In this document: piece by piece, positions 1 through 64,000 of the stretch | How positions within the stretch are numbered: position 1 is the first letter of the stretch | Layout of the letters: every line of letters starts with the position of its first letter | Assembly (NCBI RefSeq): GCF_018129995.1 | Contig: NZ_JAFCKS010000001.1 | Coordinates: forward strand, 1,399,001-1,463,000 | DNA from: Bradyrhizobium sp. SZCCT0153 | GTDB lineage: Bacteria > Pseudomonadota > Alphaproteobacteria > Rhizobiales > Xanthobacteraceae | DNA length: 64,000 nt | Reading direction: 5' to 3' | The notes under the pieces: generated by a model | What the model saw: only the letters and a program-made list of their open reading frames with translations | Databases searched by the model: none | Told to the model about the DNA's origin: nothing | Program-made: the position numbers and the translations under genes

Positions 1-408
1 CAGGGGCGCAAATCCGACGAAGTGCGTGCCGAAGCGCTCGAACTGCTGAGGCGGGTCGGATTGTCGGCCAAGGCGGACTCGTATCCCGCCCAGCTTTCCG
101 GCGGCCAGCAGCAGCGTGTGGCGATCGCGCGGGCGCTGGCGATGAAGCCGATGCTGATGCTGTTCGACGAGCCGACCAGCGCGCTCGATCCCGAGCTCGT
201 CGGCGAGGTGCTCGCCGTCATGAAGGAGCTGGCGAAGAGCGGCATGACCATGATGGTGGTGACGCACGAGCTGGGCTTCGCCCGCGAGGTCGCCGACCGC
301 GTCGTCTACATGGACCAGGGCGCGATCGTCGAGCAGGGGCGCGCCTCGGATGTATTGGGTGCGCCGCGCGAGGAGCGTACGAGGGCATTTCTTTCGGCAG
401 TGATCTAG
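1..408 (+). CDS. Amino-acid ABC transporter ATP-binding protein (5' truncated by window edge)
   Basis: Open from base 1; 135 residues remain. They carry the ABC signature LSGGQQQR, the Walker B/D-loop segment [12 protein letters not shown] and the H-loop VVTHEL. These are typical of the GlnQ/HisP/AatP class that energises polar amino-acid uptake. Walker A lies left of the window. The binding protein follows 10 bp downstream, so the permeases probably precede this gene outside the window. Family call is firm; substrate unknown. Confidence 0.93.
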
Positions 409-418
409 CAATGGGGAC

Positions 419-1240
419 ATGTTGATGAAGAGACTTTTCGTTGCGGCGGCGCTTTTCGGCGCCATGGGTGTTCAGGCTTTGGCGGTCGAGCTTCCGGCGG
501 AAATCGTCAAGCGCGGCAGCATCAAGGTTGGCATCGTGCCGAACTATCCGCCGATGGAGTTCCGCGATCCCGCGACCAACGCGCTGTCCGGGTTCGATGT
601 CGAGCTTGGCGAGGCGATCGGCCGCAAGCTCGGCGTCAAGATCGAGTGGCAGGAGACCAGCTTTGCCGAGTTCATGCCGTCGATCGCGACGGGCCGGGTG
701 GATGCAATCCTGTCGGGCTTCACCGACTATGCGAGCCGGCATGAGACCGCGACCTTCGTCGATTATCTGCGCAGCGGTCCGCGCTTCTTCGTTCAGCAGT
801 CTCGCGCGGCCGAATTCAAGGATGCCGCCGCGCTCTGCGGCAAGAAAGCCGGCGCCAGCCGCCGCACCATGTTCCCGGCGCAGATCGCGGCCTGGAGCGA
901 GAAGAACTGCGGCGGCAATGCGATCGTGTTCGTCGGCACCGACGGCTCGGCCGATGCCCGCACCCAGCTCAAGCAGGGACGCATCGACGCCGCCGTCCAG
1001 GGCGACGAGACGCTGCCCTACATCATGGATCAGGAGCCCGGCGCCTATGTGCCGATCGGCCAGACGCTTGCGCAGCAGTTCACCGGCATTGCCCTGCCGG
1101 TCAAGGAAAAGGCGCTTCACCAGGCGATGCTGGAGGCCGTCGATGCGCTGATCGCCGACGGCACCTATCGTACGCTGCTGGCGAAGTGGAAACTGAGCGA
1201 TAACGCAATAGAGAAGGCGACCATCAATGCTGGACAGTAA
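419..1240 (+). CDS. Amino-acid-type ABC transporter periplasmic substrate-binding protein
   Basis: 273 residues with a cleavable signal (MLMKRLFVAAALFGAMGVQALA) followed by the SBP_bac_3 pattern: IKVGIVPNYPPMEF near the mature N-terminus, then LSGFDVELGEAIGRKLG. It would capture an amino-acid-like ligand in the periplasm for the upstream ATPase. ATG at 425 is an alternative start. Its end overlaps the next gene by 14 bp, which implies co-translation. Given the downstream imide/hydantoin enzymes, a cyclic imide, carbamoyl amino acid or related compound is a plausible but unproven ligand. Confidence 0.9.
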   Translation: MLMKRLFVAAALFGAMGVQALAVELPAEIVKRGSIKVGIVPNYPPMEFRDPATNALSGFDVELGEAIGRKLGVKIEWQETSFAEFMPSIATGRVDAILSGFTDYASRHETATFVDYLRSGPRFFVQQSRAAEFKDAAALCGKKAGASRRTMFPAQIAAWSEKNCGGNAIVFVGTDGSADARTQLKQGRIDAAVQGDETLPYIMDQEPGAYVPIGQTLAQQFTGIALPVKEKALHQAMLEAVDALIADGTYRTLLAKWKLSDNAIEKATINAGQ

Positions 1241-2111
1241 GGCACTCCAGAGCATCCCGCTCGTTCCGGCCAACACGGCGGATCCCGCGCCGGACTATCC
1301 CTGGCCGACGCCGTACAAGTCCGCGATGTTCCTGTCGTTCGACGTGGACGCGGAGAGCGCCTGGACCAGCAAGGACGCCGTGCACGCCCAGCGGCTCATT
1401 ACCATGAGCTATGGCGGCTACGAGGCGCGCGTCGGCACGCCGAAACTTCTGGAGCTGCTCGACCAGCTCGATCTCAAGGCGACGTTCTTCGTCACGGGAT
1501 GGTCGGTCGATGCGCATCCGGCGATGGCTGAATCGATTCTCAAGGCCGGCCACGAGATCGGCCATCATGGCTATCACCATCTCCTGCCCGATCCCGGCGA
1601 TCCCTGGATCGAGGAGGAGCTGGAGCGCGGTTTCGAGGCGCTGAAGCGCCGGCTCGGTGTCAAGCCGACCGGTTATCGCGCGCCTTATGGCGAGTTCACC
1701 GAGGAGCTGCGGGTGGCGCTGGTGCGCCACGGCATCGTCTACACCTCCTCGTTCCGCGACGACGTGCGGCCCTACCGGCATCGCCTTGCCGACGGCAAGC
1801 CCGGCACGATCGAGCTGCCGGTGACCGCGAGCTATGACGACTGGATGCACGGCCTGTCTGCACGCTTCAGCCCGCGCTCTATCTTCCCGAAAGAGCATGT
1901 GCTGTCGATCTGGAAGGACGAGCTCGACGAAACCAGGGACTGGGGCGCGATGGTGACCACCGTGCTGCATCCGCAATGCAGCGGCCGTCCGATGCGGCTG
2001 CGCCTGCTGCGCGAGTTCCTAACCTACGCAAAATCCTGCCCCGACGTCTGGATCACGACCGGCGAGAAGATCGCGGAAAACTTTCTGCGCCACGAGGCCG
2101 GTAACCGCTAG
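1227..2111 (+). CDS. Polysaccharide-deacetylase-fold (NodB/HpPgdA-like) amidase
   Basis: 294 residues with the NodB-homology motifs: an early acidic motif FSFDVDAE-like (LSFDVDAES), the metal-binding HEIGHHGYHH segment, and RAPYGE. The CE4 fold includes chitin and peptidoglycan deacetylases, but the cytosolic HpPgdA-like branch also contains cyclic-imide hydrolases and PuuE-type allantoinases. No signal peptide is seen, which fits a cytosolic amide or imide hydrolase better than a wall enzyme. It overlaps the binding-protein gene by 14 bp and lies 8 bp before a hydantoin-racemase-like gene. That context favours cyclic imide or hydantoin breakdown (inference). Confidence 0.85.
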   Translation: MLDSKALQSIPLVPANTADPAPDYPWPTPYKSAMFLSFDVDAESAWTSKDAVHAQRLITMSYGGYEARVGTPKLLELLDQLDLKATFFVTGWSVDAHPAMAESILKAGHEIGHHGYHHLLPDPGDPWIEEELERGFEALKRRLGVKPTGYRAPYGEFTEELRVALVRHGIVYTSSFRDDVRPYRHRLADGKPGTIELPVTASYDDWMHGLSARFSPRSIFPKEHVLSIWKDELDETRDWGAMVTTVLHPQCSGRPMRLRLLREFLTYAKSCPDVWITTGEKIAENFLRHEAGNR

Positions 2112-2119
2112 GCAGCCCC

Positions 2120-2776
2120 ATGACCCGCCGTCGCATCCTCGTCATCAACCCCAACTCGTCCGCATCGGTGACGGCGGCGATCGACGACGCGGTCGGCCCG
2201 CTGCGCATTGCAGGTGGGCCTGACATCGAGGTGGTTGGCCTTGCCGAGGGCCCGCCCGGCATCAGCTCGCAACGCGACGCCGACAGCGTCGTGATGCCGC
2301 TGGTCAACCGTGTGTCGCGCGACGATGCGGATGCCTTCGTGCTCGCCTGCTTCAGCGATCCCGGCCTGCATGCGGTGCGCGAGGCGGCCGGTGGCCGCGC
2401 GGTGCTGGGCATTGCCGAATGCGGCATCTTTCGCGCGCTGATGCTGGGCGAACGCTTCGGGGTCATCGCGCTGTCGCCGTCGAGCATCCGCCGCCAGCAG
2501 CGCATGGCGCGGGTGATGGGCGTTGACGGCCGCTACGCCGGAAGCTGGTCGGTTGGTGCGAGCGCGGCGGAGACGGCCGGCGCCGACATCCGGGGACGCC
2601 TCATAGAAGCCGGCCGCGCGCTGGTCACCCAATGCCGCGCCGATGTCGTCGTGATGGGCTGCGCCGGCATGGCCTCGCACCGCGCGGCGATTGCGGAGGC
2701 GATCGGCGTGCCCGTGGTCGAGCCGGCGCAGCAGGCGGTCGCGGCCGCGATCGGCGCGGTCTTGCTCAACACGTAA
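2120..2776 (+). CDS. Asp/Glu/hydantoin racemase family protein
   Basis: 218 residues opening with ILVINPNSSASVT, the hallmark of the HyuE/maleate isomerase racemase family. The two catalytic-type cysteines are present, Cys77 in VLACFSDP and Cys181 in VVMGCAGM. Such enzymes racemise 5-substituted hydantoins or amino acids by two-base chemistry. It sits between a NodB-type amidase and a peptide-type binding protein in the same operon. This supports a role in supplying the enantiomer used by a hydrolase encoded nearby. Aspartate racemase or maleate isomerase activity cannot be excluded. Confidence 0.88.
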   Translation: MTRRRILVINPNSSASVTAAIDDAVGPLRIAGGPDIEVVGLAEGPPGISSQRDADSVVMPLVNRVSRDDADAFVLACFSDPGLHAVREAAGGRAVLGIAECGIFRALMLGERFGVIALSPSSIRRQQRMARVMGVDGRYAGSWSVGASAAETAGADIRGRLIEAGRALVTQCRADVVVMGCAGMASHRAAIAEAIGVPVVEPAQQAVAAAIGAVLLNT

Positions 2777-2809
2777 AACGCCATTGATGCAGTCCAGGAG
2801 CCCCTTGTA

Positions 2810-4393
2810 ATGCCGATCTCCCGCCGTTCGCTCCTCGGGGCCGCCGCAGCAATGCCGGCGCTGTCGCTGCCGAGCATCGTCCGCGCCGAATCCCAGACCA
2901 CTCTGCGCTTCATCCCTGTCATCGACCTTGCCTTCGTCGATCCCATCTATTCGACCGCGCAGGTGTCGCGAAACCATGGCTTCATGGTCTACGACACGCT
3001 CTACGGCATGAGCGCCTCGCTCCAGGTCTCGCCGCAGATGCTGTCGGGCCACGCCATCTCCGGCGATCAATTGCAATGGGACCTCAGCTTGCGCGATGGC
3101 CTGTTCTGGCACGACGGCGAGCGCGTGCTGGCCCGCGACTGCGTCGCCAGCATCCGCCGCTGGGCCGCGCGCGATGGCTTTGGCGGCGAGCTGATGGAGG
3201 CAACCGCCGAGCTGATCGCAGCCGACGACCGCAGCATCCGCTTCCGCCTCAAACGCCCGTTTCCGCTGCTGCCGCAGGCGCTCGGCAAGGCCGCGATCAA
3301 CGCCTGCTTCATGATGCCGGAGCGGCTGGCGAGCCAGGACCCGTTCAAGCCGCTCACCGAAGTCATCGGCAGCGGTCCGTTCCGCTATCTCGCCGACGAG
3401 CGCGTGCAGGGCGCACGCAACGCCTATGCCAGGTTCGAACGTTATCAGCCGCGCGCCGACGGCAAGCCGGATTGGACCGCGGGCCCGAAGATCGTGCATT
3501 ACGACCGCGTGGTCTGGACCACCACGCCCGATGCCGGCACCGGCGTCGCCGCGCTCCAGACCGGCGAGCAGGATTGGCAGGAGACCACGCCGCACGATCT
3601 GCTTCCGATCATCAAGGCCGCCGGCGATATCGAGACGCGCATCCTCGATCCCCGAGGCTATGCCTGCATGCTCCGCCTCAATCACCTCCAGCCGCCGTTC
3701 GACAATCCCGCGATCCGCCGCGCGCTACTCGGCGCGATCGATCAGTCCGCGTTCATGACCGCGGTCGCCGGCACCGATCCCGCCTACCAGGTATCGCCGA
3801 TCGGCTACTTCGCGCCGGGAACGCCGATGGCCAGCGAGGTCGGTCTCGACGTGTTCCGCGGCCCGCGCGACTACGCCAAGGTCAAGGCCGATCTGAAAGC
3901 CGCCGGCTACAACGGCGAGAAGATCGTGCTGCTCGTGCCCACCAATTCGCTGGCGCAAAAACCGCTCGGCGAGATCGCGGTCGATAGCTTGCGCAAGGCC
4001 GGCATGAACGTCGAATATGCCGGGCTCGATTTTGCCGTCGTCCTCCAGCGTCAGCTCAAGAAGGACCCGATCGGGCAGGGCGGCTGGAGCGCCGCGGTCG
4101 GCAACTGGCAGGGTATCGATTGGCTCAACCCCGCCGGCAACACCAACATCCGCGGCGAGGGCAAGGTCGCCGGCTGGTACGCCAGTGAAAAGATGGGGCC
4201 CTTGCGCAGCCGGTGGCTGGCAGCCTCCGAGCTTGCCGAGCAGCAGCGCATCTGCCGCGAGATCCAGGCAGTGGCGTTCGAGGAAATCCCCTATATTCCG
4301 ATCGGCCTGTACAAGCAGCCGACTGCCTATCGCAAGGCCATCACCGGCATTCTCGACGGCACCGCCGTCTTCTGGAACGTACGCCCCGCATGA
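2810..4393 (+). CDS. Peptide/nickel-type ABC transporter substrate-binding protein (SBP_bac_5), Tat signal
   Basis: 527 residues, normal for a DppA/OppA-type binding protein. The N-terminus ISRRSLLG plus a short hydrophobic run and an Ala-x-Ala-like site looks like a Tat signal. The mature part has the family features SLRDGLFWHDGERV and a late LNPAGNTNIRGEG segment. No cognate permease or ATPase genes are beside it, so it is an orphan binding protein or works with a transporter encoded elsewhere. Its stop overlaps the next start (ATGA), so translation is coupled to the amidohydrolase. Confidence 0.9.
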   Translation: MPISRRSLLGAAAAMPALSLPSIVRAESQTTLRFIPVIDLAFVDPIYSTAQVSRNHGFMVYDTLYGMSASLQVSPQMLSGHAISGDQLQWDLSLRDGLFWHDGERVLARDCVASIRRWAARDGFGGELMEATAELIAADDRSIRFRLKRPFPLLPQALGKAAINACFMMPERLASQDPFKPLTEVIGSGPFRYLADERVQGARNAYARFERYQPRADGKPDWTAGPKIVHYDRVVWTTTPDAGTGVAALQTGEQDWQETTPHDLLPIIKAAGDIETRILDPRGYACMLRLNHLQPPFDNPAIRRALLGAIDQSAFMTAVAGTDPAYQVSPIGYFAPGTPMASEVGLDVFRGPRDYAKVKADLKAAGYNGEKIVLLVPTNSLAQKPLGEIAVDSLRKAGMNVEYAGLDFAVVLQRQLKKDPIGQGGWSAAVGNWQGIDWLNPAGNTNIRGEGKVAGWYASEKMGPLRSRWLAASELAEQQRICREIQAVAFEEIPYIPIGLYKQPTAYRKAITGILDGTAVFWNVRPA

Positions 4394-5763
4394 GCACGGT
4401 CGCAATTTTCGGCAGCTATGTGCTGTCACGGAAAGACGGCGCGCAGGACGTTCTGCGCGACCATTGGGTCCTCGTTGAAGGCAGGAAGATCGCCGCAGTC
4501 ACGCGCGATAAGCCGCAGGCGGACCAAGTCTACGATCGTCCTGGCCGCTTCGTGCTGCCGGGCCTGCTCAACCTGCACAATCACTGCTTCAGCGAGGCGG
4601 TGGCGCGCAGCCACAGCGAGGACGGAAATGGCCGCAAGAACAACCAGAGCATCGTCTACACGGTGCTGCTGCCGCTGACCAAGCGCGGTGCCGAGCTGCT
4701 GTCCGCGGAAGAGCGCATGGCGGTAGCGCGGCTCGGTATCCTCCAGCTTCTGAAGGGCGGCGCCACCACGGTGATGGAACCGTTCCGCAACTCGATCCCT
4801 GAAATGTTCGATGCTGCCGAGGAGATGGGGATCCGCTTCTACGGCGCGCCATATCTCTTCTCCACCTCCGACGCCAAAGCAGGTCCGGACGGCGTCGTCC
4901 GCTATTCCGGCGATGACGGCACCGCCGACATGGCGACGTGGGACGCGCTTTACCAGCGCTGGAACAATCGCGGCGACGGCCGCATCGGCCTTGCGATGAG
5001 CCCGCACGCCACCGACACCTGCAGCCCGGATCTGCTGAAGGCTTGCGCGACGCGTGCGCGCGAGCTCGGCGTGCCCATCACCACCCACATGGCGCAGAGC
5101 CGCGCCGAGGTCGAAACGATCGGCCAGCGCTATGGCGGCCGTACGCCGGCGCAATATCTCGACTGGCTCGGCTTGCTGGCGCCCGATCTCATGGCGGCGC
5201 ACTGCATGTTTAGCAGCGATGACGATCTCAAGCTGATGGCCGCGCGCGGCATGACCGTCTTGAATTGCCCGCGCGTGTTCGCGCGCGCCGGCGTCACCGC
5301 CGCCTTCAGCCGGTTCGCGGAGCACGGCGTGCGCACCGTGGTCGGCACCGACGGCTACAACATGGACTTGCTCGGCGAGCTCAACGCCGCCTCGCTGATC
5401 TCCAAGATCACGTCGCAGCGCGCTGATGTCGCCAACTCGCCCGAGCTGATCGAGGCAAACACGGCCGTGGCCGCCGATGTCATCAAGCGGCCTGATCTCG
5501 GCAGAATCGAACCCGGCGCGACCGCCGATCTCACCGTGGTCGATCTCACTCACCCGCATCTCCAGCCGCTGTTCGATCCGCGCCGCGCGCTGATCGCGCT
5601 CGCCAACCGCGCGAATATCGACCAGGTCATGGTCGACGGCCGCGTCCTGGTCGATGCCGGACGTTATCTTGGCGCCGACGAAGCGGCGATCACGGCAGCC
5701 GGAACCGCGGCGATCGGCAAGATCTGGGACCTGCCGGAGGCGCAGGCCGCATTCAACGGCTGA
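4390..5763 (+). CDS. Metal-dependent amidohydrolase (ATZ/TRZ, guanine-deaminase-like)
   Basis: 457 residues from the ATG overlapping the previous stop; the frame is open further upstream but inside that gene. Metal ligands are visible: His63-x-His65 in NLHNHCF, a later His in ITTHMAQS, a His in MAAHCMF, and the Asp of VVGTDGYN. The C-terminal composite domain GATADLTVVDL is typical of the amidohydrolase superfamily branch holding atrazine chlorohydrolase, cytosine/guanine deaminases and 8-oxoguanine deaminase. It likely deaminates or hydrolyses an N-heterocycle. Its 3' end overlaps the convergent LysR gene by 11 bp. Confidence 0.88.
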   Translation: MSTVAIFGSYVLSRKDGAQDVLRDHWVLVEGRKIAAVTRDKPQADQVYDRPGRFVLPGLLNLHNHCFSEAVARSHSEDGNGRKNNQSIVYTVLLPLTKRGAELLSAEERMAVARLGILQLLKGGATTVMEPFRNSIPEMFDAAEEMGIRFYGAPYLFSTSDAKAGPDGVVRYSGDDGTADMATWDALYQRWNNRGDGRIGLAMSPHATDTCSPDLLKACATRARELGVPITTHMAQSRAEVETIGQRYGGRTPAQYLDWLGLLAPDLMAAHCMFSSDDDLKLMAARGMTVLNCPRVFARAGVTAAFSRFAEHGVRTVVGTDGYNMDLLGELNAASLISKITSQRADVANSPELIEANTAVAADVIKRPDLGRIEPGATADLTVVDLTHPHLQPLFDPRRALIALANRANIDQVMVDGRVLVDAGRYLGADEAAITAAGTAAIGKIWDLPEAQAAFNG

Positions 5764-6679
5764 CGGCTGGCTCATCGAATTCGGCGAGAGCCTTGCGCAT
5801 GGTCTCGACCAGATCCAGCGCCACCGGCGAGGGGCTGCGCTGCGCCGGAAAGACCGCCGAGAACTCGAAGTCTATGCGCGGCAGGAAGCGGCGCACGACG
5901 ACGCCGCGGGTGGAGAATTCCTGCGCGGTGAAGGGATCGCAGATCGCAACGCCAAGCCCCGACGACACCATGCCGCACATGATCTCCGACAGCGCGGTCT
6001 CCACCCGCAGCACGCGGCGGACGTCGTGACGGTGGAAGATCTGGTCGACGAGGTGCCGGCTCGACGATCCCGCCGACAGCGAGATGAACGTCTCGCCCTC
6101 GAAATCGCGCGGCTCCAGAACTTGTTTCTCGGCGAGGCGATGACCCGTCGGCAGCACCGCGACGCGCGCCGGCGCCGGCAATCTCTGGCTCGGCAAGCCG
6201 GAATGCGCGATCGGCACCTCGGCAAAACCGACGTCACACTGGTTGTTCAGCACCCAATCGACCACGATCGGCGAGATCACGCCGAAGAAGGCGAGGTTGA
6301 GGTTGGGTCGCTCTTTCAAAAAATGCCCTGTGAGCCGTGGCAGATAGCCGTTCGACAACGCCGGAAGTGCGGCGATCCGCAGCGAGCCGGTGCGGCGGCC
6401 ACGGATTTCTTCGGCCGCCGCCGTGATGCGTTCGAGGCCGACAAAGGAGCGCTCGACTTCGGTATAGAGCGCCATCGCTGCGGCGGTCGGCACCAGGCCA
6501 GTGCCACGCCGCTCGAACAGCTCCATCTTCAGCAGCGCCTGCAGGTCGCGCAGCAACCGGCTGACCGCCGGCTGTGTCACGGTCATTAGCGCCGCCGCCT
6601 CGGTGACGCTGCCGGTCAGCATGGTCGCGCGGAAGGCCTCCACCTGCCGCGAATTGATCCGGGCCATCTCAACTTCCAT
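5753..6679 (-). CDS. LysR-family transcriptional regulator
   Basis: 308 residues. The N-terminal winged helix reads INSRQVEAFRATMLTGSVTEAAALMTVTQPAVSRLLRDLQ; the C-terminal periplasmic-binding-like effector domain follows from about residue 90. MARINSRQ, four codons downstream, is an equally good start. It is divergent from the polyamine-type transporter operon starting at 6943 and convergent with the amidohydrolase. By position it is the probable activator of the 6943-15091 operon, with the ligand likely an amine or opine taken up by that system (inference). Confidence 0.92.
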   Translation of the reverse strand: MEVEMARINSRQVEAFRATMLTGSVTEAAALMTVTQPAVSRLLRDLQALLKMELFERRGTGLVPTAAAMALYTEVERSFVGLERITAAAEEIRGRRTGSLRIAALPALSNGYLPRLTGHFLKERPNLNLAFFGVISPIVVDWVLNNQCDVGFAEVPIAHSGLPSQRLPAPARVAVLPTGHRLAEKQVLEPRDFEGETFISLSAGSSSRHLVDQIFHRHDVRRVLRVETALSEIMCGMVSSGLGVAICDPFTAQEFSTRGVVVRRFLPRIDFEFSAVFPAQRSPSPVALDLVETMRKALAEFDEPAVSR

Positions 6680-6942
6680 TTATAACATTTAGGCATGCAG
6701 ATGGTGCCATTATTCATTGGACGATGGAAGCCAGGGTTTGCGATCTTTTTCATCAGAGCTGGAGACAGCCCGCTTTTTCGGCAGGTTGGAGGGGTTCAAA
6801 CCTCCGGATCGGGCGAAAACCGTCGAGCAGGGGCCGGAGCCCTGATCGGAGTGGGGTTTGCGCGGAAGGAAATGCGGAAGGCGCTTCGGCTCATGAGACT
6901 TGTCGGCACGTCACCTCATCCCGGTATTGGAGATCGGTCCCT
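6680..6942. promoter_or_regulatory. Divergent regulatory region with LysR-type dyad
   Basis: 263 bp between the LysR gene and the solute-binding-protein gene. GGCA (6692-6695) and TGCC (6705-6708) form a dyad with a 9-bp spacer, the geometry of a LysR T-N11-A box, 12 bp from the regulator's start codon. A GGAGG/CCTCC hairpin with an 8-nt loop lies near 6786-6805 in the leader of the transporter operon. No gene is seen here. Confidence 0.5.
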
Positions 6943-7977
6943 ATGAAGACTTTTCGCCTTTTGACAGCGGTCAGCATCGCGGCGCTCGTCGCCGCTCCGT
7001 CGGTCGTCTCGGCCCAGCAGAAAACGCTCTATGTCGCCGGCTATGGCGGCTCGTTCGAGAAGACCATTCGCGACGAGGTGATCCCGACCTTCGAGAAGGA
7101 GAACGGCGTCAAGGTCGAGTATGTCGCCGGCAACTCCACCGATACGCTGGCCAAGCTGCAGGCGCAGAAGGGCAACCAGCAGATCGACGTCGCCATCGTC
7201 GACGACGGCCCGATGTACCAGGCGATCCAGCTCGGCTTCTGCGGCAAGCTCGAGGGCCTGCCGGCCGATCTCTACGACACCGCGCGGTTCAAGGACGATC
7301 GCGCCGTCGCAATCGGCATCGTCGCCACCGGCCTGATGTACAACACCAAGGTGTTCGCCGAGAAAGGCTGGGCGCCGCCGACTTCCTGGAACGATCTGAA
7401 GGATACGAAATACGCCAAGCAGCTGGTCATTCCGCCGATCAACAACACCTATGGTCTCGAAGCGCTGGTGATGCTCTCGAAGATGAACGGTGGCGGCGAG
7501 TCCAACGTCGATTCCGGCTTCAAGATCTTCAAGGAGCAGATCAATCCGAACGTGCTCGCTTACGAGCCGTCGCCGGGCAAGATGACCGAGTTGTTCCAGT
7601 CCGGCCAGGCCGTGATCGCGGTGTGGGGCACGGGCCGCGTGCAGAGCTTTGCCAACACCGGCTTCCCGGTCGACTTCGTCTATCCGAAGGAAGGCGCGGC
7701 GACGCTGCTGACGACGGCGTGTCCGATCACCAAGCCCAATGCCTCGCCGCTCGCGTCCAGCTTCGTCAAGATGCTGCTCGACCCGAAGATCCAGCTCGTG
7801 ATGCTGAAGGAGTATGGCTACGGCCCGGTGCTGAAATCGGTGGTGATCCCGCCCGAGTTCGGCAAGATGGCGCCGATCGGCGAGCGCGCGGCAAAACTCT
7901 ATAATCCGGACTGGACTGTCATCAACGAGAAGCGCGAGGAGTGGACCAAGCGCTGGAATCGCGAGGTCGAGCGTTGA
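6943..7977 (+). CDS. Polyamine/Fe-type ABC transporter solute-binding protein (SBP_bac_8, PotD-like)
   Basis: 344 residues starting at the ATG that begins a clear signal peptide (MKTFRLLTAVSIAALVAAPSV, cleavage after VSAQ). The frame is open further upstream but encodes unlikely sequence. LYVAGYGGSFEKTIRDEV followed by FEKENGVKVEYVAGNS is the PotD/PotF-like start of the mature protein. It is first in a run of nine genes in one direction. With the two permeases and ATPase downstream it completes a polyamine-class importer. The catabolic flavoenzymes behind it suggest the ligand is an amine, amino acid or opine. Confidence 0.93.
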   Translation: MKTFRLLTAVSIAALVAAPSVVSAQQKTLYVAGYGGSFEKTIRDEVIPTFEKENGVKVEYVAGNSTDTLAKLQAQKGNQQIDVAIVDDGPMYQAIQLGFCGKLEGLPADLYDTARFKDDRAVAIGIVATGLMYNTKVFAEKGWAPPTSWNDLKDTKYAKQLVIPPINNTYGLEALVMLSKMNGGGESNVDSGFKIFKEQINPNVLAYEPSPGKMTELFQSGQAVIAVWGTGRVQSFANTGFPVDFVYPKEGAATLLTTACPITKPNASPLASSFVKMLLDPKIQLVMLKEYGYGPVLKSVVIPPEFGKMAPIGERAAKLYNPDWTVINEKREEWTKRWNREVER

Positions 7978-8004
7978 TCTGAGCGTTCGCTGCGGAGACA
8001 GCGC

Positions 8005-9045
8005 ATGGCCTATCTCGAGCTCGATCGGGTCGCAAAACAGTTCGGGGCGCAGACTGTGGTCGACGACTTCAGTCTGTCGGTCGGGAAGGGAGAGTTCATC
8101 TCCTTTCTCGGCCCCTCCGGCTGCGGCAAGACCACGACCCTGCAAATGATCGCGGGCTTCCTCGATCCGACGCGCGGCGCGATCCGCCTCGAGGACAAGG
8201 ATCTGACCGCGATCCATCCGGCCAAGCGCGGGCTCGGCATCGTGTTCCAGAGCTACGCGCTGTTTCCGCACATGACGGCGGCGGAGAACGTCGCGTTCGG
8301 CCTCGAGATGCGCAACGTGCCGCGCGCCGAAACGGCCGAGCGTGTCCGTGCCGCGCTCGCGATGGTGGGCCTCGCCGGTTACGAGGACCGTCATCCGCGC
8401 CGCATGTCCGGCGGCCAGCAGCAGCGCGTCGCACTGGCGCGTGCGCTGGTGATCAAGCCGAGCGTGCTCTTGCTCGACGAGCCGCTGTCAAACCTCGACG
8501 CAAAACTGCGCGAGGAGATGCAGATCGAGCTGCGCCAGATCCAGCGCACCATCGGCACCACCACGATCCTGGTCACCCATGACCAGAACGAGGCGATGTC
8601 GCTGTCCGACCGCATCGTGGTGATGAGCCAGGGCCATATCGAGCAGATCGGCACGCCGCAGGAGACCTATGAGCGGCCCGCCTCGGCGTTCGTCTCGCAA
8701 TTCCTCGGCAAGACCAACGACTTTGCCGCGACGATCGATCGGACCGCAACGCCGGCGCGGCTGGTGGCGGGCTCCTGGAGCGCGCCGGCTCCGGCCGGGC
8801 TCAACGGTCCCGCCACTGTCAGCATTCGTCCTGAAAGAATCGGCTTTGGCGACGCCGGCCTCAGTGCGAAAATCGTCACCCGCATCTTCCAGGGCAATCA
8901 CTGGCTGTTTCAGTGCGAGAGCGAATGCGGCCCGGCGATCGTGATCCGCCAGAATGATGGCCAGGAACAGCCAATCGAAGGCGACACGGTTCGTCTCGCC
9001 TGGCGGCCCGAGGACATGAGTGTGCGTGCGAGGGTTGTCGCATGA
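8005..9045 (+). CDS. Polyamine-type ABC transporter ATP-binding protein (PotA-like)
   Basis: 346 residues with Walker A GPSGCGKT, Q-loop VFQSYALFPHMT, signature MSGGQQQR, Walker B VLLLDEPLSNLDAK and H-loop VTHDQNEA. A C-terminal TOBE-like regulatory domain follows from about residue 240. This is the standard architecture of the PotA/FbpC/CysA group, and the length is normal. Its last codons overlap the start of the first permease by 4 bp. It powers the importer made with the neighbouring genes. Confidence 0.95.
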   Translation: MAYLELDRVAKQFGAQTVVDDFSLSVGKGEFISFLGPSGCGKTTTLQMIAGFLDPTRGAIRLEDKDLTAIHPAKRGLGIVFQSYALFPHMTAAENVAFGLEMRNVPRAETAERVRAALAMVGLAGYEDRHPRRMSGGQQQRVALARALVIKPSVLLLDEPLSNLDAKLREEMQIELRQIQRTIGTTTILVTHDQNEAMSLSDRIVVMSQGHIEQIGTPQETYERPASAFVSQFLGKTNDFAATIDRTATPARLVAGSWSAPAPAGLNGPATVSIRPERIGFGDAGLSAKIVTRIFQGNHWLFQCESECGPAIVIRQNDGQEQPIEGDTVRLAWRPEDMSVRARVVA

Positions 9046-9917
9046 GCACGGCCGCCGACGATCGCAGCGTGCGTGCGCCCTGGGTGCTGACCGCGCCCGC
9101 CTTGATGCTGTTCGTCGGCGTGCTCCTGATCCCGCTGGCGATGACCGTGATGCTGTCGTTCCACGATTGGGGCCAGTACAAGGGCATCGAGCCGGTCTTC
9201 ATCCTCAAGAACTGGCGCGAGATCGCGACCGATCCCTATTACGCCGAGATGTTCTGGCGGACGTTTCGGATCGCGATCCTGACCACGCTGCTCACGGCCG
9301 TGCTCGGTGCGCCCGAGGCCTACATCCTCAACCGCATGAGCGGTCGCTGGAAGAGCATCTTCCTGCTGGTGATCCTTGGGCCGCTGCTGATTTCCGTGGT
9401 GGCGCGCACGCTCGGCTGGGCGCTGCTGTTCGGCGGCAACAACGGCCTCGTCAACAAGCTCTTGATGTCGGCCGGGCTGATCCGCTTCCCCATTCCCTTC
9501 ATGTTCACCGAGACCGGCATGGTGATCGCGCTCGCGCATGTCATGATGCCGTTCATGGTGCTGTCGGTGTGGGCAGCGCTGCAGCGGCTCGATCCGCAGA
9601 TCGAAAATGCCGCGCTCTCGCTCGGCGCGGGGCCGATCACCATTATTCGTCGCATCATCATGCCCCAGATCATGCCGGGCGTGCTGTCGGGCGCGATCAT
9701 CGTGTTCTCGCTCTCGGCCAGCGCCTTTGCGACGCCCGCCATCATCGGCGGCCGCCGGCTCAAGGTCGCCGCGACGCTTGCCTATGACGAATTTCTCAAC
9801 ACACTGAACTGGCCGCTCGGTGCGGCGGTCGCAACGCTGCTGCTGGTCGCGCTGGTGTTGATCGTCGTCGGCAGCAATGCGCTGATCGAACGCCGCTACG
9901 CCGAGGTGTTCCGATGA
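9042..9917 (+). CDS. ABC transporter permease (PotB-like)
   Basis: 291 residues, about six membrane segments, with the permease EAA-type loop around LSLGAGPITIIRRIIMPQIMPGV that contacts the ATPase. It begins at the ATGA overlap with the ATPase gene and ends at another ATGA overlap with the second permease. This is the PotB-type half of the inner-membrane channel of the importer. Confidence 0.94.
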   Translation: MSTAADDRSVRAPWVLTAPALMLFVGVLLIPLAMTVMLSFHDWGQYKGIEPVFILKNWREIATDPYYAEMFWRTFRIAILTTLLTAVLGAPEAYILNRMSGRWKSIFLLVILGPLLISVVARTLGWALLFGGNNGLVNKLLMSAGLIRFPIPFMFTETGMVIALAHVMMPFMVLSVWAALQRLDPQIENAALSLGAGPITIIRRIIMPQIMPGVLSGAIIVFSLSASAFATPAIIGGRRLKVAATLAYDEFLNTLNWPLGAAVATLLLVALVLIVVGSNALIERRYAEVFR

Positions 9918-10720
9918 GACGGAACGGCCCGTTGGCGCTGATCTTCCACACCATCTTCGTCATCGTCATGGTGGCACCGATCCTCGTGGTCTGCCTCGTC
10001 GCCTTCACACCCGAGGGCTTCCTGTCGCTGCCGACCAACGGCTTTTCACTGCGCTGGTTCAGGGCCATCGCGAACTATCCCGAGTTCATCCACGCTTTCT
10101 GGGTCAGCCTCGGGCTCGGTGCCCTGTCTTCCTTCGTGGCTCTGCTGTTCGCGGTGCCCGCGGCGCTCGCGATCGCCCGCTATCGCTTCCGCGGCCGTGA
10201 CGCGCTGGCGGCGCTGTTCCTATCGCCGCTGATGATCCCGCATGTCGTGCTCGGCATCGCCTTCCTGCGCTTCTTCACCTCCGCCGGGATGGGCGGCAGC
10301 TTCGCCGCGTTGATCATCGCGCATGTCATCATCGTATTTCCGTTCGCGCTGCGGCTGACCCTCGCGGCCGCAACCGGCATGGACCTCTCGGTCGAGATGG
10401 CCGCGATCTCGCTCGGTGCCGGCGGCTGGACGCTGTTCCGCCGCGTCAGCTTGCCGCTGATCCTGCCCGGCGTCATCAGCGGCTGGGCGCTCGCCTTCAT
10501 CCAGTCCTTTGACGACCTCACCATGACCGTCTTCCTCGCCGCACCGGGCACCGAGACGCTGCCGGTGCGGATGTTCCTCTACATCCAGGACAACATCGAT
10601 CCGCTGGTGACGTCGGTCTCGGCCTGCGTGATCGCGATCACCATGACCGCCCTCATTCTGCTCGACAGCTTCTACGGGCTCGACCGTGTGCTCGCCGGCA
10701 AGGGCGATACGGGACGATAG
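9914..10720 (+). CDS. ABC transporter permease (PotC-like)
   Basis: 268 residues with about six membrane spans and the EAA loop ISLGAGGWTLFRRVSLPLILPGV. Length and order after the PotB-like gene match PotC. It overlaps the preceding gene by 4 bp and is followed 8 bp later, after an AGGAG ribosome-binding site, by the first flavoenzyme gene. Transport and oxidation are therefore probably expressed from one mRNA. Confidence 0.94.
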   Translation: MRRNGPLALIFHTIFVIVMVAPILVVCLVAFTPEGFLSLPTNGFSLRWFRAIANYPEFIHAFWVSLGLGALSSFVALLFAVPAALAIARYRFRGRDALAALFLSPLMIPHVVLGIAFLRFFTSAGMGGSFAALIIAHVIIVFPFALRLTLAAATGMDLSVEMAAISLGAGGWTLFRRVSLPLILPGVISGWALAFIQSFDDLTMTVFLAAPGTETLPVRMFLYIQDNIDPLVTSVSACVIAITMTALILLDSFYGLDRVLAGKGDTGR

Positions 10721-10728
10721 GAGAACTC

Positions 10729-11865
10729 ATGTCAGGGGAATACGACGTCGCCGTGGTCGGCGGCGGATTGCTCGGCTCCGCCATCGCCTGGGGCCTCGGC
10801 CGGCTCGGCAAGCGCGTCGCCGTGCTCGACGAAGGCGATATCACCAAGCGCGCCTCGCGGGCCAATTTTGCGCTGGTCTGGGTCCAGAGCAAGGGCCTCG
10901 GCATGCCAGCCTACACGATCTGGACTGTGCAGGCCTCACAAGCGTGGGGAAGGCTTGCATCCGAACTGAAGCAGCAGACCGGGCTCGACGTCTCTCTTCA
11001 GCAGAACGGCGGTTTCCATCTGACGCTCGGCGAGGACGAATTCGGCCAGCGCACCGAGCTGGTCAAGCGCATGCACAACCAGACCGGCGCGGCCGACTAC
11101 AAGATGGAGATGCTCTCCGCATCCGACGTGAAGAAGTCGTTGCCGCTGATCGGGCCGGAGGTCTCCGGCGGTAGCTATTGCCCGCTCGACGGCCACGTCA
11201 ATTCGCTGCGCACGTTCCGTGCGTTCCACACCGGTTTCAAGACATTCGGCATCGACTATTTCCCGGAGCGCCCGGTCTCGGCGATCAGCAAGAGCGGCGG
11301 TGAATTCCGCCTGACGACGCCGAAGGGCGAGCTTCGTGCCGCAAAAATCGTGCTCGCCGCCGGCAATGCCAATCAGACGCTGGCGCCGATGGTCGGCCTC
11401 TACGCGCCGATGGGCCCGACCCGCGGCCAGATCGTCGTGACCGAGCGTACCATGCCGTTCCTGCCGCACCCACTGACGACGATCCGCCAGACCGACGAGG
11501 GCACGGTGATGATCGGCGATAGCAAGGAGGACGAGCTCGACGATCGTACGCTGAAGCATTCGATCAGCGCCGTGATGACCGATCGTGCCCAGCGCATGTT
11601 CCCGCATTTGTCGCGGCTCAACGTGGTGAGGAGCTGGGCCGGCATCCGCGTCATGCCGCAGGACGGATTCCCGATCTACGACCAGTCTGAAACGCATCCC
11701 GGCGCCTTCGTCGCCTGCTGCCATTCCGGCGTGACGCTCGCCTCCAACCACGCCTTCGAGATCGCACGGATGGTGGCGCAGGGTGCGCTCGAGCCGGAGC
11801 TGGTCGGCGCGTTCTCGGCCAGCCGCTTTGGCGGTGCGGGCGCTGCGAACAATAGCGGCTACTAG
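10729..11865 (+). CDS. DAO-family FAD-dependent oxidoreductase (opine/amine oxidase subunit-like)
   Basis: 378 residues; the Rossmann fingerprint VAVVGGGLLGSAIAWGLGRLGKRVAVLDE lies at the N-terminus, and the late motif RSWAGIRVMPQDGFPIYD is typical of the glycine/D-amino-acid oxidase superfamily (SoxB, HcnC, OoxB). It would oxidise a secondary or primary amine to an imine, passing electrons to the Fe-S/flavin subunits encoded directly downstream. It is one of two such DAO proteins in this operon. Soluble, no signal peptide. Substrate not determinable. Confidence 0.9.
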   Translation: MSGEYDVAVVGGGLLGSAIAWGLGRLGKRVAVLDEGDITKRASRANFALVWVQSKGLGMPAYTIWTVQASQAWGRLASELKQQTGLDVSLQQNGGFHLTLGEDEFGQRTELVKRMHNQTGAADYKMEMLSASDVKKSLPLIGPEVSGGSYCPLDGHVNSLRTFRAFHTGFKTFGIDYFPERPVSAISKSGGEFRLTTPKGELRAAKIVLAAGNANQTLAPMVGLYAPMGPTRGQIVVTERTMPFLPHPLTTIRQTDEGTVMIGDSKEDELDDRTLKHSISAVMTDRAQRMFPHLSRLNVVRSWAGIRVMPQDGFPIYDQSETHPGAFVACCHSGVTLASNHAFEIARMVAQGALEPELVGAFSASRFGGAGAANNSGY

Positions 11866-11881
11866 AGATACTGAAGGAGCC

Positions 11882-12190
11882 ATGAGGCATCCCATGTTTA
11901 GACGATCCGAACAGGACAAACGCCCGCAAGTGCAGATCTTCGTCGATGGCATCGCCGTCGCGGCGCGCCAGGGCGACACCGTCTCCGCCGCGCTCTTGGC
12001 GTCCGGCCAGGACGCGCGACGTTCCACGGCAGTGAGCGGCGCACCGCGTCTGCCTTATTGCATGATGGGCGTGTGCTTCGACTGCCTCGTCACCATCGAC
12101 GGCGTCGGCAATCGCCAGGGCTGCCTCGTGCCCGTCGCCGAGGGCATGCAGATCGAGATCCAGAAGGGCAAGCGGGAGATCGGAAAATGA
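11882..12190 (+). CDS. (2Fe-2S)-binding small subunit (HcnA/opine oxidase type)
   Basis: 102 residues from an ATG with GGAG upstream; the longer frame begins inside the previous gene. The cysteine cluster PYCMMGVCFDCLV with a later QGC matches the plant-type ferredoxin fold of HcnA and of the small subunits of opine and proline dehydrogenases. It relays electrons between the flavoproteins. The stop overlaps the next start (ATGA), so the two subunits are translationally coupled. Confidence 0.92.
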   Translation: MRHPMFRRSEQDKRPQVQIFVDGIAVAARQGDTVSAALLASGQDARRSTAVSGAPRLPYCMMGVCFDCLVTIDGVGNRQGCLVPVAEGMQIEIQKGKREIGK

Positions 12191-13605
12191 CTGTGGCTCC
12201 CAAGCGCGAAGCCTACGACGTCGTGGTGATCGGTGCCGGGCCCGCCGGCCTCGCCGCGGCTGCGACCTCCGCCGAAGCCGGGCTGTCGACGCTGCTGCTC
12301 GACGAGAATGTCGGCCCGGGCGGCCAGGTGTTTCGCGCCATCGCTTCCACGCCGGTGACCGAGCGCAATCAGCTCGGTGCCGACTATTGGGTCGGGGCTG
12401 ATCTCGTGCAGGCGCTGCGCGCGAGCAGTGCCGAAATCATTCATCGCGCCACGGTCTGGAGCCTCGACCGCAACCTCGAAATCGCCGTCTCCGTCGGTGG
12501 GGCCTCGGCCTTCGTCAAGGCAAAGCGCGTGATCCTTGCGACCGGCGCGCTGGAGCGGCCGTTTCCGATTCCCGGCTGGACGCTGCCGGGCGTGATGACC
12601 GCGGGCGCGGCGCAGACGATGCTGAAATCATCGGCGCTGGTGCCCGATGGCCGCACGGTGATCGCGGGGCAGGGGCCGCTGCTCTGGCTGCTCGCCGCGC
12701 AGATCCTGCGCCTCGGGGGCCGGATCGACCGCATCCTCGACACCGCCGAGCGCGGCAATTATTTCGCGGCGCTGCCGCACGCCTTCGCTTTCCTGACCTC
12801 GCCCTATTTCGCCAAGGGCCTGTCGATGATGCGCGAAGTGAAAGCGAAGGTGCAGGTCGTGTCAGGCGTGACTGAGCTGTCGGCAGCCGGCGACGGCCAG
12901 CTCGCGAGTGTGAGCTATGTCGCCGGCGGCAAGCGCGAGACCATCCCCGCGGATTTGCTGCTGCTGCATCAGGGCGTGGTGCCGAACGTCAATCTGGCGA
13001 TGGCGGCCGGCATCGAGCATGGCTGGGACGAGCTGCAATTGTGCTGGTCGCCGGTGCTCGATGCGAGCGGCAATTCATCGGTCGCCGGCATTGCGATTGC
13101 CGGTGACGGCGCCGACATCGGCGGCGCGAATGCCGCCGTGGTGCGCGGGCGCATCGCTGCGCGGGCGGCGGTAGAAGCCTTGGCCCCCGCGGCTGGCGCG
13201 AAGCTTCCCGCGATGGCGACGCTGCGTGCCGATCTCGCCAAGGCCGAGCGCGGACGTATCTTCCTCGACACGCTGTTCCGCCCGTCACCGCAGTTCCGCA
13301 TTCCCTCGGGCGACACCATCGTCTGCCGTTGCGAAGAGGTAACCGCGAAAGACATTCTCGATGCCGTCGCGATCGGCGCCACCGGGCCGAACCAACTCAA
13401 GGCCTATCGCCGCACCGGGATGGGCCCGTGCCAGGGTCGGCTCTGCGGCCTCACCGTCACCGAGCTGATGGCGCAGGCGCGGGGCAAGACCCCGCAGGAG
13501 ATCGGCTATTACCGGCTGCGCGCGCCGGTCAAGCCGATCACGCTGGCCGAGCTTGCCGCCGTCCCGAAGAGCGAAGACGATATCAAGGCGGTGGTGCGCG
13601 GATGA
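12187..13605 (+). CDS. FAD/NAD(P)-binding oxidoreductase with C-terminal BFD-like [2Fe-2S] domain (HcnB/OoxA type)
   Basis: 472 residues. The FAD motif VVIGAGPAGLAAAATSAEAG lies at the N-terminus, with a second nucleotide fingerprint near VIAGQGPLLWLLAAQI. The C-terminus carries Cys380-x-Cys382 and Cys415-x4-Cys420, the BFD-type [2Fe-2S] ligand set. This is the large flavin/Fe-S subunit of HCN synthase, opine oxidase or dye-linked proline dehydrogenase complexes. It overlaps both neighbours by 4 bp. Together with the small ferredoxin subunit it could serve either or both DAO subunits in the operon. Confidence 0.92.
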   Translation: MTVAPKREAYDVVVIGAGPAGLAAAATSAEAGLSTLLLDENVGPGGQVFRAIASTPVTERNQLGADYWVGADLVQALRASSAEIIHRATVWSLDRNLEIAVSVGGASAFVKAKRVILATGALERPFPIPGWTLPGVMTAGAAQTMLKSSALVPDGRTVIAGQGPLLWLLAAQILRLGGRIDRILDTAERGNYFAALPHAFAFLTSPYFAKGLSMMREVKAKVQVVSGVTELSAAGDGQLASVSYVAGGKRETIPADLLLLHQGVVPNVNLAMAAGIEHGWDELQLCWSPVLDASGNSSVAGIAIAGDGADIGGANAAVVRGRIAARAAVEALAPAAGAKLPAMATLRADLAKAERGRIFLDTLFRPSPQFRIPSGDTIVCRCEEVTAKDILDAVAIGATGPNQLKAYRRTGMGPCQGRLCGLTVTELMAQARGKTPQEIGYYRLRAPVKPITLAELAAVPKSEDDIKAVVRG

Positions 13606-14723
13606 CCCAGAACGTGGATGCGATCGTCGTCGGCGGCGGCATCCACGGATGCTCCACCGCGCTGCATCTGTGCCTCGCCGGCCTGAAGCCGGTGCTGATC
13701 GAGAAGGACTATGCCGGCCGCCATGCGTCCGGCGTCAATGCCGGCGGCGTCCGCCAGCTCGCGCGGCACATCCCGGAGATCCCGCTCTCGATCCGCTCGA
13801 TGGGAATCTGGGAGAAGATCTCCGATCTCCTCGACGACGATTGCAGCTTCGAGAGTCACGGCCAGGTGCTCGTCGCGGAAAACGAGGACGAGCTCGCGGT
13901 CTGCCGCGCGCGTGTGGCCGAACTCAACGCGCTCGGCTTCACCCATGAAGAGCTGATCGACGCGACTGAACTCCGGCGTCTGGTGCCTGCGGTCGCCGAG
14001 ACCTGTCCCGGCGGCGTGGTCTCGCGCCGGGACGGCGCGGCCAATCCGGCGCAGACGACGACGGCGTTCCGCCGCAAGGCCGAGCAGCTCGGCGCCACCG
14101 TGCGCGAGGGCGTGGCGGCCAGCAACATCCGGCACAGCGACGGCCTCTGGCATGTCGATGTCGGTGCCGAGAGCTTTGCCGCGCCGGTGCTGGTCAATGC
14201 CGCCGGCGCCTGGGCCGGCAAGATCGCTGCTGATCTCGGCGAGCCGGTGCCGGTCGAGACCGTGGCGCCGATGCTGATGATCACCTCGCGCGTGCCGCAT
14301 TTCATCGATCCCGTCGTGATCCTGCGCGGGCGAAAACTCTCCTTCAAGCAATTCTCCAACGGCACCGTGCTGATCGGCGGCGGACATCTGGCGAGGCCCT
14401 TCCAGGATCGCAACGAGACGGTGCTGGACTGGAAGAGCCTTGCAACCAGCGCCCGCACCGTGTTCGAGCTGTTTCCGGTGATGCGCGATGCGACCATCAT
14501 GCGCGCCTGGGCCGGCATCGAGGCGAAGATGAAGGACGACATCCCCGTGTTCGGGCCGAGCGTGCGGCACCAGGGCCTTTTTCACCAGTTCGGCTTCTCG
14601 CTGCACGGTTTTCAGCTCGGCCCCGGCGCCGGCGCCGTGATGGCGGAGCTGATCGTCAATGGCGGCACCCAGACCAGGATCGGCGATCTCGGCATCGACC
14701 GCTTCCATCCTTCCACGCTCTAG
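13602..14723 (+). CDS. Second DAO-family FAD-dependent oxidoreductase
   Basis: 373 residues from the ATG overlapping the previous stop. N-terminal VDAIVVGGGIHGCSTALHLCLAG is the FAD fingerprint; GRHASGVNAGGVRQLARH resembles the FAD-contacting loop of the SoxB/opine-oxidase group, and RAWAGIEAKMKDDIPVFG is the C-terminal DAO motif. It is distinct in sequence from the DAO protein at 10729, so the operon encodes two catalytic flavosubunits around a shared Fe-S/flavin pair. Amine, amino acid or opine substrate inferred from context only. Confidence 0.9.
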   Translation: MTQNVDAIVVGGGIHGCSTALHLCLAGLKPVLIEKDYAGRHASGVNAGGVRQLARHIPEIPLSIRSMGIWEKISDLLDDDCSFESHGQVLVAENEDELAVCRARVAELNALGFTHEELIDATELRRLVPAVAETCPGGVVSRRDGAANPAQTTTAFRRKAEQLGATVREGVAASNIRHSDGLWHVDVGAESFAAPVLVNAAGAWAGKIAADLGEPVPVETVAPMLMITSRVPHFIDPVVILRGRKLSFKQFSNGTVLIGGGHLARPFQDRNETVLDWKSLATSARTVFELFPVMRDATIMRAWAGIEAKMKDDIPVFGPSVRHQGLFHQFGFSLHGFQLGPGAGAVMAELIVNGGTQTRIGDLGIDRFHPSTL

Positions 14724-14743
14724 CAACAAGACAAGAGGACATC

Positions 14744-15091
14744 ATGAGCATCACCCGCAGCATCCGCACGCCCATCATGCACCGCGCCGTCGAGGCCAAC
14801 GGCTTCGTCTTCCTCGGCGGCACCATCGCCGACGACACGTCCGTGTCCATGGGGGACCAGACTCGCAACATCCTCGGCAAGATCGCCGGCTATCTGAAGG
14901 AAGCGGGAACCGACAAGAGCCGCATCGTCAGCGCCTCGATCTTCGTCACCGATCTGTCCAAGAAGAAGGAGATGGACGCGGCCTGGACCGAGTTCTTCGG
15001 CGACGATTTACCGACCCGCGCCACCGTCGGCGTCGCCGATCTCGGCGGCAGCGCGCTGATCGAGGTGGTGGTGACCGCGCTCAAGGGTTGA
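14744..15091 (+). CDS. RidA family reactive imine/enamine deaminase
   Basis: 115 residues, slightly short of the classical 125-130, with the RidA-like features GGTIADDT, GDQTRNILGKIAGYLKEAGTDKSRIVSASIFVTD and a C-terminal ALIEVVVTAL strand. The conserved catalytic Arg of canonical RidA (in the PTR-x-x segment) is matched by DLPTRATVGVADL. RidA hydrolyses imines released by amine or amino-acid oxidases, so its place right after two such oxidases fits well. It is the last gene of the 6943-15091 run; the 104-bp gap to the convergent dctA holds nothing else. Confidence 0.9.
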   Translation: MSITRSIRTPIMHRAVEANGFVFLGGTIADDTSVSMGDQTRNILGKIAGYLKEAGTDKSRIVSASIFVTDLSKKKEMDAAWTEFFGDDLPTRATVGVADLGGSALIEVVVTALKG

Positions 15092-15195
15092 CGACAGCCG
15101 TTCGGATTGTTCGGCCGAATGGAGCGATTGTGCCCGCCAGAGGCGCTGCGTGCCAACGGCGGGATCATCCGATCTCGCCTCCCGGTCCGTACGGC

Positions 15196-16530
15196 CTATG
15201 CTGCCGCGCTGCCCCCCGGTTCGAGCGCCTCACCCATCTCCAGCGGATGGGCCATGGTCTCGTGCAGCGCATCGCGGTCGAGCTCGCCTTCGGAGATGCT
15301 GATGACGACGCAGGCGACGCCGTTGCCGATCAGATTGGTCAGCGCGCGGCATTCGCTCATGAACTTGTCGATACCGACCAGGATCGCGATCGACTGGATC
15401 GGAATATCAGGCACGATCGAGAGCGTGGCCGCGAGCGTGATGAAGCCGGCGCCGGTGACGCCCGAGGCGCCTTTCGAGGTGATCATGGCAATACCCAGAA
15501 TGCCGAGCTCCTGCCAGATCGTCAGATGGGTGTTGGTCGCCTGCGCCAGGAACAGCGTCGCCAGCGTCATGTAGATGTTGGTGCCGTCGAGGTTGAAGCT
15601 GTAGCCGGTCGGGATCACGAGGCCGACCACCGAACGCGAGGCGCCGAGATGCTCCATTTTCTGGATCATCTGCGGCAGCACCGTCTCCGACGACGAGGTG
15701 CCGAGCACGATCAGCAATTCGTCCTTGATGTAGGCGATGAAGCGCAGGATCGAGAAGCCGGCGAGGCGCGCGATCGCGCCGAGCACGACCAGCACGAACA
15801 GGATGCTGGTCAGATAGAACGTGCCGATCAGGGCCGCGAGGTTGAGCAAGGAGCCGAGGCCGTAGGCGCCGACGGTGAACGCCATCGCGCCGAAGGCACC
15901 GATCGGGGCCGCGCGCACGATGATGCGGATGATGCCGAAGAACATCTTTGCGGCCTTGTCGATCGCTTCCGCGATCGGCTCGCCGGCCTTGCCGAGGAAG
16001 GCGATGGCGAAGCCCGACAGGATCGAGATCAGCAGCACCTGCAACAGATCGCCGCGCGCGATGGCGCCCAGATAGCTGTCGGGGATGATCGCCATCAGAT
16101 GGGCGACGATGCCTTCCTCCTTGGCCTTGGTGACGTAGGTCGCCACCGACTTCGGGTCGATCGTGGCAGGATCGATGTTGAAGCCGTGCCCGGGCTGGAG
16201 CACCTCGCCGACCAAAAGGCCGACGGCGAGTGCGACGGTCGAGACCGATTCGAAATAGATCAGCGACTTCAACCCGACCCGCCCGACGCGCTTGAGATCG
16301 CCCATCGAGGAGATCCCGTGCACCACGGTGCAGAAGATCACCGGCGCGATCATCATCTTGATCAGCGCAATGAAACCGTCGCCGAGCGGCTTCAAGGCCT
16401 TGCCGAGATCGGGATAGAAATAGCCGATGAGCACCCCGAGCGCGATCGCGATCAGTACCTGCACGTAGAGGATCTTGTACCAGGGCTGATGCCGGCGATG
16501 GATGGCTGGCTGGATTGCGAGTTGTGTCAT
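15196..16530 (-). CDS. dctA: C4-dicarboxylate:cation symporter DctA
   Basis: 444 residues from MTQLAIQ; an upstream in-frame start would add 23 unlikely residues. Hallmarks: [21 protein letters not shown] at the N-terminus, the serine-rich [13 protein letters not shown] substrate loop, and [13 protein letters not shown]. Length and motifs are those of rhizobial DctA, which imports succinate, fumarate and malate. Several re-entrant and transmembrane segments are evident. It is divergent from an NCS2 permease and convergent with ridA. No dctB/dctD two-component genes are in the window. Confidence 0.95.
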
Positions 16531-16655
16531 ATTGTATGCCCCGGAACGTATTGATCTTGCATGATTTGCATCATGTGATGGCCGTCGCAGAAGCGACAAT
16601 CACATTTTTGTCTGTTCGCACGAAGATCGATCGCTGCACCGCAACTGGGGGGAAG
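16531..16655. promoter_or_regulatory. Divergent dctA / NCS2 permease control region
   Basis: 125 bp. CATGAT (16560-16565) and ATCATG (16570-16575) form a perfect 6-bp inverted repeat with a 4-bp centre, 30 bp from the dctA start. It could be an operator for either gene. A GGGGGGAAG ribosome-binding site precedes the permease ATG at 16656. Confidence 0.45.
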
Positions 16656-17975
16656 ATGTCGATCGCCACCGGCTCGGACGAGCAATCACAGGGCTATTTC
16701 CCGCGTTGGAAGCTGAAGACCTCCGGCGTGATCATGCCCGAAGAGCGGCTGCCATGGGGCCAGACCGTCGTCTCCGGTCTCCAGCATTGTGTCGCAATGT
16801 CGGGCTCAACGATCATCGCGCCGCTGCTGATGGGGTTCGATCCCAATGTCGCGGTGCTGTTCTCCGGCATCGGCACGCTGATCTTCTTTGTCATCGTCGC
16901 GGGGCGCGTGCCGAGCTATCTCGGCTCGAGCTTCGCGTTCATCGCCGTCGTCATCGCCGCCACCGGCTATGCCGGGCAGGGGCCGAATCCGAATCTCTCC
17001 GTCGCGCTCGGCGGCATCATTGGCGCCGGCGTGCTCTACGGTGTGATCGCGCTGATCGTGATGTGGTCGGGCGTCGGCTGGGTCGAGCGCCTGATGCCGC
17101 CGGCCGTCACCGGGGCCGTGGTCGCCGCGATCGGCCTCAACCTCGCGCCGGTCGCGGTCAAGGCGGTGAGCGCCAATGCGTTCGATACCTGGATCGGGCT
17201 CGCGACCGTTTTGATGATCGGCGTGGTTGCAGTTGCCGCTCCCGGCTTGTGGCGCCGCCTGCCGATCATCCTCGGCGCGATCGGCGGATATGTCTTGTAC
17301 CTGCTGTTCGCGAACGGCCTGGGCTTCGGCAAGCCGGTCGACTTCGCGCAGCTCTCGGCCGCGCCGTGGCTCGGCCTGCCGAATTTCACGGCGCCGAGTT
17401 TCCATGCCGATGCGATCTTCCTGATCGCGCCGGTCGCGGTCATTCTGGTCGCCGAGAACCTCGGTCACATCAAGGCCGTCGGCGCCATGACGGGCCGGAG
17501 CCTCGATGACTATCTCGGTCGCGCGCTGCTCGCCGACAGCCTCGCGACCATCGTGGCGGCCTGCGGCGGCGGCACCGGCGTCACCACCTATGCCGAGAAC
17601 ATCGGCGTCATGGCAGCGACGAAGGTCTATTCGACCTTGCTGTTTGGCTTCGCGGCCACGGTGTCCATCCTGCTCGGCTTCTCGCCGAAATTCGGCGCGC
17701 TGATCCTGTCGATCCCGGGACCCGTCATCGGCGGCCTCTCGATCGTGCTGTTCGGGTTGATCGCAGCGATGGCGGGCCGGATCTGGGTCGAGAACAAGGT
17801 CGACTTCGCCAATCCGGCGAACTTGATCACGATTGCCGTGGCATTGACGGCGGGCGCGGGCGATCTCACGCTCAAATTCGGCGCGTTCACGATCGGCGGA
17901 ATCGGCACCGCAACCTTTGGCGCCATCATCCTGTACCAGATCCTGACCTCGCCGCTTGCCCGGCGCGCCGAATGA
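16656..17975 (+). CDS. NCS2-family uracil/xanthine permease
   Basis: 439 residues from the ATG behind a strong GGGGGGA site; the frame is open 47 codons further upstream but overlaps the dctA start region. QHCVAMSGSTIIAPLLMGF is the first NCS2 motif, and ENLGHIKAVGAMTG with the following GGGTGVTTYAENIGVM are the substrate- and proton-coupling segments of UraA/RutG/UapA carriers. About 12-14 spans. Proton-coupled uptake of a pyrimidine or purine base is expected; which one cannot be told. Not linked to other purine genes except possibly the amidohydrolase at 4390. Confidence 0.92.
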   Translation: MSIATGSDEQSQGYFPRWKLKTSGVIMPEERLPWGQTVVSGLQHCVAMSGSTIIAPLLMGFDPNVAVLFSGIGTLIFFVIVAGRVPSYLGSSFAFIAVVIAATGYAGQGPNPNLSVALGGIIGAGVLYGVIALIVMWSGVGWVERLMPPAVTGAVVAAIGLNLAPVAVKAVSANAFDTWIGLATVLMIGVVAVAAPGLWRRLPIILGAIGGYVLYLLFANGLGFGKPVDFAQLSAAPWLGLPNFTAPSFHADAIFLIAPVAVILVAENLGHIKAVGAMTGRSLDDYLGRALLADSLATIVAACGGGTGVTTYAENIGVMAATKVYSTLLFGFAATVSILLGFSPKFGALILSIPGPVIGGLSIVLFGLIAAMAGRIWVENKVDFANPANLITIAVALTAGAGDLTLKFGAFTIGGIGTATFGAIILYQILTSPLARRAE

Positions 17976-18047
17976 ATCGCAGCGATGCGCTGAGGGATGG
18001 AACAAAAAGCCGGTTCCGTCGATGATCAGGCGTCCCGGAGAGAACTC

Positions 18048-18884
18048 ATGCCACAAACCGATCGATCGACCTCGTTTCACTCGCGCCTCGTCGGCCAATA
18101 CGCGCTGGTGACCGGCGCCTCACAAGGCATCGGCCGCGCCGTCGCCATCCGGCTCGCCCAGGAGGGCGCGACCGTCGCCATCAACTATGTCGATCATCCC
18201 GAAAAGGGGGAAGAGACGCTCGCGCTGGCACGCACGGCATCGAGCGATCGCGGCCACGGCAGGCTCGATCATGTCGTCGTCGGGGCCGATGTCAGCAGCG
18301 AGCAGGACGTCGCGGCAATGTTCGAGACCATCCTGGCGCGCTGGAGGCGCCTCGACTGCCTTGTCAACAATGCCGGCTTCCAGCGGGAATCGCCGAGCGA
18401 GGCGCTCGACATCGAGACCTACCGCCGCATCATCGACGTCAATCTCAACGGCGCCGTGCTTTGCGCGCAGAAGGCGCTCGCCCATTTCGTCGCGCGCGGC
18501 GGTGGCGGCAGCATCATCAACTGCACCAGCGTGCACCAGATCATCCCGAAGCCCGGCTATCTCGCCTATTCGATCAGCAAGGGCGGCATGGCCAATCTGA
18601 CGCGAACGCTGGCGCTCGAATTCGCCGGCCGCGGCATCCGCGTCAACGCGGTCGGGCCCGGCGCGATCGACACGCCGATCAACGCGGCCTGGACCGGCGA
18701 TCCGGAGAAGCGCGGCGTCGTCACCAGCCATATTCCGCTCGGCCGCGTCGGCACGCCGGAGGAGATCGCCGCCGTGTTTGCCTTCCTCGCCTCGGATGAA
18801 GCAAGCTACATCACCGGGCAGACCATCTACGCCTGCGGAGGCCTGACGCTGTTTCCCGAGTTTCGCGACAATTGGGCGAGCTGA
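18048..18884 (+). CDS. SDR-family oxidoreductase (glucose 1-dehydrogenase-like)
   Basis: 278 residues starting at the ATG after GGAGAGAA; an upstream start adds 17 residues of poor quality. The classical short-chain dehydrogenase set is complete: GASQGIGRA cofactor motif, CLVNNAGFQ, catalytic YSISK (Tyr-x3-Lys) and a VGPGAIDTP segment after it. The NAD(P)-dependent reaction is unknown; the closest general description is the glucose/3-oxoacyl reductase type. It lies 72 bp after the permease, possibly co-transcribed, and 7 bp from the convergent autotransporter gene. Confidence 0.93.
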   Translation: MPQTDRSTSFHSRLVGQYALVTGASQGIGRAVAIRLAQEGATVAINYVDHPEKGEETLALARTASSDRGHGRLDHVVVGADVSSEQDVAAMFETILARWRRLDCLVNNAGFQRESPSEALDIETYRRIIDVNLNGAVLCAQKALAHFVARGGGGSIINCTSVHQIIPKPGYLAYSISKGGMANLTRTLALEFAGRGIRVNAVGPGAIDTPINAAWTGDPEKRGVVTSHIPLGRVGTPEEIAAVFAFLASDEASYITGQTIYACGGLTLFPEFRDNWAS

Positions 18885-18891
18885 AGCGTCG

Positions 18892-19977
18892 CTAGAACTC
18901 GCCGCCGATCCCGACATAGGCGGTGTGTTCGGTGCCGCCGCCATTGCCGTAGCCGCCGACCACGCTCAGCGGCATCGCGGTGTTGAGGCGATGGGCGAAG
19001 CCGAAGCCGAAGCCGCCTTCGCCGTGATAGACCGAGCCACGCATCTGCCAGGTGGTCTTGCCGGGGGCCGAAGGCATCGGCGCGCTTGCGGTTGCGACCG
19101 CCGCCGCGATGCCGCGCCGCGCCTCGGTACGATTGTCCCAGATCTGGGACTGCAGCCCGGAGAGCTGCGACTGGAAGCCTGACGACATGCTGCTCAGCTG
19201 GCTCATGTTGACGGCGTCGGTCGGATTGATGCCCGCGGCGACGTTGGTCAGCCGCCGCTCGTTGCCGGCCGTGCCGAACGACACGGTGTTGGGAGCGCTT
19301 GCCACCGACCCTGCGCCGATCGCGACCGAGTTTGCCCCCAGCGCCTCTGCTCCGGTTCCAAAGGCACTCGCAGTCGCGCCGTTGGCAATGCTATTTGCGC
19401 CCACAGCCGTTGCGTTGATTCCGATCGCCTGACTGGAAGAGCCCGTTGCGGTTGCGTTGTCGCCGGTCGCTTTGCTAAGGGATCCCGTCGCGGTTGCATT
19501 CAGGCCGGTCGCATTGCTGAAAAAGCCGGTTGCTGTCGCGCTGTCGCCGATCGCGGTGGCCTGGCTGCCGAGCGCGGTCGCGGCGCCGCCAGTGGCTATC
19601 GTGTTGCCGCCGATTGCCGTGGCAAGGAAGCCGGTTGCGTGACTGAATTGACCAACCGCCGTGGCAGCCGAGCCGTCCGCATTGGCCTGTTCGCCGAAGG
19701 CTGCTGCACTGGGGCCGTTCGTCGTGGCAAGGCTTCCCACCGCCGTCGCTTCACCCGCGGGGCCGTTGTTCACGCCGCCACCCGCCGCGTAGTCGGCGGC
19801 CGCTGCCGCATCGGCCGCCAGCAACGGGACCGCCGCGGCCGCGAGGACGAAACTTGCTGATACAAGGCGACGGATGACGTTCGCGCGACGTACCGTGGGC
19901 CCCACGCTCGCGCGTTTCCGCTGGCCTGCATGGCTCAGTCGGCGAAGCAACCTGAATGACATTCCTTGACGCCCCAT
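18892..19977 (-). CDS. YadA-like trimeric autotransporter
   Basis: 361 residues. An extended signal region ends in LVSASFVLAAAAVPLLAADA. From about residue 65 to 225 run tandem YadA-head repeats of roughly 14 residues built on ATAVG/ATATG. The neck RRLTNVAAGINPTDAVNMSQL follows, then a short coiled coil (residues about 265-285) and a C-terminal anchor ending GIGGEF with the usual terminal Phe. It should trimerise, form an outer-membrane barrel and display a left-handed beta-roll head. Small for the family; no binding specificity can be inferred. Divergent from a second member at 20272. Confidence 0.92.
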   Translation of the reverse strand: MGRQGMSFRLLRRLSHAGQRKRASVGPTVRRANVIRRLVSASFVLAAAAVPLLAADAAAAADYAAGGGVNNGPAGEATAVGSLATTNGPSAAAFGEQANADGSAATAVGQFSHATGFLATAIGGNTIATGGAATALGSQATAIGDSATATGFFSNATGLNATATGSLSKATGDNATATGSSSQAIGINATAVGANSIANGATASAFGTGAEALGANSVAIGAGSVASAPNTVSFGTAGNERRLTNVAAGINPTDAVNMSQLSSMSSGFQSQLSGLQSQIWDNRTEARRGIAAAVATASAPMPSAPGKTTWQMRGSVYHGEGGFGFGFAHRLNTAMPLSVVGGYGNGGGTEHTAYVGIGGEF

Positions 19978-20271
19978 TCATCGTTCGCTCCACGGTGCGG
20001 AAGGAGCGCCGGGAGCGCATCAACCGTTGGGTTGAAGGCGGCTCGATAGCGGCATACGGCGGCTGGTTTTCTGTCTTGTGTTGCAGAATTGCCTGCGTCA
20101 CCCGGGATGCATTTCGGCAACAGCCCCGTCCAAAAGCGGCAACCAGAAACCGGCAGTGCTTCGACTTCAACCGAACGGTTGATGTCCGGCCTGTCGCCTT
20201 GGCCCACATTCGCGGCGGCCGCATCCGGCCACCGATCGGGACAGACCCGACCTCTGGACCTGAGAGCGCAA
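19978..20271. promoter_or_regulatory. Divergent promoter region between two autotransporter genes
   Basis: 294 bp separating the starts of the two YadA-like genes. Its base composition is less GC-rich than the flanking genes, as expected of a promoter region. The open frames crossing it give Arg/Pro-rich sequence and are not genes. No clear operator seen. Confidence 0.4.
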
Positions 20272-21432
20272 ATGCCTTCTGCGATCATTAAAGCGATGCT
20301 TTGTTTGACCAAAGCCCTGGCTGCAGCCGTGGTGCTCGCTATGTTCGTCTTGACGCTTGATCTTGCGCCCGCCGCTGCGCAAGGGGTCTGCGGCGCGGCG
20401 GTAACAGGCACCGCGCTCGGTTCTGCGCCTGGCGTCGGCGCCGTCGCTTGCGGCGGCCAAGCGAGCGGTAACGGCAGCGTGGCGATCGGCCAAAGCGAGG
20501 CAACGGGTAACGCAAGCACGGCAGTCGGTGGGGCCAGCAAGGCGGACGGAGCGGGCGGGACGGCAAGCGGGTTCCTCAGCACAGCGTCCGGAGTCTACAG
20601 CACGGCGACCGGCATCGGTACCTTAGCAAGCGCTGACTACAGCACGGCCACCGGCGGCTATAGCACCGCGGCGGGCGTTGGCAGTACCGCAATGGGCGGC
20701 GGCGACGGAGCCGGAGTCGGCAACGCGGCCACCGCTTCTGGCATTTACAGTATCGCGATCGGAGGCGGTGGTGACGGAGCCGCTGGCTTGGGCGCGCAAT
20801 CGTCCGGTGACAGGGCGATCGCGATCGGTCTTGCCAGTGTCGCGTCCGGGGCGTCCTCGACAGCCGTCGGAAATGGAGCCAGCGCTGCCTCGAGCAGCGC
20901 GACCGCGATCGGCACTGGCGCCTCGGCCGGTTTCACGAACTCCACCGCCATCGGCTCCGGCGCGACGGCGACGGCCGCCAACCAGGTCGCGATCGGTACG
21001 GCAAGCAATACCTATCGCCTGGCCGGCGTCGCATCCACCGCGAGCCTTGCGGCGCAGAGCGGGCCGGTCTCCTTCGTTACCACCGACGCCGCCGGCAACC
21101 TCGCGACGTCGAGCTTCAACCCGGCGAGCATCACTTCACTGCAATCGCAGGTGACTTCGCTGCAGTCGCAAGTGATGGACAACCGGCTCGAAGCGCGCAG
21201 CGGCACCGCCGTTGCGCTCGCGGCCGGTTCGATGCCGGCCCTGCAAGCGGGCCGCAAATTCGCACTCTCGGCGGGCTACGGCAATTTCGAGGGCGCCAAT
21301 GCGTTCGCCCTCGGCGCCACGGCGCTGCTCTATGACGGCAAGAGCTATGCGATCATCGCCAATGCCGGCGGCGGCATCGGGCTCGAGCGCGACGTTGCAG
21401 GCGGGCGTGGTGCTGTCTCGATCCAGTGGTAG
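20272..21432 (+). CDS. YadA-like trimeric autotransporter, second copy
   Basis: 386 residues from the ATG at 20272 (an ATG at 20293 would also keep the signal peptide). The signal is LTKALAAAVVLAMFVLTLDLAPAAAQ-like. Head repeats such as GSVAIGQSEATGNASTAVGG extend to about residue 250, followed by a QVAIGTASNTYRLAGV neck, a short coiled coil with a duplicated SLQSQVTSLQSQV and an anchor-like C-terminus. The protein ends in Trp rather than Phe, and the anchor is short, so membrane assembly is slightly less certain. Unlike the divergent copy it is followed after 16 bp by an exported companion gene. Confidence 0.88.
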   Translation: MPSAIIKAMLCLTKALAAAVVLAMFVLTLDLAPAAAQGVCGAAVTGTALGSAPGVGAVACGGQASGNGSVAIGQSEATGNASTAVGGASKADGAGGTASGFLSTASGVYSTATGIGTLASADYSTATGGYSTAAGVGSTAMGGGDGAGVGNAATASGIYSIAIGGGGDGAAGLGAQSSGDRAIAIGLASVASGASSTAVGNGASAASSSATAIGTGASAGFTNSTAIGSGATATAANQVAIGTASNTYRLAGVASTASLAAQSGPVSFVTTDAAGNLATSSFNPASITSLQSQVTSLQSQVMDNRLEARSGTAVALAAGSMPALQAGRKFALSAGYGNFEGANAFALGATALLYDGKSYAIIANAGGGIGLERDVAGGRGAVSIQW

Positions 21433-21448
21433 GAAGAACGCATTCGCC

Positions 21449-22075
21449 ATGACGCTGCGTCGGTTGAGTGCGGGCCTCGGGCTTGTGATGCTCGGGCTCC
21501 TGATTCTGGGGGCGGTGACGACATCTGCGCAGCAGACGCCGCCGCCGTCGCAGTCGCAGTCGCATCAGGCGTCATCCCAGCAGCAACAGGCAGCCAAGCC
21601 TGCGAACATCGACCGTAACGGCGTGCTGATGCTGATCCGCTCGACGCTGCTTGCGCTCGATCACGCCAACAAGACCGGGAACTACACCGTGCTGCGCGAT
21701 CTCGGCGCACCGGGTTTCCAGGTCAACACCGCGGCGCGGCTCGCGGAGATCTTTGCCAAGCAGCGCGGCGACAAGCTCGATCTCTCCGGCGTTGCCGTCA
21801 TCGATCCGCAATTGTCGCTGCTGCCGCAGATCGAGCCGAACGGTCTGCTGCACATGGCAGGATTTTTTCCGTCAGTGCCGTCGCAGGTGAATTTTGAGCT
21901 GCTGTTCGCGCCGGTCGACGGACAGTGGCGCGTGTTCGGCGTGTCGTTGTCAGTCGGTCAATCCGCACCGGTGGCGCCTGCCACGCCCGAAGCTGCGCCC
22001 GGCAAGGCCGTCGTCTCGCACAAGCAATCCGCGCCGGCGAAACCGAACCTGTCCTCGAAGCCGCCAACGCAATGA
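21449..22075 (+). CDS. Exported protein of unknown function, companion of the autotransporter
   Basis: 208 residues after a GGAAG site, 16 bp behind the YadA-like gene, so probably co-transcribed. A signal peptide (LSAGLGLVMLGLLILGAVTTSAQ) is followed by a Gln/Ser-rich linker to about residue 52. A compact domain then contains LLALDHANKTGNYTVLRDLGAPGF and VDGQWRVFGVSLSVG, reminiscent of NTF2/SnoaL-like folds. The tail is Pro/Ala/Lys-rich. I do not recognise a characterised homologue. A periplasmic helper for autotransporter passage is a guess from position only. Confidence 0.75.
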   Translation: MTLRRLSAGLGLVMLGLLILGAVTTSAQQTPPPSQSQSHQASSQQQQAAKPANIDRNGVLMLIRSTLLALDHANKTGNYTVLRDLGAPGFQVNTAARLAEIFAKQRGDKLDLSGVAVIDPQLSLLPQIEPNGLLHMAGFFPSVPSQVNFELLFAPVDGQWRVFGVSLSVGQSAPVAPATPEAAPGKAVVSHKQSAPAKPNLSSKPPTQ

Positions 22076-22159
22076 TCGGAACGCAAGGGTGATGCGGGTT
22101 GCTCAAAGAGGCATCCCGGTGATCTGGCAAAAGCGGGTTGCGCAGACTACATCTTCGCC

Positions 22160-22966
22160 ATGACAAATGCGCCGCTTCAGGATTTCGTCGCCCGCCACGA
22201 ACGTCTGTTCGTGCTGACCGGCGCCGGCTGCAGCACGAACTCTGGCATTCCCGACTACCGCGACAGCCACGGCAACTGGAAGCGCACCCAGCCGGTCAAT
22301 TTCCAGGCTTTCATGTCCGAAGAGCGCACGCGCCAGCGCTATTGGGCGCGCAGCCTGATCGGCTGGCGGCGGTTCGGCCAGGCGAGGCCGAACGATGCGC
22401 ATCACGCGCTGGCCCGGCTCGAGGCGAACGGGCGCTGCGGGATGCTGTTGACCCAGAACGTCGATCGGCTGCATCAGTCCGCCGGCCACCGGCAGGTGAT
22501 CGACCTGCATGGCCGGCTCGACCTGGTTCGCTGCATGGGTTGCGGAGCGAAGACGCCGCGGAGCGAATTCCAGGAGACGCTGGGCCGCGCGAATGCGGAA
22601 TGGCTCGCGCTCGACGCCGCGGATGCGCCCGATGGAGATGCCGATCTGGAGCACGCGGATTTTTCGTCGTTCGAGGTGCCGGCCTGCGAGGCCTGCGGCG
22701 GCATCCTCAAGCCCGACGTCGTGTTCTTCGGCGAGAACGTCCCCCGCGAAATCGTCGCCACCGCGCAGGATCATCTGTCGCAGGCCGATGCGATGCTGAT
22801 CGTCGGCTCATCGCTGATGGTCTATTCCGGCTTCCGCTTCGTGCAGGCTGCCGCGCAGCGGCAGATCCCGATCGCTGCGGTCAATCTCGGGCGCACCCGC
22901 GCCGACGATCTGCTCACGCTCAAGGTCGAGGAGCGCTGCGAAGCGGCGCTTGCATTCCTGCTCTGA
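22160..22966 (+). CDS. NAD-dependent protein deacylase, Sir2 family (SIRT4-like class)
   Basis: 268 residues with LTGAGCSTNSGIPDYRD (NAD binding), TQNVDRLHQSAG, catalytic His117 in DLHGRLD, and two zinc cysteine pairs, Cys125/Cys128 and Cys176/Cys179. The signature of class II sirtuins is seen in the Ser/Thr-rich first loop and VVFFGENVP. It removes acyl groups from lysines, giving O-acyl-ADP-ribose and nicotinamide. Bacterial class II members are mostly described as deacetylases or delipoylases. Stands alone between the autotransporter pair and hyuA. Confidence 0.94.
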   Translation: MTNAPLQDFVARHERLFVLTGAGCSTNSGIPDYRDSHGNWKRTQPVNFQAFMSEERTRQRYWARSLIGWRRFGQARPNDAHHALARLEANGRCGMLLTQNVDRLHQSAGHRQVIDLHGRLDLVRCMGCGAKTPRSEFQETLGRANAEWLALDAADAPDGDADLEHADFSSFEVPACEACGGILKPDVVFFGENVPREIVATAQDHLSQADAMLIVGSSLMVYSGFRFVQAAAQRQIPIAAVNLGRTRADDLLTLKVEERCEAALAFLL

Positions 22967-23106
22967 ACGCGCCCAAGGCGAACATGCCTTGCCTATTGCA
23001 TAGGTGCCAAGCAGAATAGCCGGACGCGGCATGTTCTCGTCATCCATGGCACGGAAATTGCTGCGCTTTCGACCCCAGTCTTGACGATCAGCACGGAGAA
23101 TTTGGA

Positions 23107-25191
23107 ATGCTTGAGGGAGCCGAGGTGCGGCTTGCCGTCGATATCGGTGGCACGTTCACCGACATCGTGCTGGATTTGGGTCGGGACCGAAGAACGCGCA
23201 AGGTATTGACGACGCCGCAGCGCCCCGAAGAGGCGGTCCTGGACGGGATGCGGCTCATTCTGGCTGACGCGCGCGCGCATATCAGCGACATCGACGTCTT
23301 CATTCACGGCACGACGCTGGCGACCAACGCGATCATCGAGCGCCGCGGCGCCAAGACGGCGCTGGTTGCGACCGAAGGCTTTCGCGACGTGCTCGATATC
23401 GGCACCGAGAGCCGCTACGACCAGTACGATCTCACCATCGACAAGCCGAGGCCGCTGGCGCCGCGTTCCCTGCGCTTCACCGTGCCCGAGCGCATCGACG
23501 CCCACGGTGCCGTCCGCCTCCCGCTCGACGAAGCAGCGGTGCGCGCGCTCGCGCCAAGATTGCGCGCGCTGAACGTCGAGAGCGTCGCCATCGCCTTCCT
23601 GCACTCCTACGCCAATCCCGAGCACGAGCGCCGAGCGGCCGCGATCCTCGCCGAGGAGATGCCCGGCACCTCCGTGACGGTGTCATCGGCGGTGTGCCCC
23701 GAGATCCGCGAATACGAGCGCACTTCCACAGCGGTCGCCAATGCCTACGTGCAGCCGCTGATCGACGGCTATCTCGCCCGCATGGCCGAGGCGTTGCTGG
23801 TCGAGCAGTTCCGCGGCGCGATCTATCTCGTTACCTCCGGCGGCGGCGTCACCTCGATCGAGACGGCGCGGCGCTTTCCGGTGCGCCTGGTCGAGTCCGG
23901 CCCGGCCGGCGGCGCCATCTTCGCGGCGCAGATCGCAGCAAGGCTCGGCGAGAGCAAGGTGCTCTCCTTCGACATGGGCGGCACCACCGCAAAGATCTGC
24001 CTGATCGAGAAGTACCAGCCAGAGACCTCGCGCGTGTTCGAGGTCGATCGTGCCGCGCGCTTCCTCAAGGGCTCCGGCCTGCCGGTGCGCATTCCCGTGA
24101 TCGAGATGGTCGAGATCGGCGCCGGCGGCGGCTCGATCGCGCATGTCGATGCGATGAAGCGCGTCACCGTTGGGCCTGAGAGCGCGTCGTCGGAGCCGGG
24201 GCCGGCCTGCTATGGCCGCGGCGGCCAGCGTCCGGCCGTGACGGATGCGGACGTTGCGCTGGGCATGATCGATCCCGACGCCTTTGCGGGTGGCACGATC
24301 AAGCTCGACCCGGAGCTGTCGAAACAGGCGCTGCTGCGCGCCGTCGGCGAGCCGCTCGGCCTGTCGGCGGAAACCGCAGCCTATGCCGTGCACGAGGTCG
24401 TCTGCGAGAACATGGCGAGCGCGGCGCGCGTGCACGCGGTCGAACGCGGCGAGATCGTCGGCCAGCACACGCTGATCGCCTTCGGCGGCGCCGCGCCGCT
24501 GCATGCGGCGCGTGTCGCCGAGAAGATCGGCGTCTCGCGGGTGATCGTGCCGTCGAATGCCGGCGTCGGCTCGGCGGTCGGGTTCCTGGCCGCGCCCATC
24601 GCCTATGAGCTGGTGCGTAGCCGCCACGTCCGCCTCGACGATTTCGACACCGAGGCGGTCTCCGACCTCTTGCAGGAAATGGCGACCGAGGCACGCGCCC
24701 TCGTCGAGCCGGGTGCGGCGGGCGCGCCGGTGCGCGAGCGCCGTGCCGCCTTCATGCGCTATGTCGGTCAGGGTCATGAGATCACGATCGAGCTGCCGAA
24801 CCGGCGGCTGAATTCGGCCGATCTCGCCGGCCTGCGCCAGAAGTTCGAGGCGGATTATTCCGCAATGTTCGAGCGGTCGATCCCGGGCGCCGCGATCGAG
24901 GTGTTGAGCTGGTCGGTGCTCGCGACCACCGATGCGCGCAATCCGGTGCGCGTTGCCGACGTGATGCGCAAGCCTGCCGGCAAGGCGTCAGGCAGCCGAA
25001 AGTTCTTCGACGGCCGGGCCGGGGAAGTGATCGAAATCCCGCTCTATCGCCGCGAGGACATGGCGCCGGGTGCGACCATTGCGGGCCCCGCGGTGATTGC
25101 CGAGGACGAAACCTCCACCTTCGTCTCCAACAGTTTCGACGCCCATATCGATGGTGCCGGCAGCATCGTCATGGAACGGAAGGCGGCCTGA
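23107..25191 (+). CDS. Hydantoinase/oxoprolinase subunit A (HyuA)
   Basis: 694 residues, normal for the ATP-dependent A subunit. VRLAVDIGGTFTDIVLDLG at the N-terminus is the ASKHA-type nucleotide site, with the second site around LSFDMGGTTAKICLIE and IEIGAGGGSIAHVD-like glycine-rich loops (VEIGAGGGS). With subunit B downstream (2-bp gap) it forms an ATP-driven amidase for N-methylhydantoin, 5-oxoproline, caprolactam or acetophenone-type substrates. The TRAP transporter genes downstream likely import that substrate. Exact substrate unknown. Confidence 0.93.
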   Translation: MLEGAEVRLAVDIGGTFTDIVLDLGRDRRTRKVLTTPQRPEEAVLDGMRLILADARAHISDIDVFIHGTTLATNAIIERRGAKTALVATEGFRDVLDIGTESRYDQYDLTIDKPRPLAPRSLRFTVPERIDAHGAVRLPLDEAAVRALAPRLRALNVESVAIAFLHSYANPEHERRAAAILAEEMPGTSVTVSSAVCPEIREYERTSTAVANAYVQPLIDGYLARMAEALLVEQFRGAIYLVTSGGGVTSIETARRFPVRLVESGPAGGAIFAAQIAARLGESKVLSFDMGGTTAKICLIEKYQPETSRVFEVDRAARFLKGSGLPVRIPVIEMVEIGAGGGSIAHVDAMKRVTVGPESASSEPGPACYGRGGQRPAVTDADVALGMIDPDAFAGGTIKLDPELSKQALLRAVGEPLGLSAETAAYAVHEVVCENMASAARVHAVERGEIVGQHTLIAFGGAAPLHAARVAEKIGVSRVIVPSNAGVGSAVGFLAAPIAYELVRSRHVRLDDFDTEAVSDLLQEMATEARALVEPGAAGAPVRERRAAFMRYVGQGHEITIELPNRRLNSADLAGLRQKFEADYSAMFERSIPGAAIEVLSWSVLATTDARNPVRVADVMRKPAGKASGSRKFFDGRAGEVIEIPLYRREDMAPGATIAGPAVIAEDETSTFVSNSFDAHIDGAGSIVMERKAA

Positions 25192-25193
25192 TC

Positions 25194-26852
25194 ATGAGCA
25201 AGCCAAGCGGAACGAGCCTGATCGATCTCCAGATCATGTGGCACCGGCTGATCGCCGTGGTCGAGGAGCAGGCACAGGTCTTGCTGCGCACCGCATTCAG
25301 CCCGATCGTCCGCGAATGCGGCGACCTCTCGTCCGGCGTGTTCGACCTCAAGGGGCGGATGCTGGCGCAGGCGGTGACCGGTACGCCCGGCCACGTCAAC
25401 TCGATGGCGGAATCGGTCAAGCATTTCATTGCCCGCTTCCCGATCGAGACGATGAAGGAGGGCGACGCCTACATCACCAACGATCCCTGGATGGGCACCG
25501 GCCATCTCAACGATTTCGTCGTCACCACGCCCTGCTTCAAGGACGGCAAGCCGGTGGCGCTGTTCTCCTGCACCAGCCATCTCATGGACATCGGCGGCAT
25601 CGGCTTCGGGCCCGACGCCACCGACGTGTTCATGGAAGGGCTCTACATCCCCATGCTGAAGCTGATCGACCAGGGCGTCGTCAACGAGACGCTGATGGCG
25701 ATGATCCGCACCAACACGCGGCTGCCGATCGACACCGAAGGCGACACCTATTCGCTCGCCGGCTGCAACGACGTCGGCTGCGAGCGCCTGGTCGAGATGA
25801 TGAGCGAGTTCGGCATCGATACGCTCGACGAACTCGGCGACTACATCTGCGACCGCTCGCGCGAGGCCGTGCTCGCCGAGATCGCAAAATTGCCGAAGGG
25901 AAGCTGGCACAACACCATGGTCGTCGACGGCTACGACACGCCGGTCACGCTGGCCGCGACGCTGACGATCTCGGATACGGGCATCCATGTCGACTTCGAC
26001 GGCACCACGGGCGCCTCGAAGTTCGGCATCAACGTGCCCCTGTCCTACACCACGGCCTACACCGTGTTCGGCCTCGGTTGCGTCGTCGCCTCGCAGATCC
26101 CGAACAATGCCGGCTCGCTCTCGCCGTTGACGGTGTCGGCGCCGGCTGGTGCCATCCTCAATGCGCCGAAGCCGGCGCCGGTGGCCTCGCGCCACATCAT
26201 CGGGCAGATGCTGCCCGACGTCGTGTTCGGCTGCCTGCGCCAGATCATTCCCGAACGAGTGCCGGCGGAAGGCACCTCGTGCCTGTGGAATCTCAACGTG
26301 CGCGGCCAGACCCGTTCAGGCGCCGGCGGCAATTACGGATTCTCGATGGCGGTGACCTCCAATGGCGGCACCGGCGCGCGCTTTGCGAAGGACGGGCTGT
26401 CGGCGACCGCCTATCCCAGCGGGGTGCGCGGCACCCCGGTCGAGATCGCGGAAACGCAGACGCCGCTGATCTTCTGGCGCAAGGAGCTGCGCCCGGATTC
26501 CGGCGGGGCAGGGCGCACCCGCGGCGGCCTCGGCCAGATCATCGAGGTCGGCAGCGGCGTCGATGCGCCGTTCGACATCCTGGCGGCATTCGACCGTATT
26601 GATCATCCGCCGCGCGGTCGCGACGGCGGCCTTGACGGCGAGGCTGGTTATGTCGGCCTGAAGTCCGGAAAGAAGCTGCGCGGAAAAGGCTTTCAGCAGG
26701 TGCCGCCGGACGATCGCCTGGTGGTGCTGACGCCGGGCGGTGCCGGGATCGGCGATCCCCGGGAGCGCGCGCCGACAGCCGTCAACGACGATGTCGAGAG
26801 CGGCCTCGTATCTTCAGACAATGCAGTTGCAGTTTATGGGTCCGCGCGGTGA
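25194..26852 (+). CDS. Hydantoinase/oxoprolinase subunit B (HyuB)
   Basis: 552 residues of the HyuB family, beginning DLQIMWHRLIAVVEEQAQVLLRTAFSPIVRE; typical segments include YITNDPWMGTGHLNDF and SCTSHLMDIGG, whose His and Asp are conserved in the metal-containing B subunit. Coupled to hyuA by a 2-bp gap. It catalyses the hydrolytic half of the ATP-dependent ring opening. The last ~20 residues run into the leader of the next gene; the gap there is 40 bp. Confidence 0.93.
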   Translation: MSKPSGTSLIDLQIMWHRLIAVVEEQAQVLLRTAFSPIVRECGDLSSGVFDLKGRMLAQAVTGTPGHVNSMAESVKHFIARFPIETMKEGDAYITNDPWMGTGHLNDFVVTTPCFKDGKPVALFSCTSHLMDIGGIGFGPDATDVFMEGLYIPMLKLIDQGVVNETLMAMIRTNTRLPIDTEGDTYSLAGCNDVGCERLVEMMSEFGIDTLDELGDYICDRSREAVLAEIAKLPKGSWHNTMVVDGYDTPVTLAATLTISDTGIHVDFDGTTGASKFGINVPLSYTTAYTVFGLGCVVASQIPNNAGSLSPLTVSAPAGAILNAPKPAPVASRHIIGQMLPDVVFGCLRQIIPERVPAEGTSCLWNLNVRGQTRSGAGGNYGFSMAVTSNGGTGARFAKDGLSATAYPSGVRGTPVEIAETQTPLIFWRKELRPDSGGAGRTRGGLGQIIEVGSGVDAPFDILAAFDRIDHPPRGRDGGLDGEAGYVGLKSGKKLRGKGFQQVPPDDRLVVLTPGGAGIGDPRERAPTAVNDDVESGLVSSDNAVAVYGSAR

Positions 26853-26892
26853 CGAGCCGGGAAGCTTGCGCGCTAGCGAACGGAGAGAAGAG

Positions 26893-27891
26893 ATGATCAC
26901 GCGACGGAATTTCACCGCGGGCGCAGCGACCCTGCTTGCCGCGACCCAGATCCCCACCCGCGTACGGGCAGCGACGGTGAGTTGGGACATGTCGACGGTC
27001 TGGCCTGACGGCAATTTCCACACCCAGAATGCGTTCGCCTTTGCGGCAGAGGTCAAGAAGCAGACCGAAGGCGCGGTCGCGATCACCGTGAAGGCCGGCG
27101 GCCAGCTCGGCTTCAAGGGCCCCGAGCATCTGCGCGCCGTGCGCGACGGTCTGGTGCCGCTCGCCGACGTCCTCAACATCCAGCAGGTCGGCGACGAGCC
27201 CTTCATGGGCGTCGAGAGCATTCCGTTCCTGTGCGGCTCGATGGACGAATTGAAGGTGCTGCACAAATATGTGCGGCCCGAATACGAGAAGGTCGCCGCG
27301 CGCAACAACCAGAAGATCCTCTACATCGTGCCGTGGCCGACGCAGTACCTGCATCTCAAGGTCAAGGTCGCCGACGTCGAGGGTCTGAAGAACATCAAGA
27401 TCCGCGTGCCCGACAAGGGGGCCGTCGACATGCTGGCCGCCATTGGCATGGCGCCCGTGATGATTCCCTGGGGCGAGACCATTCCCGCGCTGGCCTCGGG
27501 CGCCGTGTCAGGCGTCTCCACATCTGCGGTGTCGGGCGTCGACGGCAAGTTCTGGGAATTCCTGAAATACGTCTACCCGACCAACCACGTCTGGTCTTCG
27601 CAGATGCTCACGGTCAATCTCGACTCCTGGAAGGCGCTCAGTGCGGATCAGCAGAAGCTCGTCGCGGACATCGCGGCGAAAATGGAGCCGGGTTTCTGGG
27701 CGAACTCGCTCAAGGCCGACGTTGACAGCCTCAACCGCCTGAAGGAAGGCGGCATGGAGGTGGTGCCGGTCTCGGAGGCGATGATCACGGACATCCGAGC
27801 GAAGACCGCGCCGCAGCTCGACGCCTTCCTCAAGCGCGTGCCGGCGGCCGACAAGCCGGTGCGGGCCTATCTCGCCGAAATGAAGCGCTGA
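26893..27891 (+). CDS. TRAP transporter solute-binding protein (DctP family)
   Basis: 332 residues from the ATG behind GGAGAGAAG; a longer frame overlaps hyuB. The start TRRNFTAGAATLLAATQIP with a following Ala-rich site is Tat-like. WPDGNFHTQNAFAFAAEVKKQTEGAVAITVKAGGQLG and the arginine of NIKIRVPDKG are the DctP ligand-binding features (the Arg salt-bridges a carboxylate). It is the extracytoplasmic receptor for the permease pair downstream; ligand is likely a carboxylated substrate or product of HyuAB. Confidence 0.93.
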   Translation: MITRRNFTAGAATLLAATQIPTRVRAATVSWDMSTVWPDGNFHTQNAFAFAAEVKKQTEGAVAITVKAGGQLGFKGPEHLRAVRDGLVPLADVLNIQQVGDEPFMGVESIPFLCGSMDELKVLHKYVRPEYEKVAARNNQKILYIVPWPTQYLHLKVKVADVEGLKNIKIRVPDKGAVDMLAAIGMAPVMIPWGETIPALASGAVSGVSTSAVSGVDGKFWEFLKYVYPTNHVWSSQMLTVNLDSWKALSADQQKLVADIAAKMEPGFWANSLKADVDSLNRLKEGGMEVVPVSEAMITDIRAKTAPQLDAFLKRVPAADKPVRAYLAEMKR

Positions 27892-27904
27892 GGGCATCAC
27901 CTTG

Positions 27905-28495
27905 GTGAGTATCTCGCCCGAAGCTCCGCAAAGCCTCAACGCAGCGGCGCCGGCGCCGCTGCGCATCCTGCTCGACGGCATCGACCGTCTCGGCCGGCTC
28001 GACGGCTGGATCGGCGGCGGCTGCCTGCTGTTGCTGACGCTGTTGATGCTGTGCGAGGTCGCCACCCGCTTCCTCTCGAACTTCCTCTCCTTCTTCCCGC
28101 CGACCATCTCGATCGCGTGGGAATATTCCTCCTACCTGATGGCAGCGTCCTTCACCTTCGGCGCCGCCATGACGCTGCGCGTCGGCGGCCACATCCGCGT
28201 TGTCCTGCTCCTGAAGAACGTTCCCGCGCCGTTTCAGCGCGTGATCGAGATCCTCTCGGCCGCTGCCGGCTTCGCTTTCATGGCGTTCCTGACCTCGGCC
28301 ATGGCAAAATTCGCCTGGGGTGCCTTCATCCGCGGCCAAGTCTCGACCTCGAGCGATACTCCGCTGTGGTTTCCGCAAGCCGTCGTCGCCTTCGGCATGC
28401 TGCTGCTCACGCTGCAGTTCCTGGCGCGCGCGATCCAGGCCACGCTCGGCCTGCCGCTGGAGGATCACCGCATGAAGGCCTCGCCCGTCGAATGA
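27905..28495 (+). CDS. TRAP transporter small permease (DctQ)
   Basis: 196 residues with four membrane spans and the DctQ features WIGGGCLLLLTLLMLCEVATRF and SIAWEYSSYLMAASFTFGAAMTLRVGGHIRV. The start is GTG at 27905 or TTG at 27902, both behind AGGG at 27891; GTG is preferred as the commoner codon. Works as the small helper subunit with the large permease, 31 bp downstream. Confidence 0.92.
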   Translation: MSISPEAPQSLNAAAPAPLRILLDGIDRLGRLDGWIGGGCLLLLTLLMLCEVATRFLSNFLSFFPPTISIAWEYSSYLMAASFTFGAAMTLRVGGHIRVVLLLKNVPAPFQRVIEILSAAAGFAFMAFLTSAMAKFAWGAFIRGQVSTSSDTPLWFPQAVVAFGMLLLTLQFLARAIQATLGLPLEDHRMKASPVE

Positions 28496-28526
28496 TCGTT
28501 TTGCCCGCTACCGGATTCAAGATCGC

Positions 28527-29831
28527 ATGACCATCGAAGTCGTCGCCCTGTTCGCGATCCTGTTTGCGCTGCTGGCATGCGGCGTGTGGATCGGCCTCAC
28601 GCTCGCGCTGACCGCCACGCTGCTGCTGGCGATGTTCCGCTCGATCCCGCTCGACAAGCTGCTGCCGCAATATGCCTGGAACATCCTGACCACGCAGGAG
28701 CTGCTGGCGCTGCCGCTGTTCATCCTGATGGGCGAGCTGCTGTTTCGCACCCGCCTGTCGCGCTCGCTGTTCCAGGGCCTCGCGCCCTGGGCCGGGCTGC
28801 TGCCGGGCCGCCTGCTGCATGTGAACGTGATCGGCTGCACCATCTTCGCGGCGATCTCCGGCTCGTCGGCCGCGACGACGCAGGTGATCGGCCGCATGTC
28901 GCTCAACGAGCTGACACGCCGCGGCTATTCGCGAGATATCGCGATCGGCTCGCTCGCCGGCGCCGGCACGCTCGGCTTTCTGATCCCGCCGTCCAACATC
29001 ATGATCATCTACGGCGTGCTCGGCGACGTCTCGATCTTGAAGCTTTTCACCGCCGGCGTCTTGCCCGGCCTCTTGCTGGCCGCCACCTTCATGGGCTGGG
29101 TGATGCTGCACACGACCTTTAACCGCACGCTGGTGCCTGAGTCGGAAGCAAAGCTCTCGCAGGTGTCGTGGGGCGAGCGTTTCGCGGCGCTGAAGGATCT
29201 CGCACCGGCGCTGTTCCTGATCGCCTGCGTGCTCGGCTCGATGTATGGCGGGCTGGCGACGCCGTCGGAGGCTGCCGCCGTCGGTGTGCTCGGCGCGGCG
29301 CTGGTCGCCTGGGCGCAGGGCTCGATGTCGCAACAGGTGGTGCGCGACGTGCTGATCGGATCCGTCGTCACCTGTTCGATGATCGCGCTGATCGTGCTCG
29401 GCGCCTCGATCCTCGGCAACGCGGCCGCCTTCCTCGGCATTCCGCAGGCGGTCGCGGCCTTCGTCAAGGGCCTGGGGCTGTCGCCCTTCATGCTGATCGT
29501 GGCGCTGATCGTCTTCTATCTTGTCCTCGGCTGCTTCCTCGACGGCTTCTCGATGATCGTGATGACGCTGCCAATCGTGCTGCCGATCGTGAAGGGCGCG
29601 GGCTTCGACGAAATCTGGTTCGGCATCTTCATCGTGCTCGCGGTCGAGATGGCGCAGATCACCCCGCCGGTCGGCTTCAACCTGTTCGTCATCCAGGGCC
29701 TGACCGACGATGGCCTCGGCTACATCGCGCGCGTCACCATGCCCTACCTCATCATCATGGTCGGCTTCGTGCTGCTGCTGACGCTGTGGCCCGGCATCGT
29801 CACGATCCTGCCAAGAGTGCTGTACGGATAG
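28527..29831 (+). CDS. TRAP transporter large permease (DctM)
   Basis: 434 residues, 11-12 spans, with GCTIFAAISGSSAATTQVIGRM and the second ion-site repeat VEMAQITPPVGFNLFVIQG, the conserved DctM signatures. It is the sodium-driven channel subunit, completing binding protein, small and large permease in one operon with hyuAB. A hairpin follows its stop. Confidence 0.94.
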   Translation: MTIEVVALFAILFALLACGVWIGLTLALTATLLLAMFRSIPLDKLLPQYAWNILTTQELLALPLFILMGELLFRTRLSRSLFQGLAPWAGLLPGRLLHVNVIGCTIFAAISGSSAATTQVIGRMSLNELTRRGYSRDIAIGSLAGAGTLGFLIPPSNIMIIYGVLGDVSILKLFTAGVLPGLLLAATFMGWVMLHTTFNRTLVPESEAKLSQVSWGERFAALKDLAPALFLIACVLGSMYGGLATPSEAAAVGVLGAALVAWAQGSMSQQVVRDVLIGSVVTCSMIALIVLGASILGNAAAFLGIPQAVAAFVKGLGLSPFMLIVALIVFYLVLGCFLDGFSMIVMTLPIVLPIVKGAGFDEIWFGIFIVLAVEMAQITPPVGFNLFVIQGLTDDGLGYIARVTMPYLIIMVGFVLLLTLWPGIVTILPRVLYG

Positions 29832-29837
29832 CGCCGC

Positions 29838-29855
29838 CCCGGCCGTGAGGCCGGG
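29838..29855. terminator. Hairpin between convergent dctM and GST genes
   Basis: CCCGGCC (29838-29844) and GGCCGGG (29849-29855) pair perfectly around a GTGA tetraloop. There is no U-tract on either strand, so it is a weak or Rho-assisted terminator. Confidence 0.55.
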
Positions 29856-29878
29856 ACAGCGTCTCGATCGTTCAGTCC

Positions 29879-30523
29879 TTACGCCGCGGCCTTCTTCCGC
29901 GCCTGTTCGGCCTTGTACAGCTCGAATTCCTCTGCGATCGCCTTCGCAACCGACGGCCGCTGGCGCAGGCGCTCGTAATAGGCCTTCACGTTCGGCCATT
30001 TGGCGAGCTCGATCGGCGGCGTCGCCATGGTCCAGTTGATGACCGTGACGAGATAGGCATCGGCGACGCTGAAATGGTCGAGCAGGAAGTCGCGCCCCTT
30101 CAGGTAGTTGTCGAGATAGTCGAGCCGCGACAGGTTCTTCTCCAGCGCATACGCCTTGGTTTCCTGCGGCGCCTTGCGGTCGAGCACGGGGATGAACAGG
30201 CCCTTGTGCAGCTCGGTGCCGATGAAGCAGAGCCATTGATGCAGCCGGGTGCGATCGATGCCCGCTGCCGCGCCGAGCCCGGATTGCGGGAAGCGGTCTG
30301 CGACATATTGCAGGATGGCGGCGTTCTCGGTCAGCACCACGCCCTCGTCGGTGCGCAGCGTCGGCACCAGGCCGATCGGGTTCACGGTGCGGAAATCGGT
30401 GCCGTCGTTCAGCACTTTCTTGGTCGGCGGATCGACTTCGAGATAGTTCGCCTCGGCACCGGCTTCGTACAGCGCGACGCGGGTCGCCATCGAACAGGCG
30501 AGCGGCGAGAAATAGAGATCCAT
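29879..30523 (-). CDS. Glutathione S-transferase family protein
   Basis: 214 residues. The N-terminal thioredoxin-fold domain reads YFSPLACSMATRVALYEAGA, with the glutathione-binding cis-Pro in VPTLRTDEGVVLTENAAILQYVADRF (Pro-Thr-Leu and the Glu-Asn pair). An all-helical C-terminal domain follows. Beta-class-like bacterial GST; Ser or Cys near residues 10-11 would be the catalytic residue. Divergent from a TetR regulator 115 bp away that may control it. Confidence 0.93.
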   Translation of the reverse strand: MDLYFSPLACSMATRVALYEAGAEANYLEVDPPTKKVLNDGTDFRTVNPIGLVPTLRTDEGVVLTENAAILQYVADRFPQSGLGAAAGIDRTRLHQWLCFIGTELHKGLFIPVLDRKAPQETKAYALEKNLSRLDYLDNYLKGRDFLLDHFSVADAYLVTVINWTMATPPIELAKWPNVKAYYERLRQRPSVAKAIAEEFELYKAEQARKKAAA

Positions 30524-30585
30524 CTGTAGCCTCCTTGGGCAATTCCTCGATGTGACTTTTGGATGTCGCTCAACCTGGCCAGATT

Positions 30586-30652
30586 GATTTTTGTACTGTC
30601 TTGCATAATATAAGGCGGGTCAAGGATTATTTTGCGAAATGGTACAAAAATC
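30586..30652. promoter_or_regulatory. 11-bp inverted repeat flanking the tetR promoter
   Basis: GATTTTTGTAC (30586-30596) and GTACAAAAATC (30642-30652) are perfect inverted copies separated by 45 bp. The second arm covers codons 2-5 of the TetR gene. Between them lie a TAATAT -10-like box (30606-30611) with TTGATT upstream (30584-30589, 16-bp spacer). Probable operator arms for the TetR protein acting on itself and on the divergent GST gene. Confidence 0.55.
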
Positions 30653-31283
30653 GAAACCGCCAACTGCTGCCGGCGAACCCAAGCGCCGTGGGCGTCCGCG
30701 CACTTACGAGCCCGAGATCGCGCTCGGCAAGGCGCTCGACCTGTTTCGCAGGCAGGGGTTCGCCGCGACCTCGCTCGACGATCTCAGCGAAGCCACCGGC
30801 ATGAATCGCCCAAGCCTCTACGGCGCCTTCGGCGACAAGCGTGAGCTCTACATCAAAAGCTACCAGCGCTACCGCGAGGAAGCGCGTGCCTCGATGGTGG
30901 AGATTTTTCGCCAGGAGATGCCGGTGCGCCAGCGGCTGGAGCGCATCTTTGCCTCCGCGCTGAACATTTATCTCTCAGGCGAAACCGGCCCGCGCGGTTG
31001 CTTCACGGTGGTGACGGCGGCATCCGAAGCCGTCGGCGATCCCGAGATCCGCGCGATGGTGCTCGATGGCCTGTCGGAGCTCGACAAGGCGTTTGCGAGC
31101 TGCTTCCGCCGCGCAAAAGAGAAAGGCGAACTGCCGGAGAGCGCCGATCCGGCCGTGCTGGCGCAAGTCGCGTCCGCAACCGTGCACTCGATCGCCATTC
31201 GTTCGCGGGCGCGGGTGTCGCGGAAGGATCTGGAAGCGATCGTCAAGGGCGCGATCGACGTGATGGTGGGCGCTAAATCCTGA
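30639..31283 (+). CDS. TetR/AcrR-family transcriptional regulator
   Basis: 214 residues. After a Lys/Pro-rich N-terminal tail, the HTH spans EIALGKALDLFRRQGFAATSLDDLSEATGMNRPSLYGAFGDKRELY (residues about 27-73). The rest is a helical ligand-binding domain with GCFTVVTAASEAVGDPEIR. Divergent from the GST gene, which suggests control of electrophile detoxification. An 11-bp inverted repeat brackets its promoter. Confidence 0.93.
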   Translation: MVQKSKPPTAAGEPKRRGRPRTYEPEIALGKALDLFRRQGFAATSLDDLSEATGMNRPSLYGAFGDKRELYIKSYQRYREEARASMVEIFRQEMPVRQRLERIFASALNIYLSGETGPRGCFTVVTAASEAVGDPEIRAMVLDGLSELDKAFASCFRRAKEKGELPESADPAVLAQVASATVHSIAIRSRARVSRKDLEAIVKGAIDVMVGAKS

Positions 31284-31323
31284 GCCGGGATGACGGCGAG
31301 TATGCGGCGCGATCCCGCGCCCG

Positions 31324-33291
31324 CTACGCCGCGCGGATATGCGCCAGGAAACGATCCACCTCGTCGCGCAGCCGCTGCGACTGTTTTGACAGCTCGATCG
31401 CCGAGCCCAGCACTTCCTGCGCCGCCGTACCGGTCGCGGCGATGCCGGCGGTGACGCCCGCGATGTTCTGCGAGACCTCGCCGGTGCGGGCGGCTGCCTG
31501 CTGGACGTTCTGCGCGATCTCCTGTGTCGCCGTGCCCTGCTGGCCGACGGCCGCCGCAATGGCCGCCGAAATCTCGTCGACCTGCTGGATCGTCGCGCAG
31601 ATCGACTGGATACCGTCCACCGCGCCGGTCGTCTCGCCCTGCACGGCCGTCACCTGCGCGCCGATCTCCTCGGTCGCTTTCGCGGTCTGGGTCGCCAGCG
31701 CCTTCACCTCGGAGGCGACCACGGCAAAGCCGCGGCCGGCTTCGCCCGCGCGCGCCGCCTCGATGGTCGCGTTGAGCGCAAGCAAATTGGTCTGCCCCGC
31801 AATGCCGTTGATGAAGGAGACGACGTCGCCGATCTTCTGCGCGGCATCTGCCAGGCTCTGCACCCGTGCGTTGGACCTTTGTCCATCGCTGGCGGCCCTG
31901 CCGACGACTTCGGTCGCATGCGCAAGGCGGCGGCTGATCTCGGTCATCGACGACGACAGCTCTTCGGCAGCGGCTGCGACCGTCTGAACGTTCTCCGATG
32001 CGAGCGCCGAGGCCGACGATACCGTGCCGGTCTGCTGCCGCGACTGCTCGACGATGGCCGACATCGAGCGCGCCGTGTGCTCCATCTCGACCGCGGCCGA
32101 GGAAACCGTGGTGACGACGTCCCGGATGCTGGCTTCGAAATTGTCGGCGAGCGCGGCGAAGGCGCGCCGCTTCTCCGATTCGGACCGGGCCTTGGCCTCG
32201 AGCTGATCGGCCTGGAGCCGATTGAAGTTGACGGCGTTGTCGCGGAAGACCGCGACCGCCTTCACCATCTCACCGACCTCGTCATTGGCCTTGCTGGTGG
32301 GGACGGCGACGTCGAGGTGTCCGTCCGCGAGCTCGCGCATCACGCGTGTGATGGAGAGGATCGGGCGCGAAATGCTGCGGGCGATGAGATAGCCGACGAT
32401 CGCGGCGAGCACGAGCCCGAGCGCGGCGATGCCGAATGCCAGCAGCCAGGCACGGTCGGCGGAGGCCACATAGTCGGCATTGTCCATCACCAGCTCGACC
32501 GCGCCGAGCGGCTTGCCGGAAAAATCCTTGATCGGTCCGAGCAGCGCGGCCACCGGCGTGGTGTCGAGCCTGGCCTGCCGGACCGTGAAGTCGCCGCCGG
32601 TGGCGCGGCCGTAGTCGGCAGCGTCGAAGAAGCTCTTGCCCTTCAGCGTGCCGCCGAACAGCTTGAAGCCCGCGCCGTCGGCGAGATGGAAGGCGACGTC
32701 GACATGGCGGTTGGTCTTGAAGTCGTCGAGGAAGGACTGGCCGAAGGTCAGGCCGAACTCCACCGAGCCGAGATGCTTAGCCCCTTGCGCGATCGGGACC
32801 ACGCCGCGGATACCGAGCCCGGCCACGCCGCCTTCGAGGCCGACCACGACCCTGTGCTCCTGGTTGGCGACGACGACGGTCTTGCGGAAGCCGGACAAGT
32901 CGTCGCCGAATTTGGCGGGCTGATGCACGCGCAGGAACGAGGTCGCCGGCGCCACGTGGAACTGAAACTGATCGACGCCGTACTCCGACTTGGTTGCGGC
33001 AAAGACCGGCCCGAACAGGCCGATCAGGGCGTTGCGATCCTGTTTGGCCATTGCGTCCTGCGTCGCCGGCATCGCGGCGACGATGGCGCTCATGGCGGCG
33101 GCGCGGTGGGACTCTTCCGCGATCCGCGATTGCAGCGCGTCGTAATGGCTGCGCAGCTCGCGCTGGTCGGCGCGGTCGATGATCCCTGAGATGATCCACA
33201 TTGCCCCGAGCACGGCAAACAGGGCGGTCGCCGCCGCCGTCACCGCCAGCGCAACCGTAATCCGCATCCTGAGGCCGAGGCTCGTCCGCAT
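31324..33291 (-). CDS. Methyl-accepting chemotaxis protein with periplasmic cache-like sensor
   Basis: 655 residues from MRTSLGLR; a TTG at 33333 would add 14 residues. First membrane segment about residues 10-32, a periplasmic sensor of ~270 residues (double-cache type, with [22 protein letters not shown]), second membrane segment [34 protein letters not shown] domain [21 protein letters not shown], and a C-terminal signalling domain with the hairpin tip [41 protein letters not shown]. Lone receptor gene; no che genes nearby. Ligand unknown. Confidence 0.94.
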
Positions 33292-33424
33292 GTCCGACTC
33301 GTTCTTTGACTGTTGGTAAAGAACGACTATCAACTTCTCGCTAAGAGAGGATGAACGGGATACCGGCGGAGCGGTGTGCTTGTGGGGTGCCGGCTATCGG
33401 CCAAGGCCGCATCGCCGGCGAGCC

Positions 33425-34390
33425 CTAATACCCCCGCGTCCGGTCCACGACGTTCTCCAGCGTCCCGCCCGCCTCGAACCGGGCGATCTGCTCGGCGACA
33501 TAGGCCGAGATTGCGTCCGCATCAGTGTCGGCGGCGTTGTGCGGGGTCAGCAGCACCTTCGGATGGGTCCAGAACCGGCTTTCCTTTGGCTGCGGCTCCT
33601 GCACGAAGACGTCGAGTGAGGCGGCGCCCAGCGTACCGTCGTCGAGGCAGGCCAGGATGTCGGCCTCGTTCTGCAGGCCCCCGCGGCCGGCATTGATCAG
33701 CACGGGCGCGCCGAGCGGGCTCTTGCGGTTGAGCTTGGTGAAGACGTCGCGGTTGAGGATGCTGTGCGTATCGGGCGTCAGCGGCAGCAGGCTGACGAGG
33801 ATGTCGGTCTTGCGCAGGAACGCATCCATTCCGGCCGTGCCATGAAAGCACTCGACGCCTTCGATCGTCCGCGGGCTGCGGCTCCAGCCGGCGACGCGGA
33901 AGCCGAGCCGGCGCAGCACGTCGGCCGCATCGGCGCCCAGCGTGCCCAGTCCCATCACACCGACCGTCACAGCGCTCGCCGGCCACTGATATTGCGGCTC
34001 CCAGCGCTTCGCGCGCTGCGAGTCACGCAGATAAAGCTCCTGGCGGTGGTGCATCAGCACGTGCAGCACGACGTATTCTGTCATGCGGTTGGTCAGATCG
34101 GGGACGGCGACGCGCACCAGCGGCACACCGGGAAGGCTCATGTCCGCCATCAGCGCATCGACGCCGGCGCCAAGATTGAAGATCGCGCGCAGATTGGGGA
34201 ATGCGCCGAGGTCGCCCGGCACCGGTTTCCACACCGCGGCGTAGTGCACCTCGGCCGGATCGAGCCCGGCATCCGGCAGCAGCACCACGCGGCGGCCGCC
34301 GCAGACGGCATCGAACCGGGCCTTCCAGCGCTCGGGCAGCCAGTTCTGCTGCGTGCTGTTGATCAGGACGGCCAGTGTGCCTTTGGTCAT
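33425..34390 (-). CDS. 2-hydroxyacid dehydrogenase (glyoxylate/hydroxypyruvate reductase GhrA-like)
   Basis: 321 residues. The NAD(P) motif GVMGLGTLGADAADVLRRLG sits mid-protein. Catalytic residues are visible as Arg in INAGRGGLQNEAD, Glu in VFVQEPQP and His in LLTPHNAAD. Length and motif spacing match GhrA rather than longer phosphoglycerate dehydrogenases. Likely reduces glyoxylate or hydroxypyruvate in the cytosol. Single gene, no operon partner; the adjacent gene on the left is the chemoreceptor and on the right the divergent DGPF-sigma operon. Confidence 0.92.
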   Translation of the reverse strand: MTKGTLAVLINSTQQNWLPERWKARFDAVCGGRRVVLLPDAGLDPAEVHYAAVWKPVPGDLGAFPNLRAIFNLGAGVDALMADMSLPGVPLVRVAVPDLTNRMTEYVVLHVLMHHRQELYLRDSQRAKRWEPQYQWPASAVTVGVMGLGTLGADAADVLRRLGFRVAGWSRSPRTIEGVECFHGTAGMDAFLRKTDILVSLLPLTPDTHSILNRDVFTKLNRKSPLGAPVLINAGRGGLQNEADILACLDDGTLGAASLDVFVQEPQPKESRFWTHPKVLLTPHNAADTDADAISAYVAEQIARFEAGGTLENVVDRTRGY

Positions 34391-34475
34391 TCGAAGTGCC
34401 TCGCCGGGTTCCGCTCAAGAAGGCCCTCCTTGGCACGATCTGCCGGATTTTTCTTGCAAATTTTTTCCGCAGCCC

Positions 34476-34502
34476 TGTCGGGGCGGGGCATATTGGATCG
34501 TC
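34476..34502 (+). promoter_or_regulatory. ECF42-type promoter upstream of DGPF-sigma operon
   Basis: TGTCGG (34476-34481), exactly 17 bp, CGTC (34499-34502), 32 bp before the DGPF gene start. It matches the published ECF42 pattern (TGTCGA-like -35, CGTC-like -10). A GCAAA-TTTTTTCC stretch precedes the -35. One of four identical-architecture sites in this window; implies autoregulation of the sigma factor. Confidence 0.75.
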
Positions 34503-34534
34503 TTCAAAACAAGAGTTCGGGGAAGGTACTGCCC

Positions 34535-34903
34535 ATGCTTTACGCGATCCTTTGCTATCACGATGAAGACTTCGTCGGCTCCTGGAGCAAGGACCAGGAT
34601 GAAGCCGTGATGAAGAAGCTCGCCGTGGTGCAGGAAGGTCTCGCCAAGCAGGGCAGGCTCGGTCCGGTGGCGCGGCTGCTGCCGACCACGGCCGCGGCGA
34701 CGCTGCGCAAGGAGGACCCGCCGCTGGTGCTCGACGGGCCCTATGCGGAGACCAAGGAGCAGTTGCTCGGCTTCTACATCGTCGACTGCAAGAGCCTCGA
34801 CGAGGCGCTCGACGTTGCGCGCGACCTCGGCTCGGCCAATCCCGGCGGCGCCTATGAGGTGCGCCCCGTCGGCGTGTTCAGGCCCGGAGGAAATCTCACG
34901 TGA
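34535..34903 (+). CDS. YciI-family DGPF-domain protein, partner of ECF42 sigma
   Basis: 122 residues, the only credible part of a much longer open frame, starting behind GGGGAAGG. The motif VLDGPYAETKEQLLGFYIVDC is the DGPF signature (here DGPY) of the YciI fold. DGPF proteins are genetically linked to ECF42 sigma factors across bacteria. The stop overlaps the sigma start by 4 bp (GTGA), so the two are translationally coupled. Biochemical role is unknown; the YciI fold suggests a small catalytic or binding dimer. Confidence 0.92.
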   Translation: MLYAILCYHDEDFVGSWSKDQDEAVMKKLAVVQEGLAKQGRLGPVARLLPTTAAATLRKEDPPLVLDGPYAETKEQLLGFYIVDCKSLDEALDVARDLGSANPGGAYEVRPVGVFRPGGNLT

Positions 34904-36201
34904 GCGAGGCCGACACCGCCTGGATCGAGACCGCGCTGACCTCGGCGCGACCGCAGGCGGTAGGCGCGCTGCTCCGTTATTTCCGCGATCTCGACACCGC
35001 CGAAGAGGCCTTCCAGAACGCCTGCCTGCGCGCGCTGAAGACCTGGCCGCAGAACGGGCCGCCGCGCGATCCCGCGGCCTGGCTGATCCTGGTCGGCCGC
35101 AACGTCGCGATCGACGAGGTGCGCCGCGCCCGCAAGCAGACGCCGTTGCCGGAGGACGACCAGGCCATCTCCGACCTCGACGATGCCGAAGGTGCGCTCG
35201 CCGAAAGGCTCGACGGCTCGCATTACCGCGACGACATCCTGCGGCTGATGTTCATCTGCTGCCATCCAGGTCTGCCGGCGACGCAGCAGATCGCGCTGGC
35301 GCTGCGCATCGTCTCCGGTCTCACCGTGAAGCAGATCGCGCGCGCCTTCCTGGTTTCGGACGCGGCGATGGAGCAGCGCATCACGCGCGCCAAGGCGAAG
35401 GTCGCGGAGGCCGGGACGCCGTTCGAGACGCCGGGCGCGGTCGAGCGCTCCGAGCGGCTCGCCGGTGTCGCCGCGATGATCTACCTGATCTTCAACGAGG
35501 GCTATTCGGCCAGCGGCGACACCGCAGAAATCAGAAAGCCGCTCTGCGAGGAGGCGATCCGGCTGGCGCGGCTGCTGCTGCGGCTGTTCCAGAGCGAGCC
35601 GGAGATCATGGGGCTCACGGCGCTCATCCTGCTGCAGCATGCCCGCAGCGCCGCGCGCTTTGCCGCGGACGGCACGCTGATCCTGCTGGACGACCAGGAC
35701 CGTTCGCTGTGGAACGGCACCATGATCGCGGAAGGCCTCGCGCTGATCGACAAGGCGATGCGCCACCGCCGCAGCGGGCCCTACCAGATCCAGGCTGCGA
35801 TCGCCGCGCTGCATGCGCGCGCAGCAACGCCGGAGGAAACCGACTGGGCCCAGATCGACCTGCTCTATGGTGCGCTGGAGGTGGTGCAGCCCTCGCCGGT
35901 GGTGACGCTCAACCGCGCGGTCGCGGTCTCCAAGGTGCGCGGACCGCAAGCCGCGCTCGACCTGATCGAGCCGCTGGCGCCGAAACTCGCCAGCTACTTC
36001 CATTTCTACGGCGTGCGCGGCGCCTTTCTGATGCAGCTCGGCCGCAGCGACGAAGCCCGCGTCGCCTTCGACCGCGCCATCGCTCTCGCCAACACGTCCG
36101 CGGAAGCCGCCCACATCCGCATGCATCTCGATCGCCTGATCCGGGACAGCCAGCCGAAGGGCGCCAATGGCGGCGCCAGGCAGGGCGCGAAGGCGAAGTA
36201 G
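34900..36201 (+). CDS. ECF42-type RNA polymerase sigma factor with C-terminal TPR-like extension
   Basis: 433 residues. Sigma region 2 covers about residues 10-80 (YFRDLDTAEEAFQNACLRALKTWPQNGPPRDPAAWL), region 4 about 115-175 (LRIVSGLTVKQIARAFLVSDAAMEQRITRAK). A C-terminal extension of ~230 residues (DUF6596/TPR-like, with IYLIFNEGYSA and VVTLNRAVAVSKVRGPQAAL) is diagnostic of the ECF42 group. GTG start overlapping the DGPF stop. No anti-sigma factor is encoded beside it, as is usual in this group, where the extension is thought to control activity. Confidence 0.94.
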   Translation: MSEADTAWIETALTSARPQAVGALLRYFRDLDTAEEAFQNACLRALKTWPQNGPPRDPAAWLILVGRNVAIDEVRRARKQTPLPEDDQAISDLDDAEGALAERLDGSHYRDDILRLMFICCHPGLPATQQIALALRIVSGLTVKQIARAFLVSDAAMEQRITRAKAKVAEAGTPFETPGAVERSERLAGVAAMIYLIFNEGYSASGDTAEIRKPLCEEAIRLARLLLRLFQSEPEIMGLTALILLQHARSAARFAADGTLILLDDQDRSLWNGTMIAEGLALIDKAMRHRRSGPYQIQAAIAALHARAATPEETDWAQIDLLYGALEVVQPSPVVTLNRAVAVSKVRGPQAALDLIEPLAPKLASYFHFYGVRGAFLMQLGRSDEARVAFDRAIALANTSAEAAHIRMHLDRLIRDSQPKGANGGARQGAKAK

Positions 36202-36215
36202 GCATACCGTCTCCG

Positions 36216-36300
36216 CCGTCATGCCCGGCTTGTCCCGCGCATCCATGCCCTCCGCCGGCACCGGGAACGTTGATGGCCGGGACAAGCCCGGCCATGACGG
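36216..36300. repeat. Long palindromic intergenic repeat (Bradyrhizobium-type)
   Basis: Left arm 36216-36237 and right arm 36278-36300 are near-perfect inverted copies built on CCGTCATG-CCCGG-CTTGTCCCG, with about 40 bp between. The sequence resembles a dispersed family abundant between genes in Bradyrhizobium. It lies between the sigma factor and the SRPBCC gene and may act as a terminator, separating the two ECF42-type promoters. Confidence 0.8.
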
Positions 36301-36324
36301 TCTTCAAAATTATTCATTTCGTCT

Positions 36325-36351
36325 TGTCGGGCGCAACCGGCTCTCTTCGTC
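36325..36351 (+). promoter_or_regulatory. ECF42-type promoter upstream of SRPBCC-VOC genes
   Basis: TGTCGG (36325-36330), 17 bp, CGTC (36348-36351), ending 26 bp before the SRPBCC start. A CAAAATTATTC stretch stands upstream, like the A/T-rich stretch before the other sites. Direct evidence that the sigma factor gene's neighbours form a separate transcription unit under the same promoter type. Confidence 0.75.
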
Positions 36352-36377
36352 CTAAGCCCGTATCCAGGGAGCCATTC

Positions 36378-36914
36378 ATGCTGAAAGCCATTGCCATCAT
36401 CGCCATCCTGCTCGCGGCCGGAATCGTGAGCGTACTCGTCTTTGCCTTGACGAAGCCCGACACATTCCGCGTCGAGCGCAGCCTCGCCGTGAAGGCGCCG
36501 GCCAATGCGATCTATCCCCTGGTTGCCGATTTCCATCGCTGGACGGCCTGGTCACCCTATGAGGGCCGCGATCCCGCGATGAAGCGCAGCTTCGGCGGAA
36601 CTGCGGAAGGAAAGGGCGCGACCTATGCGTGGGACGGCAACAACAACGTCGGCTCCGGTCATATGGAGATCCTCGAGGCCAGTGCGTCGTCAAGGCTTCG
36701 GATCAAGCTCGATTTCGAGCGTCCCTTCGAAGGCCACAACACCGCGGAGTTCACCTTTGTGCCGCAAGGCGATGCCACATTGGTCACGTGGGCGATGTCC
36801 GGCCCGGCCCCGATCCTGTCCAAGGTCATGCAGGTGTTCATCAATATGGACACCATGATCGGCAAGGATTTCGAGGCGGGCTTGGCCAGCCTGAAGAAGC
36901 TCACCGAGAAGTAG
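36378..36914 (+). CDS. SRPBCC-family protein with N-terminal membrane anchor
   Basis: 178 residues; only the last part of a long open frame is credible, starting at the ATG at 36378. A hydrophobic anchor (AIAIIAILLAAGIVSVLVFAL) is followed by a START/polyketide-cyclase-like domain: VKAPANAIYPLVADFHRWTAWSPYEGRDPAM and a C-terminal helix. The fold binds hydrophobic ligands; related genes in ECF sigma neighbourhoods are annotated as AHSA1/SRPBCC. Function unknown. Likely co-expressed with the VOC gene 41 bp downstream. Confidence 0.9.
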   Translation: MLKAIAIIAILLAAGIVSVLVFALTKPDTFRVERSLAVKAPANAIYPLVADFHRWTAWSPYEGRDPAMKRSFGGTAEGKGATYAWDGNNNVGSGHMEILEASASSRLRIKLDFERPFEGHNTAEFTFVPQGDATLVTWAMSGPAPILSKVMQVFINMDTMIGKDFEAGLASLKKLTEK

Positions 36915-36955
36915 CACCCTCACGGCCCAAGGAAGCGAAGAAGAGGAGAGAAACG

Positions 36956-37369
36956 ATGCTCAATCCCTATCTTTTCTATCAGGACACCTGCGAAGCGGCG
37001 TTCAATTATTACGCCAAGGCTCTCGGCGGCAAGATCGAAGCGATGATGCGTTCGTCGGAGGCGCCGCCGGACATGGCGGCCGCGCCCGGCCGCGAGAAGA
37101 CGATCATGCATGCGCGTATGTCGCTGCCCGGCGGCAGCGTGCTGATGGCCTCGGACGCGCCGCCCGAGCATTTTAAGAAAGCCCAGGGCTTTTCGGTCTC
37201 GCTGACGGTCGCGGACCCCGCGGAAGGCGAGCGCAAGTTCAACGCGCTCGCCGATGGCGGTAGCGTCACCATGCCCTTCAGCAAGACGTTCTGGGCCAAG
37301 GGCTTCGGCATGTGCGTCGACAAGTTCGGCATTCCCTGGATGGTGAACTGCCCCGCCGAGGGAATGTGA
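36956..37369 (+). CDS. VOC-family protein (PhnB/glyoxalase-like)
   Basis: 137 residues behind an AGGAGAG site. NPYLFYQDTCEAAFNYYAKALGGKIEAMM is the start of PhnB-like members of the vicinal-oxygen-chelate fold, and FGIPWMVNCP is the usual C-terminal strand. Canonical metal ligands are not all recognisable, as is common for PhnB-like proteins. Such genes are frequent partners of ECF/DGPF clusters. Reaction unknown. Confidence 0.92.
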   Translation: MLNPYLFYQDTCEAAFNYYAKALGGKIEAMMRSSEAPPDMAAAPGREKTIMHARMSLPGGSVLMASDAPPEHFKKAQGFSVSLTVADPAEGERKFNALADGGSVTMPFSKTFWAKGFGMCVDKFGIPWMVNCPAEGM

Positions 37370-37468
37370 CGGACGCGATCGCCTGACGCGCGAACAGGTC
37401 ATCCCTCTCTTTGCCGTTGCGGGAGAGGGAGACTTGTAACGTGCGGCGGATCCGGCCCGCGTGCTCGC

Positions 37469-37822
37469 TCAGCGGACCGACCCGGTTACGTCGATTCCCG
37501 GTGACGGGCCTGACGGAACGCAGCGAGGGCAGATCACAAGCTTGGTGCCGAGCTGCCTGTCGTTTTCCGCTTCGATCTCGTCATGGACCACCCACCACGC
37601 CTCGGAGTACGGGCGCAAGGTGCCGAGCACTCTTTCCCGCTCCTGGTTCGAATTACGCTCCGCAGGAGCTTGGCTCGCCACACGACGCTTTGTGACGGAG
37701 GGTCGATTCGGATCCTGACCGAGGCCGTCCCATGCAATCGGACGGCGCTCCTGCGCAGGCGCGACTGCGCATCCCATCAGCGTTGCGCAAAAAGTAAGCA
37801 AGATGAAGCCGTGTCGCATCAT
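37469..37822 (-). CDS. Small putative lipoprotein, unknown function
   Basis: 117 residues from MMRHG. An N-terminal hydrophobic stretch ends in LMGC with Cys18, a lipobox-like site, followed by a charged, Arg-rich mature part with a WWVVHDEIEAEND segment and two cysteines (ICPRC). I do not recognise the family. The plus-strand frames across this stretch are Arg/Pro-rich shadows. The start is uncertain: ten codons upstream is also possible but destroys the signal. Confidence 0.6.
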   Translation of the reverse strand: MMRHGFILLTFCATLMGCAVAPAQERRPIAWDGLGQDPNRPSVTKRRVASQAPAERNSNQERERVLGTLRPYSEAWWVVHDEIEAENDRQLGTKLVICPRCVPSGPSPGIDVTGSVR

Positions 37823-38106
37823 GGCGGACCCCTGGTGCGGTACGCGACACACAAACTCCGCATGCGGATACTTGCATCGTGACCGTTAAATGGAACCTAA
37901 GGGAAACGCGTGGCCGGAATGGCTGAATATGATTCTTGCTCTGACATCACATTGCGAGAGCAGTGCGGCCGCTTCGTGAAATGATGTGGACCGCATCGCA
38001 CAACAACTGGCGCAATATTGGGCTGTGAACCCCGAGACAGAATCGCTAATAATTTCTTCATAAATTCTACAAACTGGGGTGGGCGTAACTTGGAAGGGAG
38101 CGACCG

Positions 38107-38199
38107 ATGGCGGCGGCGCTACAAATCAATTTTGCACTTTGGGGCATGCTCATCTGCGCGAGTCTGGAATTGGCGCAGGCGATCCAGAGGCTCTATTAG
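38107..38199 (+). CDS. 30-residue putative membrane microprotein
   Basis: ATG at 38107 stands six bases after a near-ideal ribosome-binding site (GGAAGGGAG, 38092-38100). The product begins MAAALQINFALWGM, continues with a hydrophobic LICASLELAQ and ends IQRLY before TAG: one short transmembrane or amphipathic helix. The stretch upstream (38042-38072) is unusually A/T-rich with -10-like boxes, as expected of a promoter. It lies in an otherwise empty gap between a lipoprotein gene and a tail-anchored protein gene. Not recognisable as a known family. Confidence 0.5.
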   Translation: MAAALQINFALWGMLICASLELAQAIQRLY

Positions 38200-38254
38200 G
38201 ATTAGGGCCTGACCAGGCGCGAGACCGGCGCAATCTTGCCAGCCCGCTTGCGTG

Positions 38255-38689
38255 CTAGCTCACGAGCAGTGCGATGAGCGTGAAGCTGACACTTGCGATC
38301 ACGATCATCGAGACGATGTAGTTGCGCGGCTGAGCCGTACGCGCGGGCGGTCGCTGCCGTCGCGGTGGCTCGCTGATTTGCCGGACCGGCTCCGTCGGTG
38401 CGCCCCCGGCCTCTGCGCCCGAGCCGATATATTTCACATAAAGCTCGAGCAGTCGCAGCTCGGACGCCAAATCCATCAGGCCCTCGCGGTCGCGCCGCGA
38501 CAGCAATTCGAATTCGACGGTTTCTTCGGAGCTCAGTTGGCCAAGGACGATGCGTCCCCGGTCCGAGAGGCGGTAGTGGAAATCGAGGGGCTGCATAGCC
38601 TGCGACCCGTTTGAAAATGAGTAATCCCGAAAATGCGGAGCCATCGTAGTCTGCGACCACTGCTGGGATTGTGACGGCCCCGCGGCCAT
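38255..38689 (-). CDS. Hypothetical tail-anchored protein
   Basis: 144 residues. The centre has FHYRLSDRGRIVLGQLSSEETVEFELLSRRDREGLMDLASELRLLELYVKYIG, probably helical. A Pro/Arg-rich linker follows, and a single C-terminal membrane helix (YIVSMIVIASVSFTLIALLVS) ends the protein. This topology implies a cytosolic domain anchored by its tail. ATG codons at 38644 and 38596 (MQPLDFHY) are plausible starts, and the first ~30 residues are doubtful. Family not recognised. Confidence 0.62.
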   Translation of the reverse strand: MAAGPSQSQQWSQTTMAPHFRDYSFSNGSQAMQPLDFHYRLSDRGRIVLGQLSSEETVEFELLSRRDREGLMDLASELRLLELYVKYIGSGAEAGGAPTEPVRQISEPPRRQRPPARTAQPRNYIVSMIVIASVSFTLIALLVS

Positions 38690-38886
38690 CGCGATCCGGC
38701 AGCGGCCTCAATCTGGACGGCACCATCATAGAGATTCAGGAAAGGCCGGAAACCGCATAAATTTGGCAGGCATTGCGAAGCGCTTGAGCGAATTTGGCAC
38801 CCGCAGAGCCGGAATATCGCGAGATTGCCTAATCGTCGGACAGCGGCGGATGCAACATGGTCAGGCTGCGCGGACTCGCCTGATCC

Positions 38887-39324
38887 TCACCGGCAGCGCG
38901 GATAGATTGCGGCGAGGTCGCGCCCCTTCAACAAAAGCAGCCGCGACGAGAGGCCACCGCGGCGGCTGATCCAGTCGCGCACCGGACCGGGATAGGCTTC
39001 CAGCACCGCGTCGGATGCTTCCGGCTCGGCATAGAAGCGTCCATGCCGGTCGACCGAGCGCGCTGCATGGAAGCCGAGCACGGCCCGCTTCGTGACGCAG
39101 ATGCGCTCACCCGGCACGATGCTCAGCACCAGCGTGCAGGCGGAGAGGCAGGGACCGTCGATCACCACGCGCTCGCCGCTCTCGCGCACCTTCTCGAACA
39201 AATCGAGGAATGGTCCGACCCGTCCGCCCGGCGACTGGATGATGCGGATTTCGGCTGACGCCGGTGCCGAGGCGAGGATGGTCGCTGCGAGCGTCAGGGC
39301 TTTGAGCAGGAACACGCGTCGCAT
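38887..39324 (-). CDS. Exported ClpP/crotonase-fold-like protein (COG3904 type)
   Basis: 145 residues starting MRRVFLLKAL; the longer frame upstream is Arg/Ser-rich noise. A signal peptide ends ASAPASA. The mature part has IIQSPGGRVGPFLDLFEKVRESGERVVIDGPCLSACTLVLS then RAVLGFHAARS. Ser61 in the CLSAC turn and His86 in GFHAA occupy the places of the ClpP nucleophile and histidine. Hydrolase activity is therefore possible in the periplasm but unproven; the Asp of a triad is not obvious. Monocistronic or with the SDR 34 bp upstream on the same strand. Confidence 0.75.
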   Translation of the reverse strand: MRRVFLLKALTLAATILASAPASAEIRIIQSPGGRVGPFLDLFEKVRESGERVVIDGPCLSACTLVLSIVPGERICVTKRAVLGFHAARSVDRHGRFYAEPEASDAVLEAYPGPVRDWISRRGGLSSRLLLLKGRDLAAIYPRCR

Positions 39325-39358
39325 GGAGCACTCCACAAGCTCGATCCCTGCAAATAAT

Positions 39359-40147
39359 CTATCCGTTCCGGCGCTGCCCGCGCAACGTCGGCAGGCCGAT
39401 GCCCGCCGCATCGAAGCCGCCATCGACGGCCAAAATCTGGCCGGTGATGTAGCTCGATCGGTCCGAGCACAGGAAAAAGATCGCTTCGGCGAGTTCCTCT
39501 TCCAGGCCGTAGCGGTTGAGCGGAACGGCGTCGTGATAGTCGGCGCGGATCTCGGGGGTGTGTACCTGCTTCGCCATCGCGGTGTCGACCGGCCCCGGCG
39601 CGACCGCATTGACGCGGATGTTGAGGGCGGCGAGCTCGACCGCGAGCTGCTTGGTGAGATGCGCGAGACCCGCCTTGCTGGTGCCGTAGGCCGAACGCAG
39701 TGTCGAGGCGCGCACCGCCGAGATCGAGGTGATGTTGACGATGGCGCCGCCATTGCCGTCGCGCATCAGCGGCACCGCCGCCTTGGTGCAGAGGAACGGG
39801 CCGGTGAGGTTGACCGCCATGATCCTGTTCCAATCGGCGTCGCTGGTCTCCAGCACCGGCGCGAACACGGCGACGCCGGCGTTGTTGACGAGGGCATCGA
39901 GCCGGCCGAAGCGGCTCATGACCGCGGCCATCGCAGCTCCCACGGCCGCTGCGTCGGAGACGTCGCAGGTGATCGCCAGAGTCGCCTCGGCCTGGCCGAT
40001 CCCGGCGACCGCGCGGCCGAGCAGCTCGCCCTCGACGTCGAGCAGCGCCACGCGCCAGCCCTCGGCCAGGAACTTCTTCGCGGTCGCAAGCCCGATGCCG
40101 CGCGCGGCTCCGGTGACGAGGGCGATTTTTTGCGGGGCTTGCGGCAT
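39359..40147 (-). CDS. SDR-family oxidoreductase
   Basis: 262 residues from MPQAPQKIALVTG; GTG at 40192 would add 15 residues. The set is complete: GAARGIGLA, LVNNAGVAV, the catalytic Ser-Tyr-Lys (YGTSK) and VAPGPVDTAMAK. C-terminal ITGQILAVDGGFDAAG is the usual NAD(P)-SDR tail. Alcohol/ketone or sugar substrate unknown. Same strand as the ClpP-like gene, 34 bp apart. Confidence 0.92.
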   Translation of the reverse strand: MPQAPQKIALVTGAARGIGLATAKKFLAEGWRVALLDVEGELLGRAVAGIGQAEATLAITCDVSDAAAVGAAMAAVMSRFGRLDALVNNAGVAVFAPVLETSDADWNRIMAVNLTGPFLCTKAAVPLMRDGNGGAIVNITSISAVRASTLRSAYGTSKAGLAHLTKQLAVELAALNIRVNAVAPGPVDTAMAKQVHTPEIRADYHDAVPLNRYGLEEELAEAIFFLCSDRSSYITGQILAVDGGFDAAGIGLPTLRGQRRNG

Positions 40148-40336
40148 CGGCTGATCTGTCCTGTGTCGAAAAGGCTGGTCGTGCGTGAGCACGCCTTCCT
40201 TTTACTTCGCTTTCATGCCGGCGAGGAAGACCAGATCATACCCCTCGAGCGAATGCGTCTGCGCGGACGATCCACGTCCGTCACCCTGCGAGGCTCACCG
40301 TGCTGCGCACGGCGAGTGCGGGTGCACAGTTCTTGC

Positions 40337-42001
40337 CTATGACAGCTCCGCCGAGGCGCGCTGCATGTTGGCCGACATGTCCGAGGTCACGATGCTCTGC
40401 TCCTCGACCGCGGCGGCGGTGGAGGCGATGAACTCGTTGACGCCGGCGATCGCAACCTTGATCGCGGTGAGCGAGCTTGCCACGTCGCCGGAGATGGTGT
40501 TCAGCGCGTCGATCTCGGAGGTGATGGTGTCGGTTGCCTGCTTGGCCTGGTTGGCGAGGCTCTTCACCTCGGAGGCGACCACCGCGAAGCCGCGGCCGGC
40601 CTCGCCCGCGCGCGCCGATTCGATCGTGGCGTTGAGCGCGAGCAGGTTGATCTGGCCGGTGATGCCGGAAATCATCTCGACGATGCCGCTCATCGCCTGC
40701 GCCGCCGTGTTCAGCCGCTGCGCCTGGCCGTCCGCGGCCTCGACGCGGGTGGTCGCGACCTTGGAGGTCTCGCGCGACTTCGCCATGGTTTCGGAGATCT
40801 CGCGGATCGAGGCGCTCATCTGCTCGCTGCCGGCCGCGACCGCCTCTATCAGTCCGCGCGCATTGTCGGCCTTCTTGCGGCCGATCGCCTGCGCGGTGAT
40901 GTCGGTGGCGTATTTCACCACCTTGTACGGCCTGCCGTTGAGGTCGAGGATCGGATTGTAGGAGGCCTGGATCCATATCTCGCGGCCGCCCTTGGCGATG
41001 CGCTTGTATTCGGCGGCCTGGTATTCGCCGCGGTTGAGCGTCTCCCAGAACTGGCGGTAGGACGCCGCGTTCTTCTCATCCGGCTCGACGAACATGGAGT
41101 GGTGCCGCCCCTTGATCTCCTCCAGCGAATAGCCCATCGCCTTGAGGAAGTTCTCGTTGGCGGTGCGGATCGTCCCGTCCATGTTGAACTCGATCACCGC
41201 CTGCGATTTCTGGATCGCGGCGAGCTGACCGTCATTGTCGGCCGCCTTCATCTTCTGCGCTGTGACGTCGGTTGCGAACTTGACCACCTTGAACGGCTTG
41301 CCGGTCTCGTCGAGGATCGGGTTGTAGGTCGCCAGGATCCAGATCTCCTTGCCGCCCTTGCCGAGCCGCTTGTATTCGGCAGCCTCGAACTCGCCGCGGT
41401 TCAGCTTGGCCCAGAACGCGGCATAGGCCGCGTCGGCGCGGTCCTCGGGCGTCACGAACATGCTGTGGTGCTTGCCCTGGATCTCGTCGAGCGAATAGCC
41501 CATCGCGCCCAGGAAGTTCTCGTTGGCGGTGAGGATGGTGCCGTCCATCTTGAATTCGATCACGGCCTGCGCACGGTTGACTGCGGCGATCTTGCCGGCA
41601 TCCTCCATGGTCTTGACCTTGTACGCCGTGATGTCGGTGGCGAACTTGATGAAGCTGATCACCTTGCCGCTCGGGTCGCGCAGCGGCGCGTAGGAGGCGT
41701 GGACCCAGACCTCCTTGCCGTTCTTGCCGAAGCGCTTGTATTGCGTGGTCTGGAATTCGCCCCGGTTCAGGCTGGCCCAGAAGTCGCGATAGCGGGCGCT
41801 CTCGCGTTCGGCCGGGCTGACGAAGATGCTGTGATGCTTGCCCTTGATCTCCGAGAGCGTATAGCCGCTCATCCTGAGGAGATTTTCATTGGCATCGAGA
41901 ATGGTGCCGTCAAGGCCGAATTCGATCACGGCCTGCGAGCGATCGAGCGCTTCGACTTCCGCGATCGCGTGTCGGGTCTTGCTGCTTTGGAAATTGAACA
42001 C
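40337..42001 (-). CDS. Cytosolic methyl-accepting protein with three tandem PAS domains
   Basis: 554 residues from a GTG at 42001 preceded by GGAG with a 6-base spacer; this start gives [10 protein letters not shown], better than the longer frame. Three near-identical PAS-PAC units begin at [38 protein letters not shown] and [19 protein letters not shown], each about 120 residues with a FATDIT/YATDIT end. A short C-terminal methyl-accepting domain carries [36 protein letters not shown]. No membrane segment: probably an intracellular redox/energy or aerotaxis sensor. The PAS repeats look recently duplicated. Confidence 0.93.
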
Positions 42002-42328
42002 GTGATGCTCCGCGCAATGTTCTTCGGAGCGAAGCGGCGGGGTCGCCGCGCCGTCGCGCCTGCTTAGAAAAGTTGCACGAGCGTGTTGAGCAATTGTAAA
42101 CCCTTGCAGCAGTTTGCGCCTGTTCCGTAGTTCCACGTGCGCGGCCATGTCGCTCTGGTTGCAGGCATTCCGGATTCATGTGCACAGCGGAGTTCATAGG
42201 CCGGGCAGTATTTGTACGGAGCAGATCGCAATATTTTTCGCGTCGCGGTGCCCGGAATACTCGTGCGCGATGTCGGCTCGGCCGCGCCTCGATCGTCTTC
42301 AGGACGATGTTGCTCACGGAACAAATCG
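42002..42328. other. 327-bp intergenic region with an ECF42-type promoter
   Basis: Divergent gap between the PAS chemoreceptor and the SnoaL-like gene. Apart from the promoter at 42271-42297, open frames here are short and of poor composition. I see no gene. Confidence 0.6.
42271..42297 (+). promoter_or_regulatory. ECF42-type promoter upstream of SnoaL-like gene
   Basis: TGTCGG (42271-42276), 17 bp, CGTC (42294-42297), 31 bp before the start at 42329. The bases around the -10, GATCGTCTTC, are identical to those of the site in front of the sigma operon (34497-34506). Confidence 0.72.
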
Positions 42329-42691
42329 ATGACCGACCCCGAGCGCCTGATTCGAGACCTCTTCGCCGCCTATCTCGGCAACGACCGGCAACGGGTCGCC
42401 GACGCACTGGCGGACGATTTTCGCTTCACCAGCCCGTTCGACGACGACCTCGACAAGGCGGCCTATTTCGGGCGCTGCTGGAAGGACACCGGCTGGATCG
42501 CGCGGCACGACATCGAGCGGATTTTCGTCCGGGGCGACGAGGCCTTTGTCACCTATCTCTGTCTGGCGACGGATGGCAGGAGCTTTCGCAACACGGAGTT
42601 CTTCAGCTTCGCCGGCGGCAAGGTTCGCCGTATCGAAGTCTATTTCGGCGCTGCCCGGCAGGATGGGCGCTTCCTGCCGCAGTCGCGCTAG
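42329..42691 (+). CDS. SnoaL-like / NTF2-fold protein
   Basis: 120 residues from MTDPERL. RDLFAAYLGNDRQRVADALADDFRFTSPFDDDLDKAAYFGRCW is the typical first half of SnoaL-like NTF2-fold proteins, followed by the beta-sheet with FVTYLCLATDGRSFRNTEFFSFAGGKVRRIEVYFG. Many such small proteins accompany ECF sigma and YCII genes as uncharacterised stress-response enzymes or ligand binders. Own ECF42-type promoter 31 bp upstream. Confidence 0.9.
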   Translation: MTDPERLIRDLFAAYLGNDRQRVADALADDFRFTSPFDDDLDKAAYFGRCWKDTGWIARHDIERIFVRGDEAFVTYLCLATDGRSFRNTEFFSFAGGKVRRIEVYFGAARQDGRFLPQSR

Positions 42692-42720
42692 CGGCCGGCG
42701 CAAAATAATTCCCGACAGCC

Positions 42721-42747
42721 TGTCGGTTCCGTCAGGGTTGGTTCGTC
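42721..42747 (+). promoter_or_regulatory. ECF42-type promoter upstream of second DGPF gene
   Basis: TGTCGG (42721-42726), 17 bp, CGTC (42744-42747); the leader to the start at 42859 is about 105 bases. The upstream stretch GCAAAATAATTCCCGACAGCC resembles the one at the sigma operon promoter. Confidence 0.75.
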
Positions 42748-42858
42748 TTGCAAGTGAGGGCTGGAGGTGAGGGCAGGCGGCTCGGGCCGTCGCTCCCCGT
42801 CCTTCCGGAGTGGCGCCTCGCCGTGCAACCCGGACGACAAAGCAAGCAAGGAATGCTC

Positions 42859-43263
42859 ATGCGATTCATGATGCTGATGATCCCGCTCGGCTACGAGACC
42901 GCGCCGCCCGACGTTCAACTCGATCCCGAGCGGGTCGCGGCGATGATGCGCTACAACGAGGTGCTGAAGGACGCGGGCGTGCTGATCACGCTCGACGGCC
43001 TGCATCCGCCGTCGATGGGCGCGCGCGTCTCGTTTGCGGCCGGCGAGCCGCTCGTGACCGATGGTCCCTTCACTGATGCCAAGGAAGTTTTGGGCGGCTA
43101 TTGGATGATCGAGGTTGCCTCGCGCGCCGAGGCGATTGCCTGGGCCAGGAAGTGCCCGGCCTCGCCGAACGAAATCATCGAGATCCGCCAGGTGCAGGAG
43201 ATGAGCGACTTTCCGCCCGACCTGCAGGAGGCCGCCGCCGGTTTCGGCGATCTGAAGAGGTAA
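42859..43263 (+). CDS. YciI-family DGPF-domain protein, second copy
   Basis: 134 residues; ATG at 42859 is six bases after AAGGA and is preferred over the ATG at 42853. VTDGPFTDAKEVLGGYWMIEVASRAEAIAWARKCP carries the intact DGPF motif. It is a paralogue of the sigma-linked protein at 34535 but has no sigma gene beside it. The shared promoter type links it to the same sigma factor. Probably co-transcribed with the YCII-like gene 58 bp downstream. Confidence 0.92.
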   Translation: MRFMMLMIPLGYETAPPDVQLDPERVAAMMRYNEVLKDAGVLITLDGLHPPSMGARVSFAAGEPLVTDGPFTDAKEVLGGYWMIEVASRAEAIAWARKCPASPNEIIEIRQVQEMSDFPPDLQEAAAGFGDLKR

Positions 43264-43321
43264 CCACAGCGGTCGCGAAGAAATCGCGGCTTCGTCAATC
43301 CATCAACAAAGGAGAGAACCG

Positions 43322-43684
43322 ATGAGCACCGACACCTATCTCGCCGTTTTCCTCGGCAGCAAGACCAGCCCCAAATGGGCCGCGTGGAACGCGATGCCCG
43401 AGGCCGAGCGCAAGGCGAAGGAGCAGGCGGGCATTGCGGGCTGGAAGGGCTGGGTCGAAAAGCACCAGGGCGCGATCCAGGCCATGGGAGGTCCGCTCGG
43501 CAAGACCAAGCAGGTCGATGGCAAGGGCATCGCCGACATCGCCAACGAGATGGGCGCCTTCACGGTGGTGCGCGCCGCGTCCCATGAAGCCGCGGCGAAG
43601 ATGTTCGAGAACCATCCGCACTTCGCGATCTTCCCCGGCGAACGCGTCGAGATCATGCCGGTCCTGCCGATCCCGGGCGGCTAG
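43322..43684 (+). CDS. YCII-related small protein
   Basis: 120 residues behind GGAGAG. WNAMPEAERKAKEQAGIAGWKGWVEKHQGAIQAMGGPLGKTKQV and HEAAAKMFENHPHFAIFPGERVEIMPVLPIPG match the YciI-like ferredoxin fold without a DGPF motif. Same cluster type as the other stress-linked small proteins. Function unknown. Confidence 0.88.
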   Translation: MSTDTYLAVFLGSKTSPKWAAWNAMPEAERKAKEQAGIAGWKGWVEKHQGAIQAMGGPLGKTKQVDGKGIADIANEMGAFTVVRAASHEAAAKMFENHPHFAIFPGERVEIMPVLPIPGG

Positions 43685-43760
43685 GACTTCGGCCGTCGCC
43701 CCGGACCGGGAGAATACGGTTAACCATCCCGGTCGCCGCTAGTGACCTTCGCGCCCGGCT

Positions 43761-43781
43761 CATGTAAAGCTCGTTCACATG
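43761..43781. promoter_or_regulatory. TetR operator O1 overlapping tetR start codon
   Basis: CATGTAAA-N5-TTCACATG, an 8-bp inverted repeat with one mismatch, whose right arm includes the ATG at 43779. The same TGTAAA-N5-TTYACA element recurs at 44587-44605. Predicted autorepression site. Confidence 0.65.
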
Positions 43782-44519
43782 AGCTGGCGCAAGGAGCAGC
43801 GCCGCGCCGAGCGCGGCTATCACCACGGCAATCTGAAGGAAGCCCTGTTGCAGGCCGCCCTCGGGCTGATTGCCGAGAAGGGCGCAGCCGGCTTCACATT
43901 TGCCGATGCCGCGCGCATGGCCGGCGTCAGCGCGGCAGCCCCGTACCGGCATTTCCGCGACCGCGACGAGCTGCTGTCCTCGATCGCGCAACGCGGTTTC
44001 GAGCAGTTCGAGGCGCGCCTGACCGCGGCCTGGGATGACGGGCGGCCCGATACCGTCACGGCGTTCGAGCGTGTCGGCCGGGCCTATCTCGCCTTCGCAC
44101 GCGAGGAGCCCGCGTTCTACAATGCGATGTTCGAATCCGGCCTTCCGGTCGATGCCAATCCGGCGCTTCAGGCCGCCAGCGAGCGGGCTTTCAACATCAT
44201 TCGCGCCGCGGCCGAGCGCCTGGCGGCGCTGGCGCCGCCGGGCACGCCGCGGCCGCCGGCGATGATGATGGCGCTGCACATCTGGTCGATGGCGCACGGC
44301 GTTGCCTCGCTGTTCTCGCGCGGCGATGCTGCGCGGCGCAAGCTGCCGATGTCGCCGGATGAGCTGCTCGAAGCCGAGGTGCTGATCTATCTGCGCGGTC
44401 TCGGTTTCCCGACCGACCGCCGTCCGCCGGCCAAGAGCGCCGAGCCGCCCCCGGTGCCGCCGGAGGCATCCTCCGGTTCCGGCGTGCCGCCCGGCGGTCC
44501 CTGGGGCAAGCCGAAATAA
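43779..44519 (+). CDS. TetR/AcrR-family regulator with WHG-type C-terminal domain
   Basis: 246 residues. N-terminal HTH: GNLKEALLQAALGLIAEKGAAGFTFADAARMAGVSAAAPYRHFRDRDELL (residues about 17-66). The C-terminal domain contains ALHIWSMAHGVASLF, the WHG-type signature. The tail is Pro/Gly-rich. Matching palindromes at its own start codon and in front of the DUF2852 gene downstream mark the likely targets. Confidence 0.93.
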   Translation: MSWRKEQRRAERGYHHGNLKEALLQAALGLIAEKGAAGFTFADAARMAGVSAAAPYRHFRDRDELLSSIAQRGFEQFEARLTAAWDDGRPDTVTAFERVGRAYLAFAREEPAFYNAMFESGLPVDANPALQAASERAFNIIRAAAERLAALAPPGTPRPPAMMMALHIWSMAHGVASLFSRGDAARRKLPMSPDELLEAEVLIYLRGLGFPTDRRPPAKSAEPPPVPPEASSGSGVPPGGPWGKPK

Positions 44520-44559
44520 AGTTGCGCAAATAATTCCGAGACCCTGTCGGGCGGCCGGC

Positions 44560-44605
44560 TTGACAAAATCGCGGGATGATTTAGCTATGTAAATGTTATT
44601 TACAT
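44560..44605 (+). promoter_or_regulatory. Promoter and TetR operator O2 of the DUF2852 gene
   Basis: TTGACA (44560-44565) is a consensus -35. About 17 bp later the -10/+1 region is covered by ATGTAAAT-N3-ATTTACAT (44587-44605), a perfect 19-bp palindrome of the same type as O1 at the tetR start. A bound repressor would block RNA polymerase. Confidence 0.65.
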
Positions 44606-44640
44606 TCACAACGGCACTGTTGCCGTCATGGAGATGGGAA

Positions 44641-45132
44641 ATGGCCTACACCGCTGATGTCAATCGCTGGCGCGGCCCTTCGGACCAAAACCAATACTAC
44701 GAGCGTCCCCGCATGCTCGACACGCCATGGCATCCCGGCTGGATCGCCGTGACCATCCTCGGCTTCATCATCTGGTGGCCGATCGGACTCGCCCTTCTCT
44801 TTTTCACACTCGGGAGCAGAAAAATGGGTTGCTGGAGCCACCAGGATCGCTGGCAGAACAAGATGGAGCGGATGCAGTACAAGATGGACCGCATGCGCGG
44901 CCGCATGGAGCGCCACGGCTTCGGCTTTGGTTTCGGCCCGCCCTCGAGCGGCAACCGCGCCTTCGACGAGTACCGCACCGAGACGCTGCAGCGGCTCGAG
45001 GAAGAGCAGGTCGAGTTCAAGAACTTCCTCGACCGCCTGCGTCACGCCAAGGACAAGGAAGAGTTCGACCAGTTCATGGCGCAGCACAAGACGCGTCCGA
45101 CCCCGCCGCCGACCGATCAGCAGCAAGGCTGA
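44641..45132 (+). CDS. DUF2852 membrane protein
   Basis: 163 residues from the ATG after GAGATGGGAA. One membrane helix (PGWIAVTILGFIIWWPIGLALLFFTLGS) near residues 33-60 precedes a Met/Arg-rich basic stretch (NKMERMQYKMDRMRGRMERHGFGFGFG), then a helical C-terminus LQRLEEEQVEFKNFLDRLRHAKDKEEFDQFMAQHK. This matches DUF2852 proteins of alphaproteobacteria, of unknown function. Downstream of the WHG-TetR and probably its regulatory target. Confidence 0.9.
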   Translation: MAYTADVNRWRGPSDQNQYYERPRMLDTPWHPGWIAVTILGFIIWWPIGLALLFFTLGSRKMGCWSHQDRWQNKMERMQYKMDRMRGRMERHGFGFGFGPPSSGNRAFDEYRTETLQRLEEEQVEFKNFLDRLRHAKDKEEFDQFMAQHKTRPTPPPTDQQQG

Positions 45133-45189
45133 TCCGGGGACCTCTCAAAGCCTTCAGGCACATGCCCCCAAAGTCCTGATGGCCCCGAG

Positions 45190-45230
45190 CCGCCCGCCTG
45201 CGCATCCCGCAGGCGGGCGGTTTGGTTTTT
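45190..45230 (+). terminator. Intrinsic terminator after the DUF2852 gene
   Basis: A 12-bp perfect stem, CCGCCCGCCTGC (45190-45201) with GCAGGCGGGCGG (45209-45220), loop of 7, followed by TTTGGTTTTT. Confidence 0.9.
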
Positions 45231-45295
45231 CACCTCGCTCCGCGTGCGGGGAGAGGTCGGATTGCATCGCAGATGCAATCCGGGTGAGGAAGTAC
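45231..45295. repeat. Intergenic repeat element with palindromic core
   Basis: CACCTCGCTCCGCG-type stretch followed by GGATTGCATC and GATGCAATCC, a 10-bp perfect inverted repeat (45257-45281 region), then GGGTGAGG. Resembles dispersed intergenic repeats of Bradyrhizobium. Confidence 0.65.
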
Positions 45296-45405
45296 AGGTC
45301 TCGCGACGATCTCATACGGGGAGTGGGAGCCGATAGAACCGGATCAGCTCGAGCCCCGACTAAGCCCTGAGCGCGCGCTTTGCTCGCGCATCCACGGGTA
45401 ATGCC

Positions 45406-45663
45406 ATGACGAACGCCGGACGCAAGCCGATCGGGCAGCGGATCGCTCTTCTCGAACGCGCGTCTGCGCTGTTCGACCGGTACGGTGCATCGGTGCCGCT
45501 CGCGATCGCGTTCCTCAACGGATGGCCGACGGAGATCAAATTCTATCCGGAGCTTGTGGTCGGCAACGCGTGGAAGGTTTTTCTCAGCCTCGCCCTCTAC
45601 CAGCTCGCTGCGTTCGCGCTCAGGCGCGCCATCTCGTTCGCGGCACCGGACCTTGCCCCATGA
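45406..45663 (+). CDS. Small hypothetical membrane-associated protein
   Basis: 85 residues. Begins MTNAGRKPIGQRIALLERASALFDRYG; a probable membrane or hydrophobic helix lies at AWKVFLSLALYQLAAFALRRAI. No clear ribosome-binding site (CGGGTAATGCC). The stop overlaps the start of a 33-residue membrane peptide gene (ATGA), which strengthens the call because two overlapping frames both encode plausible proteins. Family not recognised. Confidence 0.6.
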   Translation: MTNAGRKPIGQRIALLERASALFDRYGASVPLAIAFLNGWPTEIKFYPELVVGNAWKVFLSLALYQLAAFALRRAISFAAPDLAP

Positions 45664-45761
45664 TCCTGCTCCGCGATTTCGCGCTCTTCGTCCTTCCCGT
45701 CCTCGTCGCGGCAGGCGGCTGGCTCTATGCGCTCAGCCTGCGCCGGCAGACCCGGCCGTGA
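45660..45761 (+). CDS. 33-residue single-span membrane protein
   Basis: Starts at the ATGA overlap with the upstream stop. The product, MILLRDFALFVLPVLVAAGG followed by a Trp and a basic tail ending in Arg-Arg-Gln-Thr-Arg-Pro, is one hydrophobic helix with positive charges after it. Translational coupling to the 85-residue gene suggests a two-component membrane pair. Function unknown. Confidence 0.5.
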   Translation: MILLRDFALFVLPVLVAAGGWLYALSLRRQTRP

Positions 45762-45764
45762 GGT

Positions 45765-46928
45765 TCAGCGCGCCGTGGCGAGCTGCGCGCGAACCGATGT
45801 CAAAAAGTGTTCGTAGGCATGGTCCACGATCTCGTTGAGTGACCGCGTCCGCGCGAACATCGCCCTGGCCTCGGCGAGAAACTCGTCGCGGGTCGGGATC
45901 GCCGGCAGATGCAGATGCGTCAGCGCGTCGACGCCTTCATGCGCGCGATTGAGGATGTCGTGCAGCGTCGGCAATTGCATTTGGGCGAGGTCGGCCCGGC
46001 GCCGCGCCGACGAAATCGCGTGCGCGAGTTTCTGAGCATCGAACCGGGCGGCAAGCTCGCGCGCCGCCCGGTTGATGACGCGTGCGCCGAGCGGCTGCTC
46101 GTTGCGCAGCACCTGTTCGGGCGGCGCCTTCATGTTCCAGACGACGCCACACCAGGACAGGACCTTCAGGATGTAATAGGTCACGTCGATTTCCCACCAG
46201 CGAAAACCTTGTCGCACGCTGCTCTGGTAGGCGTGGTGATTGTTGTGCCAGCCCTCGCCCAGGGTGAACAACGCCAGCAGCCAGTTGTTGCGGGAATCGT
46301 CGCCGGTCACGTAGCGCTTGCGTCCATGCACGTGGGCGAGGGAATTGATGCAGAAAGTCGCGTGATAGAGCAGCACCGTGCTCCACAGGAAGCCCACGAC
46401 CAGGCCCGACCAGCCCGCAACCAGGAAGCAGAGCACTGCGAGCACGATCGCCGGCAGCAGTTCGAGCCGATGCAGCCACATCAGCTCCGGGTAACGCGCG
46501 AGGTCGCCGACCTTCACGAGGTCGGTCCCGTCGTGCTCCCGATAAAAGATCCAGCCGAGATGGCTGTACAGGAAGCCGCGGTGTCGTGGGGAATGCACGT
46601 CGATTTCGGTATCGGAATGCAGATGATGGTGTCGATGCTTGGCCGCCCACCACAATACGCTCTTCTGCGCGGTGCTTTGCGCAAGGCAGGCCAGGATGAA
46701 CTGAAACACCCGGCTGGTCGCAAAAGCCCGATGGGAGAAATAGCGGTGGTAGCCTGCTCCGATCGCAAACATGCGCACGCCATACAGTGACACGCAGATC
46801 GCGACGGCCTGCCACGTGATGCCCGTCCAGACGGCCGCCACGCAGCCGAGATGGACCAGCACGAACGGTATTGCGGAGGGGTACATGACGTCGTCGTGCT
46901 GGTCGTCGGCGGGCGCGTTGGGCGACAT
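45765..46928 (-). CDS. Acyl-lipid/acyl-CoA desaturase (delta-9 type membrane di-iron)
   Basis: 387 residues from MSPNAPADD; the longer frame upstream is noise. The three histidine boxes are intact: His61-Arg-Tyr-Phe-Ser-His66, His98-Arg-His-His-His102 and His228-Asn-Asn-His-His232. Four membrane spans lie around them. It introduces a double bond into saturated acyl chains at the inner membrane using O2. A C-terminal extension of ~110 residues beyond the last box is helical and unexplained. Divergent from cysE; the leader holds a terminator. Confidence 0.93.
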   Translation of the reverse strand: MSPNAPADDQHDDVMYPSAIPFVLVHLGCVAAVWTGITWQAVAICVSLYGVRMFAIGAGYHRYFSHRAFATSRVFQFILACLAQSTAQKSVLWWAAKHRHHHLHSDTEIDVHSPRHRGFLYSHLGWIFYREHDGTDLVKVGDLARYPELMWLHRLELLPAIVLAVLCFLVAGWSGLVVGFLWSTVLLYHATFCINSLAHVHGRKRYVTGDDSRNNWLLALFTLGEGWHNNHHAYQSSVRQGFRWWEIDVTYYILKVLSWCGVVWNMKAPPEQVLRNEQPLGARVINRAARELAARFDAQKLAHAISSARRRADLAQMQLPTLHDILNRAHEGVDALTHLHLPAIPTRDEFLAEARAMFARTRSLNEIVDHAYEHFLTSVRAQLATAR

Positions 46929-47010
46929 GTCTTGGCGTAACCTTTCTTGGCATGACCTTGGGTGAGGGATCCGGAATTCGTTGCGGCAGCGCCGAAGGCC
47001 GCCGGGTACG

Positions 47011-47040
47011 AAAAACCCGCGGATGGCGGACCATCGCGGG
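47011..47040 (-). terminator. Intrinsic terminator in the leader of the desaturase gene
   Basis: Read on the minus strand: CCCGCGATGG, TCCG loop, CCATCCGCGGG, then TTTTT. The stem has one bulged base. It ends 82 bases before the desaturase start and has the same orientation, so it can only stop a leader or an upstream small RNA. Confidence 0.75.
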
Positions 47041-47105
47041 GGCTTGAACGAGATGTTTTGCCTGGACATCCCCGGCCGAAGCAGAGCTGGCCTGAAGTTC
47101 GCCGG

Positions 47106-47135
47106 ACTATATGGTCCCGGCTGCCTGGCATGCAA
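47106..47135 (-). promoter_or_regulatory. Candidate promoter of the desaturase leader
   Basis: TTGCAT (47135-47130 minus) with an 18-bp spacer to TATAGT (47111-47106 minus). Transcription would start near 47099, giving a leader of about 89 bases up to the terminator at 47011. Confidence 0.45.
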
Positions 47136-47257
47136 GCTCGTAGCTTCACGGAGGGGCTGCGGCATGTTGCTCGGGGGTACCAATCGTGCCGCCGGCGCGG
47201 CGTGGCGCGCGGACGGCCCCCGGCCTATATTCGAGACGCGAGAAGAAAGAGGCGGCG

Positions 47258-48025
47258 ATGACGGCGGTTGCGACCTCGGCGAACGAGAGTCTCTGGCAGG
47301 AGATTCGCGGTGAGGCACAACGTGCGATCGCGGCCGATCCTGTCTTTGGCAGATCCCTCGCCGATACAGTCCTCGTCCATGACGATTTTGCTGCCGCACT
47401 GGCCGATCTGATCGGGCGCAGACTAGGCGGCTCTGCAGCGGAGCGAGCGCGCTTCACGGCCTTCGCCCTCGATGCCTTCAGCGACTCGCCGGACCTGATC
47501 GAGACAGCCGGCCGCGATTTGCAGGCGATCGCGATCAACGATCCCGCCATCGCCGAGCTGTTGCCGCCACTGTTGCATTTCAAGGGTTATGTCGCGCTGC
47601 AAGCCTGGCGCGTCTCGAACTGGCTCTGGCACCGCGGCCATGTCGATGCCGCCCTGCTGTTTCAGAACGAGTCTTCAAATTTGCTGCAGGTCAGCATTCA
47701 TCCCGCCGCCAGCATCGGCGCGTCGGTCTATCTCGACCACGCCACGGGTATCGTGATCGGCGCGAACGTGGTCATCGGCGAGGGGACCACCGTCCTCCAG
47801 AATGTCAGCATCGGCCGCAGCAGCGAAATGCCGGCGCGCTCGCCCCGCATCGGCCGCGGCGTCTATATCGGCGCCGGTGCGGCCATTCTCGGCGATATCA
47901 GCATCGGCGATTTCGCCAAGATCGGTGCCGGCACGGTCGTGGCATCGGACGTGCCGGCCGGCTGCACCGCGGTCGGTATTCCCGCGCGGCTAACCAATTG
48001 CCCCGAGCCCGCCCCGGCGCAGTGA
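47258..48025 (+). CDS. cysE: Serine O-acetyltransferase (CysE family), divergent
   Basis: 255 residues from the ATG after AAGAGGCGG. An all-helical N-terminal half includes LVHDDFAAALADLIGRRL and LLHFKGYVALQAWRVSNWLW, as in CysE. The left-handed beta-helix carries HPAASIGASVYLDHATGIVIGANVVIG with the catalytic Asp-His. The usual VTLGGTGK loop is replaced by VSIGRSSEMPARSPRIG, and the extreme C-terminus ends in Pro-rich PEPAPAQ. It acetylates serine for cysteine synthesis; altered loop and tail may change CoA use or feedback by cysteine. Divergent from the desaturase. Confidence 0.88.
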   Translation: MTAVATSANESLWQEIRGEAQRAIAADPVFGRSLADTVLVHDDFAAALADLIGRRLGGSAAERARFTAFALDAFSDSPDLIETAGRDLQAIAINDPAIAELLPPLLHFKGYVALQAWRVSNWLWHRGHVDAALLFQNESSNLLQVSIHPAASIGASVYLDHATGIVIGANVVIGEGTTVLQNVSIGRSSEMPARSPRIGRGVYIGAGAAILGDISIGDFAKIGAGTVVASDVPAGCTAVGIPARLTNCPEPAPAQ

Positions 48026-48326
48026 CCCAACTCCCTGCGTTGCCTACCTTTCCGCCAGCCAAATTCGCCCGCGGTAACCCCGCATTAACTATCGCCGGGC
48101 TCTGGTAATTGCGGACAATCGCGCCCAAAGCTGCGGTCAAGGCCCATAGTTTTGACATCTTGGCAGGGAATGCAGGCGGCCGGCTTTGGACGAGCCCTGC
48201 ACCCCAGAAAGACAAGGCTTTGAGCGGGCTTGCCGGCCACGCCGGTTTGTAGCGCGGCTGTTGGGGAACCGGCGGCCATTTGCTGGCCGGGACATGAGGT
48301 ACGATCGCCTTGAGAGGATACCGCTT
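48026..48326. other. 301-bp gap upstream of tolQ
   Basis: Holds a TTGACA box (48152-48157) without a convincing -10, and a GAGAGGA ribosome-binding site before the tolQ ATG. No gene seen. Confidence 0.5.
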
Positions 48327-49043
<717 letters not shown>

Positions 49044-49086
49044 CGGACGGCATGTATAGTGTGAAGGGCAATTTGGGCACCAGACC

Positions 49087-49536
49087 ATGGGCATGAACGT
49101 CGCGAGTTCGTCCGGAGGCGGCGGGCGCCGTGGCCGGCGCAAGCCGGTCGTGGCCGAGATCAACGTCACGCCGATGGTCGACGTGATGCTGGTGCTGCTC
49201 ATCATCTTCATGGTGTCGGCGCCGATGTTGACGGTCGGAGTGCCGCTCGACCTGCCGCAGACCCAGGCCAAGAGCCTCGAAAACAACGACCAGAAGCCGA
49301 TCCAGATGTCGGTCGATATCAAGGGCAAGGTGTTCATCAACGATGCCGAGATCGCGATCAACGAGCTGATCCCGAAGCTGAAGGCGATCACCGACGCGCG
49401 CGGCGGGCTCGAGGAGCGCATTTATCTGCGTGCCGACAAGAAGGCGGATTACGGCACGGTGGCCAAGGTCATGGGCCTGTTGTCCGGCGCGGGATTCAAG
49501 AAGCTCGCCCTCGTTACGGAAGCGGATCAGGGGTAA
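49087..49536 (+). CDS. tolR: Tol-Pal system protein TolR
   Basis: 149 residues. A basic Gly/Arg-rich N-terminus, then INVTPMVDVMLVLLIIFMVSAPML, the ExbD/TolR helix with the proton-carrying Asp, and a periplasmic domain with PLDLPQTQAK and YLRADKKADYGTVAKVMGLL. Partners TolQ; 3 bp before tolA. Confidence 0.96.
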   Translation: MGMNVASSSGGGGRRGRRKPVVAEINVTPMVDVMLVLLIIFMVSAPMLTVGVPLDLPQTQAKSLENNDQKPIQMSVDIKGKVFINDAEIAINELIPKLKAITDARGGLEERIYLRADKKADYGTVAKVMGLLSGAGFKKLALVTEADQG

Positions 49537-49539
49537 GCG

Positions 49540-50496
49540 GTGAAGGTGAAGGTCGACAAGACACTCGTTGCGTCGATTGCCCTCCACGTCCTCGTGCTGG
49601 GATGGGGGCTCGTCACCTTTAGCAGCAGGGCATTCGTGCCGGCGGAAGAGTCGCTGCCGATCGACATCATCTCCACCGACCAGCTCGCGCAGATGATGTC
49701 GGGGCAGAAGACCGGCGACAAGAAAGAGCCGAAGCCCAAGGTCGAGAAGATCGCGGAGGCCAAGCCCGAGGAAGACGCCGTCGGCAAGGTCACCGAGAAG
49801 AAAGAGCTGATCAAGACCAACTCGACGCCCGAGCCGCCGCCAAAACCGGTCGAGAAGCCGGTCGAGAAGAAGCCCGAGCCGCCCAAGCCCGTGGCGGAAG
49901 CCAAGCCGAAGGAAGAGCCGAAGCCGCCGGAAAAGAAGCCTGATCCGGCCAAGGAAGATCCGATCGCCGAACTGCAGAAAAAGCTCGAAACCAAGAAGCC
50001 GCCGCCCAAGCCGGAGCAGAAGGTCGCGGCGGTGCAGCCGCAGCAGCAGCCGAAGCCCAAGGAGCGCAGCTTCGATCCCGCGCAGATCCAGCGTGACCTC
50101 GACAAGCGCGCCGCGACCCGGCACGAGCTCGCCGGCTCGACGCTGAATGCGTCGGCCTCGCTGGGATCGACGATCGGAACGGCCGCCAACAACGTCGCGA
50201 CCTGGCGGGGTGCGTTCCAGGGCGCGGTGAAGCGCTGCTTCACGCCGACCTATAACGGCCAGGACGCCGATCAGTACGAGGCCGACATCGACATTCCCAT
50301 GAAGATCGACGGATCGCTCGCGTCCGAGCCGGTCGTCGTCGCGGTGAGAGGGCCGTCGCGCTCGATCGCCCAGGCTGTGGCCGAGAGCGCCAAGCGCGCC
50401 ATCGTGCAGTGTCAGGTCTATTCGTTCCTGCCGAAGCAGCAATACGAGAGCTGGAAGCTCATTCCGATGACTTTCGGCCTGAAAGACATGTTGTGA
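49540..50496 (+). CDS. tolA: Tol-Pal system protein TolA
   Basis: 318 residues from a GTG start. N-terminal anchor [21 protein letters not shown]; a long Lys/Pro/Glu-rich periplasmic arm (residues about 60-200, with repeated PKP and EEPKPPEKK units) replaces the Ala-rich helix of enterobacterial TolA. A TonB/TolA-like C-terminal domain ([15 protein letters not shown] to [20 protein letters not shown]-like end) would contact Pal or TolB. Follows tolR by 3 bp. Confidence 0.93.
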
Positions 50497-50519
50497 CATC
50501 CGAACAAAAGAATTTTGCG

Positions 50520-51887
50520 ATGAATGACGTTCGATCGATGAACCGCCGCCGCTTCATGACCCTGACCGGATCGACGCTCGCGATGCTGGGGGGCGGACAG
50601 GCCTTCGCCCAGCAGCCGCAGGGGCGGCTCCGCATCGATCCCACGGAGTTTCGGCCGATTCCGATCGCGATCACCAACTTCGTGCCGGGCTCACCCGCCG
50701 ACGGCGACGTCGGCAACGGCGTCACGCAGGTCATCACCAACAATCTGAAGCGCTCGGGTTTGTTTGCCCCCGTCGACCAGGCCGCCTTCATCGAGCGCAT
50801 CAGCAACATCGACGTCGCGCCGCAATTCGAGAACTGGAAGACCCTCAACGCGCAGGCCCTGGTCACCGGCCGCATGACGCGGCAGCCGGACGGCCGCCTC
50901 AAGGCCGAATTCCGCCTGTGGGACGTGGTCACCGGCCAGCAGCTCGCCGGCCAGCAATATTTCACCTCGCCGGAATATTGGCGCCGCATCGCCCACATCA
51001 TCTCCGATCAGATCTATGAGAAGCTGACCGGCGAGAAGGGCTATTTCGACAGCCGCGTGGTGTTCGTCGACGAGTCCGGGCCGAAGGAGCGCCGCGTCAA
51101 GCGGCTCGCGATGATGGACCAGGACGGCGCCAATGTGCGCTATCTGACTCGCGGCGCCGACCTCGTGCTGACGCCGCGCTTCTCGCCGAACTCGCAAGAG
51201 ATCACCTACATGGAGTTCGGCCAGGGCGATCCGAAGGTGTATCTCTTCAACATCGAGACCGGCCAGCGCGAGATCGTCGGCAATTTCCCGGGCATGACCT
51301 TTGCGCCGCGCTTCTCGCCGGACGGCCAGCGCGTCATCATGAGTTTGCAGCAGGGCGGCAATTCCAATTTGTTCGTGATGGATTTGCGCTCGCGCTCGAC
51401 CACGCGCCTCACCGATACGCCGGCGATCGACACATCTCCGTCCTACTCGCCGGACGGCACCCGCATCTGCTTCGAGTCCGATCGCGGCGGCAGGTCGCAG
51501 ATCTATGTGATGGCGGCGGGCGGCGGAGCTGCGCAGCGCATTTCCTTCTCCAAGGACGACACCAACGCCACCTATTCGACGCCGGTATGGTCGCCGCGCG
51601 GCGACTACATCGCCTTCACCAGGCAGGGCGGCGGACAGTTCTCGATCGGCGTCATGAAGCCGGACGGCTCCGGCGAACGGCTGCTCACCTCCGGCTTTCA
51701 CAACGAAGGCCCGACGTTTTCGCCGAACGGCCGCGTGCTGATGTTCTTCCGCGATCCCGGCGGCAGCGGCGGGCCGTCGCTGTTCTCCGTCGACATCTCG
51801 GGCCGCAACGAGCTGAAGGTGCCGACGCCGGGCTTCGCCTCCGACCCGGCATGGTCGCCGCTGTTGTCCTCGACACAGGGCGGCTAA
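50520..51887 (+). CDS. tolB: Tol-Pal system periplasmic protein TolB
   Basis: 455 residues. The signal [24 protein letters not shown] is Tat-like, unusual for TolB but seen in this order. The amino domain ([35 protein letters not shown]) is followed by a six-blade propeller with repeats such as [38 protein letters not shown] and [15 protein letters not shown]. It binds Pal and TolA in the periplasm. Starts at GTG 50493 (overlapping the tolA stop) or ATG 50538 are possible. Confidence 0.94.
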
Positions 51888-51888
51888 G

Positions 51889-51916
51889 ACATCGCGTCTC
51901 CAGACACGCGATGTTT
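51889..51916 (+). terminator. Terminator hairpin after tolB
   Basis: ACATCGCGT (51889-51897) pairs perfectly with ACGCGATGT (51906-51914) around an 8-base loop, followed by only a short T-run. It closes the tolQRAB operon. Confidence 0.75.
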
Positions 51917-52126
51917 CCGAAAAAACGCGCCGATTTTTTCGCGTTCGGCGGAGAATGCAAGGTTTCCTTCACCTTGTGCCCGGCAAGGCTTGCCTAGCTG
52001 CTTGATATATCAGCAGAAATGGGTTCGCTATTGCCGAAAAACAACCCGACCTTAACGATGTTCCCTCAGAAAGGCTTCATCTGGCTTGGGTAAAAGTACG
52101 CGCTAAACAGGACGCGTAGCAAGCCG

Positions 52127-54457
52127 ATGCAGCTGGCCGACCAGAAGCAGAGCGATCGAGACGAGCTGGAGCCGATACTCTACGCCGCTCTCGTCAACTC
52201 CATGGTGCAGAATTTCTGGGCGATCTTCCTCGGATCGGCCTGCACCGCCGTGGCTGCGGTCATGACTGCCTTGAAGACCGGCGACGTCCTGCTGTGGCCG
52301 ATCGCGTTTCTCATCATCGCCATCGGCACTGCGCGCGCGTTTCAGATGCGGCGCTACGAAAACCGGATCCCGGCCCTGACGTTTGCAGAGGCCAAGCATC
52401 TGGAGCCGCGCTATTGGTTCGGCGCGCTCGTCTATGCCGGCATCATCGGCCTGTGGTGTTTCGTCGTCATCTTCAACAACGACGACGCGGTCGCGAACAT
52501 GCTCTGCGTCTCCGTCACGGTCGGCTACACCGCCGGCGGCGCCGCCCGCAATTACGGCCAGCCCCGGGTGATCCAGTGGCACGTCGCGCTGGCCTGCGGT
52601 CCGATGTCGCTCGCCTTGATGCTGCATGGCGGGTTCTACTATATCGGGCTCGCGATCCTGCTCGGGCTGTTCTTCATCGCGCTGAAGAACATCAACCTCG
52701 GCCTGCATGCGATCTTCGTCAAGGCGCTGACCTCGAGCTTCCGGGAATCCGCGCTGGCGAGCCAGTTCGACACCGCGCTCAACAACATGCCTCATGGCCT
52801 GTGCATGTTTCGCGCCGACAGCCGCCTTGCGGTGATGAACCATCGCTTCGGCGAGCTGATGGCCTTGCCTGAAGATCTGGTCAAGCGCGGCGCCACCGCC
52901 GCCGACATCGTGTCGGCCTGCGTCGCCGCGCGGTCGATCTCGGCGGACAGCGGCAACCAGATCATGGCCGAGATCGAACACGCGCGGATCTGCGAGATCG
53001 TCACCGCCGACCCGGACCCCTCGCGCGGCCGCACGCTGGCCTGGACGTTCCAGCCGATGGCCGGCGGCGGCACCGTGCTGCTGCTGGAAGACATCACCGA
53101 ACGCACCAACGCGGAAGCCCGCATCAGCCATCTTGCCCGTTACGACGAGCTGACGGCGCTGCCCAACCGCGTCAGCTTCCGCGACGAGATCGAACGGCTG
53201 CTGGCGATTTCGCACAATTCGGAACGCCTCTCGGCGCTGCTGTTCATCGACCTCGACCAGTTCAAGCAGGTCAACGACACGCTCGGCCATCCCTGCGGCG
53301 ACCAGCTCCTGTGTGCGGTCGCCAACCGGCTGCGCGAGATGCTGCGTCCCGAGGATTTCGTCGCGCGCTTCGGCGGCGACGAATTCGTCGTGTTCCAGCA
53401 GAACATCGCGTCGCCCGAGGACGCCGCCGCGCTGGCGCGCCGCATCGTCGAGCGGCTCAGCGAGCGCTACCGCATCGACAATCACCTGGTCGAGATCGGC
53501 GCCAGCGTCGGCATCGCGCTGACCGCGCCGGACGGCGTCAGCGCCGATACGCTGCTCAAGAACGCCGACATGGCGCTGTACCGCGCCAAGGCCGACGGCC
53601 GCGGCACCTTCTGCTTCTTCCGCGACGAGATGGCGGCGACCGTCGAGGCGCGCCGCATTCTCGAGCTCGATCTGCGCAAGGCGCTGGCCAACGAGGAGTT
53701 CGAGCTGTTCTACCAGCCGCTGGTCAATCTGAAGTCCGGCAAGATCACCACTTGCGAGGCACTGCTGCGCTGGAATCATCCGGTGCGCGGCACGGTCTCG
53801 CCGGTCGACATCATCCCGGTCGCCGAGGACATGGGCCTGATCGTCGATCTCGGCCGCTGGATCCTGCGCCGCGCCTGCATGGAATGCATGAAATGGCCGG
53901 ACGGCGTCAGCGTCGCCGTCAACTTCTCGCCGCAGCAATTCCACCAGCGCGACGTCCTGAGCGAAATCCGCTACGCGCTGGAGGTCTCGGGGCTTCCGGC
54001 GCACCGGCTCGAGATCGAGATCACCGAATCCTCGCTGCTGCGCAACACCCAGCTCACGCACGACATCCTGTCGCAACTGCATGCGCTCGGCGTGCGCATT
54101 TCGCTCGACGATTTCGGCACCGGCTATTCGAGCCTCAGCTATCTGCACAATTTCCCGATGCAGAAGGTGAAGATCGACCGCTCCTTCCTCGAAGGCATCG
54201 ACACCGACCGGCCGCTGACGCTGCTGCGCGGCGTGGCGCGGCTGTCCGCCGATCTCGGCATGTCGGTCGTGGTCGAGGGCATCGAGACCAACGAGCAGCT
54301 CGAGCTGATCAGCGCCGACGGCACCGTCTCCGAGGCGCAAGGCTATCTGTTCAGCCGTCCGGTGCCCGCCGTGCGGATGCGCCAGCTCCTCAACGCCTCC
54401 TATGGACGGCGCGGCGACGGCCTGCTCCAGGTCGTCGGCACGCGCTCCTTCGCCTGA
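52127..54457 (+). CDS. Membrane GGDEF-EAL cyclic-di-GMP enzyme with PAS domain
   Basis: 776 residues. About five membrane helices in residues 25-200, then a PAS-7 type domain (FDTALNNMPHGLCMFRADSR), a GGDEF domain with intact GGDEF at residues 416-420 and the RPED inhibitory I-site five residues before it. The EAL domain has Glu544-Ala-Leu and the later DDFGTGYSSLSYL loop. Both catalytic motifs look intact, so it may make and break c-di-GMP. It lies between tolB and the FeeM-like gene. An A/T-rich 239-bp region with a TGATATATCA palindrome (52003-52012) precedes it. Confidence 0.94.
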   Translation: MQLADQKQSDRDELEPILYAALVNSMVQNFWAIFLGSACTAVAAVMTALKTGDVLLWPIAFLIIAIGTARAFQMRRYENRIPALTFAEAKHLEPRYWFGALVYAGIIGLWCFVVIFNNDDAVANMLCVSVTVGYTAGGAARNYGQPRVIQWHVALACGPMSLALMLHGGFYYIGLAILLGLFFIALKNINLGLHAIFVKALTSSFRESALASQFDTALNNMPHGLCMFRADSRLAVMNHRFGELMALPEDLVKRGATAADIVSACVAARSISADSGNQIMAEIEHARICEIVTADPDPSRGRTLAWTFQPMAGGGTVLLLEDITERTNAEARISHLARYDELTALPNRVSFRDEIERLLAISHNSERLSALLFIDLDQFKQVNDTLGHPCGDQLLCAVANRLREMLRPEDFVARFGGDEFVVFQQNIASPEDAAALARRIVERLSERYRIDNHLVEIGASVGIALTAPDGVSADTLLKNADMALYRAKADGRGTFCFFRDEMAATVEARRILELDLRKALANEEFELFYQPLVNLKSGKITTCEALLRWNHPVRGTVSPVDIIPVAEDMGLIVDLGRWILRRACMECMKWPDGVSVAVNFSPQQFHQRDVLSEIRYALEVSGLPAHRLEIEITESSLLRNTQLTHDILSQLHALGVRISLDDFGTGYSSLSYLHNFPMQKVKIDRSFLEGIDTDRPLTLLRGVARLSADLGMSVVVEGIETNEQLELISADGTVSEAQGYLFSRPVPAVRMRQLLNASYGRRGDGLLQVVGTRSFA

Positions 54458-54502
54458 CGCCGCTTCGCTGAATTTCCTGTCGTTTCAGTCTGTTGCCGGG
54501 CA

Positions 54503-54516
54503 CCGTAGTCCTACGG
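54503..54516. promoter_or_regulatory. CCGTAG-TC-CTACGG inverted repeat
   Basis: Perfect 6-bp palindrome with a 2-bp centre, 46 bases after the GGDEF-EAL stop. Operator or weak terminator. Confidence 0.4.
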
Positions 54517-54554
54517 GTGATTAACCCTAACCCTTCGATTGCTTTGCATACTTG

Positions 54555-54569
54555 TTAAGGAGCTGTTAA
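54555..54569. promoter_or_regulatory. Consensus CtrA box
   Basis: TTAA (54555-54558), seven bases, TTAA (54566-54569): the full CtrA recognition pattern TTAA-N7-TTAA. It lies 80 bases before the FeeM-like start, and a second TTAACC half-site lies at 54520-54525. Supports cell-cycle control by CtrA. Confidence 0.65.
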
Positions 54570-54648
54570 TAAATGATCACGCGCGCGCAGGTTGTCCCGC
54601 AGGAGTTGCCTTGGGCAGCACGTCGTGAACGGTGAGTAAGGAGTTGGA

Positions 54649-55386
54649 ATGCAGTCCTCAGCCAGAGCGGTCATTTCGGCTGTTGGACGAGGGGCGGAAC
54701 TCCTCACCGACGTCGACTATCATCTCGCAGAGACGTTTGCCGAGAAGGAGGAGATCTACAATCTCCGCTACCGCGCCTATCTGCGCGAAGGCGCCGTCAG
54801 GGAGTCGGCGGACGCACGGGTCACCGACCGCTATGACGAGCTGCCGAACGCGTGGACCTTCGGTGTCTATCTCCACGGCGAGCTCTGCAGCTCGGTGCGC
54901 ATCAGCGTGCTGACCTCGGAATGGCGCGAGTCCACCTCGGCCGACGTCTTTCCCGATATTCTGCTGCCACGGCTCGACCGCGGCGAGGTCATGATCGATC
55001 CGACGCGCTTCGTCGCCGATCCCGACCAGGTCAAGCGGGTTCCGGAACTGCCCTATTTGACGACGCGCCTCGCCTACATGGCCTGCGAGCATTTCAATGC
55101 CGATCTGGGCCTTGCGATCGTGCGTCCCGAGCATCAGGCCTTCTACCGGCGGGTGTTCCTGCACGAGACCATCGCCGAGCCCCGGCTGGTTCCGGGACTG
55201 ACCAAGCCGTTCGGGCTGATGGCGGCGGACTTCCCGACCTTCCGCAAGAAAGTGTTCGAGCGCTATCCGATCATGCGGTCCACCGCCTTCGAGCGGCGGA
55301 TGCTGTTCGGGCGCGGCGGCCAGCGCGAGGTCCCGCAGCGGCCCGTCCCGCAGCCGGTGCTGGTGGCGGACGCCGCTCACGCCTGA
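54649..55386 (+). CDS. FeeM-like / LuxI-like N-acyl amino acid synthase domain protein
   Basis: 245 residues behind AAGGAG. The GNAT-like N-terminus has EKEEIYNLRYRAYLREGAV and DELPNAWTFGVYLHGELCSSVRISVL, the pattern of LuxI and of environmental FeeM (long-chain N-acyl amino acid synthase). Further conserved blocks are FPDILLPRLDRGEVMIDPTRFVADP and ACEHFNADLGLAIVRPEHQAFYRRVF. The Tyr/Arg and Asp/Glu positions of acyl-ACP-dependent synthases are present. It would acylate an amino acid to give a lipid or signal. Lies between the c-di-GMP enzyme and pal; a CtrA box is upstream. Confidence 0.85.
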   Translation: MQSSARAVISAVGRGAELLTDVDYHLAETFAEKEEIYNLRYRAYLREGAVRESADARVTDRYDELPNAWTFGVYLHGELCSSVRISVLTSEWRESTSADVFPDILLPRLDRGEVMIDPTRFVADPDQVKRVPELPYLTTRLAYMACEHFNADLGLAIVRPEHQAFYRRVFLHETIAEPRLVPGLTKPFGLMAADFPTFRKKVFERYPIMRSTAFERRMLFGRGGQREVPQRPVPQPVLVADAAHA

Positions 55387-55410
55387 GGGCGGGCTGGGCA
55401 TGTTCCGAGG

Positions 55411-55427
55411 CCGCCGCCTTTCGGCGG
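55411..55427 (+). terminator. Weak hairpin after the FeeM-like gene
   Basis: CCGCCG (55411-55416) and CGGCGG (55422-55427) pair around CCTTT, followed by G-rich sequence without a U-tract. Confidence 0.35.
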
Positions 55428-55679
55428 GGGGCCCCGGTCGCCTGACATATCCTCGGGGCCCAAAATTCCGGCAGGATCCAGCGTTTTTGCCGGCCGGCGC
55501 GGCTTGCCTTCACCCTCGCGCCACATTTACAACCCATTAACCATGACGGTTGCTTTTCGCTGGTTGGGGGCATTTGACCGGCTGAGGCAAGGTTCCGTCA
55601 AGGTTGACGGAACGTTCGCTTAACCAACCCCCTGTAGACCGGACAGCAGTGGACTGAACGTGAGCGTGGAGGCTCCGGA

Positions 55680-56168
55680 ATGAAACATCCTATGCGTATC
55701 CTCCAGGGATTGAAGCTGGTCGCGGTGCTTGCCGTCGCGCTGTCGATGGGCGCCTGCGCCAACAAGAACTCTGCCACGGATGCGATGGCCAATGCGGCGA
55801 CGCCCGGAAGCCAGCAGGATTTCGTCGTCAACGTGGGTGACCGCGTGTTCTTCGAAAGCGACCAGACCGATCTGACCCCGCAGGCGATCGTGACCCTGGA
55901 GAAGCAGGCCCAGTGGCTGCAGAGCTACCCGCGCTACAGCTTCACCATCGAAGGCCATGCCGACGAACGCGGCACCCGCGAATACAACATCGCGCTCGGC
56001 GCCCGCAGAGCCCAGTCGGTGCGCTCGTTCCTCGCCTCGCGCGGCATCGACCCGAACCGCATGCGCACGATCTCCTACGGCAAGGAGCGGCCGGTGGCCG
56101 TCTGTAACGACATCTCCTGCTGGTCGCAGAACCGCCGTGCCGTCACCGTGCTGAACGCGAGCTCCTGA
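55680..56168 (+). CDS. pal: Peptidoglycan-associated lipoprotein Pal
   Basis: 162 residues. Lipoprotein signal with Cys26 after LSMGA. An OmpA-like peptidoglycan-binding domain follows, with VGDRVFFESDQTDLTPQAIVTLEKQAQWL and IEGHADERGTREYNIALGARRAQSVRSFL, the Asp and Arg of which bind diaminopimelate. It is the outer-membrane end of the Tol-Pal bridge. Separated from tolB by the GGDEF-EAL and FeeM-like genes. A strong terminator follows. Confidence 0.97.
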   Translation: MKHPMRILQGLKLVAVLAVALSMGACANKNSATDAMANAATPGSQQDFVVNVGDRVFFESDQTDLTPQAIVTLEKQAQWLQSYPRYSFTIEGHADERGTREYNIALGARRAQSVRSFLASRGIDPNRMRTISYGKERPVAVCNDISCWSQNRRAVTVLNASS

Positions 56169-56225
56169 CGCTCAGTCAGGTCCCTGGCGATTGGTCAGGC
56201 GCCGTTCATCTTCAGAAACCGAATA

Positions 56226-56258
56226 TGCCGGCGCCCCTCTCGGGCGCCGGTTTCGTTT
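56226..56258 (+). terminator. Intrinsic terminator after pal
   Basis: CCGGCGCCC (56228-56236) and GGGCGCCGG (56242-56250), a perfect 9-bp stem with a 5-base loop, followed by TTTCGTTT. cpoB therefore probably has its own promoter. Confidence 0.85.
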
Positions 56259-56375
56259 CAGCGATCTGTGACAGAAACCCCTTTGTTCCAGTCACATTTT
56301 TGGCGTACTCCACTTCAATGTGTGGCGCGTCGAATGATCCGTCGCAGGCCATTTCGCTTTCGTCGTCAGGGCAAG

Positions 56376-57425
56376 ATGTCATCCAGATTCAAGGCAATTA
56401 CCGGCACCGTGGCGATCGCCGCGCTGCTCTCTTTCGGCTCGCCCGTCTTCGCGCAATCGGATGATGCCGACCCCGAGATGCGGATCGAGCGGCTGGAGAA
56501 CCAGCTGCGCCAGCTCACCGGCCAGAACGAGGAGCTGCAATACCGCAACCGCCAGCTCGAGGAGCGGCTGCGGGCGCTCGAGGGCGGCGCGCAGGCTGCG
56601 CCCGGACAGGGCCAGCCCAACGTCGCGGCCATGCCGCCCGCGCAGGCCGCGCCGGCCTATCGCCAGCAGCCGCCGCAACAGCAACCGGCCCAGCCGAATT
56701 ACGAGCAGCCGCAGATCGCCTCGCCCGCGCCGATCGTTCAGGAGCCGCCTGCGCCCGGCGCGCCCGGCAGTCGTCGCCGCGGCGATGCGTTTGACCCGAA
56801 CCAGAATCCCGGTGCCCCGGGTGCGCCGCGCGCGCTCGGCGGCGGGCAGCAGCCGATCGCGGCGGGTGGTGGTCAGGCAGCCGCGCCCGGCGGGCGCGGC
56901 TACGGCGAGCCGCTCGATCTCTCCAACAATGGCGGCCGCTATCCGCAGGCAGCGGCCCCCGCGCAGCCCGCTTATCCGCCGGCCCAACAGGGCAATCCCG
57001 CGCCATCAGGCGGCACGGGCCTTGCGACCCTGCCGCCCTCGGCCACGCCGCGCGACGAGTTCGACCTCGGCATCGGCTACATGCAGCGCAAGGACTACGC
57101 GCTCGCCGAGCAGACCATGAAGAACTTTTCGCAGAAATTTCCGAACGATCCGCTGCTTGGCGACGCGCAATACTGGCTCGGCGAGAGCTATTTCCAGCGC
57201 CAGCAATACCGCGACTCCGCGGAAGCCTTCCTCGCCGTCACCACCAAATACGACAAGTCCGCCAAGGCCCCGGATGCCCTGCTGCGGCTCGGCCAGTCGC
57301 TGGCCGCGCTGAAGGAGAAGGAGGCCGCCTGCGCCGCCTTCGGCGAAATCGGCCGCAAATATCCGCGCGCCTCCGCCGGCGTCAAAGCGGCCGTGGACCG
57401 CGAGCAGAAGCGGGTGAAGTGCTGA
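56376..57425 (+). CDS. cpoB: Tol-Pal associated protein CpoB (YbgF)
   Basis: 349 residues from the ATG starting a signal peptide (MSSRFKAITGTVAIAALLSF, cleavage after VFAQ). A coiled coil (EMRIERLENQLRQLTGQNEELQYRNRQLEERLRALE, residues about 30-70) is followed by a long Pro/Gln/Ala/Gly-rich linker to about residue 220. Tandem TPR repeats follow (FDLGIGYMQRKDYALAEQTMKNFSQKFPNDPLLGDAQYWLGESYF). It coordinates Tol function with peptidoglycan synthesis. The linker is much longer than in E. coli. Confidence 0.94.
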   Translation: MSSRFKAITGTVAIAALLSFGSPVFAQSDDADPEMRIERLENQLRQLTGQNEELQYRNRQLEERLRALEGGAQAAPGQGQPNVAAMPPAQAAPAYRQQPPQQQPAQPNYEQPQIASPAPIVQEPPAPGAPGSRRRGDAFDPNQNPGAPGAPRALGGGQQPIAAGGGQAAAPGGRGYGEPLDLSNNGGRYPQAAAPAQPAYPPAQQGNPAPSGGTGLATLPPSATPRDEFDLGIGYMQRKDYALAEQTMKNFSQKFPNDPLLGDAQYWLGESYFQRQQYRDSAEAFLAVTTKYDKSAKAPDALLRLGQSLAALKEKEAACAAFGEIGRKYPRASAGVKAAVDREQKRVKC

Positions 57426-57507
57426 CGCGTAGCGTTTAAGTCCTGACAATGCTGACGGCGCTGCGCTAAACATTGCAGCATCCGCTTGCGACCGTCAGGG
57501 CCGCGTC

Positions 57508-58581
57508 ATGTCAGACGACGACAATTCACCGATCTCGGCGCGCGCGGCGAAGCAGCTGTTCGCCGAGCTCAAAGGCGCGCCGGCACTGGTGCTCGCGGTC
57601 TCCGGCGGGCCTGACTCCGTTGCCCTGATGTGGCTCGCGGCGCGCTGGCGGCGCGGCCTTGCGCGCGGTCCGCATCTCACCGTCGTCACCGTCGATCACG
57701 GCCTGCGGCCGGAAGCGGCGCGCGAGGCGCGCGAGGTCAAGCATCTGGCGACCGGGCTCGGCCTGACCCACCGGACCCTGCGCTGGCGTGGCGCAAAGCC
57801 GGAGACGGGATTGCCTGCGGCCGCGCGCGAGGCCCGCTACCGCCTGCTCGCGCAGGCTGCGCGCAAGGCCGGCGCGAGCCATGTGCTGACCGCCCATACC
57901 CGCGACGACCAGGCCGAGACCCTGTTGATGCGTCTTGTCCGCGGCAGCGGACTTGCCGGACTGTCGGCGATGGCCCGCCTCACCGAGCGCGACGGCGTCG
58001 TCCTTGCGCGTCCGCTGCTCGATGTCCCGAAGTCGCAGCTGGTCGCGACCCTGCAGCGGGCGAAGATCGGGTTTGCCGATGATCCCACCAACCGCGACAC
58101 CGCCTTCACCCGGCCGCGGCTGCGCGCGCTGCTGCCGCAGCTTGCGGCGGAGGGCGGCGACGCCCGCACGCTGGCCCGGCTCGCAGGCAGGCTGGCGCGC
58201 GCCAATGCGGCGGTCGAACTGATGGTCGATGGCGCCGAGCGCTTCCTTCAACTCCGGGCGCGCGGCGATGCGCCGCAGGCGGGCGTTCGAAGCTTCGAGG
58301 CCCAAATCTTTTTCGAAGCCCAAGCGTTTGCCGCCCTGCCGGAGGAGGTCCGGCTGCGGCTCCTGCTGCGGGCGGTCAATGCGCTCGGCCATGAAGGGCC
58401 GGCGGAACTGGGCAAGGTCGAAACCCTGATGGCCGCGCTCGACCAGGCCATGGCTGCGGGGCCCGCGGCCGCAAATGGCCGGCCGGTGCTGCGGCAGACC
58501 CTCGCGGGAGCCTTGATCAGCCTTGCCGGGGGGCGTATCCACGTCGCGCCGGCGCCGGCCCGGCGGCCCAAGGGGCGCTGA
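57508..58581 (+). CDS. tilS: tRNA(Ile)-lysidine synthase
   Basis: 357 residues. The N-terminal PP-loop SGGPDS (residues 32-37) in VLAVSGGPDSVALMWLAARWRRG and the Rossmann core with VTVDHGLRPEA and LTAHTRDDQAETLLMRL are diagnostic. The enzyme attaches lysine to C34 of tRNA-Ile(CAU) using ATP so that it reads AUA. Shorter C-terminal domain than E. coli TilS, as usual in alphaproteobacteria. Conserved position between cpoB and ftsH. Confidence 0.95.
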   Translation: MSDDDNSPISARAAKQLFAELKGAPALVLAVSGGPDSVALMWLAARWRRGLARGPHLTVVTVDHGLRPEAAREAREVKHLATGLGLTHRTLRWRGAKPETGLPAAAREARYRLLAQAARKAGASHVLTAHTRDDQAETLLMRLVRGSGLAGLSAMARLTERDGVVLARPLLDVPKSQLVATLQRAKIGFADDPTNRDTAFTRPRLRALLPQLAAEGGDARTLARLAGRLARANAAVELMVDGAERFLQLRARGDAPQAGVRSFEAQIFFEAQAFAALPEEVRLRLLLRAVNALGHEGPAELGKVETLMAALDQAMAAGPAAANGRPVLRQTLAGALISLAGGRIHVAPAPARRPKGR

Positions 58582-58707
58582 GCGCGGATCACGGGAGCCG
58601 AGCGCGGATCATGGCACCGGCCGTTTCGGTGGCGCGCCGTCAGGCCACCTTAACCAGGCAGGAAAAACCCCTGTCACGCCGCCATTATTTCAGCGGGAAT
58701 CGCTCTA

Positions 58708-58730
58708 AGATGGGATAAATAGTCCCATCT
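58708..58730. promoter_or_regulatory. Perfect 8-bp inverted repeat upstream of ftsH
   Basis: AGATGGGA (58708-58715), TAAATAG, TCCCATCT (58723-58730). It lies immediately upstream of the heat-shock-like promoter of ftsH. Either an operator or a weak terminator of tilS (no T-run). Confidence 0.5.
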
Positions 58731-58736
58731 CGTTCC

Positions 58737-58766
58737 CTTGGCAGCGACCGGGGCGGCACCTAAATT
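58737..58766 (+). promoter_or_regulatory. Candidate RpoH-type promoter of ftsH
   Basis: CTTG (58737-58740) with an 18-bp spacer to CCTAAATT (58759-58766). The alphaproteobacterial sigma-32 pattern is CTTG-N17/18-CYTATNT; one mismatch. ftsH is a heat-shock gene in many bacteria. The ATG follows about 100 bp later. Confidence 0.5.
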
Positions 58767-58871
58767 GTATGCGTCCAACCGAGAGGATTCCTTGGGATTT
58801 CCTCGTACTGCCCCAACTAGCTAACCGCCCAAGGATCAGGCCGCGATCCGCGCGACCACGAAGGAAGATCG

Positions 58872-60794
58872 ATGAACGCCAATCTGCGCAATTTCGCCCT
58901 CTGGGTCATCATTGTCTTGCTGCTGTTGGCGTTGTTCACGCTCTTCCAGAATCCGGGTCAGCGCGCCTCCTCGCAGGACATCGCCTTCTCCCAGCTCCTG
59001 AGCGAAGTTGACCGCGGCAACGTGCGCGACGTCGTGATCCAGGGGCCGGACATCCACGGCACCTTCACGAACGGCTCGAGCTTCCAGACCTATGCGCCGA
59101 GCGACCCGACGCTGGTGAAGCGCCTCTATGACAGCAAGGTGCAGATCACCGCGAAGCCGCCCGGCGACAACGTGCCGTGGTTCGTCTCGCTGCTGGTCTC
59201 CTGGCTGCCCTTCATCGCGCTGATCGGCGTCTGGATATTCCTGTCGCGGCAGATGCAGGGCGGCGCCGGCAAGGCGATGGGCTTCGGCAAGTCGCGCGCC
59301 AAGATGCTCACCGAAGCGCATGGCCGCGTCACCTTCGAGGACGTCGCCGGCGTCGACGAGGCCAAGCAGGACCTGCAGGAGATCGTCGAATTCCTCCGCG
59401 ACCCCGGCAAATTCCAGCGCCTCGGCGGCCGCATTCCGCGCGGCGTTCTGCTGGTCGGCCCTCCCGGCACGGGCAAGACCCTGATCGCGCGTGCGGTCGC
59501 GGGCGAAGCCAACGTGCCGTTCTTCACCATTTCCGGTTCGGACTTCGTCGAGATGTTTGTCGGCGTCGGCGCCTCTCGTGTGCGCGATATGTTCGAGCAG
59601 GCCAAGAAGAACGCGCCCTGCATCATCTTCATCGACGAAATCGATGCGGTCGGTCGTCACCGTGGCGCCGGTCTCGGCGGCGGCAATGACGAGCGCGAGC
59701 AGACGCTGAACCAGCTGCTGGTCGAGATGGACGGCTTCGAAGCGAACGAGGGCGTGATCCTGATCGCCGCGACCAACCGTCCCGACGTGCTCGATCCCGC
59801 GCTGCTGCGTCCCGGCCGCTTCGACCGCCAGGTCGTGGTGCCCAATCCGGACGTCGTCGGCCGCGAGCAGATCCTCAAGGTTCACGTCCGCAAGGTGCCG
59901 CTGGCCCCCGATATCAACCTCAAGACCATCGCGCGCGGCACCCCGGGCTTCTCCGGCGCCGACCTGATGAACCTCGTCAACGAGGCCGCGCTGACCGCCG
60001 CCCGCCGCAACAAGCGAATGGTGACGCAGGCCGAGTTCGAAGAGGCCAAGGACAAGGTGATGATGGGCGCCGAGCGCAAGTCGCTCGTCATGACCGAGGA
60101 AGAGAAGCTGCTGACGGCCTATCACGAGGGCGGCCACGCCATCGTCGGCCTCAACGTCGTCGCGACCGACCCGATCCACAAGGCGACCATCATTCCGCGC
60201 GGCCGCGCGCTGGGCATGGTCATGCAGCTGCCTGAGCGCGACAAGCTGTCGATGTCGCTGGAGCAGATGACCTCGCGGCTCGCCATCATGATGGGCGGCC
60301 GTGTCGCCGAAGAGCTGATCTTCGGGCGCGAGAAGGTGACCTCCGGTGCGTCCTCCGACATCGAGCAGGCGACGCGCCTGGCCCGGATGATGGTGACGCG
60401 CTGGGGCCTGTCCGAGGCGCTCGGCACCGTCTCCTATGGCGAAAACCAGGACGAGGTTTTCCTCGGCATGTCGGTGTCGCGCACCCAGAACGCGTCGGAA
60501 GCGACGGTTCAGAAGATCGACACCGAGATCCGGCGCTTCGTCGAAGAAGGCTACAACGAAGCGACGCGCATTCTCACCGAGAAGCGCGCCGACCTCGAAG
60601 CGCTCGCCAAGGGCCTGCTCGAGTTCGAGACGCTGTCCGGCGACGAGATCGTCGATCTGCTCAAGGGCAAGAAGCCGAACCGTGAATCCGTGCTCGAGCC
60701 GACCACGCCGCGCGCCTCCGCCGTGCCCCCGGCCGGCAAGTCGCGCCCGCGGCCCGATCCGGATCCCGGCCTGGAGCCGCAGCCGCAGGCGTAA
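58872..60794 (+). CDS. ftsH: ATP-dependent zinc metalloprotease FtsH
   Basis: 640 residues. Two N-terminal membrane helices ([19 protein letters not shown] near residues 6-25; [20 protein letters not shown] near 106-125) flank a periplasmic loop. The AAA module has Walker A GPPGTGKT (about 196-203) and [11 protein letters not shown]. The zinc site is HEGGH (about 418-422). A disordered Pro-rich tail ends the protein. It degrades misfolded membrane proteins and short-lived regulators such as RpoH and LpxC in the inner membrane. Confidence 0.98.
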
Positions 60795-60816
60795 TCGCAA
60801 GCGGCAGATGAAATTG

Positions 60817-60846
60817 AAAAACGCGGCGGAAACGCCGCGTTTTTTT
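60817..60846 (+). terminator. Intrinsic terminator of ftsH
   Basis: ACGCGGCG (60821-60828), GAAA loop, CGCCGCGT (60833-60840), flanked by A4 before and a T7 run after. A textbook terminator, 22 bp after the stop, possibly bidirectional. Confidence 0.95.
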
Positions 60847-60888
60847 ATTGTCGATGACGAGTTACGAGTGTGGACACTTTCGGCGCCT

Positions 60889-60968
60889 CGTCATTGCGAG
60901 CGTAGCGATGCAATCCAGACTGTCACCGCGGCAGGATTCTGGATTGCTTCGCTACGCTCGCAATGACG
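60889..60968. repeat. 80-bp palindromic intergenic repeat
   Basis: Arms of 31 bp (60889-60919 and 60938-60968), 30 of 31 bases complementary, separated by 18 bp. The arm begins CGTCATTGCGAGCG and contains GCAATCCAGA, matching a dispersed repeat family widespread in Bradyrhizobium and other bacteria. No transposase is adjacent. Confidence 0.85.
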
Positions 60969-61107
60969 GAAGATAAAGTAGCGTGGGCAAAGGCGCCCAG
61001 GCGCCGTCCCCGCCATCTCTCGGCCGCTGTTCCGACGATAGCAGACAACATAACGGGCTCAACGTGGCTCAGCTAAGGGCCAATAGGCGACCTAGGTGTC
61101 GTGCTCC

Positions 61108-62169
61108 TCATTTCGCTGGCAGCCTCACGCTGGCGAGATCGGTGCCCACGATGATGTTGCCGGTGTAGCCGCCGTCCTCGGCGGCTTTCCGGTAGTCCTG
61201 CTCCGTCAACGGGCCACCGGGGACCTTCACGGTCCCCTGAGTAGGAGCACCGAGTGACGGCGCGAGATGGGTGAGCATGAGGTACTTCACCCCGTCGTGT
61301 TGAGCCATGGCACCGAGATCGGTCGCATTGCTCTGGCGATAGTAGACCGGAGGCGGCGCTCCACTGCCTCTTTCCGGCGAAAGCACGGGGTGGATGGTCG
61401 TATGCACGATGATATCGGCACCCTTGGCCAGCTTCTCGACCTGATCCGACGTCGAGGTCTTGCGCGGCGGAGCCTGCACGTCGTTGGATGCGTCCCCGCC
61501 AATCACCACGCTGCCGGCCGGCGTGTCGACGCGATAGGCTGCAGAACCCGGGATGTGCGTCGTCCGGATCGCGCTGACCTTCACGTCACCTGACGTCCAA
61601 ACGACTTGTGCGTCGTCCTTTGGATCGAAGGTGACAACCTTCATCCCCGCAACCGGACCGGCTGCGTCGACGAGGCCCTTCATTTCGGCGGCCCGGTAGG
61701 CGGTCTCACCTGACTGCTCATAGGCGTCGTCGATATGGGCGACAAATTTGCTGCAACTCACGGTGAATCCAAGCTGCGATTTCTCGTCGGTGCTGCAGAC
61801 GACGTCGAGCTTCGGGCCTTGAGGGACGCCGAAGAACCAGCGCATCTGCACGATATCGGAGAATCCCTCCGTATGGTCCGAGTGGATGTGTGTGAAGAAG
61901 ACGCCGTTGAGCTGCGCGGCCTGGACGCCGATTTGCGCCAGTCTCATGAGCGTTCCGCGGCCGGCGTCGAACTGCATCAGCACGGACCTGCAGTCGTTTG
62001 TGTCGTCACCGTACCGCACGAACGTCCCGGGCCCGGCGAGGTCGTTGTAGGGCGGCGGACCGCTGGTGCCGGTCAATGTGACGACCATGCAGGGCGCGGC
62101 CTGCGCACCTGTCGCGGCGACGGCCGTTGCCATGAACAGGAATGCCATCGCGGATAACAGCTTGCGCAT
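61108..62169 (-). CDS. Exported MBL-fold (ribonuclease Z-like) metallo-hydrolase
   Basis: 353 residues from MRKLLSAMAF, with a signal peptide ending TGAQAA. The zinc motif THIHSDHTEGF is canonical (His-x-His-x-Asp-His), with later ligands in TTHIPGSAAYRVDT, IGGDAS and LTHLAPS. The fold resembles the RNase Z/arylsulfatase branch, but an exported enzyme is more likely a small-molecule esterase, lactonase or sulfatase. It is the last of three minus-strand genes at the window's right end. Confidence 0.88.
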   Translation of the reverse strand: MRKLLSAMAFLFMATAVAATGAQAAPCMVVTLTGTSGPPPYNDLAGPGTFVRYGDDTNDCRSVLMQFDAGRGTLMRLAQIGVQAAQLNGVFFTHIHSDHTEGFSDIVQMRWFFGVPQGPKLDVVCSTDEKSQLGFTVSCSKFVAHIDDAYEQSGETAYRAAEMKGLVDAAGPVAGMKVVTFDPKDDAQVVWTSGDVKVSAIRTTHIPGSAAYRVDTPAGSVVIGGDASNDVQAPPRKTSTSDQVEKLAKGADIIVHTTIHPVLSPERGSGAPPPVYYRQSNATDLGAMAQHDGVKYLMLTHLAPSLGAPTQGTVKVPGGPLTEQDYRKAAEDGGYTGNIIVGTDLASVRLPAK

Positions 62170-62337
62170 TATGATCCTCTCTCTGCCCGACACCAATGTC
62201 AGCGGCAATGTCATTGGCTTGCAGGCATGCGCTGCAAAGGAATGAGACGCCCCATGGTCCGGAGCTGATCAACGATTTGCCGTAGCAATCGAGCACAGTC
62301 GCGCGATCCTTGGGTGGCTCCAACACGTGATCTGCAT

Positions 62338-62541
62338 TCAAGGTCGCCGTGTGCAGGCCCGATAGGTCGCGGTACCATTTCCGTTGATCGTATTTAGGTA
62401 CCCCACCGTCCAGGTCTGGGACTTTTGGCTGTAGCAAACGATTCCGAGAGGAATATCGGCAGGCAATGTTTGGGCGGCAGATTCCGTCGCCAGCGTAGCC
62501 AACAAACTGAATGCCACAACAGATAAGGAAAATTTGGGCAC
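62338..62541 (-). CDS. Small secreted protein with two cysteines
   Basis: 67 residues. Signal peptide MPKFSLSVVAFSLLATLATESAAQ; mature part of ~43 residues with Cys in IVCYSQKS and in YRACTRRP, which could form a disulfide, and the turn-rich NTINGNGTATY. I do not recognise the family. It lies 168 bp upstream of the MBL gene on the same strand. Confidence 0.6.
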   Translation of the reverse strand: MPKFSLSVVAFSLLATLATESAAQTLPADIPLGIVCYSQKSQTWTVGYLNTINGNGTATYRACTRRP

Positions 62542-62743
62542 GATCTCTTCTCGTAAGTCCGGACGCGGCGCGAGCCGTCCGCTTGGACCATCTATAAGAG
62601 GACTGCCTCGGGCTAATGTTGAGATAACTCAAGGAAATCGATGCGTTTGAATCGCAGCCAGATGCTGCAAGCGGCAGCACGCGCCCCATGAACTCAACGT
62701 CGCTGCTTCCTACCCGGCGTCGTCGAACAAGGTAGATCGATCC

Positions 62744-63808
62744 TTATTTCGTCACCATGTGGCGAGTCGGCGTGACCGTGCTCGTCGGCGGCGCAGGTGA
62801 GATGGAGAACGTCAGCCAGGTATTCCAGCCCGACGGCCGGTTCGCCGCGTCAAATTCCCCATAGGCTTTCACGTTCAGATAGCCCTGCATGTCTCCGACC
62901 GGAAACAGGTAGCCGAATTGCGGACCTACGCCCAACACGCGCGAGCGGAATGACCCGAGAATAGGGTGCTGACCGGAATCGTCGGTGACCTGCTGATAGG
63001 CATATCCGACGAAGCCCACGAACGCGTGCTTGGAAAGAAACTTCGATACGCCCCAGTCGAAATGGAAATCGACGCCGCTCTGGTACTGCGTGTCTGGGTT
63101 CTTGAAATTGTAGGTGAACCCGGCGACGCCCGAGAATTCCTGCCCGGTAGCGGGATCGAGATACGTGTAGCCGCCGCCGCCATCGATGGCGCCGTGACCG
63201 ATGCCGGTGTTGGCCAGACGGGTCGGTTGGTAGTCTCCGACGGGAATGTCGCCGGTCGCATAGGTCATCCAGTTGTGAACGCCGTTGTGCCACTTCAGCG
63301 ACATCACTGGATAGAGATCGCCGACCGACACAAGTGTGTCCGAAAGACTGCCGGTCCGCGTCGTGCCGAACGGGCCGACGTTGGTGGTCAGCGTTCCATC
63401 GATGCCGACTGCGCTTCGCGCGAATGTGCCGGTGAGACCCACGGCCAATTGTCCACCCAGCACTGGCGTGGCGAACGTATAGGTCGGCGCCAGGATCAGA
63501 ATGTCGGCTTGCGCATTGAGGCTTGCGTTCAGGTTGACATTGACCGTCGCCGGAAGTTTGCCGACCGTGATTTCCCGCGATGCAGCGACACCACCCGAGC
63601 CTGCGACGGAGGTGTGGTAATAAACCGTGCCTAGCGACCAACCCGGTGTCATCGGCAAGGCCGCGAGGCTGCCAAACTGACCCGGAAGCCAGAACGAAAT
63701 GCCGTTTTCATCGGCCCTGGCGCTTTCAACGGAGGCGGCAAGAAGGCCAGCGCTAACGAGACAGGCTGTCAGCCATGCACCTTGTGATCTAGAACCGGCG
63801 CGTTGCAT
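62744..63808 (-). CDS. Outer-membrane channel-like protein (Phenol_MetA_deg / COG4313 family)
   Basis: 354 residues with a signal peptide (WLTACLVSAGLLAASVESARA). The mature part starts ENGISFWLPGQFGSLAALPMTPGWSLGTVYYHTS, followed by long alternating beta strands and a VGPQFGYLFPVGDMQGYLNVKAYGEFDAANRPSGWNTWLTFSIS segment near the end. This is the COG4313 family, linked to aromatic degradation pathways and predicted to be an outer-membrane beta-barrel for hydrophobic substrates. A lone gene here, with no aromatic pathway beside it. Confidence 0.88.
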   Translation of the reverse strand: MQRAGSRSQGAWLTACLVSAGLLAASVESARADENGISFWLPGQFGSLAALPMTPGWSLGTVYYHTSVAGSGGVAASREITVGKLPATVNVNLNASLNAQADILILAPTYTFATPVLGGQLAVGLTGTFARSAVGIDGTLTTNVGPFGTTRTGSLSDTLVSVGDLYPVMSLKWHNGVHNWMTYATGDIPVGDYQPTRLANTGIGHGAIDGGGGYTYLDPATGQEFSGVAGFTYNFKNPDTQYQSGVDFHFDWGVSKFLSKHAFVGFVGYAYQQVTDDSGQHPILGSFRSRVLGVGPQFGYLFPVGDMQGYLNVKAYGEFDAANRPSGWNTWLTFSISPAPPTSTVTPTRHMVTK

Positions 63809-64000
63809 TCGTCCTCCAAGTCTTCGTCCCTATTGCCGGTTATTCCCGCATGATTTGGCGTCGCAAGGCAATGCCGGCGGTCCGATAGGTCCAAAGGACA
63901 TCCGCTGTGGCGCATTAATGTCACAAGTCTCCGCTGTAAGAGGCGCAATCGCGCACCTCATTACCTGCGCCAAGAGAGCTTCACCTCTGATGAGCACATC
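63809..64000. other. Right-edge gap
   Basis: 192 bp upstream of the barrel gene, of lower GC than most of the window. No gene seen; it presumably holds that gene's promoter. Confidence 0.5.

Follow-up and report, generated by a model that had tools for sequence, protein, structure and literature searches.

The window, a 64,000-nucleotide stretch of the Bradyrhizobium sp. SZCCT0153 genome, contains two clusters of small genes on the forward strand, only one of which includes a sigma factor gene. In that cluster, a gene encoding a YCII/DGPF protein of 122 aa (YCII protein 1, 34535-34903; PF03795, E = 1.2e-20) overlaps by 4 bases the start of a gene for a 433-aa ECF42-type sigma factor (34900-36201). 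They are followed by genes for a 178-aa SRPBCC/polyketide-cyclase-like protein (36378-36914; PF10604, E = 6.4e-13) and a 137-aa YjdN-like VOC protein (36956-37369; assigned by Pfam, with NCBIfam PRK10148 at 87.7 bits, under its cut-off of 122). The VOC gene is probably cotranscribed with the SRPBCC gene; only 1 of 71 VOC orthologues has a promoter site of its own (see below) within 250 bp. The second cluster encodes a 120-aa SnoaL-like protein (42329-42691; SnoaL_2, PF12680, E = 1.9e-8), a second YCII/DGPF protein of 134 aa (42859-43263; PF03795, E = 1.2e-21; an alternative ATG lies two codons upstream) and a third, weakly YCII-like protein of 120 aa (43322-43684; PF03795 at 20.4 bits, under the cut-off of 24). 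The gene for this third protein, which has its own site in 1 of 68 orthologues, is probably cotranscribed with that for YCII protein 2.

Four copies of the motif TGTCGG-N17-CGTC, all on the forward strand and all with a spacer of exactly 17 bases, precede these genes. The predicted -35 and -10 elements lie at 34476-34481 and 34499-34502 (YCII-sigma operon), 36325-36330 and 36348-36351 (SRPBCC-VOC, matching in position the SMc01149 promoter published for Sinorhizobium meliloti), 42271-42276 and 42294-42297 (SnoaL-like gene), and 42721-42726 and 42744-42747 (second YCII operon); all were located by pattern scan and are supported by conservation. These sites had been picked out by an earlier sequence-only reading as the promoters of a local ECF42 regulon. 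Its coordinates, strand and spacer were reproduced, as were the GATCGTCTTC shared at the -10 of 34476 and 42271 and a CAAA stretch upstream of three sites (34476, 36325 and 42721), and Pfam places a gene of the expected type behind each site (YCII plus ECF sigma, SRPBCC-VOC, SnoaL_2 and a second YCII). At the genome's own density of N17 matches, 0.021 would be expected on the forward strand of this 8.27-kb region, and the probability of at least four is approximately 7e-9, in agreement with the earlier view that four sites in about 8 kb are far from chance. Relaxing the spacer to 16-18 added a fifth match in the window (60469, spacer 18), which we treated as background; five matches versus 0.98 expected is a modest excess, with at least five arising in 1 of 100 shuffles.

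The sigma factor has most features of an ECF42 protein. Of the sigma domains it has only sigma2 and sigma4 (PF04542 and PF08281, both above their cut-offs), the architecture of an ECF sigma factor, and the C-terminal extension has the approximately 200 residues expected of this group, comprising a DUF6596 domain at residues 186-287 (E = 4e-34) and about 146 further residues. A TPR_1 match in the extension reaches 20.3 bits, under the Pfam cut-off of 27.8. The adjoining YCII gene is the neighbour typical of ECF42, and no anti-sigma gene is found beside the sigma gene, its neighbours encoding a 2-hydroxyacid dehydrogenase and the YCII, SRPBCC and VOC proteins. Long C-terminal TPR extensions and neighbouring YCII genes are described for the ECF42 factors of Streptomyces venezuelae (Sven_0747 and others) and Pseudomonas putida ECF-10, for which regulation without an anti-sigma factor has been proposed (PMC8999054).

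The closest described counterpart is RpoE10 of S. meliloti. The window sigma is 71% identical over 409 aa to the sigma factor at the RpoE10 locus, where the promoter sequences published for SMc01151 and SMc01149 are found, and YCII protein 1 is 62.5% identical to S. meliloti YciI. As in the window, an SRPBCC gene and one further gene come after a YciI-sigma operon at that locus, with TGTCGG-N17-CGTC before both YciI-rpoE10 and the next operon, so that the window targets carry the boxes published for RpoE10 (PMC6180224). Overexpression of RpoE10 raised the SRPBCC operon (SMc01149). No response was seen for the YciI-rpoE10 transcript, whose motif overlaps the putative start (PMC6180224), so autoregulation of the YCII-sigma operon stays a proposal here.

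We scanned both strands of the 7.415-Mb genome, with genes called by a home-made codon-usage gene finder and a match counted as promoter-placed when it lay between genes and no more than 120 bp from a gene start. The motif with spacers of 16-18 matched 246 times, mostly background, and was dropped as a genome-wide test in favour of the exact N17 form (37 matches in 2 x 7.415 Mb) and TGTCGG-N17-CGTCYT (13 matches). The resulting rate of about 2.5 per million positions makes the one per million of the sequence-only reading slightly optimistic. As to whether matches sit before genes or inside them, 21 of the 37 fall inside genes, 12 are promoter-placed and 4 are neither. None of 27 matches with spacers of 16 or 18 in the first megabase of contig C1 is promoter-placed (25 are in genes; Fisher p = 6e-4). 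The earlier reading took the regulon to be local, but it is not: eight more exact matches that are promoter-placed are scattered over the rest of the genome, before genes assigned by Pfam to two GSTs, a YCII protein, a VOC protein, two AHSA1 proteins, an MFS transporter and a Ku protein. Seven of these distant genes are mostly of a detoxification type and one is a DNA-repair gene. In eight relatives, 72 of 110 distinct sites examined (of 112 listed) precede a homologue, at least 55% identical, of a site-bearing gene of this genome. Among 88 promoter-placed sites in these relatives, the bin 13-18 bases upstream of the -35 is 80% A/T versus 31-44% in the other nine bins, and the same bin is 32% A/T in 12 coding matches. 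An UP-element-like A/T tract, aaattt, occupies 34458-34463 on the forward strand, 18-13 bases upstream of the -35 of the YCII-sigma operon.

To assess conservation, we compared 80 named loci totalling 1.6 Mb, 79 of them labelled Bradyrhizobium. The motif has 251 matches on the gene strand and none on the opposite one, counts that are not independent because the loci are close relatives; for 210 of the 251, one of six cluster genes begins no more than 300 bp downstream. With spacers of 8-27 tried, the runner-up on either strand had 48 matches. A control pattern, CGTCGG-N17-CATC, was also strand-biased (62 versus 3), so strand bias by itself is weak proof. An exact site precedes the YCII-sigma operon in 77 of 80 loci; within 250 bp, one is found for 60 of 74 SRPBCC-VOC orthologues (absent in 14), 25 of 35 SnoaL orthologues (absent in 10) and 46 of 70 second YCII orthologues (absent in 24, with 61 of 70 having a site within 1 kb). 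Identity to the window in core and spacer, respectively, was 1.00 and 0.84 for YCII protein 1, the core value holding over the 80 relatives, 0.92 and 0.46 for SRPBCC, 0.91 and 0.54 for SnoaL, and 0.86 and 0.49 for YCII protein 2. The boxes are thus kept while three of the four spacers drift to about 50% identity.

The genome encodes a second ECF42 sigma factor (C17:286588), so the claim that one sigma factor serves both clusters needed testing. The YCII gene of this paralogue carries TGTCGT-N17-CGAC. In a tree of 80 fetched ECF42 loci, 57 had a readable promoter (23 without one in 160 bp were left out of the state counts), and all 24 TGTCGT/CGAC loci fall in the 30-row clade of the paralogue and all 19 TGTCGG/CGTC loci in the 26-row clade of the window sigma. 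Over the 57 readable loci, the sixth -35 base changes twice and the third -10 base three times. Because promoter type tracks the sigma clade, the four window sites are most likely read by the window sigma rather than by its paralogue. The TGTCGA-type -35 cited in the sequence-only reading was found at loci of another clade; TGTCGA-N17-CGTC matches 14 times in this genome, with none promoter-placed. A second regulon defined by TGTCGT-N17-CGAC was considered and rejected: four of 30 matches are promoter-placed, three of these are copies of a palindromic repeat, and only the paralogue's own operon is left. Within the first 185 alignment columns, no sigma2 residue separates CGAC from CGTC recognizers; only columns 94 and 96-98 (L387 numbering), which we read as lying between sigma2 and sigma4, do so, and we claim no residue determinant of the T/A difference. 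By eye, four loci scored as lacking a readable motif (L357, L358, L379 and L424) hold near-matches that differ by a single base or a single spacer base.

The motif also accompanies the sigma family. Among 296 family genomes, TGTCGG-N17-CGTCYT occurs at 0.90 per Mb in those with PF20239 (DUF6596) and 0.25 in those without, densities that take no account of phylogeny and absences that are not firm, as at most 15 candidates were scored per genome; the reversed pattern gave 0.17-0.20 per Mb. For placed genomes outside the genus with a single PF20239 hit (those with at least two left out), the density was 0.91 per Mb where the sigma belonged to the window clade (n = 9) versus 0.21 where it belonged to another clade (n = 19). 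In the groups g12, g16, g24, g25, g30, g32, g34 and g38, genomes with PF20239 show no clear motif excess, and in g7, g20, g26 and g40 those without it still average 2.3-3.5 sites. Six and three sites, respectively, occur in G043 and G095, which fall outside the window clade.

Collectively, the evidence makes it very probable that the four window sites act as promoters for a single alternative sigma factor whose gene lies beside them. The proposal that a single ECF42-type sigma serves both clusters draws comparative support from strand (251 versus 0), spacer, conservation of core relative to spacer, orthologous position, co-occurrence with the sigma family, promoter type following clade, and the motif and overexpression data for S. 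meliloti RpoE10. That the paralogue uses these sites, alone or jointly, is improbable: it belongs to the same family, is present in the same genome and shares the spacer and similar boxes, but its own YCII gene has the other promoter type, the types split cleanly by clade, and single-hit genomes with other clades are near background for the window motif. The least probable account, which we regard as remote, is that the sites are chance matches in GC-rich DNA or are conserved by common descent alone. The bare pattern does occur mostly within genes, the compared loci are close relatives and one control was strand-biased; against this stand the absence of promoter-placed wrong-spacer matches, the retention of boxes beside drifting spacers and the recurrence of the motif at unlinked loci.

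Recognition by another ECF group, or function as an operator, is very unlikely, if slightly less so than chance or descent. EcfG promoters have the form GGAAC-N15-18-CGTT, and in copies of the Ku promoter a GGAAC, the EcfG -35, overlaps the TGTCGG-type site. S. meliloti ECF41 uses a similar promoter, TGTCACA...CGTC (PMC6180224, Table 1). However, the window -35 is TGTCGG, GGAAC-N15-18-CGTT is near none of the four window sites, the S. meliloti match is to RpoE10 (PMC6180224), and the constant orientation and spacing of 17 bases speak against an operator. A published form of the EcfG (ECF15) promoter is GGAAC-N17-20-GTT (PMC6599016); neither form, as an exact match, was found in 30 Ku upstream stretches, and EcfG control of Ku by exact motif was set aside, yet AAC is conserved in the Ku box.

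We therefore have considerable confidence, from comparative sequence evidence, in an ECF42 window sigma that would drive the four window operons through these sites, together with distant targets. Its holoenzyme would read an A/T tract, about 12 bases, TGTCGG, 17 bases and CGTC, and would drive the YCII-sigma operon, SRPBCC-VOC, SnoaL and the second YCII pair, as well as the two GSTs, another YCII, a VOC, two AHSA1-type SRPBCC proteins, the MFS transporter and perhaps Ku. Transcription would start at the sites and depend on the window sigma, the YCII-sigma operon perhaps being autoregulated. The C-terminal extension, TPR-like and with YCII as a possible partner, may control sigma activity in place of an anti-sigma factor, and the signal may be a chemical stress that the small enzymes deal with.

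The system appears to be a further example of the known ECF42 type, with a dispersed target list, including Ku, that goes beyond the RpoE10 regulon as published in PMC6180224. That regulon comprises six induced genes and three promoters, compared with 12 promoter-placed exact sites here; it too has a target operon elsewhere (SMb20475-SMb20474), whereas the available text of PMC6180224 makes no mention of the SnoaL/YCII-YCII cluster or of GST, AHSA1, MFS or Ku genes. Bradyrhizobium japonicum has 17 ECF sigma factors in nine families, and EcfQ, EcfF, EcfG and EcfS, although from the same genus, are other sigma factors; the term 'ECF4' is absent from the available main text (PMC3420878). Our literature search, incomplete for subscription papers, found no published Bradyrhizobium ECF42 regulon.

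To our knowledge, little has been learnt of the signal that ECF42 sigma factors respond to or of their role. The approximately 12 conserved targets (three YCII, three SRPBCC/AHSA1, two GST, VOC, SnoaL, MFS and Ku), in a genus with usable genetics, make both directly testable, and as promoter bases track sigma clade, promoter specificity can be probed by exchanging either the sigma factors or two bases. The list raises the question of which stress would need glutathione transfer to be combined with glyoxalase-type chemistry and perhaps with DNA end joining. More tentatively, and with more doubt than belief, ECF42 clades may have separate promoter codes, which differ at the final -35 position and the third -10 position but share the 17-base spacer, such that two paralogues per cell read separate regulons. 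The Bradyrhizobium TGTCGG/CGTC clade would then run a dispersed regulon joining small-molecule-handling enzymes to DNA end joining through Ku, whose TGTCGGAAC box may combine ECF42 and EcfG -35 elements. By title or abstract opening, the rhizobial Ku and NHEJ literature, PMC6180224 aside, yielded no mention of ECF42. Ku, which is perhaps a target of the window sigma, is the surprising member of the target list.

The pattern TGTCGG-N17-CGTC occurs in the window at 34476, 36325, 42271 and 42721, every time on the + strand, as the sequence-only reading had stated, and the genes downstream are of the types it had named, with Pfam in agreement. The -10 element lies 32 bases from the ATG of YCII, 26 from that of SRPBCC and 31 from that of SnoaL; for the second YCII gene the distance is 105 or 111 bases, set by the choice between two ATGs. 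With spacers of 16-18 bases a fifth match appeared at 60469 (spacer 18 bases), which we treated as background, and five or more such matches arose in 1 of 100 shuffles of the whole window. The host genome (7,415,067 bases, 22 contigs) contains 37 exact N17 matches. This frequency is roughly 2.5-fold above the random rate assumed in that reading, but the clustering is still far beyond chance (P ~7e-9 for four sites on a single strand within 8.3 kb, given the genome's N17 density). The matches were placed relative to genes with a home-made gene finder based on codon usage, for which eleven window genes served as the training set. Of the 37, 21 fall within genes, 4 are neither genic nor promoter-placed, and 12 are intergenic and no more than 120 bp from a gene start, compared with 0 of 27 promoter-placed N16/N18 matches in the first megabase of contig C1, 25 of which are in genes.

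Conservation was assessed by searching with the sigma protein (gene at 34900-36201); of at least 578 matching loci, the 80 best were used, all of them named, 79 labelled Bradyrhizobium and one Frankia. Across 1.60 Mb of these best 80 loci, the exact pattern had 251 occurrences on the gene strand and none on the opposite one; among spacers of 8-27 bases, the runner-up counts were 41 on the gene strand and 48 on its complement. As a control, CGTCGG-N17-CATC gave 62 versus 3 by strand, a bias that is a reminder of repetition among related loci. Among orthologues with at least 60% identity and sufficient upstream DNA, a site was present in the 250 bp ahead of YCII1 in 77/80, SRPBCC in 60/74, SnoaL in 25/35 and YCII2 in 46/70 (61/70 within 1 kb), and almost none preceded VOC (1/71), YCII3 (1/68), the sigma gene itself (0/80) or TetR (0/69), indicating one promoter per operon. 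In alignments of the same loci built blind to the motif, box columns were 1.00, 0.92, 0.91 and 0.86 identical for YCII1, SRPBCC, SnoaL and YCII2, respectively, and spacers 0.84, 0.46, 0.54 and 0.49. The two clusters are separated by what looks by eye like a chemoreceptor gene (40337-42148, minus strand), the DNA of which holds three near-copies of a PAS-like stretch and for which many relatives show just a distant match elsewhere. Downstream of the sigma gene and ahead of the 36325 promoter lies an imperfect inverted repeat (36223-36292; 21-nt arms, 86%).

The regulon had been read as local, a description that does not hold: promoter-placed exact matches also precede eight genes outside the window, encoding two GSTs (contigs C2 and C17), a YCII (C4), a VOC (C5), two AHSA1 proteins (C6 and C12), an MFS transporter (C12) and a Ku protein (C1). 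Eight further genomes of the genus contain 112 matches to TGTCGG-N17-CGTCYT, of which 110 were fetched, some without usable downstream sequence in the fetched stretch; 12 of the 110 are within genes and 72 precede a homologue (at least 55% identity) of one of the twelve targets. By target, these 72 sites comprise eight and seven for AHSA1, eight each for YCII (C4) and Ku, seven each for VOC, YCII1 and SRPBCC, seven and two for GST, five each for MFS and YCII2, and one for SnoaL. Together, these data provide good support for an ECF42 regulon that is larger than had been supposed. The remaining sites include those before a VOC (MTSITPFLWF...) in four genomes, in one back to back with a GST. At locus L235 (G248 C12:825226-825396), two back-to-back sites separate a GST gene from a VOC gene and form a putative divergent ECF42-type promoter pair. 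Others precede, by ~150 bp, a small protein whose start looks hydrophobic by eye (MIKALSAIAL...) in 5 of the 8 genomes (L211, L213, L230, L242 and L248); none of the promoter-placed matches in the host genome precedes this protein. The CAAA stretch noticed earlier generalises to an A/T tract 18-13 bases upstream of the -35, which is 80% A/T in 88 promoter-placed sites of the eight genomes; the other nine bins have 31-44%, and 12 coding matches have 32%. This tract suggests an UP element with which the alpha subunit of the polymerase would make contact. The YT that follows CGTC had been built into the search pattern and is no evidence.

Two sigma factors with PF20239 (DUF6596) are encoded in the host genome. 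The second, encoded on C17 together with its YCII gene (G000:C17:285612-286887, L428), has TGTCGT-N17-CGAC ahead of that YCII gene, and this promoter was the only one of 30 exact genomic matches to that pattern that looked genuine; several TGTCGT...CGAC matches in the genome are palindromes of type CCCGGCGAAGGCCGGGACGAC. A motif was readable in 57 of 80 ECF42 loci fetched from the family: TGTCGT/CGAC in 24, TGTCGG/CGTC in 19, TGTCGA/CGTC in 8, TGTCGT/CGTC in 4, and TGTCGA/CGAC and TGTCGA/CGCC in 1 each. On a quick IQ-TREE sigma tree, the last -35 base requires 2 changes and the third -10 base 3. One 26-row clade, 70-96% identical to the window sigma, holds all 19 TGTCGG/CGTC loci; the window sigma has no row of its own and was assigned to this clade by identity. 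All 24 TGTCGT/CGAC loci form part of a separate 30-row clade. Across 296 family genomes, TGTCGG-N17-CGTCYT density was 0.90 per Mb with PF20239 versus 0.25 without (0.72 versus 0.25 outside the genus; reversed-pattern control, 0.17-0.20). Among placed non-genus genomes with a single PF20239 hit, it was 0.91 in the window clade (9 genomes) versus 0.21 in other clades (19). About eight genera show no clear site excess with PF20239 present, genomes without a hit in genera g7, g20, g26 and g40 average 2.3-3.5 sites, and two genomes outside the window clade, G043 and G095, have 6 and 3 matches. Conservation, architecture and the clade-promoter match, each demonstrated at the level of sequence, support the proposal that a single sigma factor drives both window clusters. 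Activity control in the ECF42 family is attributed to the C-terminal extension in a review (PMC8999054); by analogy, the extension of the window sigma may set its activity, possibly through YCII, and the targets suggest that the regulon would answer a small reactive compound.

Sinorhizobium meliloti RpoE10 resembles the window system: TGTCGG-N17-CGTC is present in all three promoters that Table 1 of PMC6180224 lists for it (SMc01149-SMc01148, SMb20475-SMb20474 and SMc01151-rpoE10). RpoE10 overexpression raised SMc01149-SMc01148 and SMb20475-SMb20474, whereas SMc01151 was unresponsive and has a motif that overlaps its putative start (PMC6180224), so that SMc01151-rpoE10 is at most a candidate for autoregulation. 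A record of strain Ak57 has the order YciI-sigma-SRPBCC-next gene and contains the SMc01151 and SMc01149 promoter sequences, as tabulated there, letter for letter. Against their window counterparts, its sigma is 71% and its YciI 62.5% identical, and the next gene after SRPBCC encodes an NTF2-family-annotated protein that matches the window VOC at 30%; the two SRPBCC proteins gave no BLAST hit at 1e-3. The S. meliloti record (L429, CP090106.1) is titled pSymB but is 3.7 Mb with dnaA and rpsT and looks like the chromosome under the wrong label. On a Phyllobacterium zundukense plasmid (L430), one 27-base site occurs twice without a difference, at 6279 and 6666, downstream of a YciI-ECF42 operon; each copy precedes an NTF2-family-annotated gene, perhaps a recent duplication of target plus promoter.

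Ku is the candidate target for which a second regulator has to be weighed. In 30 loci kept from a motif-blind search of 40 genus genomes, the exact site lies 29-39 bases before the Ku start in 25, with identities of 0.97 in the boxes, 0.58 in the spacer and 0.56 in the rest (29 rows, at least 79% identity). The AAC directly after the -35 is also kept, giving TGTCGGAAC-N14-CGTC in 25/30, but is present in just 7/64 other members, six of them one GST. The EcfG -35 is GGAAC, and the box could possibly represent overlapping ECF42 and EcfG -35 elements. Ku appears among the EcfG-regulated genes of Sphingomonas melonis (PMC6599016); the exact EcfG spacing and -10 were found at 0 of the 30 Ku loci. 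Control of Ku may lie with ECF42, with EcfG as a diverged target, or with both, and we regard ECF42 control as an evenly balanced prospect. The conserved TGTCGGAAC-N14-CGTC box belongs to a Ku paralogue (host-genome box at G000:C1:764646-764672; loci L319 and L320-L348). Three genus-g25 genomes contain exact copies of the 29 bases of a Bradyrhizobium Ku promoter (as in L326), at G168:C6:408027, G229:C3:187748 and G243:C14:131174, and the set of PF20239-matching genomes does not include G229 or G243; these copies hint at horizontal transfer of ku together with its promoter.
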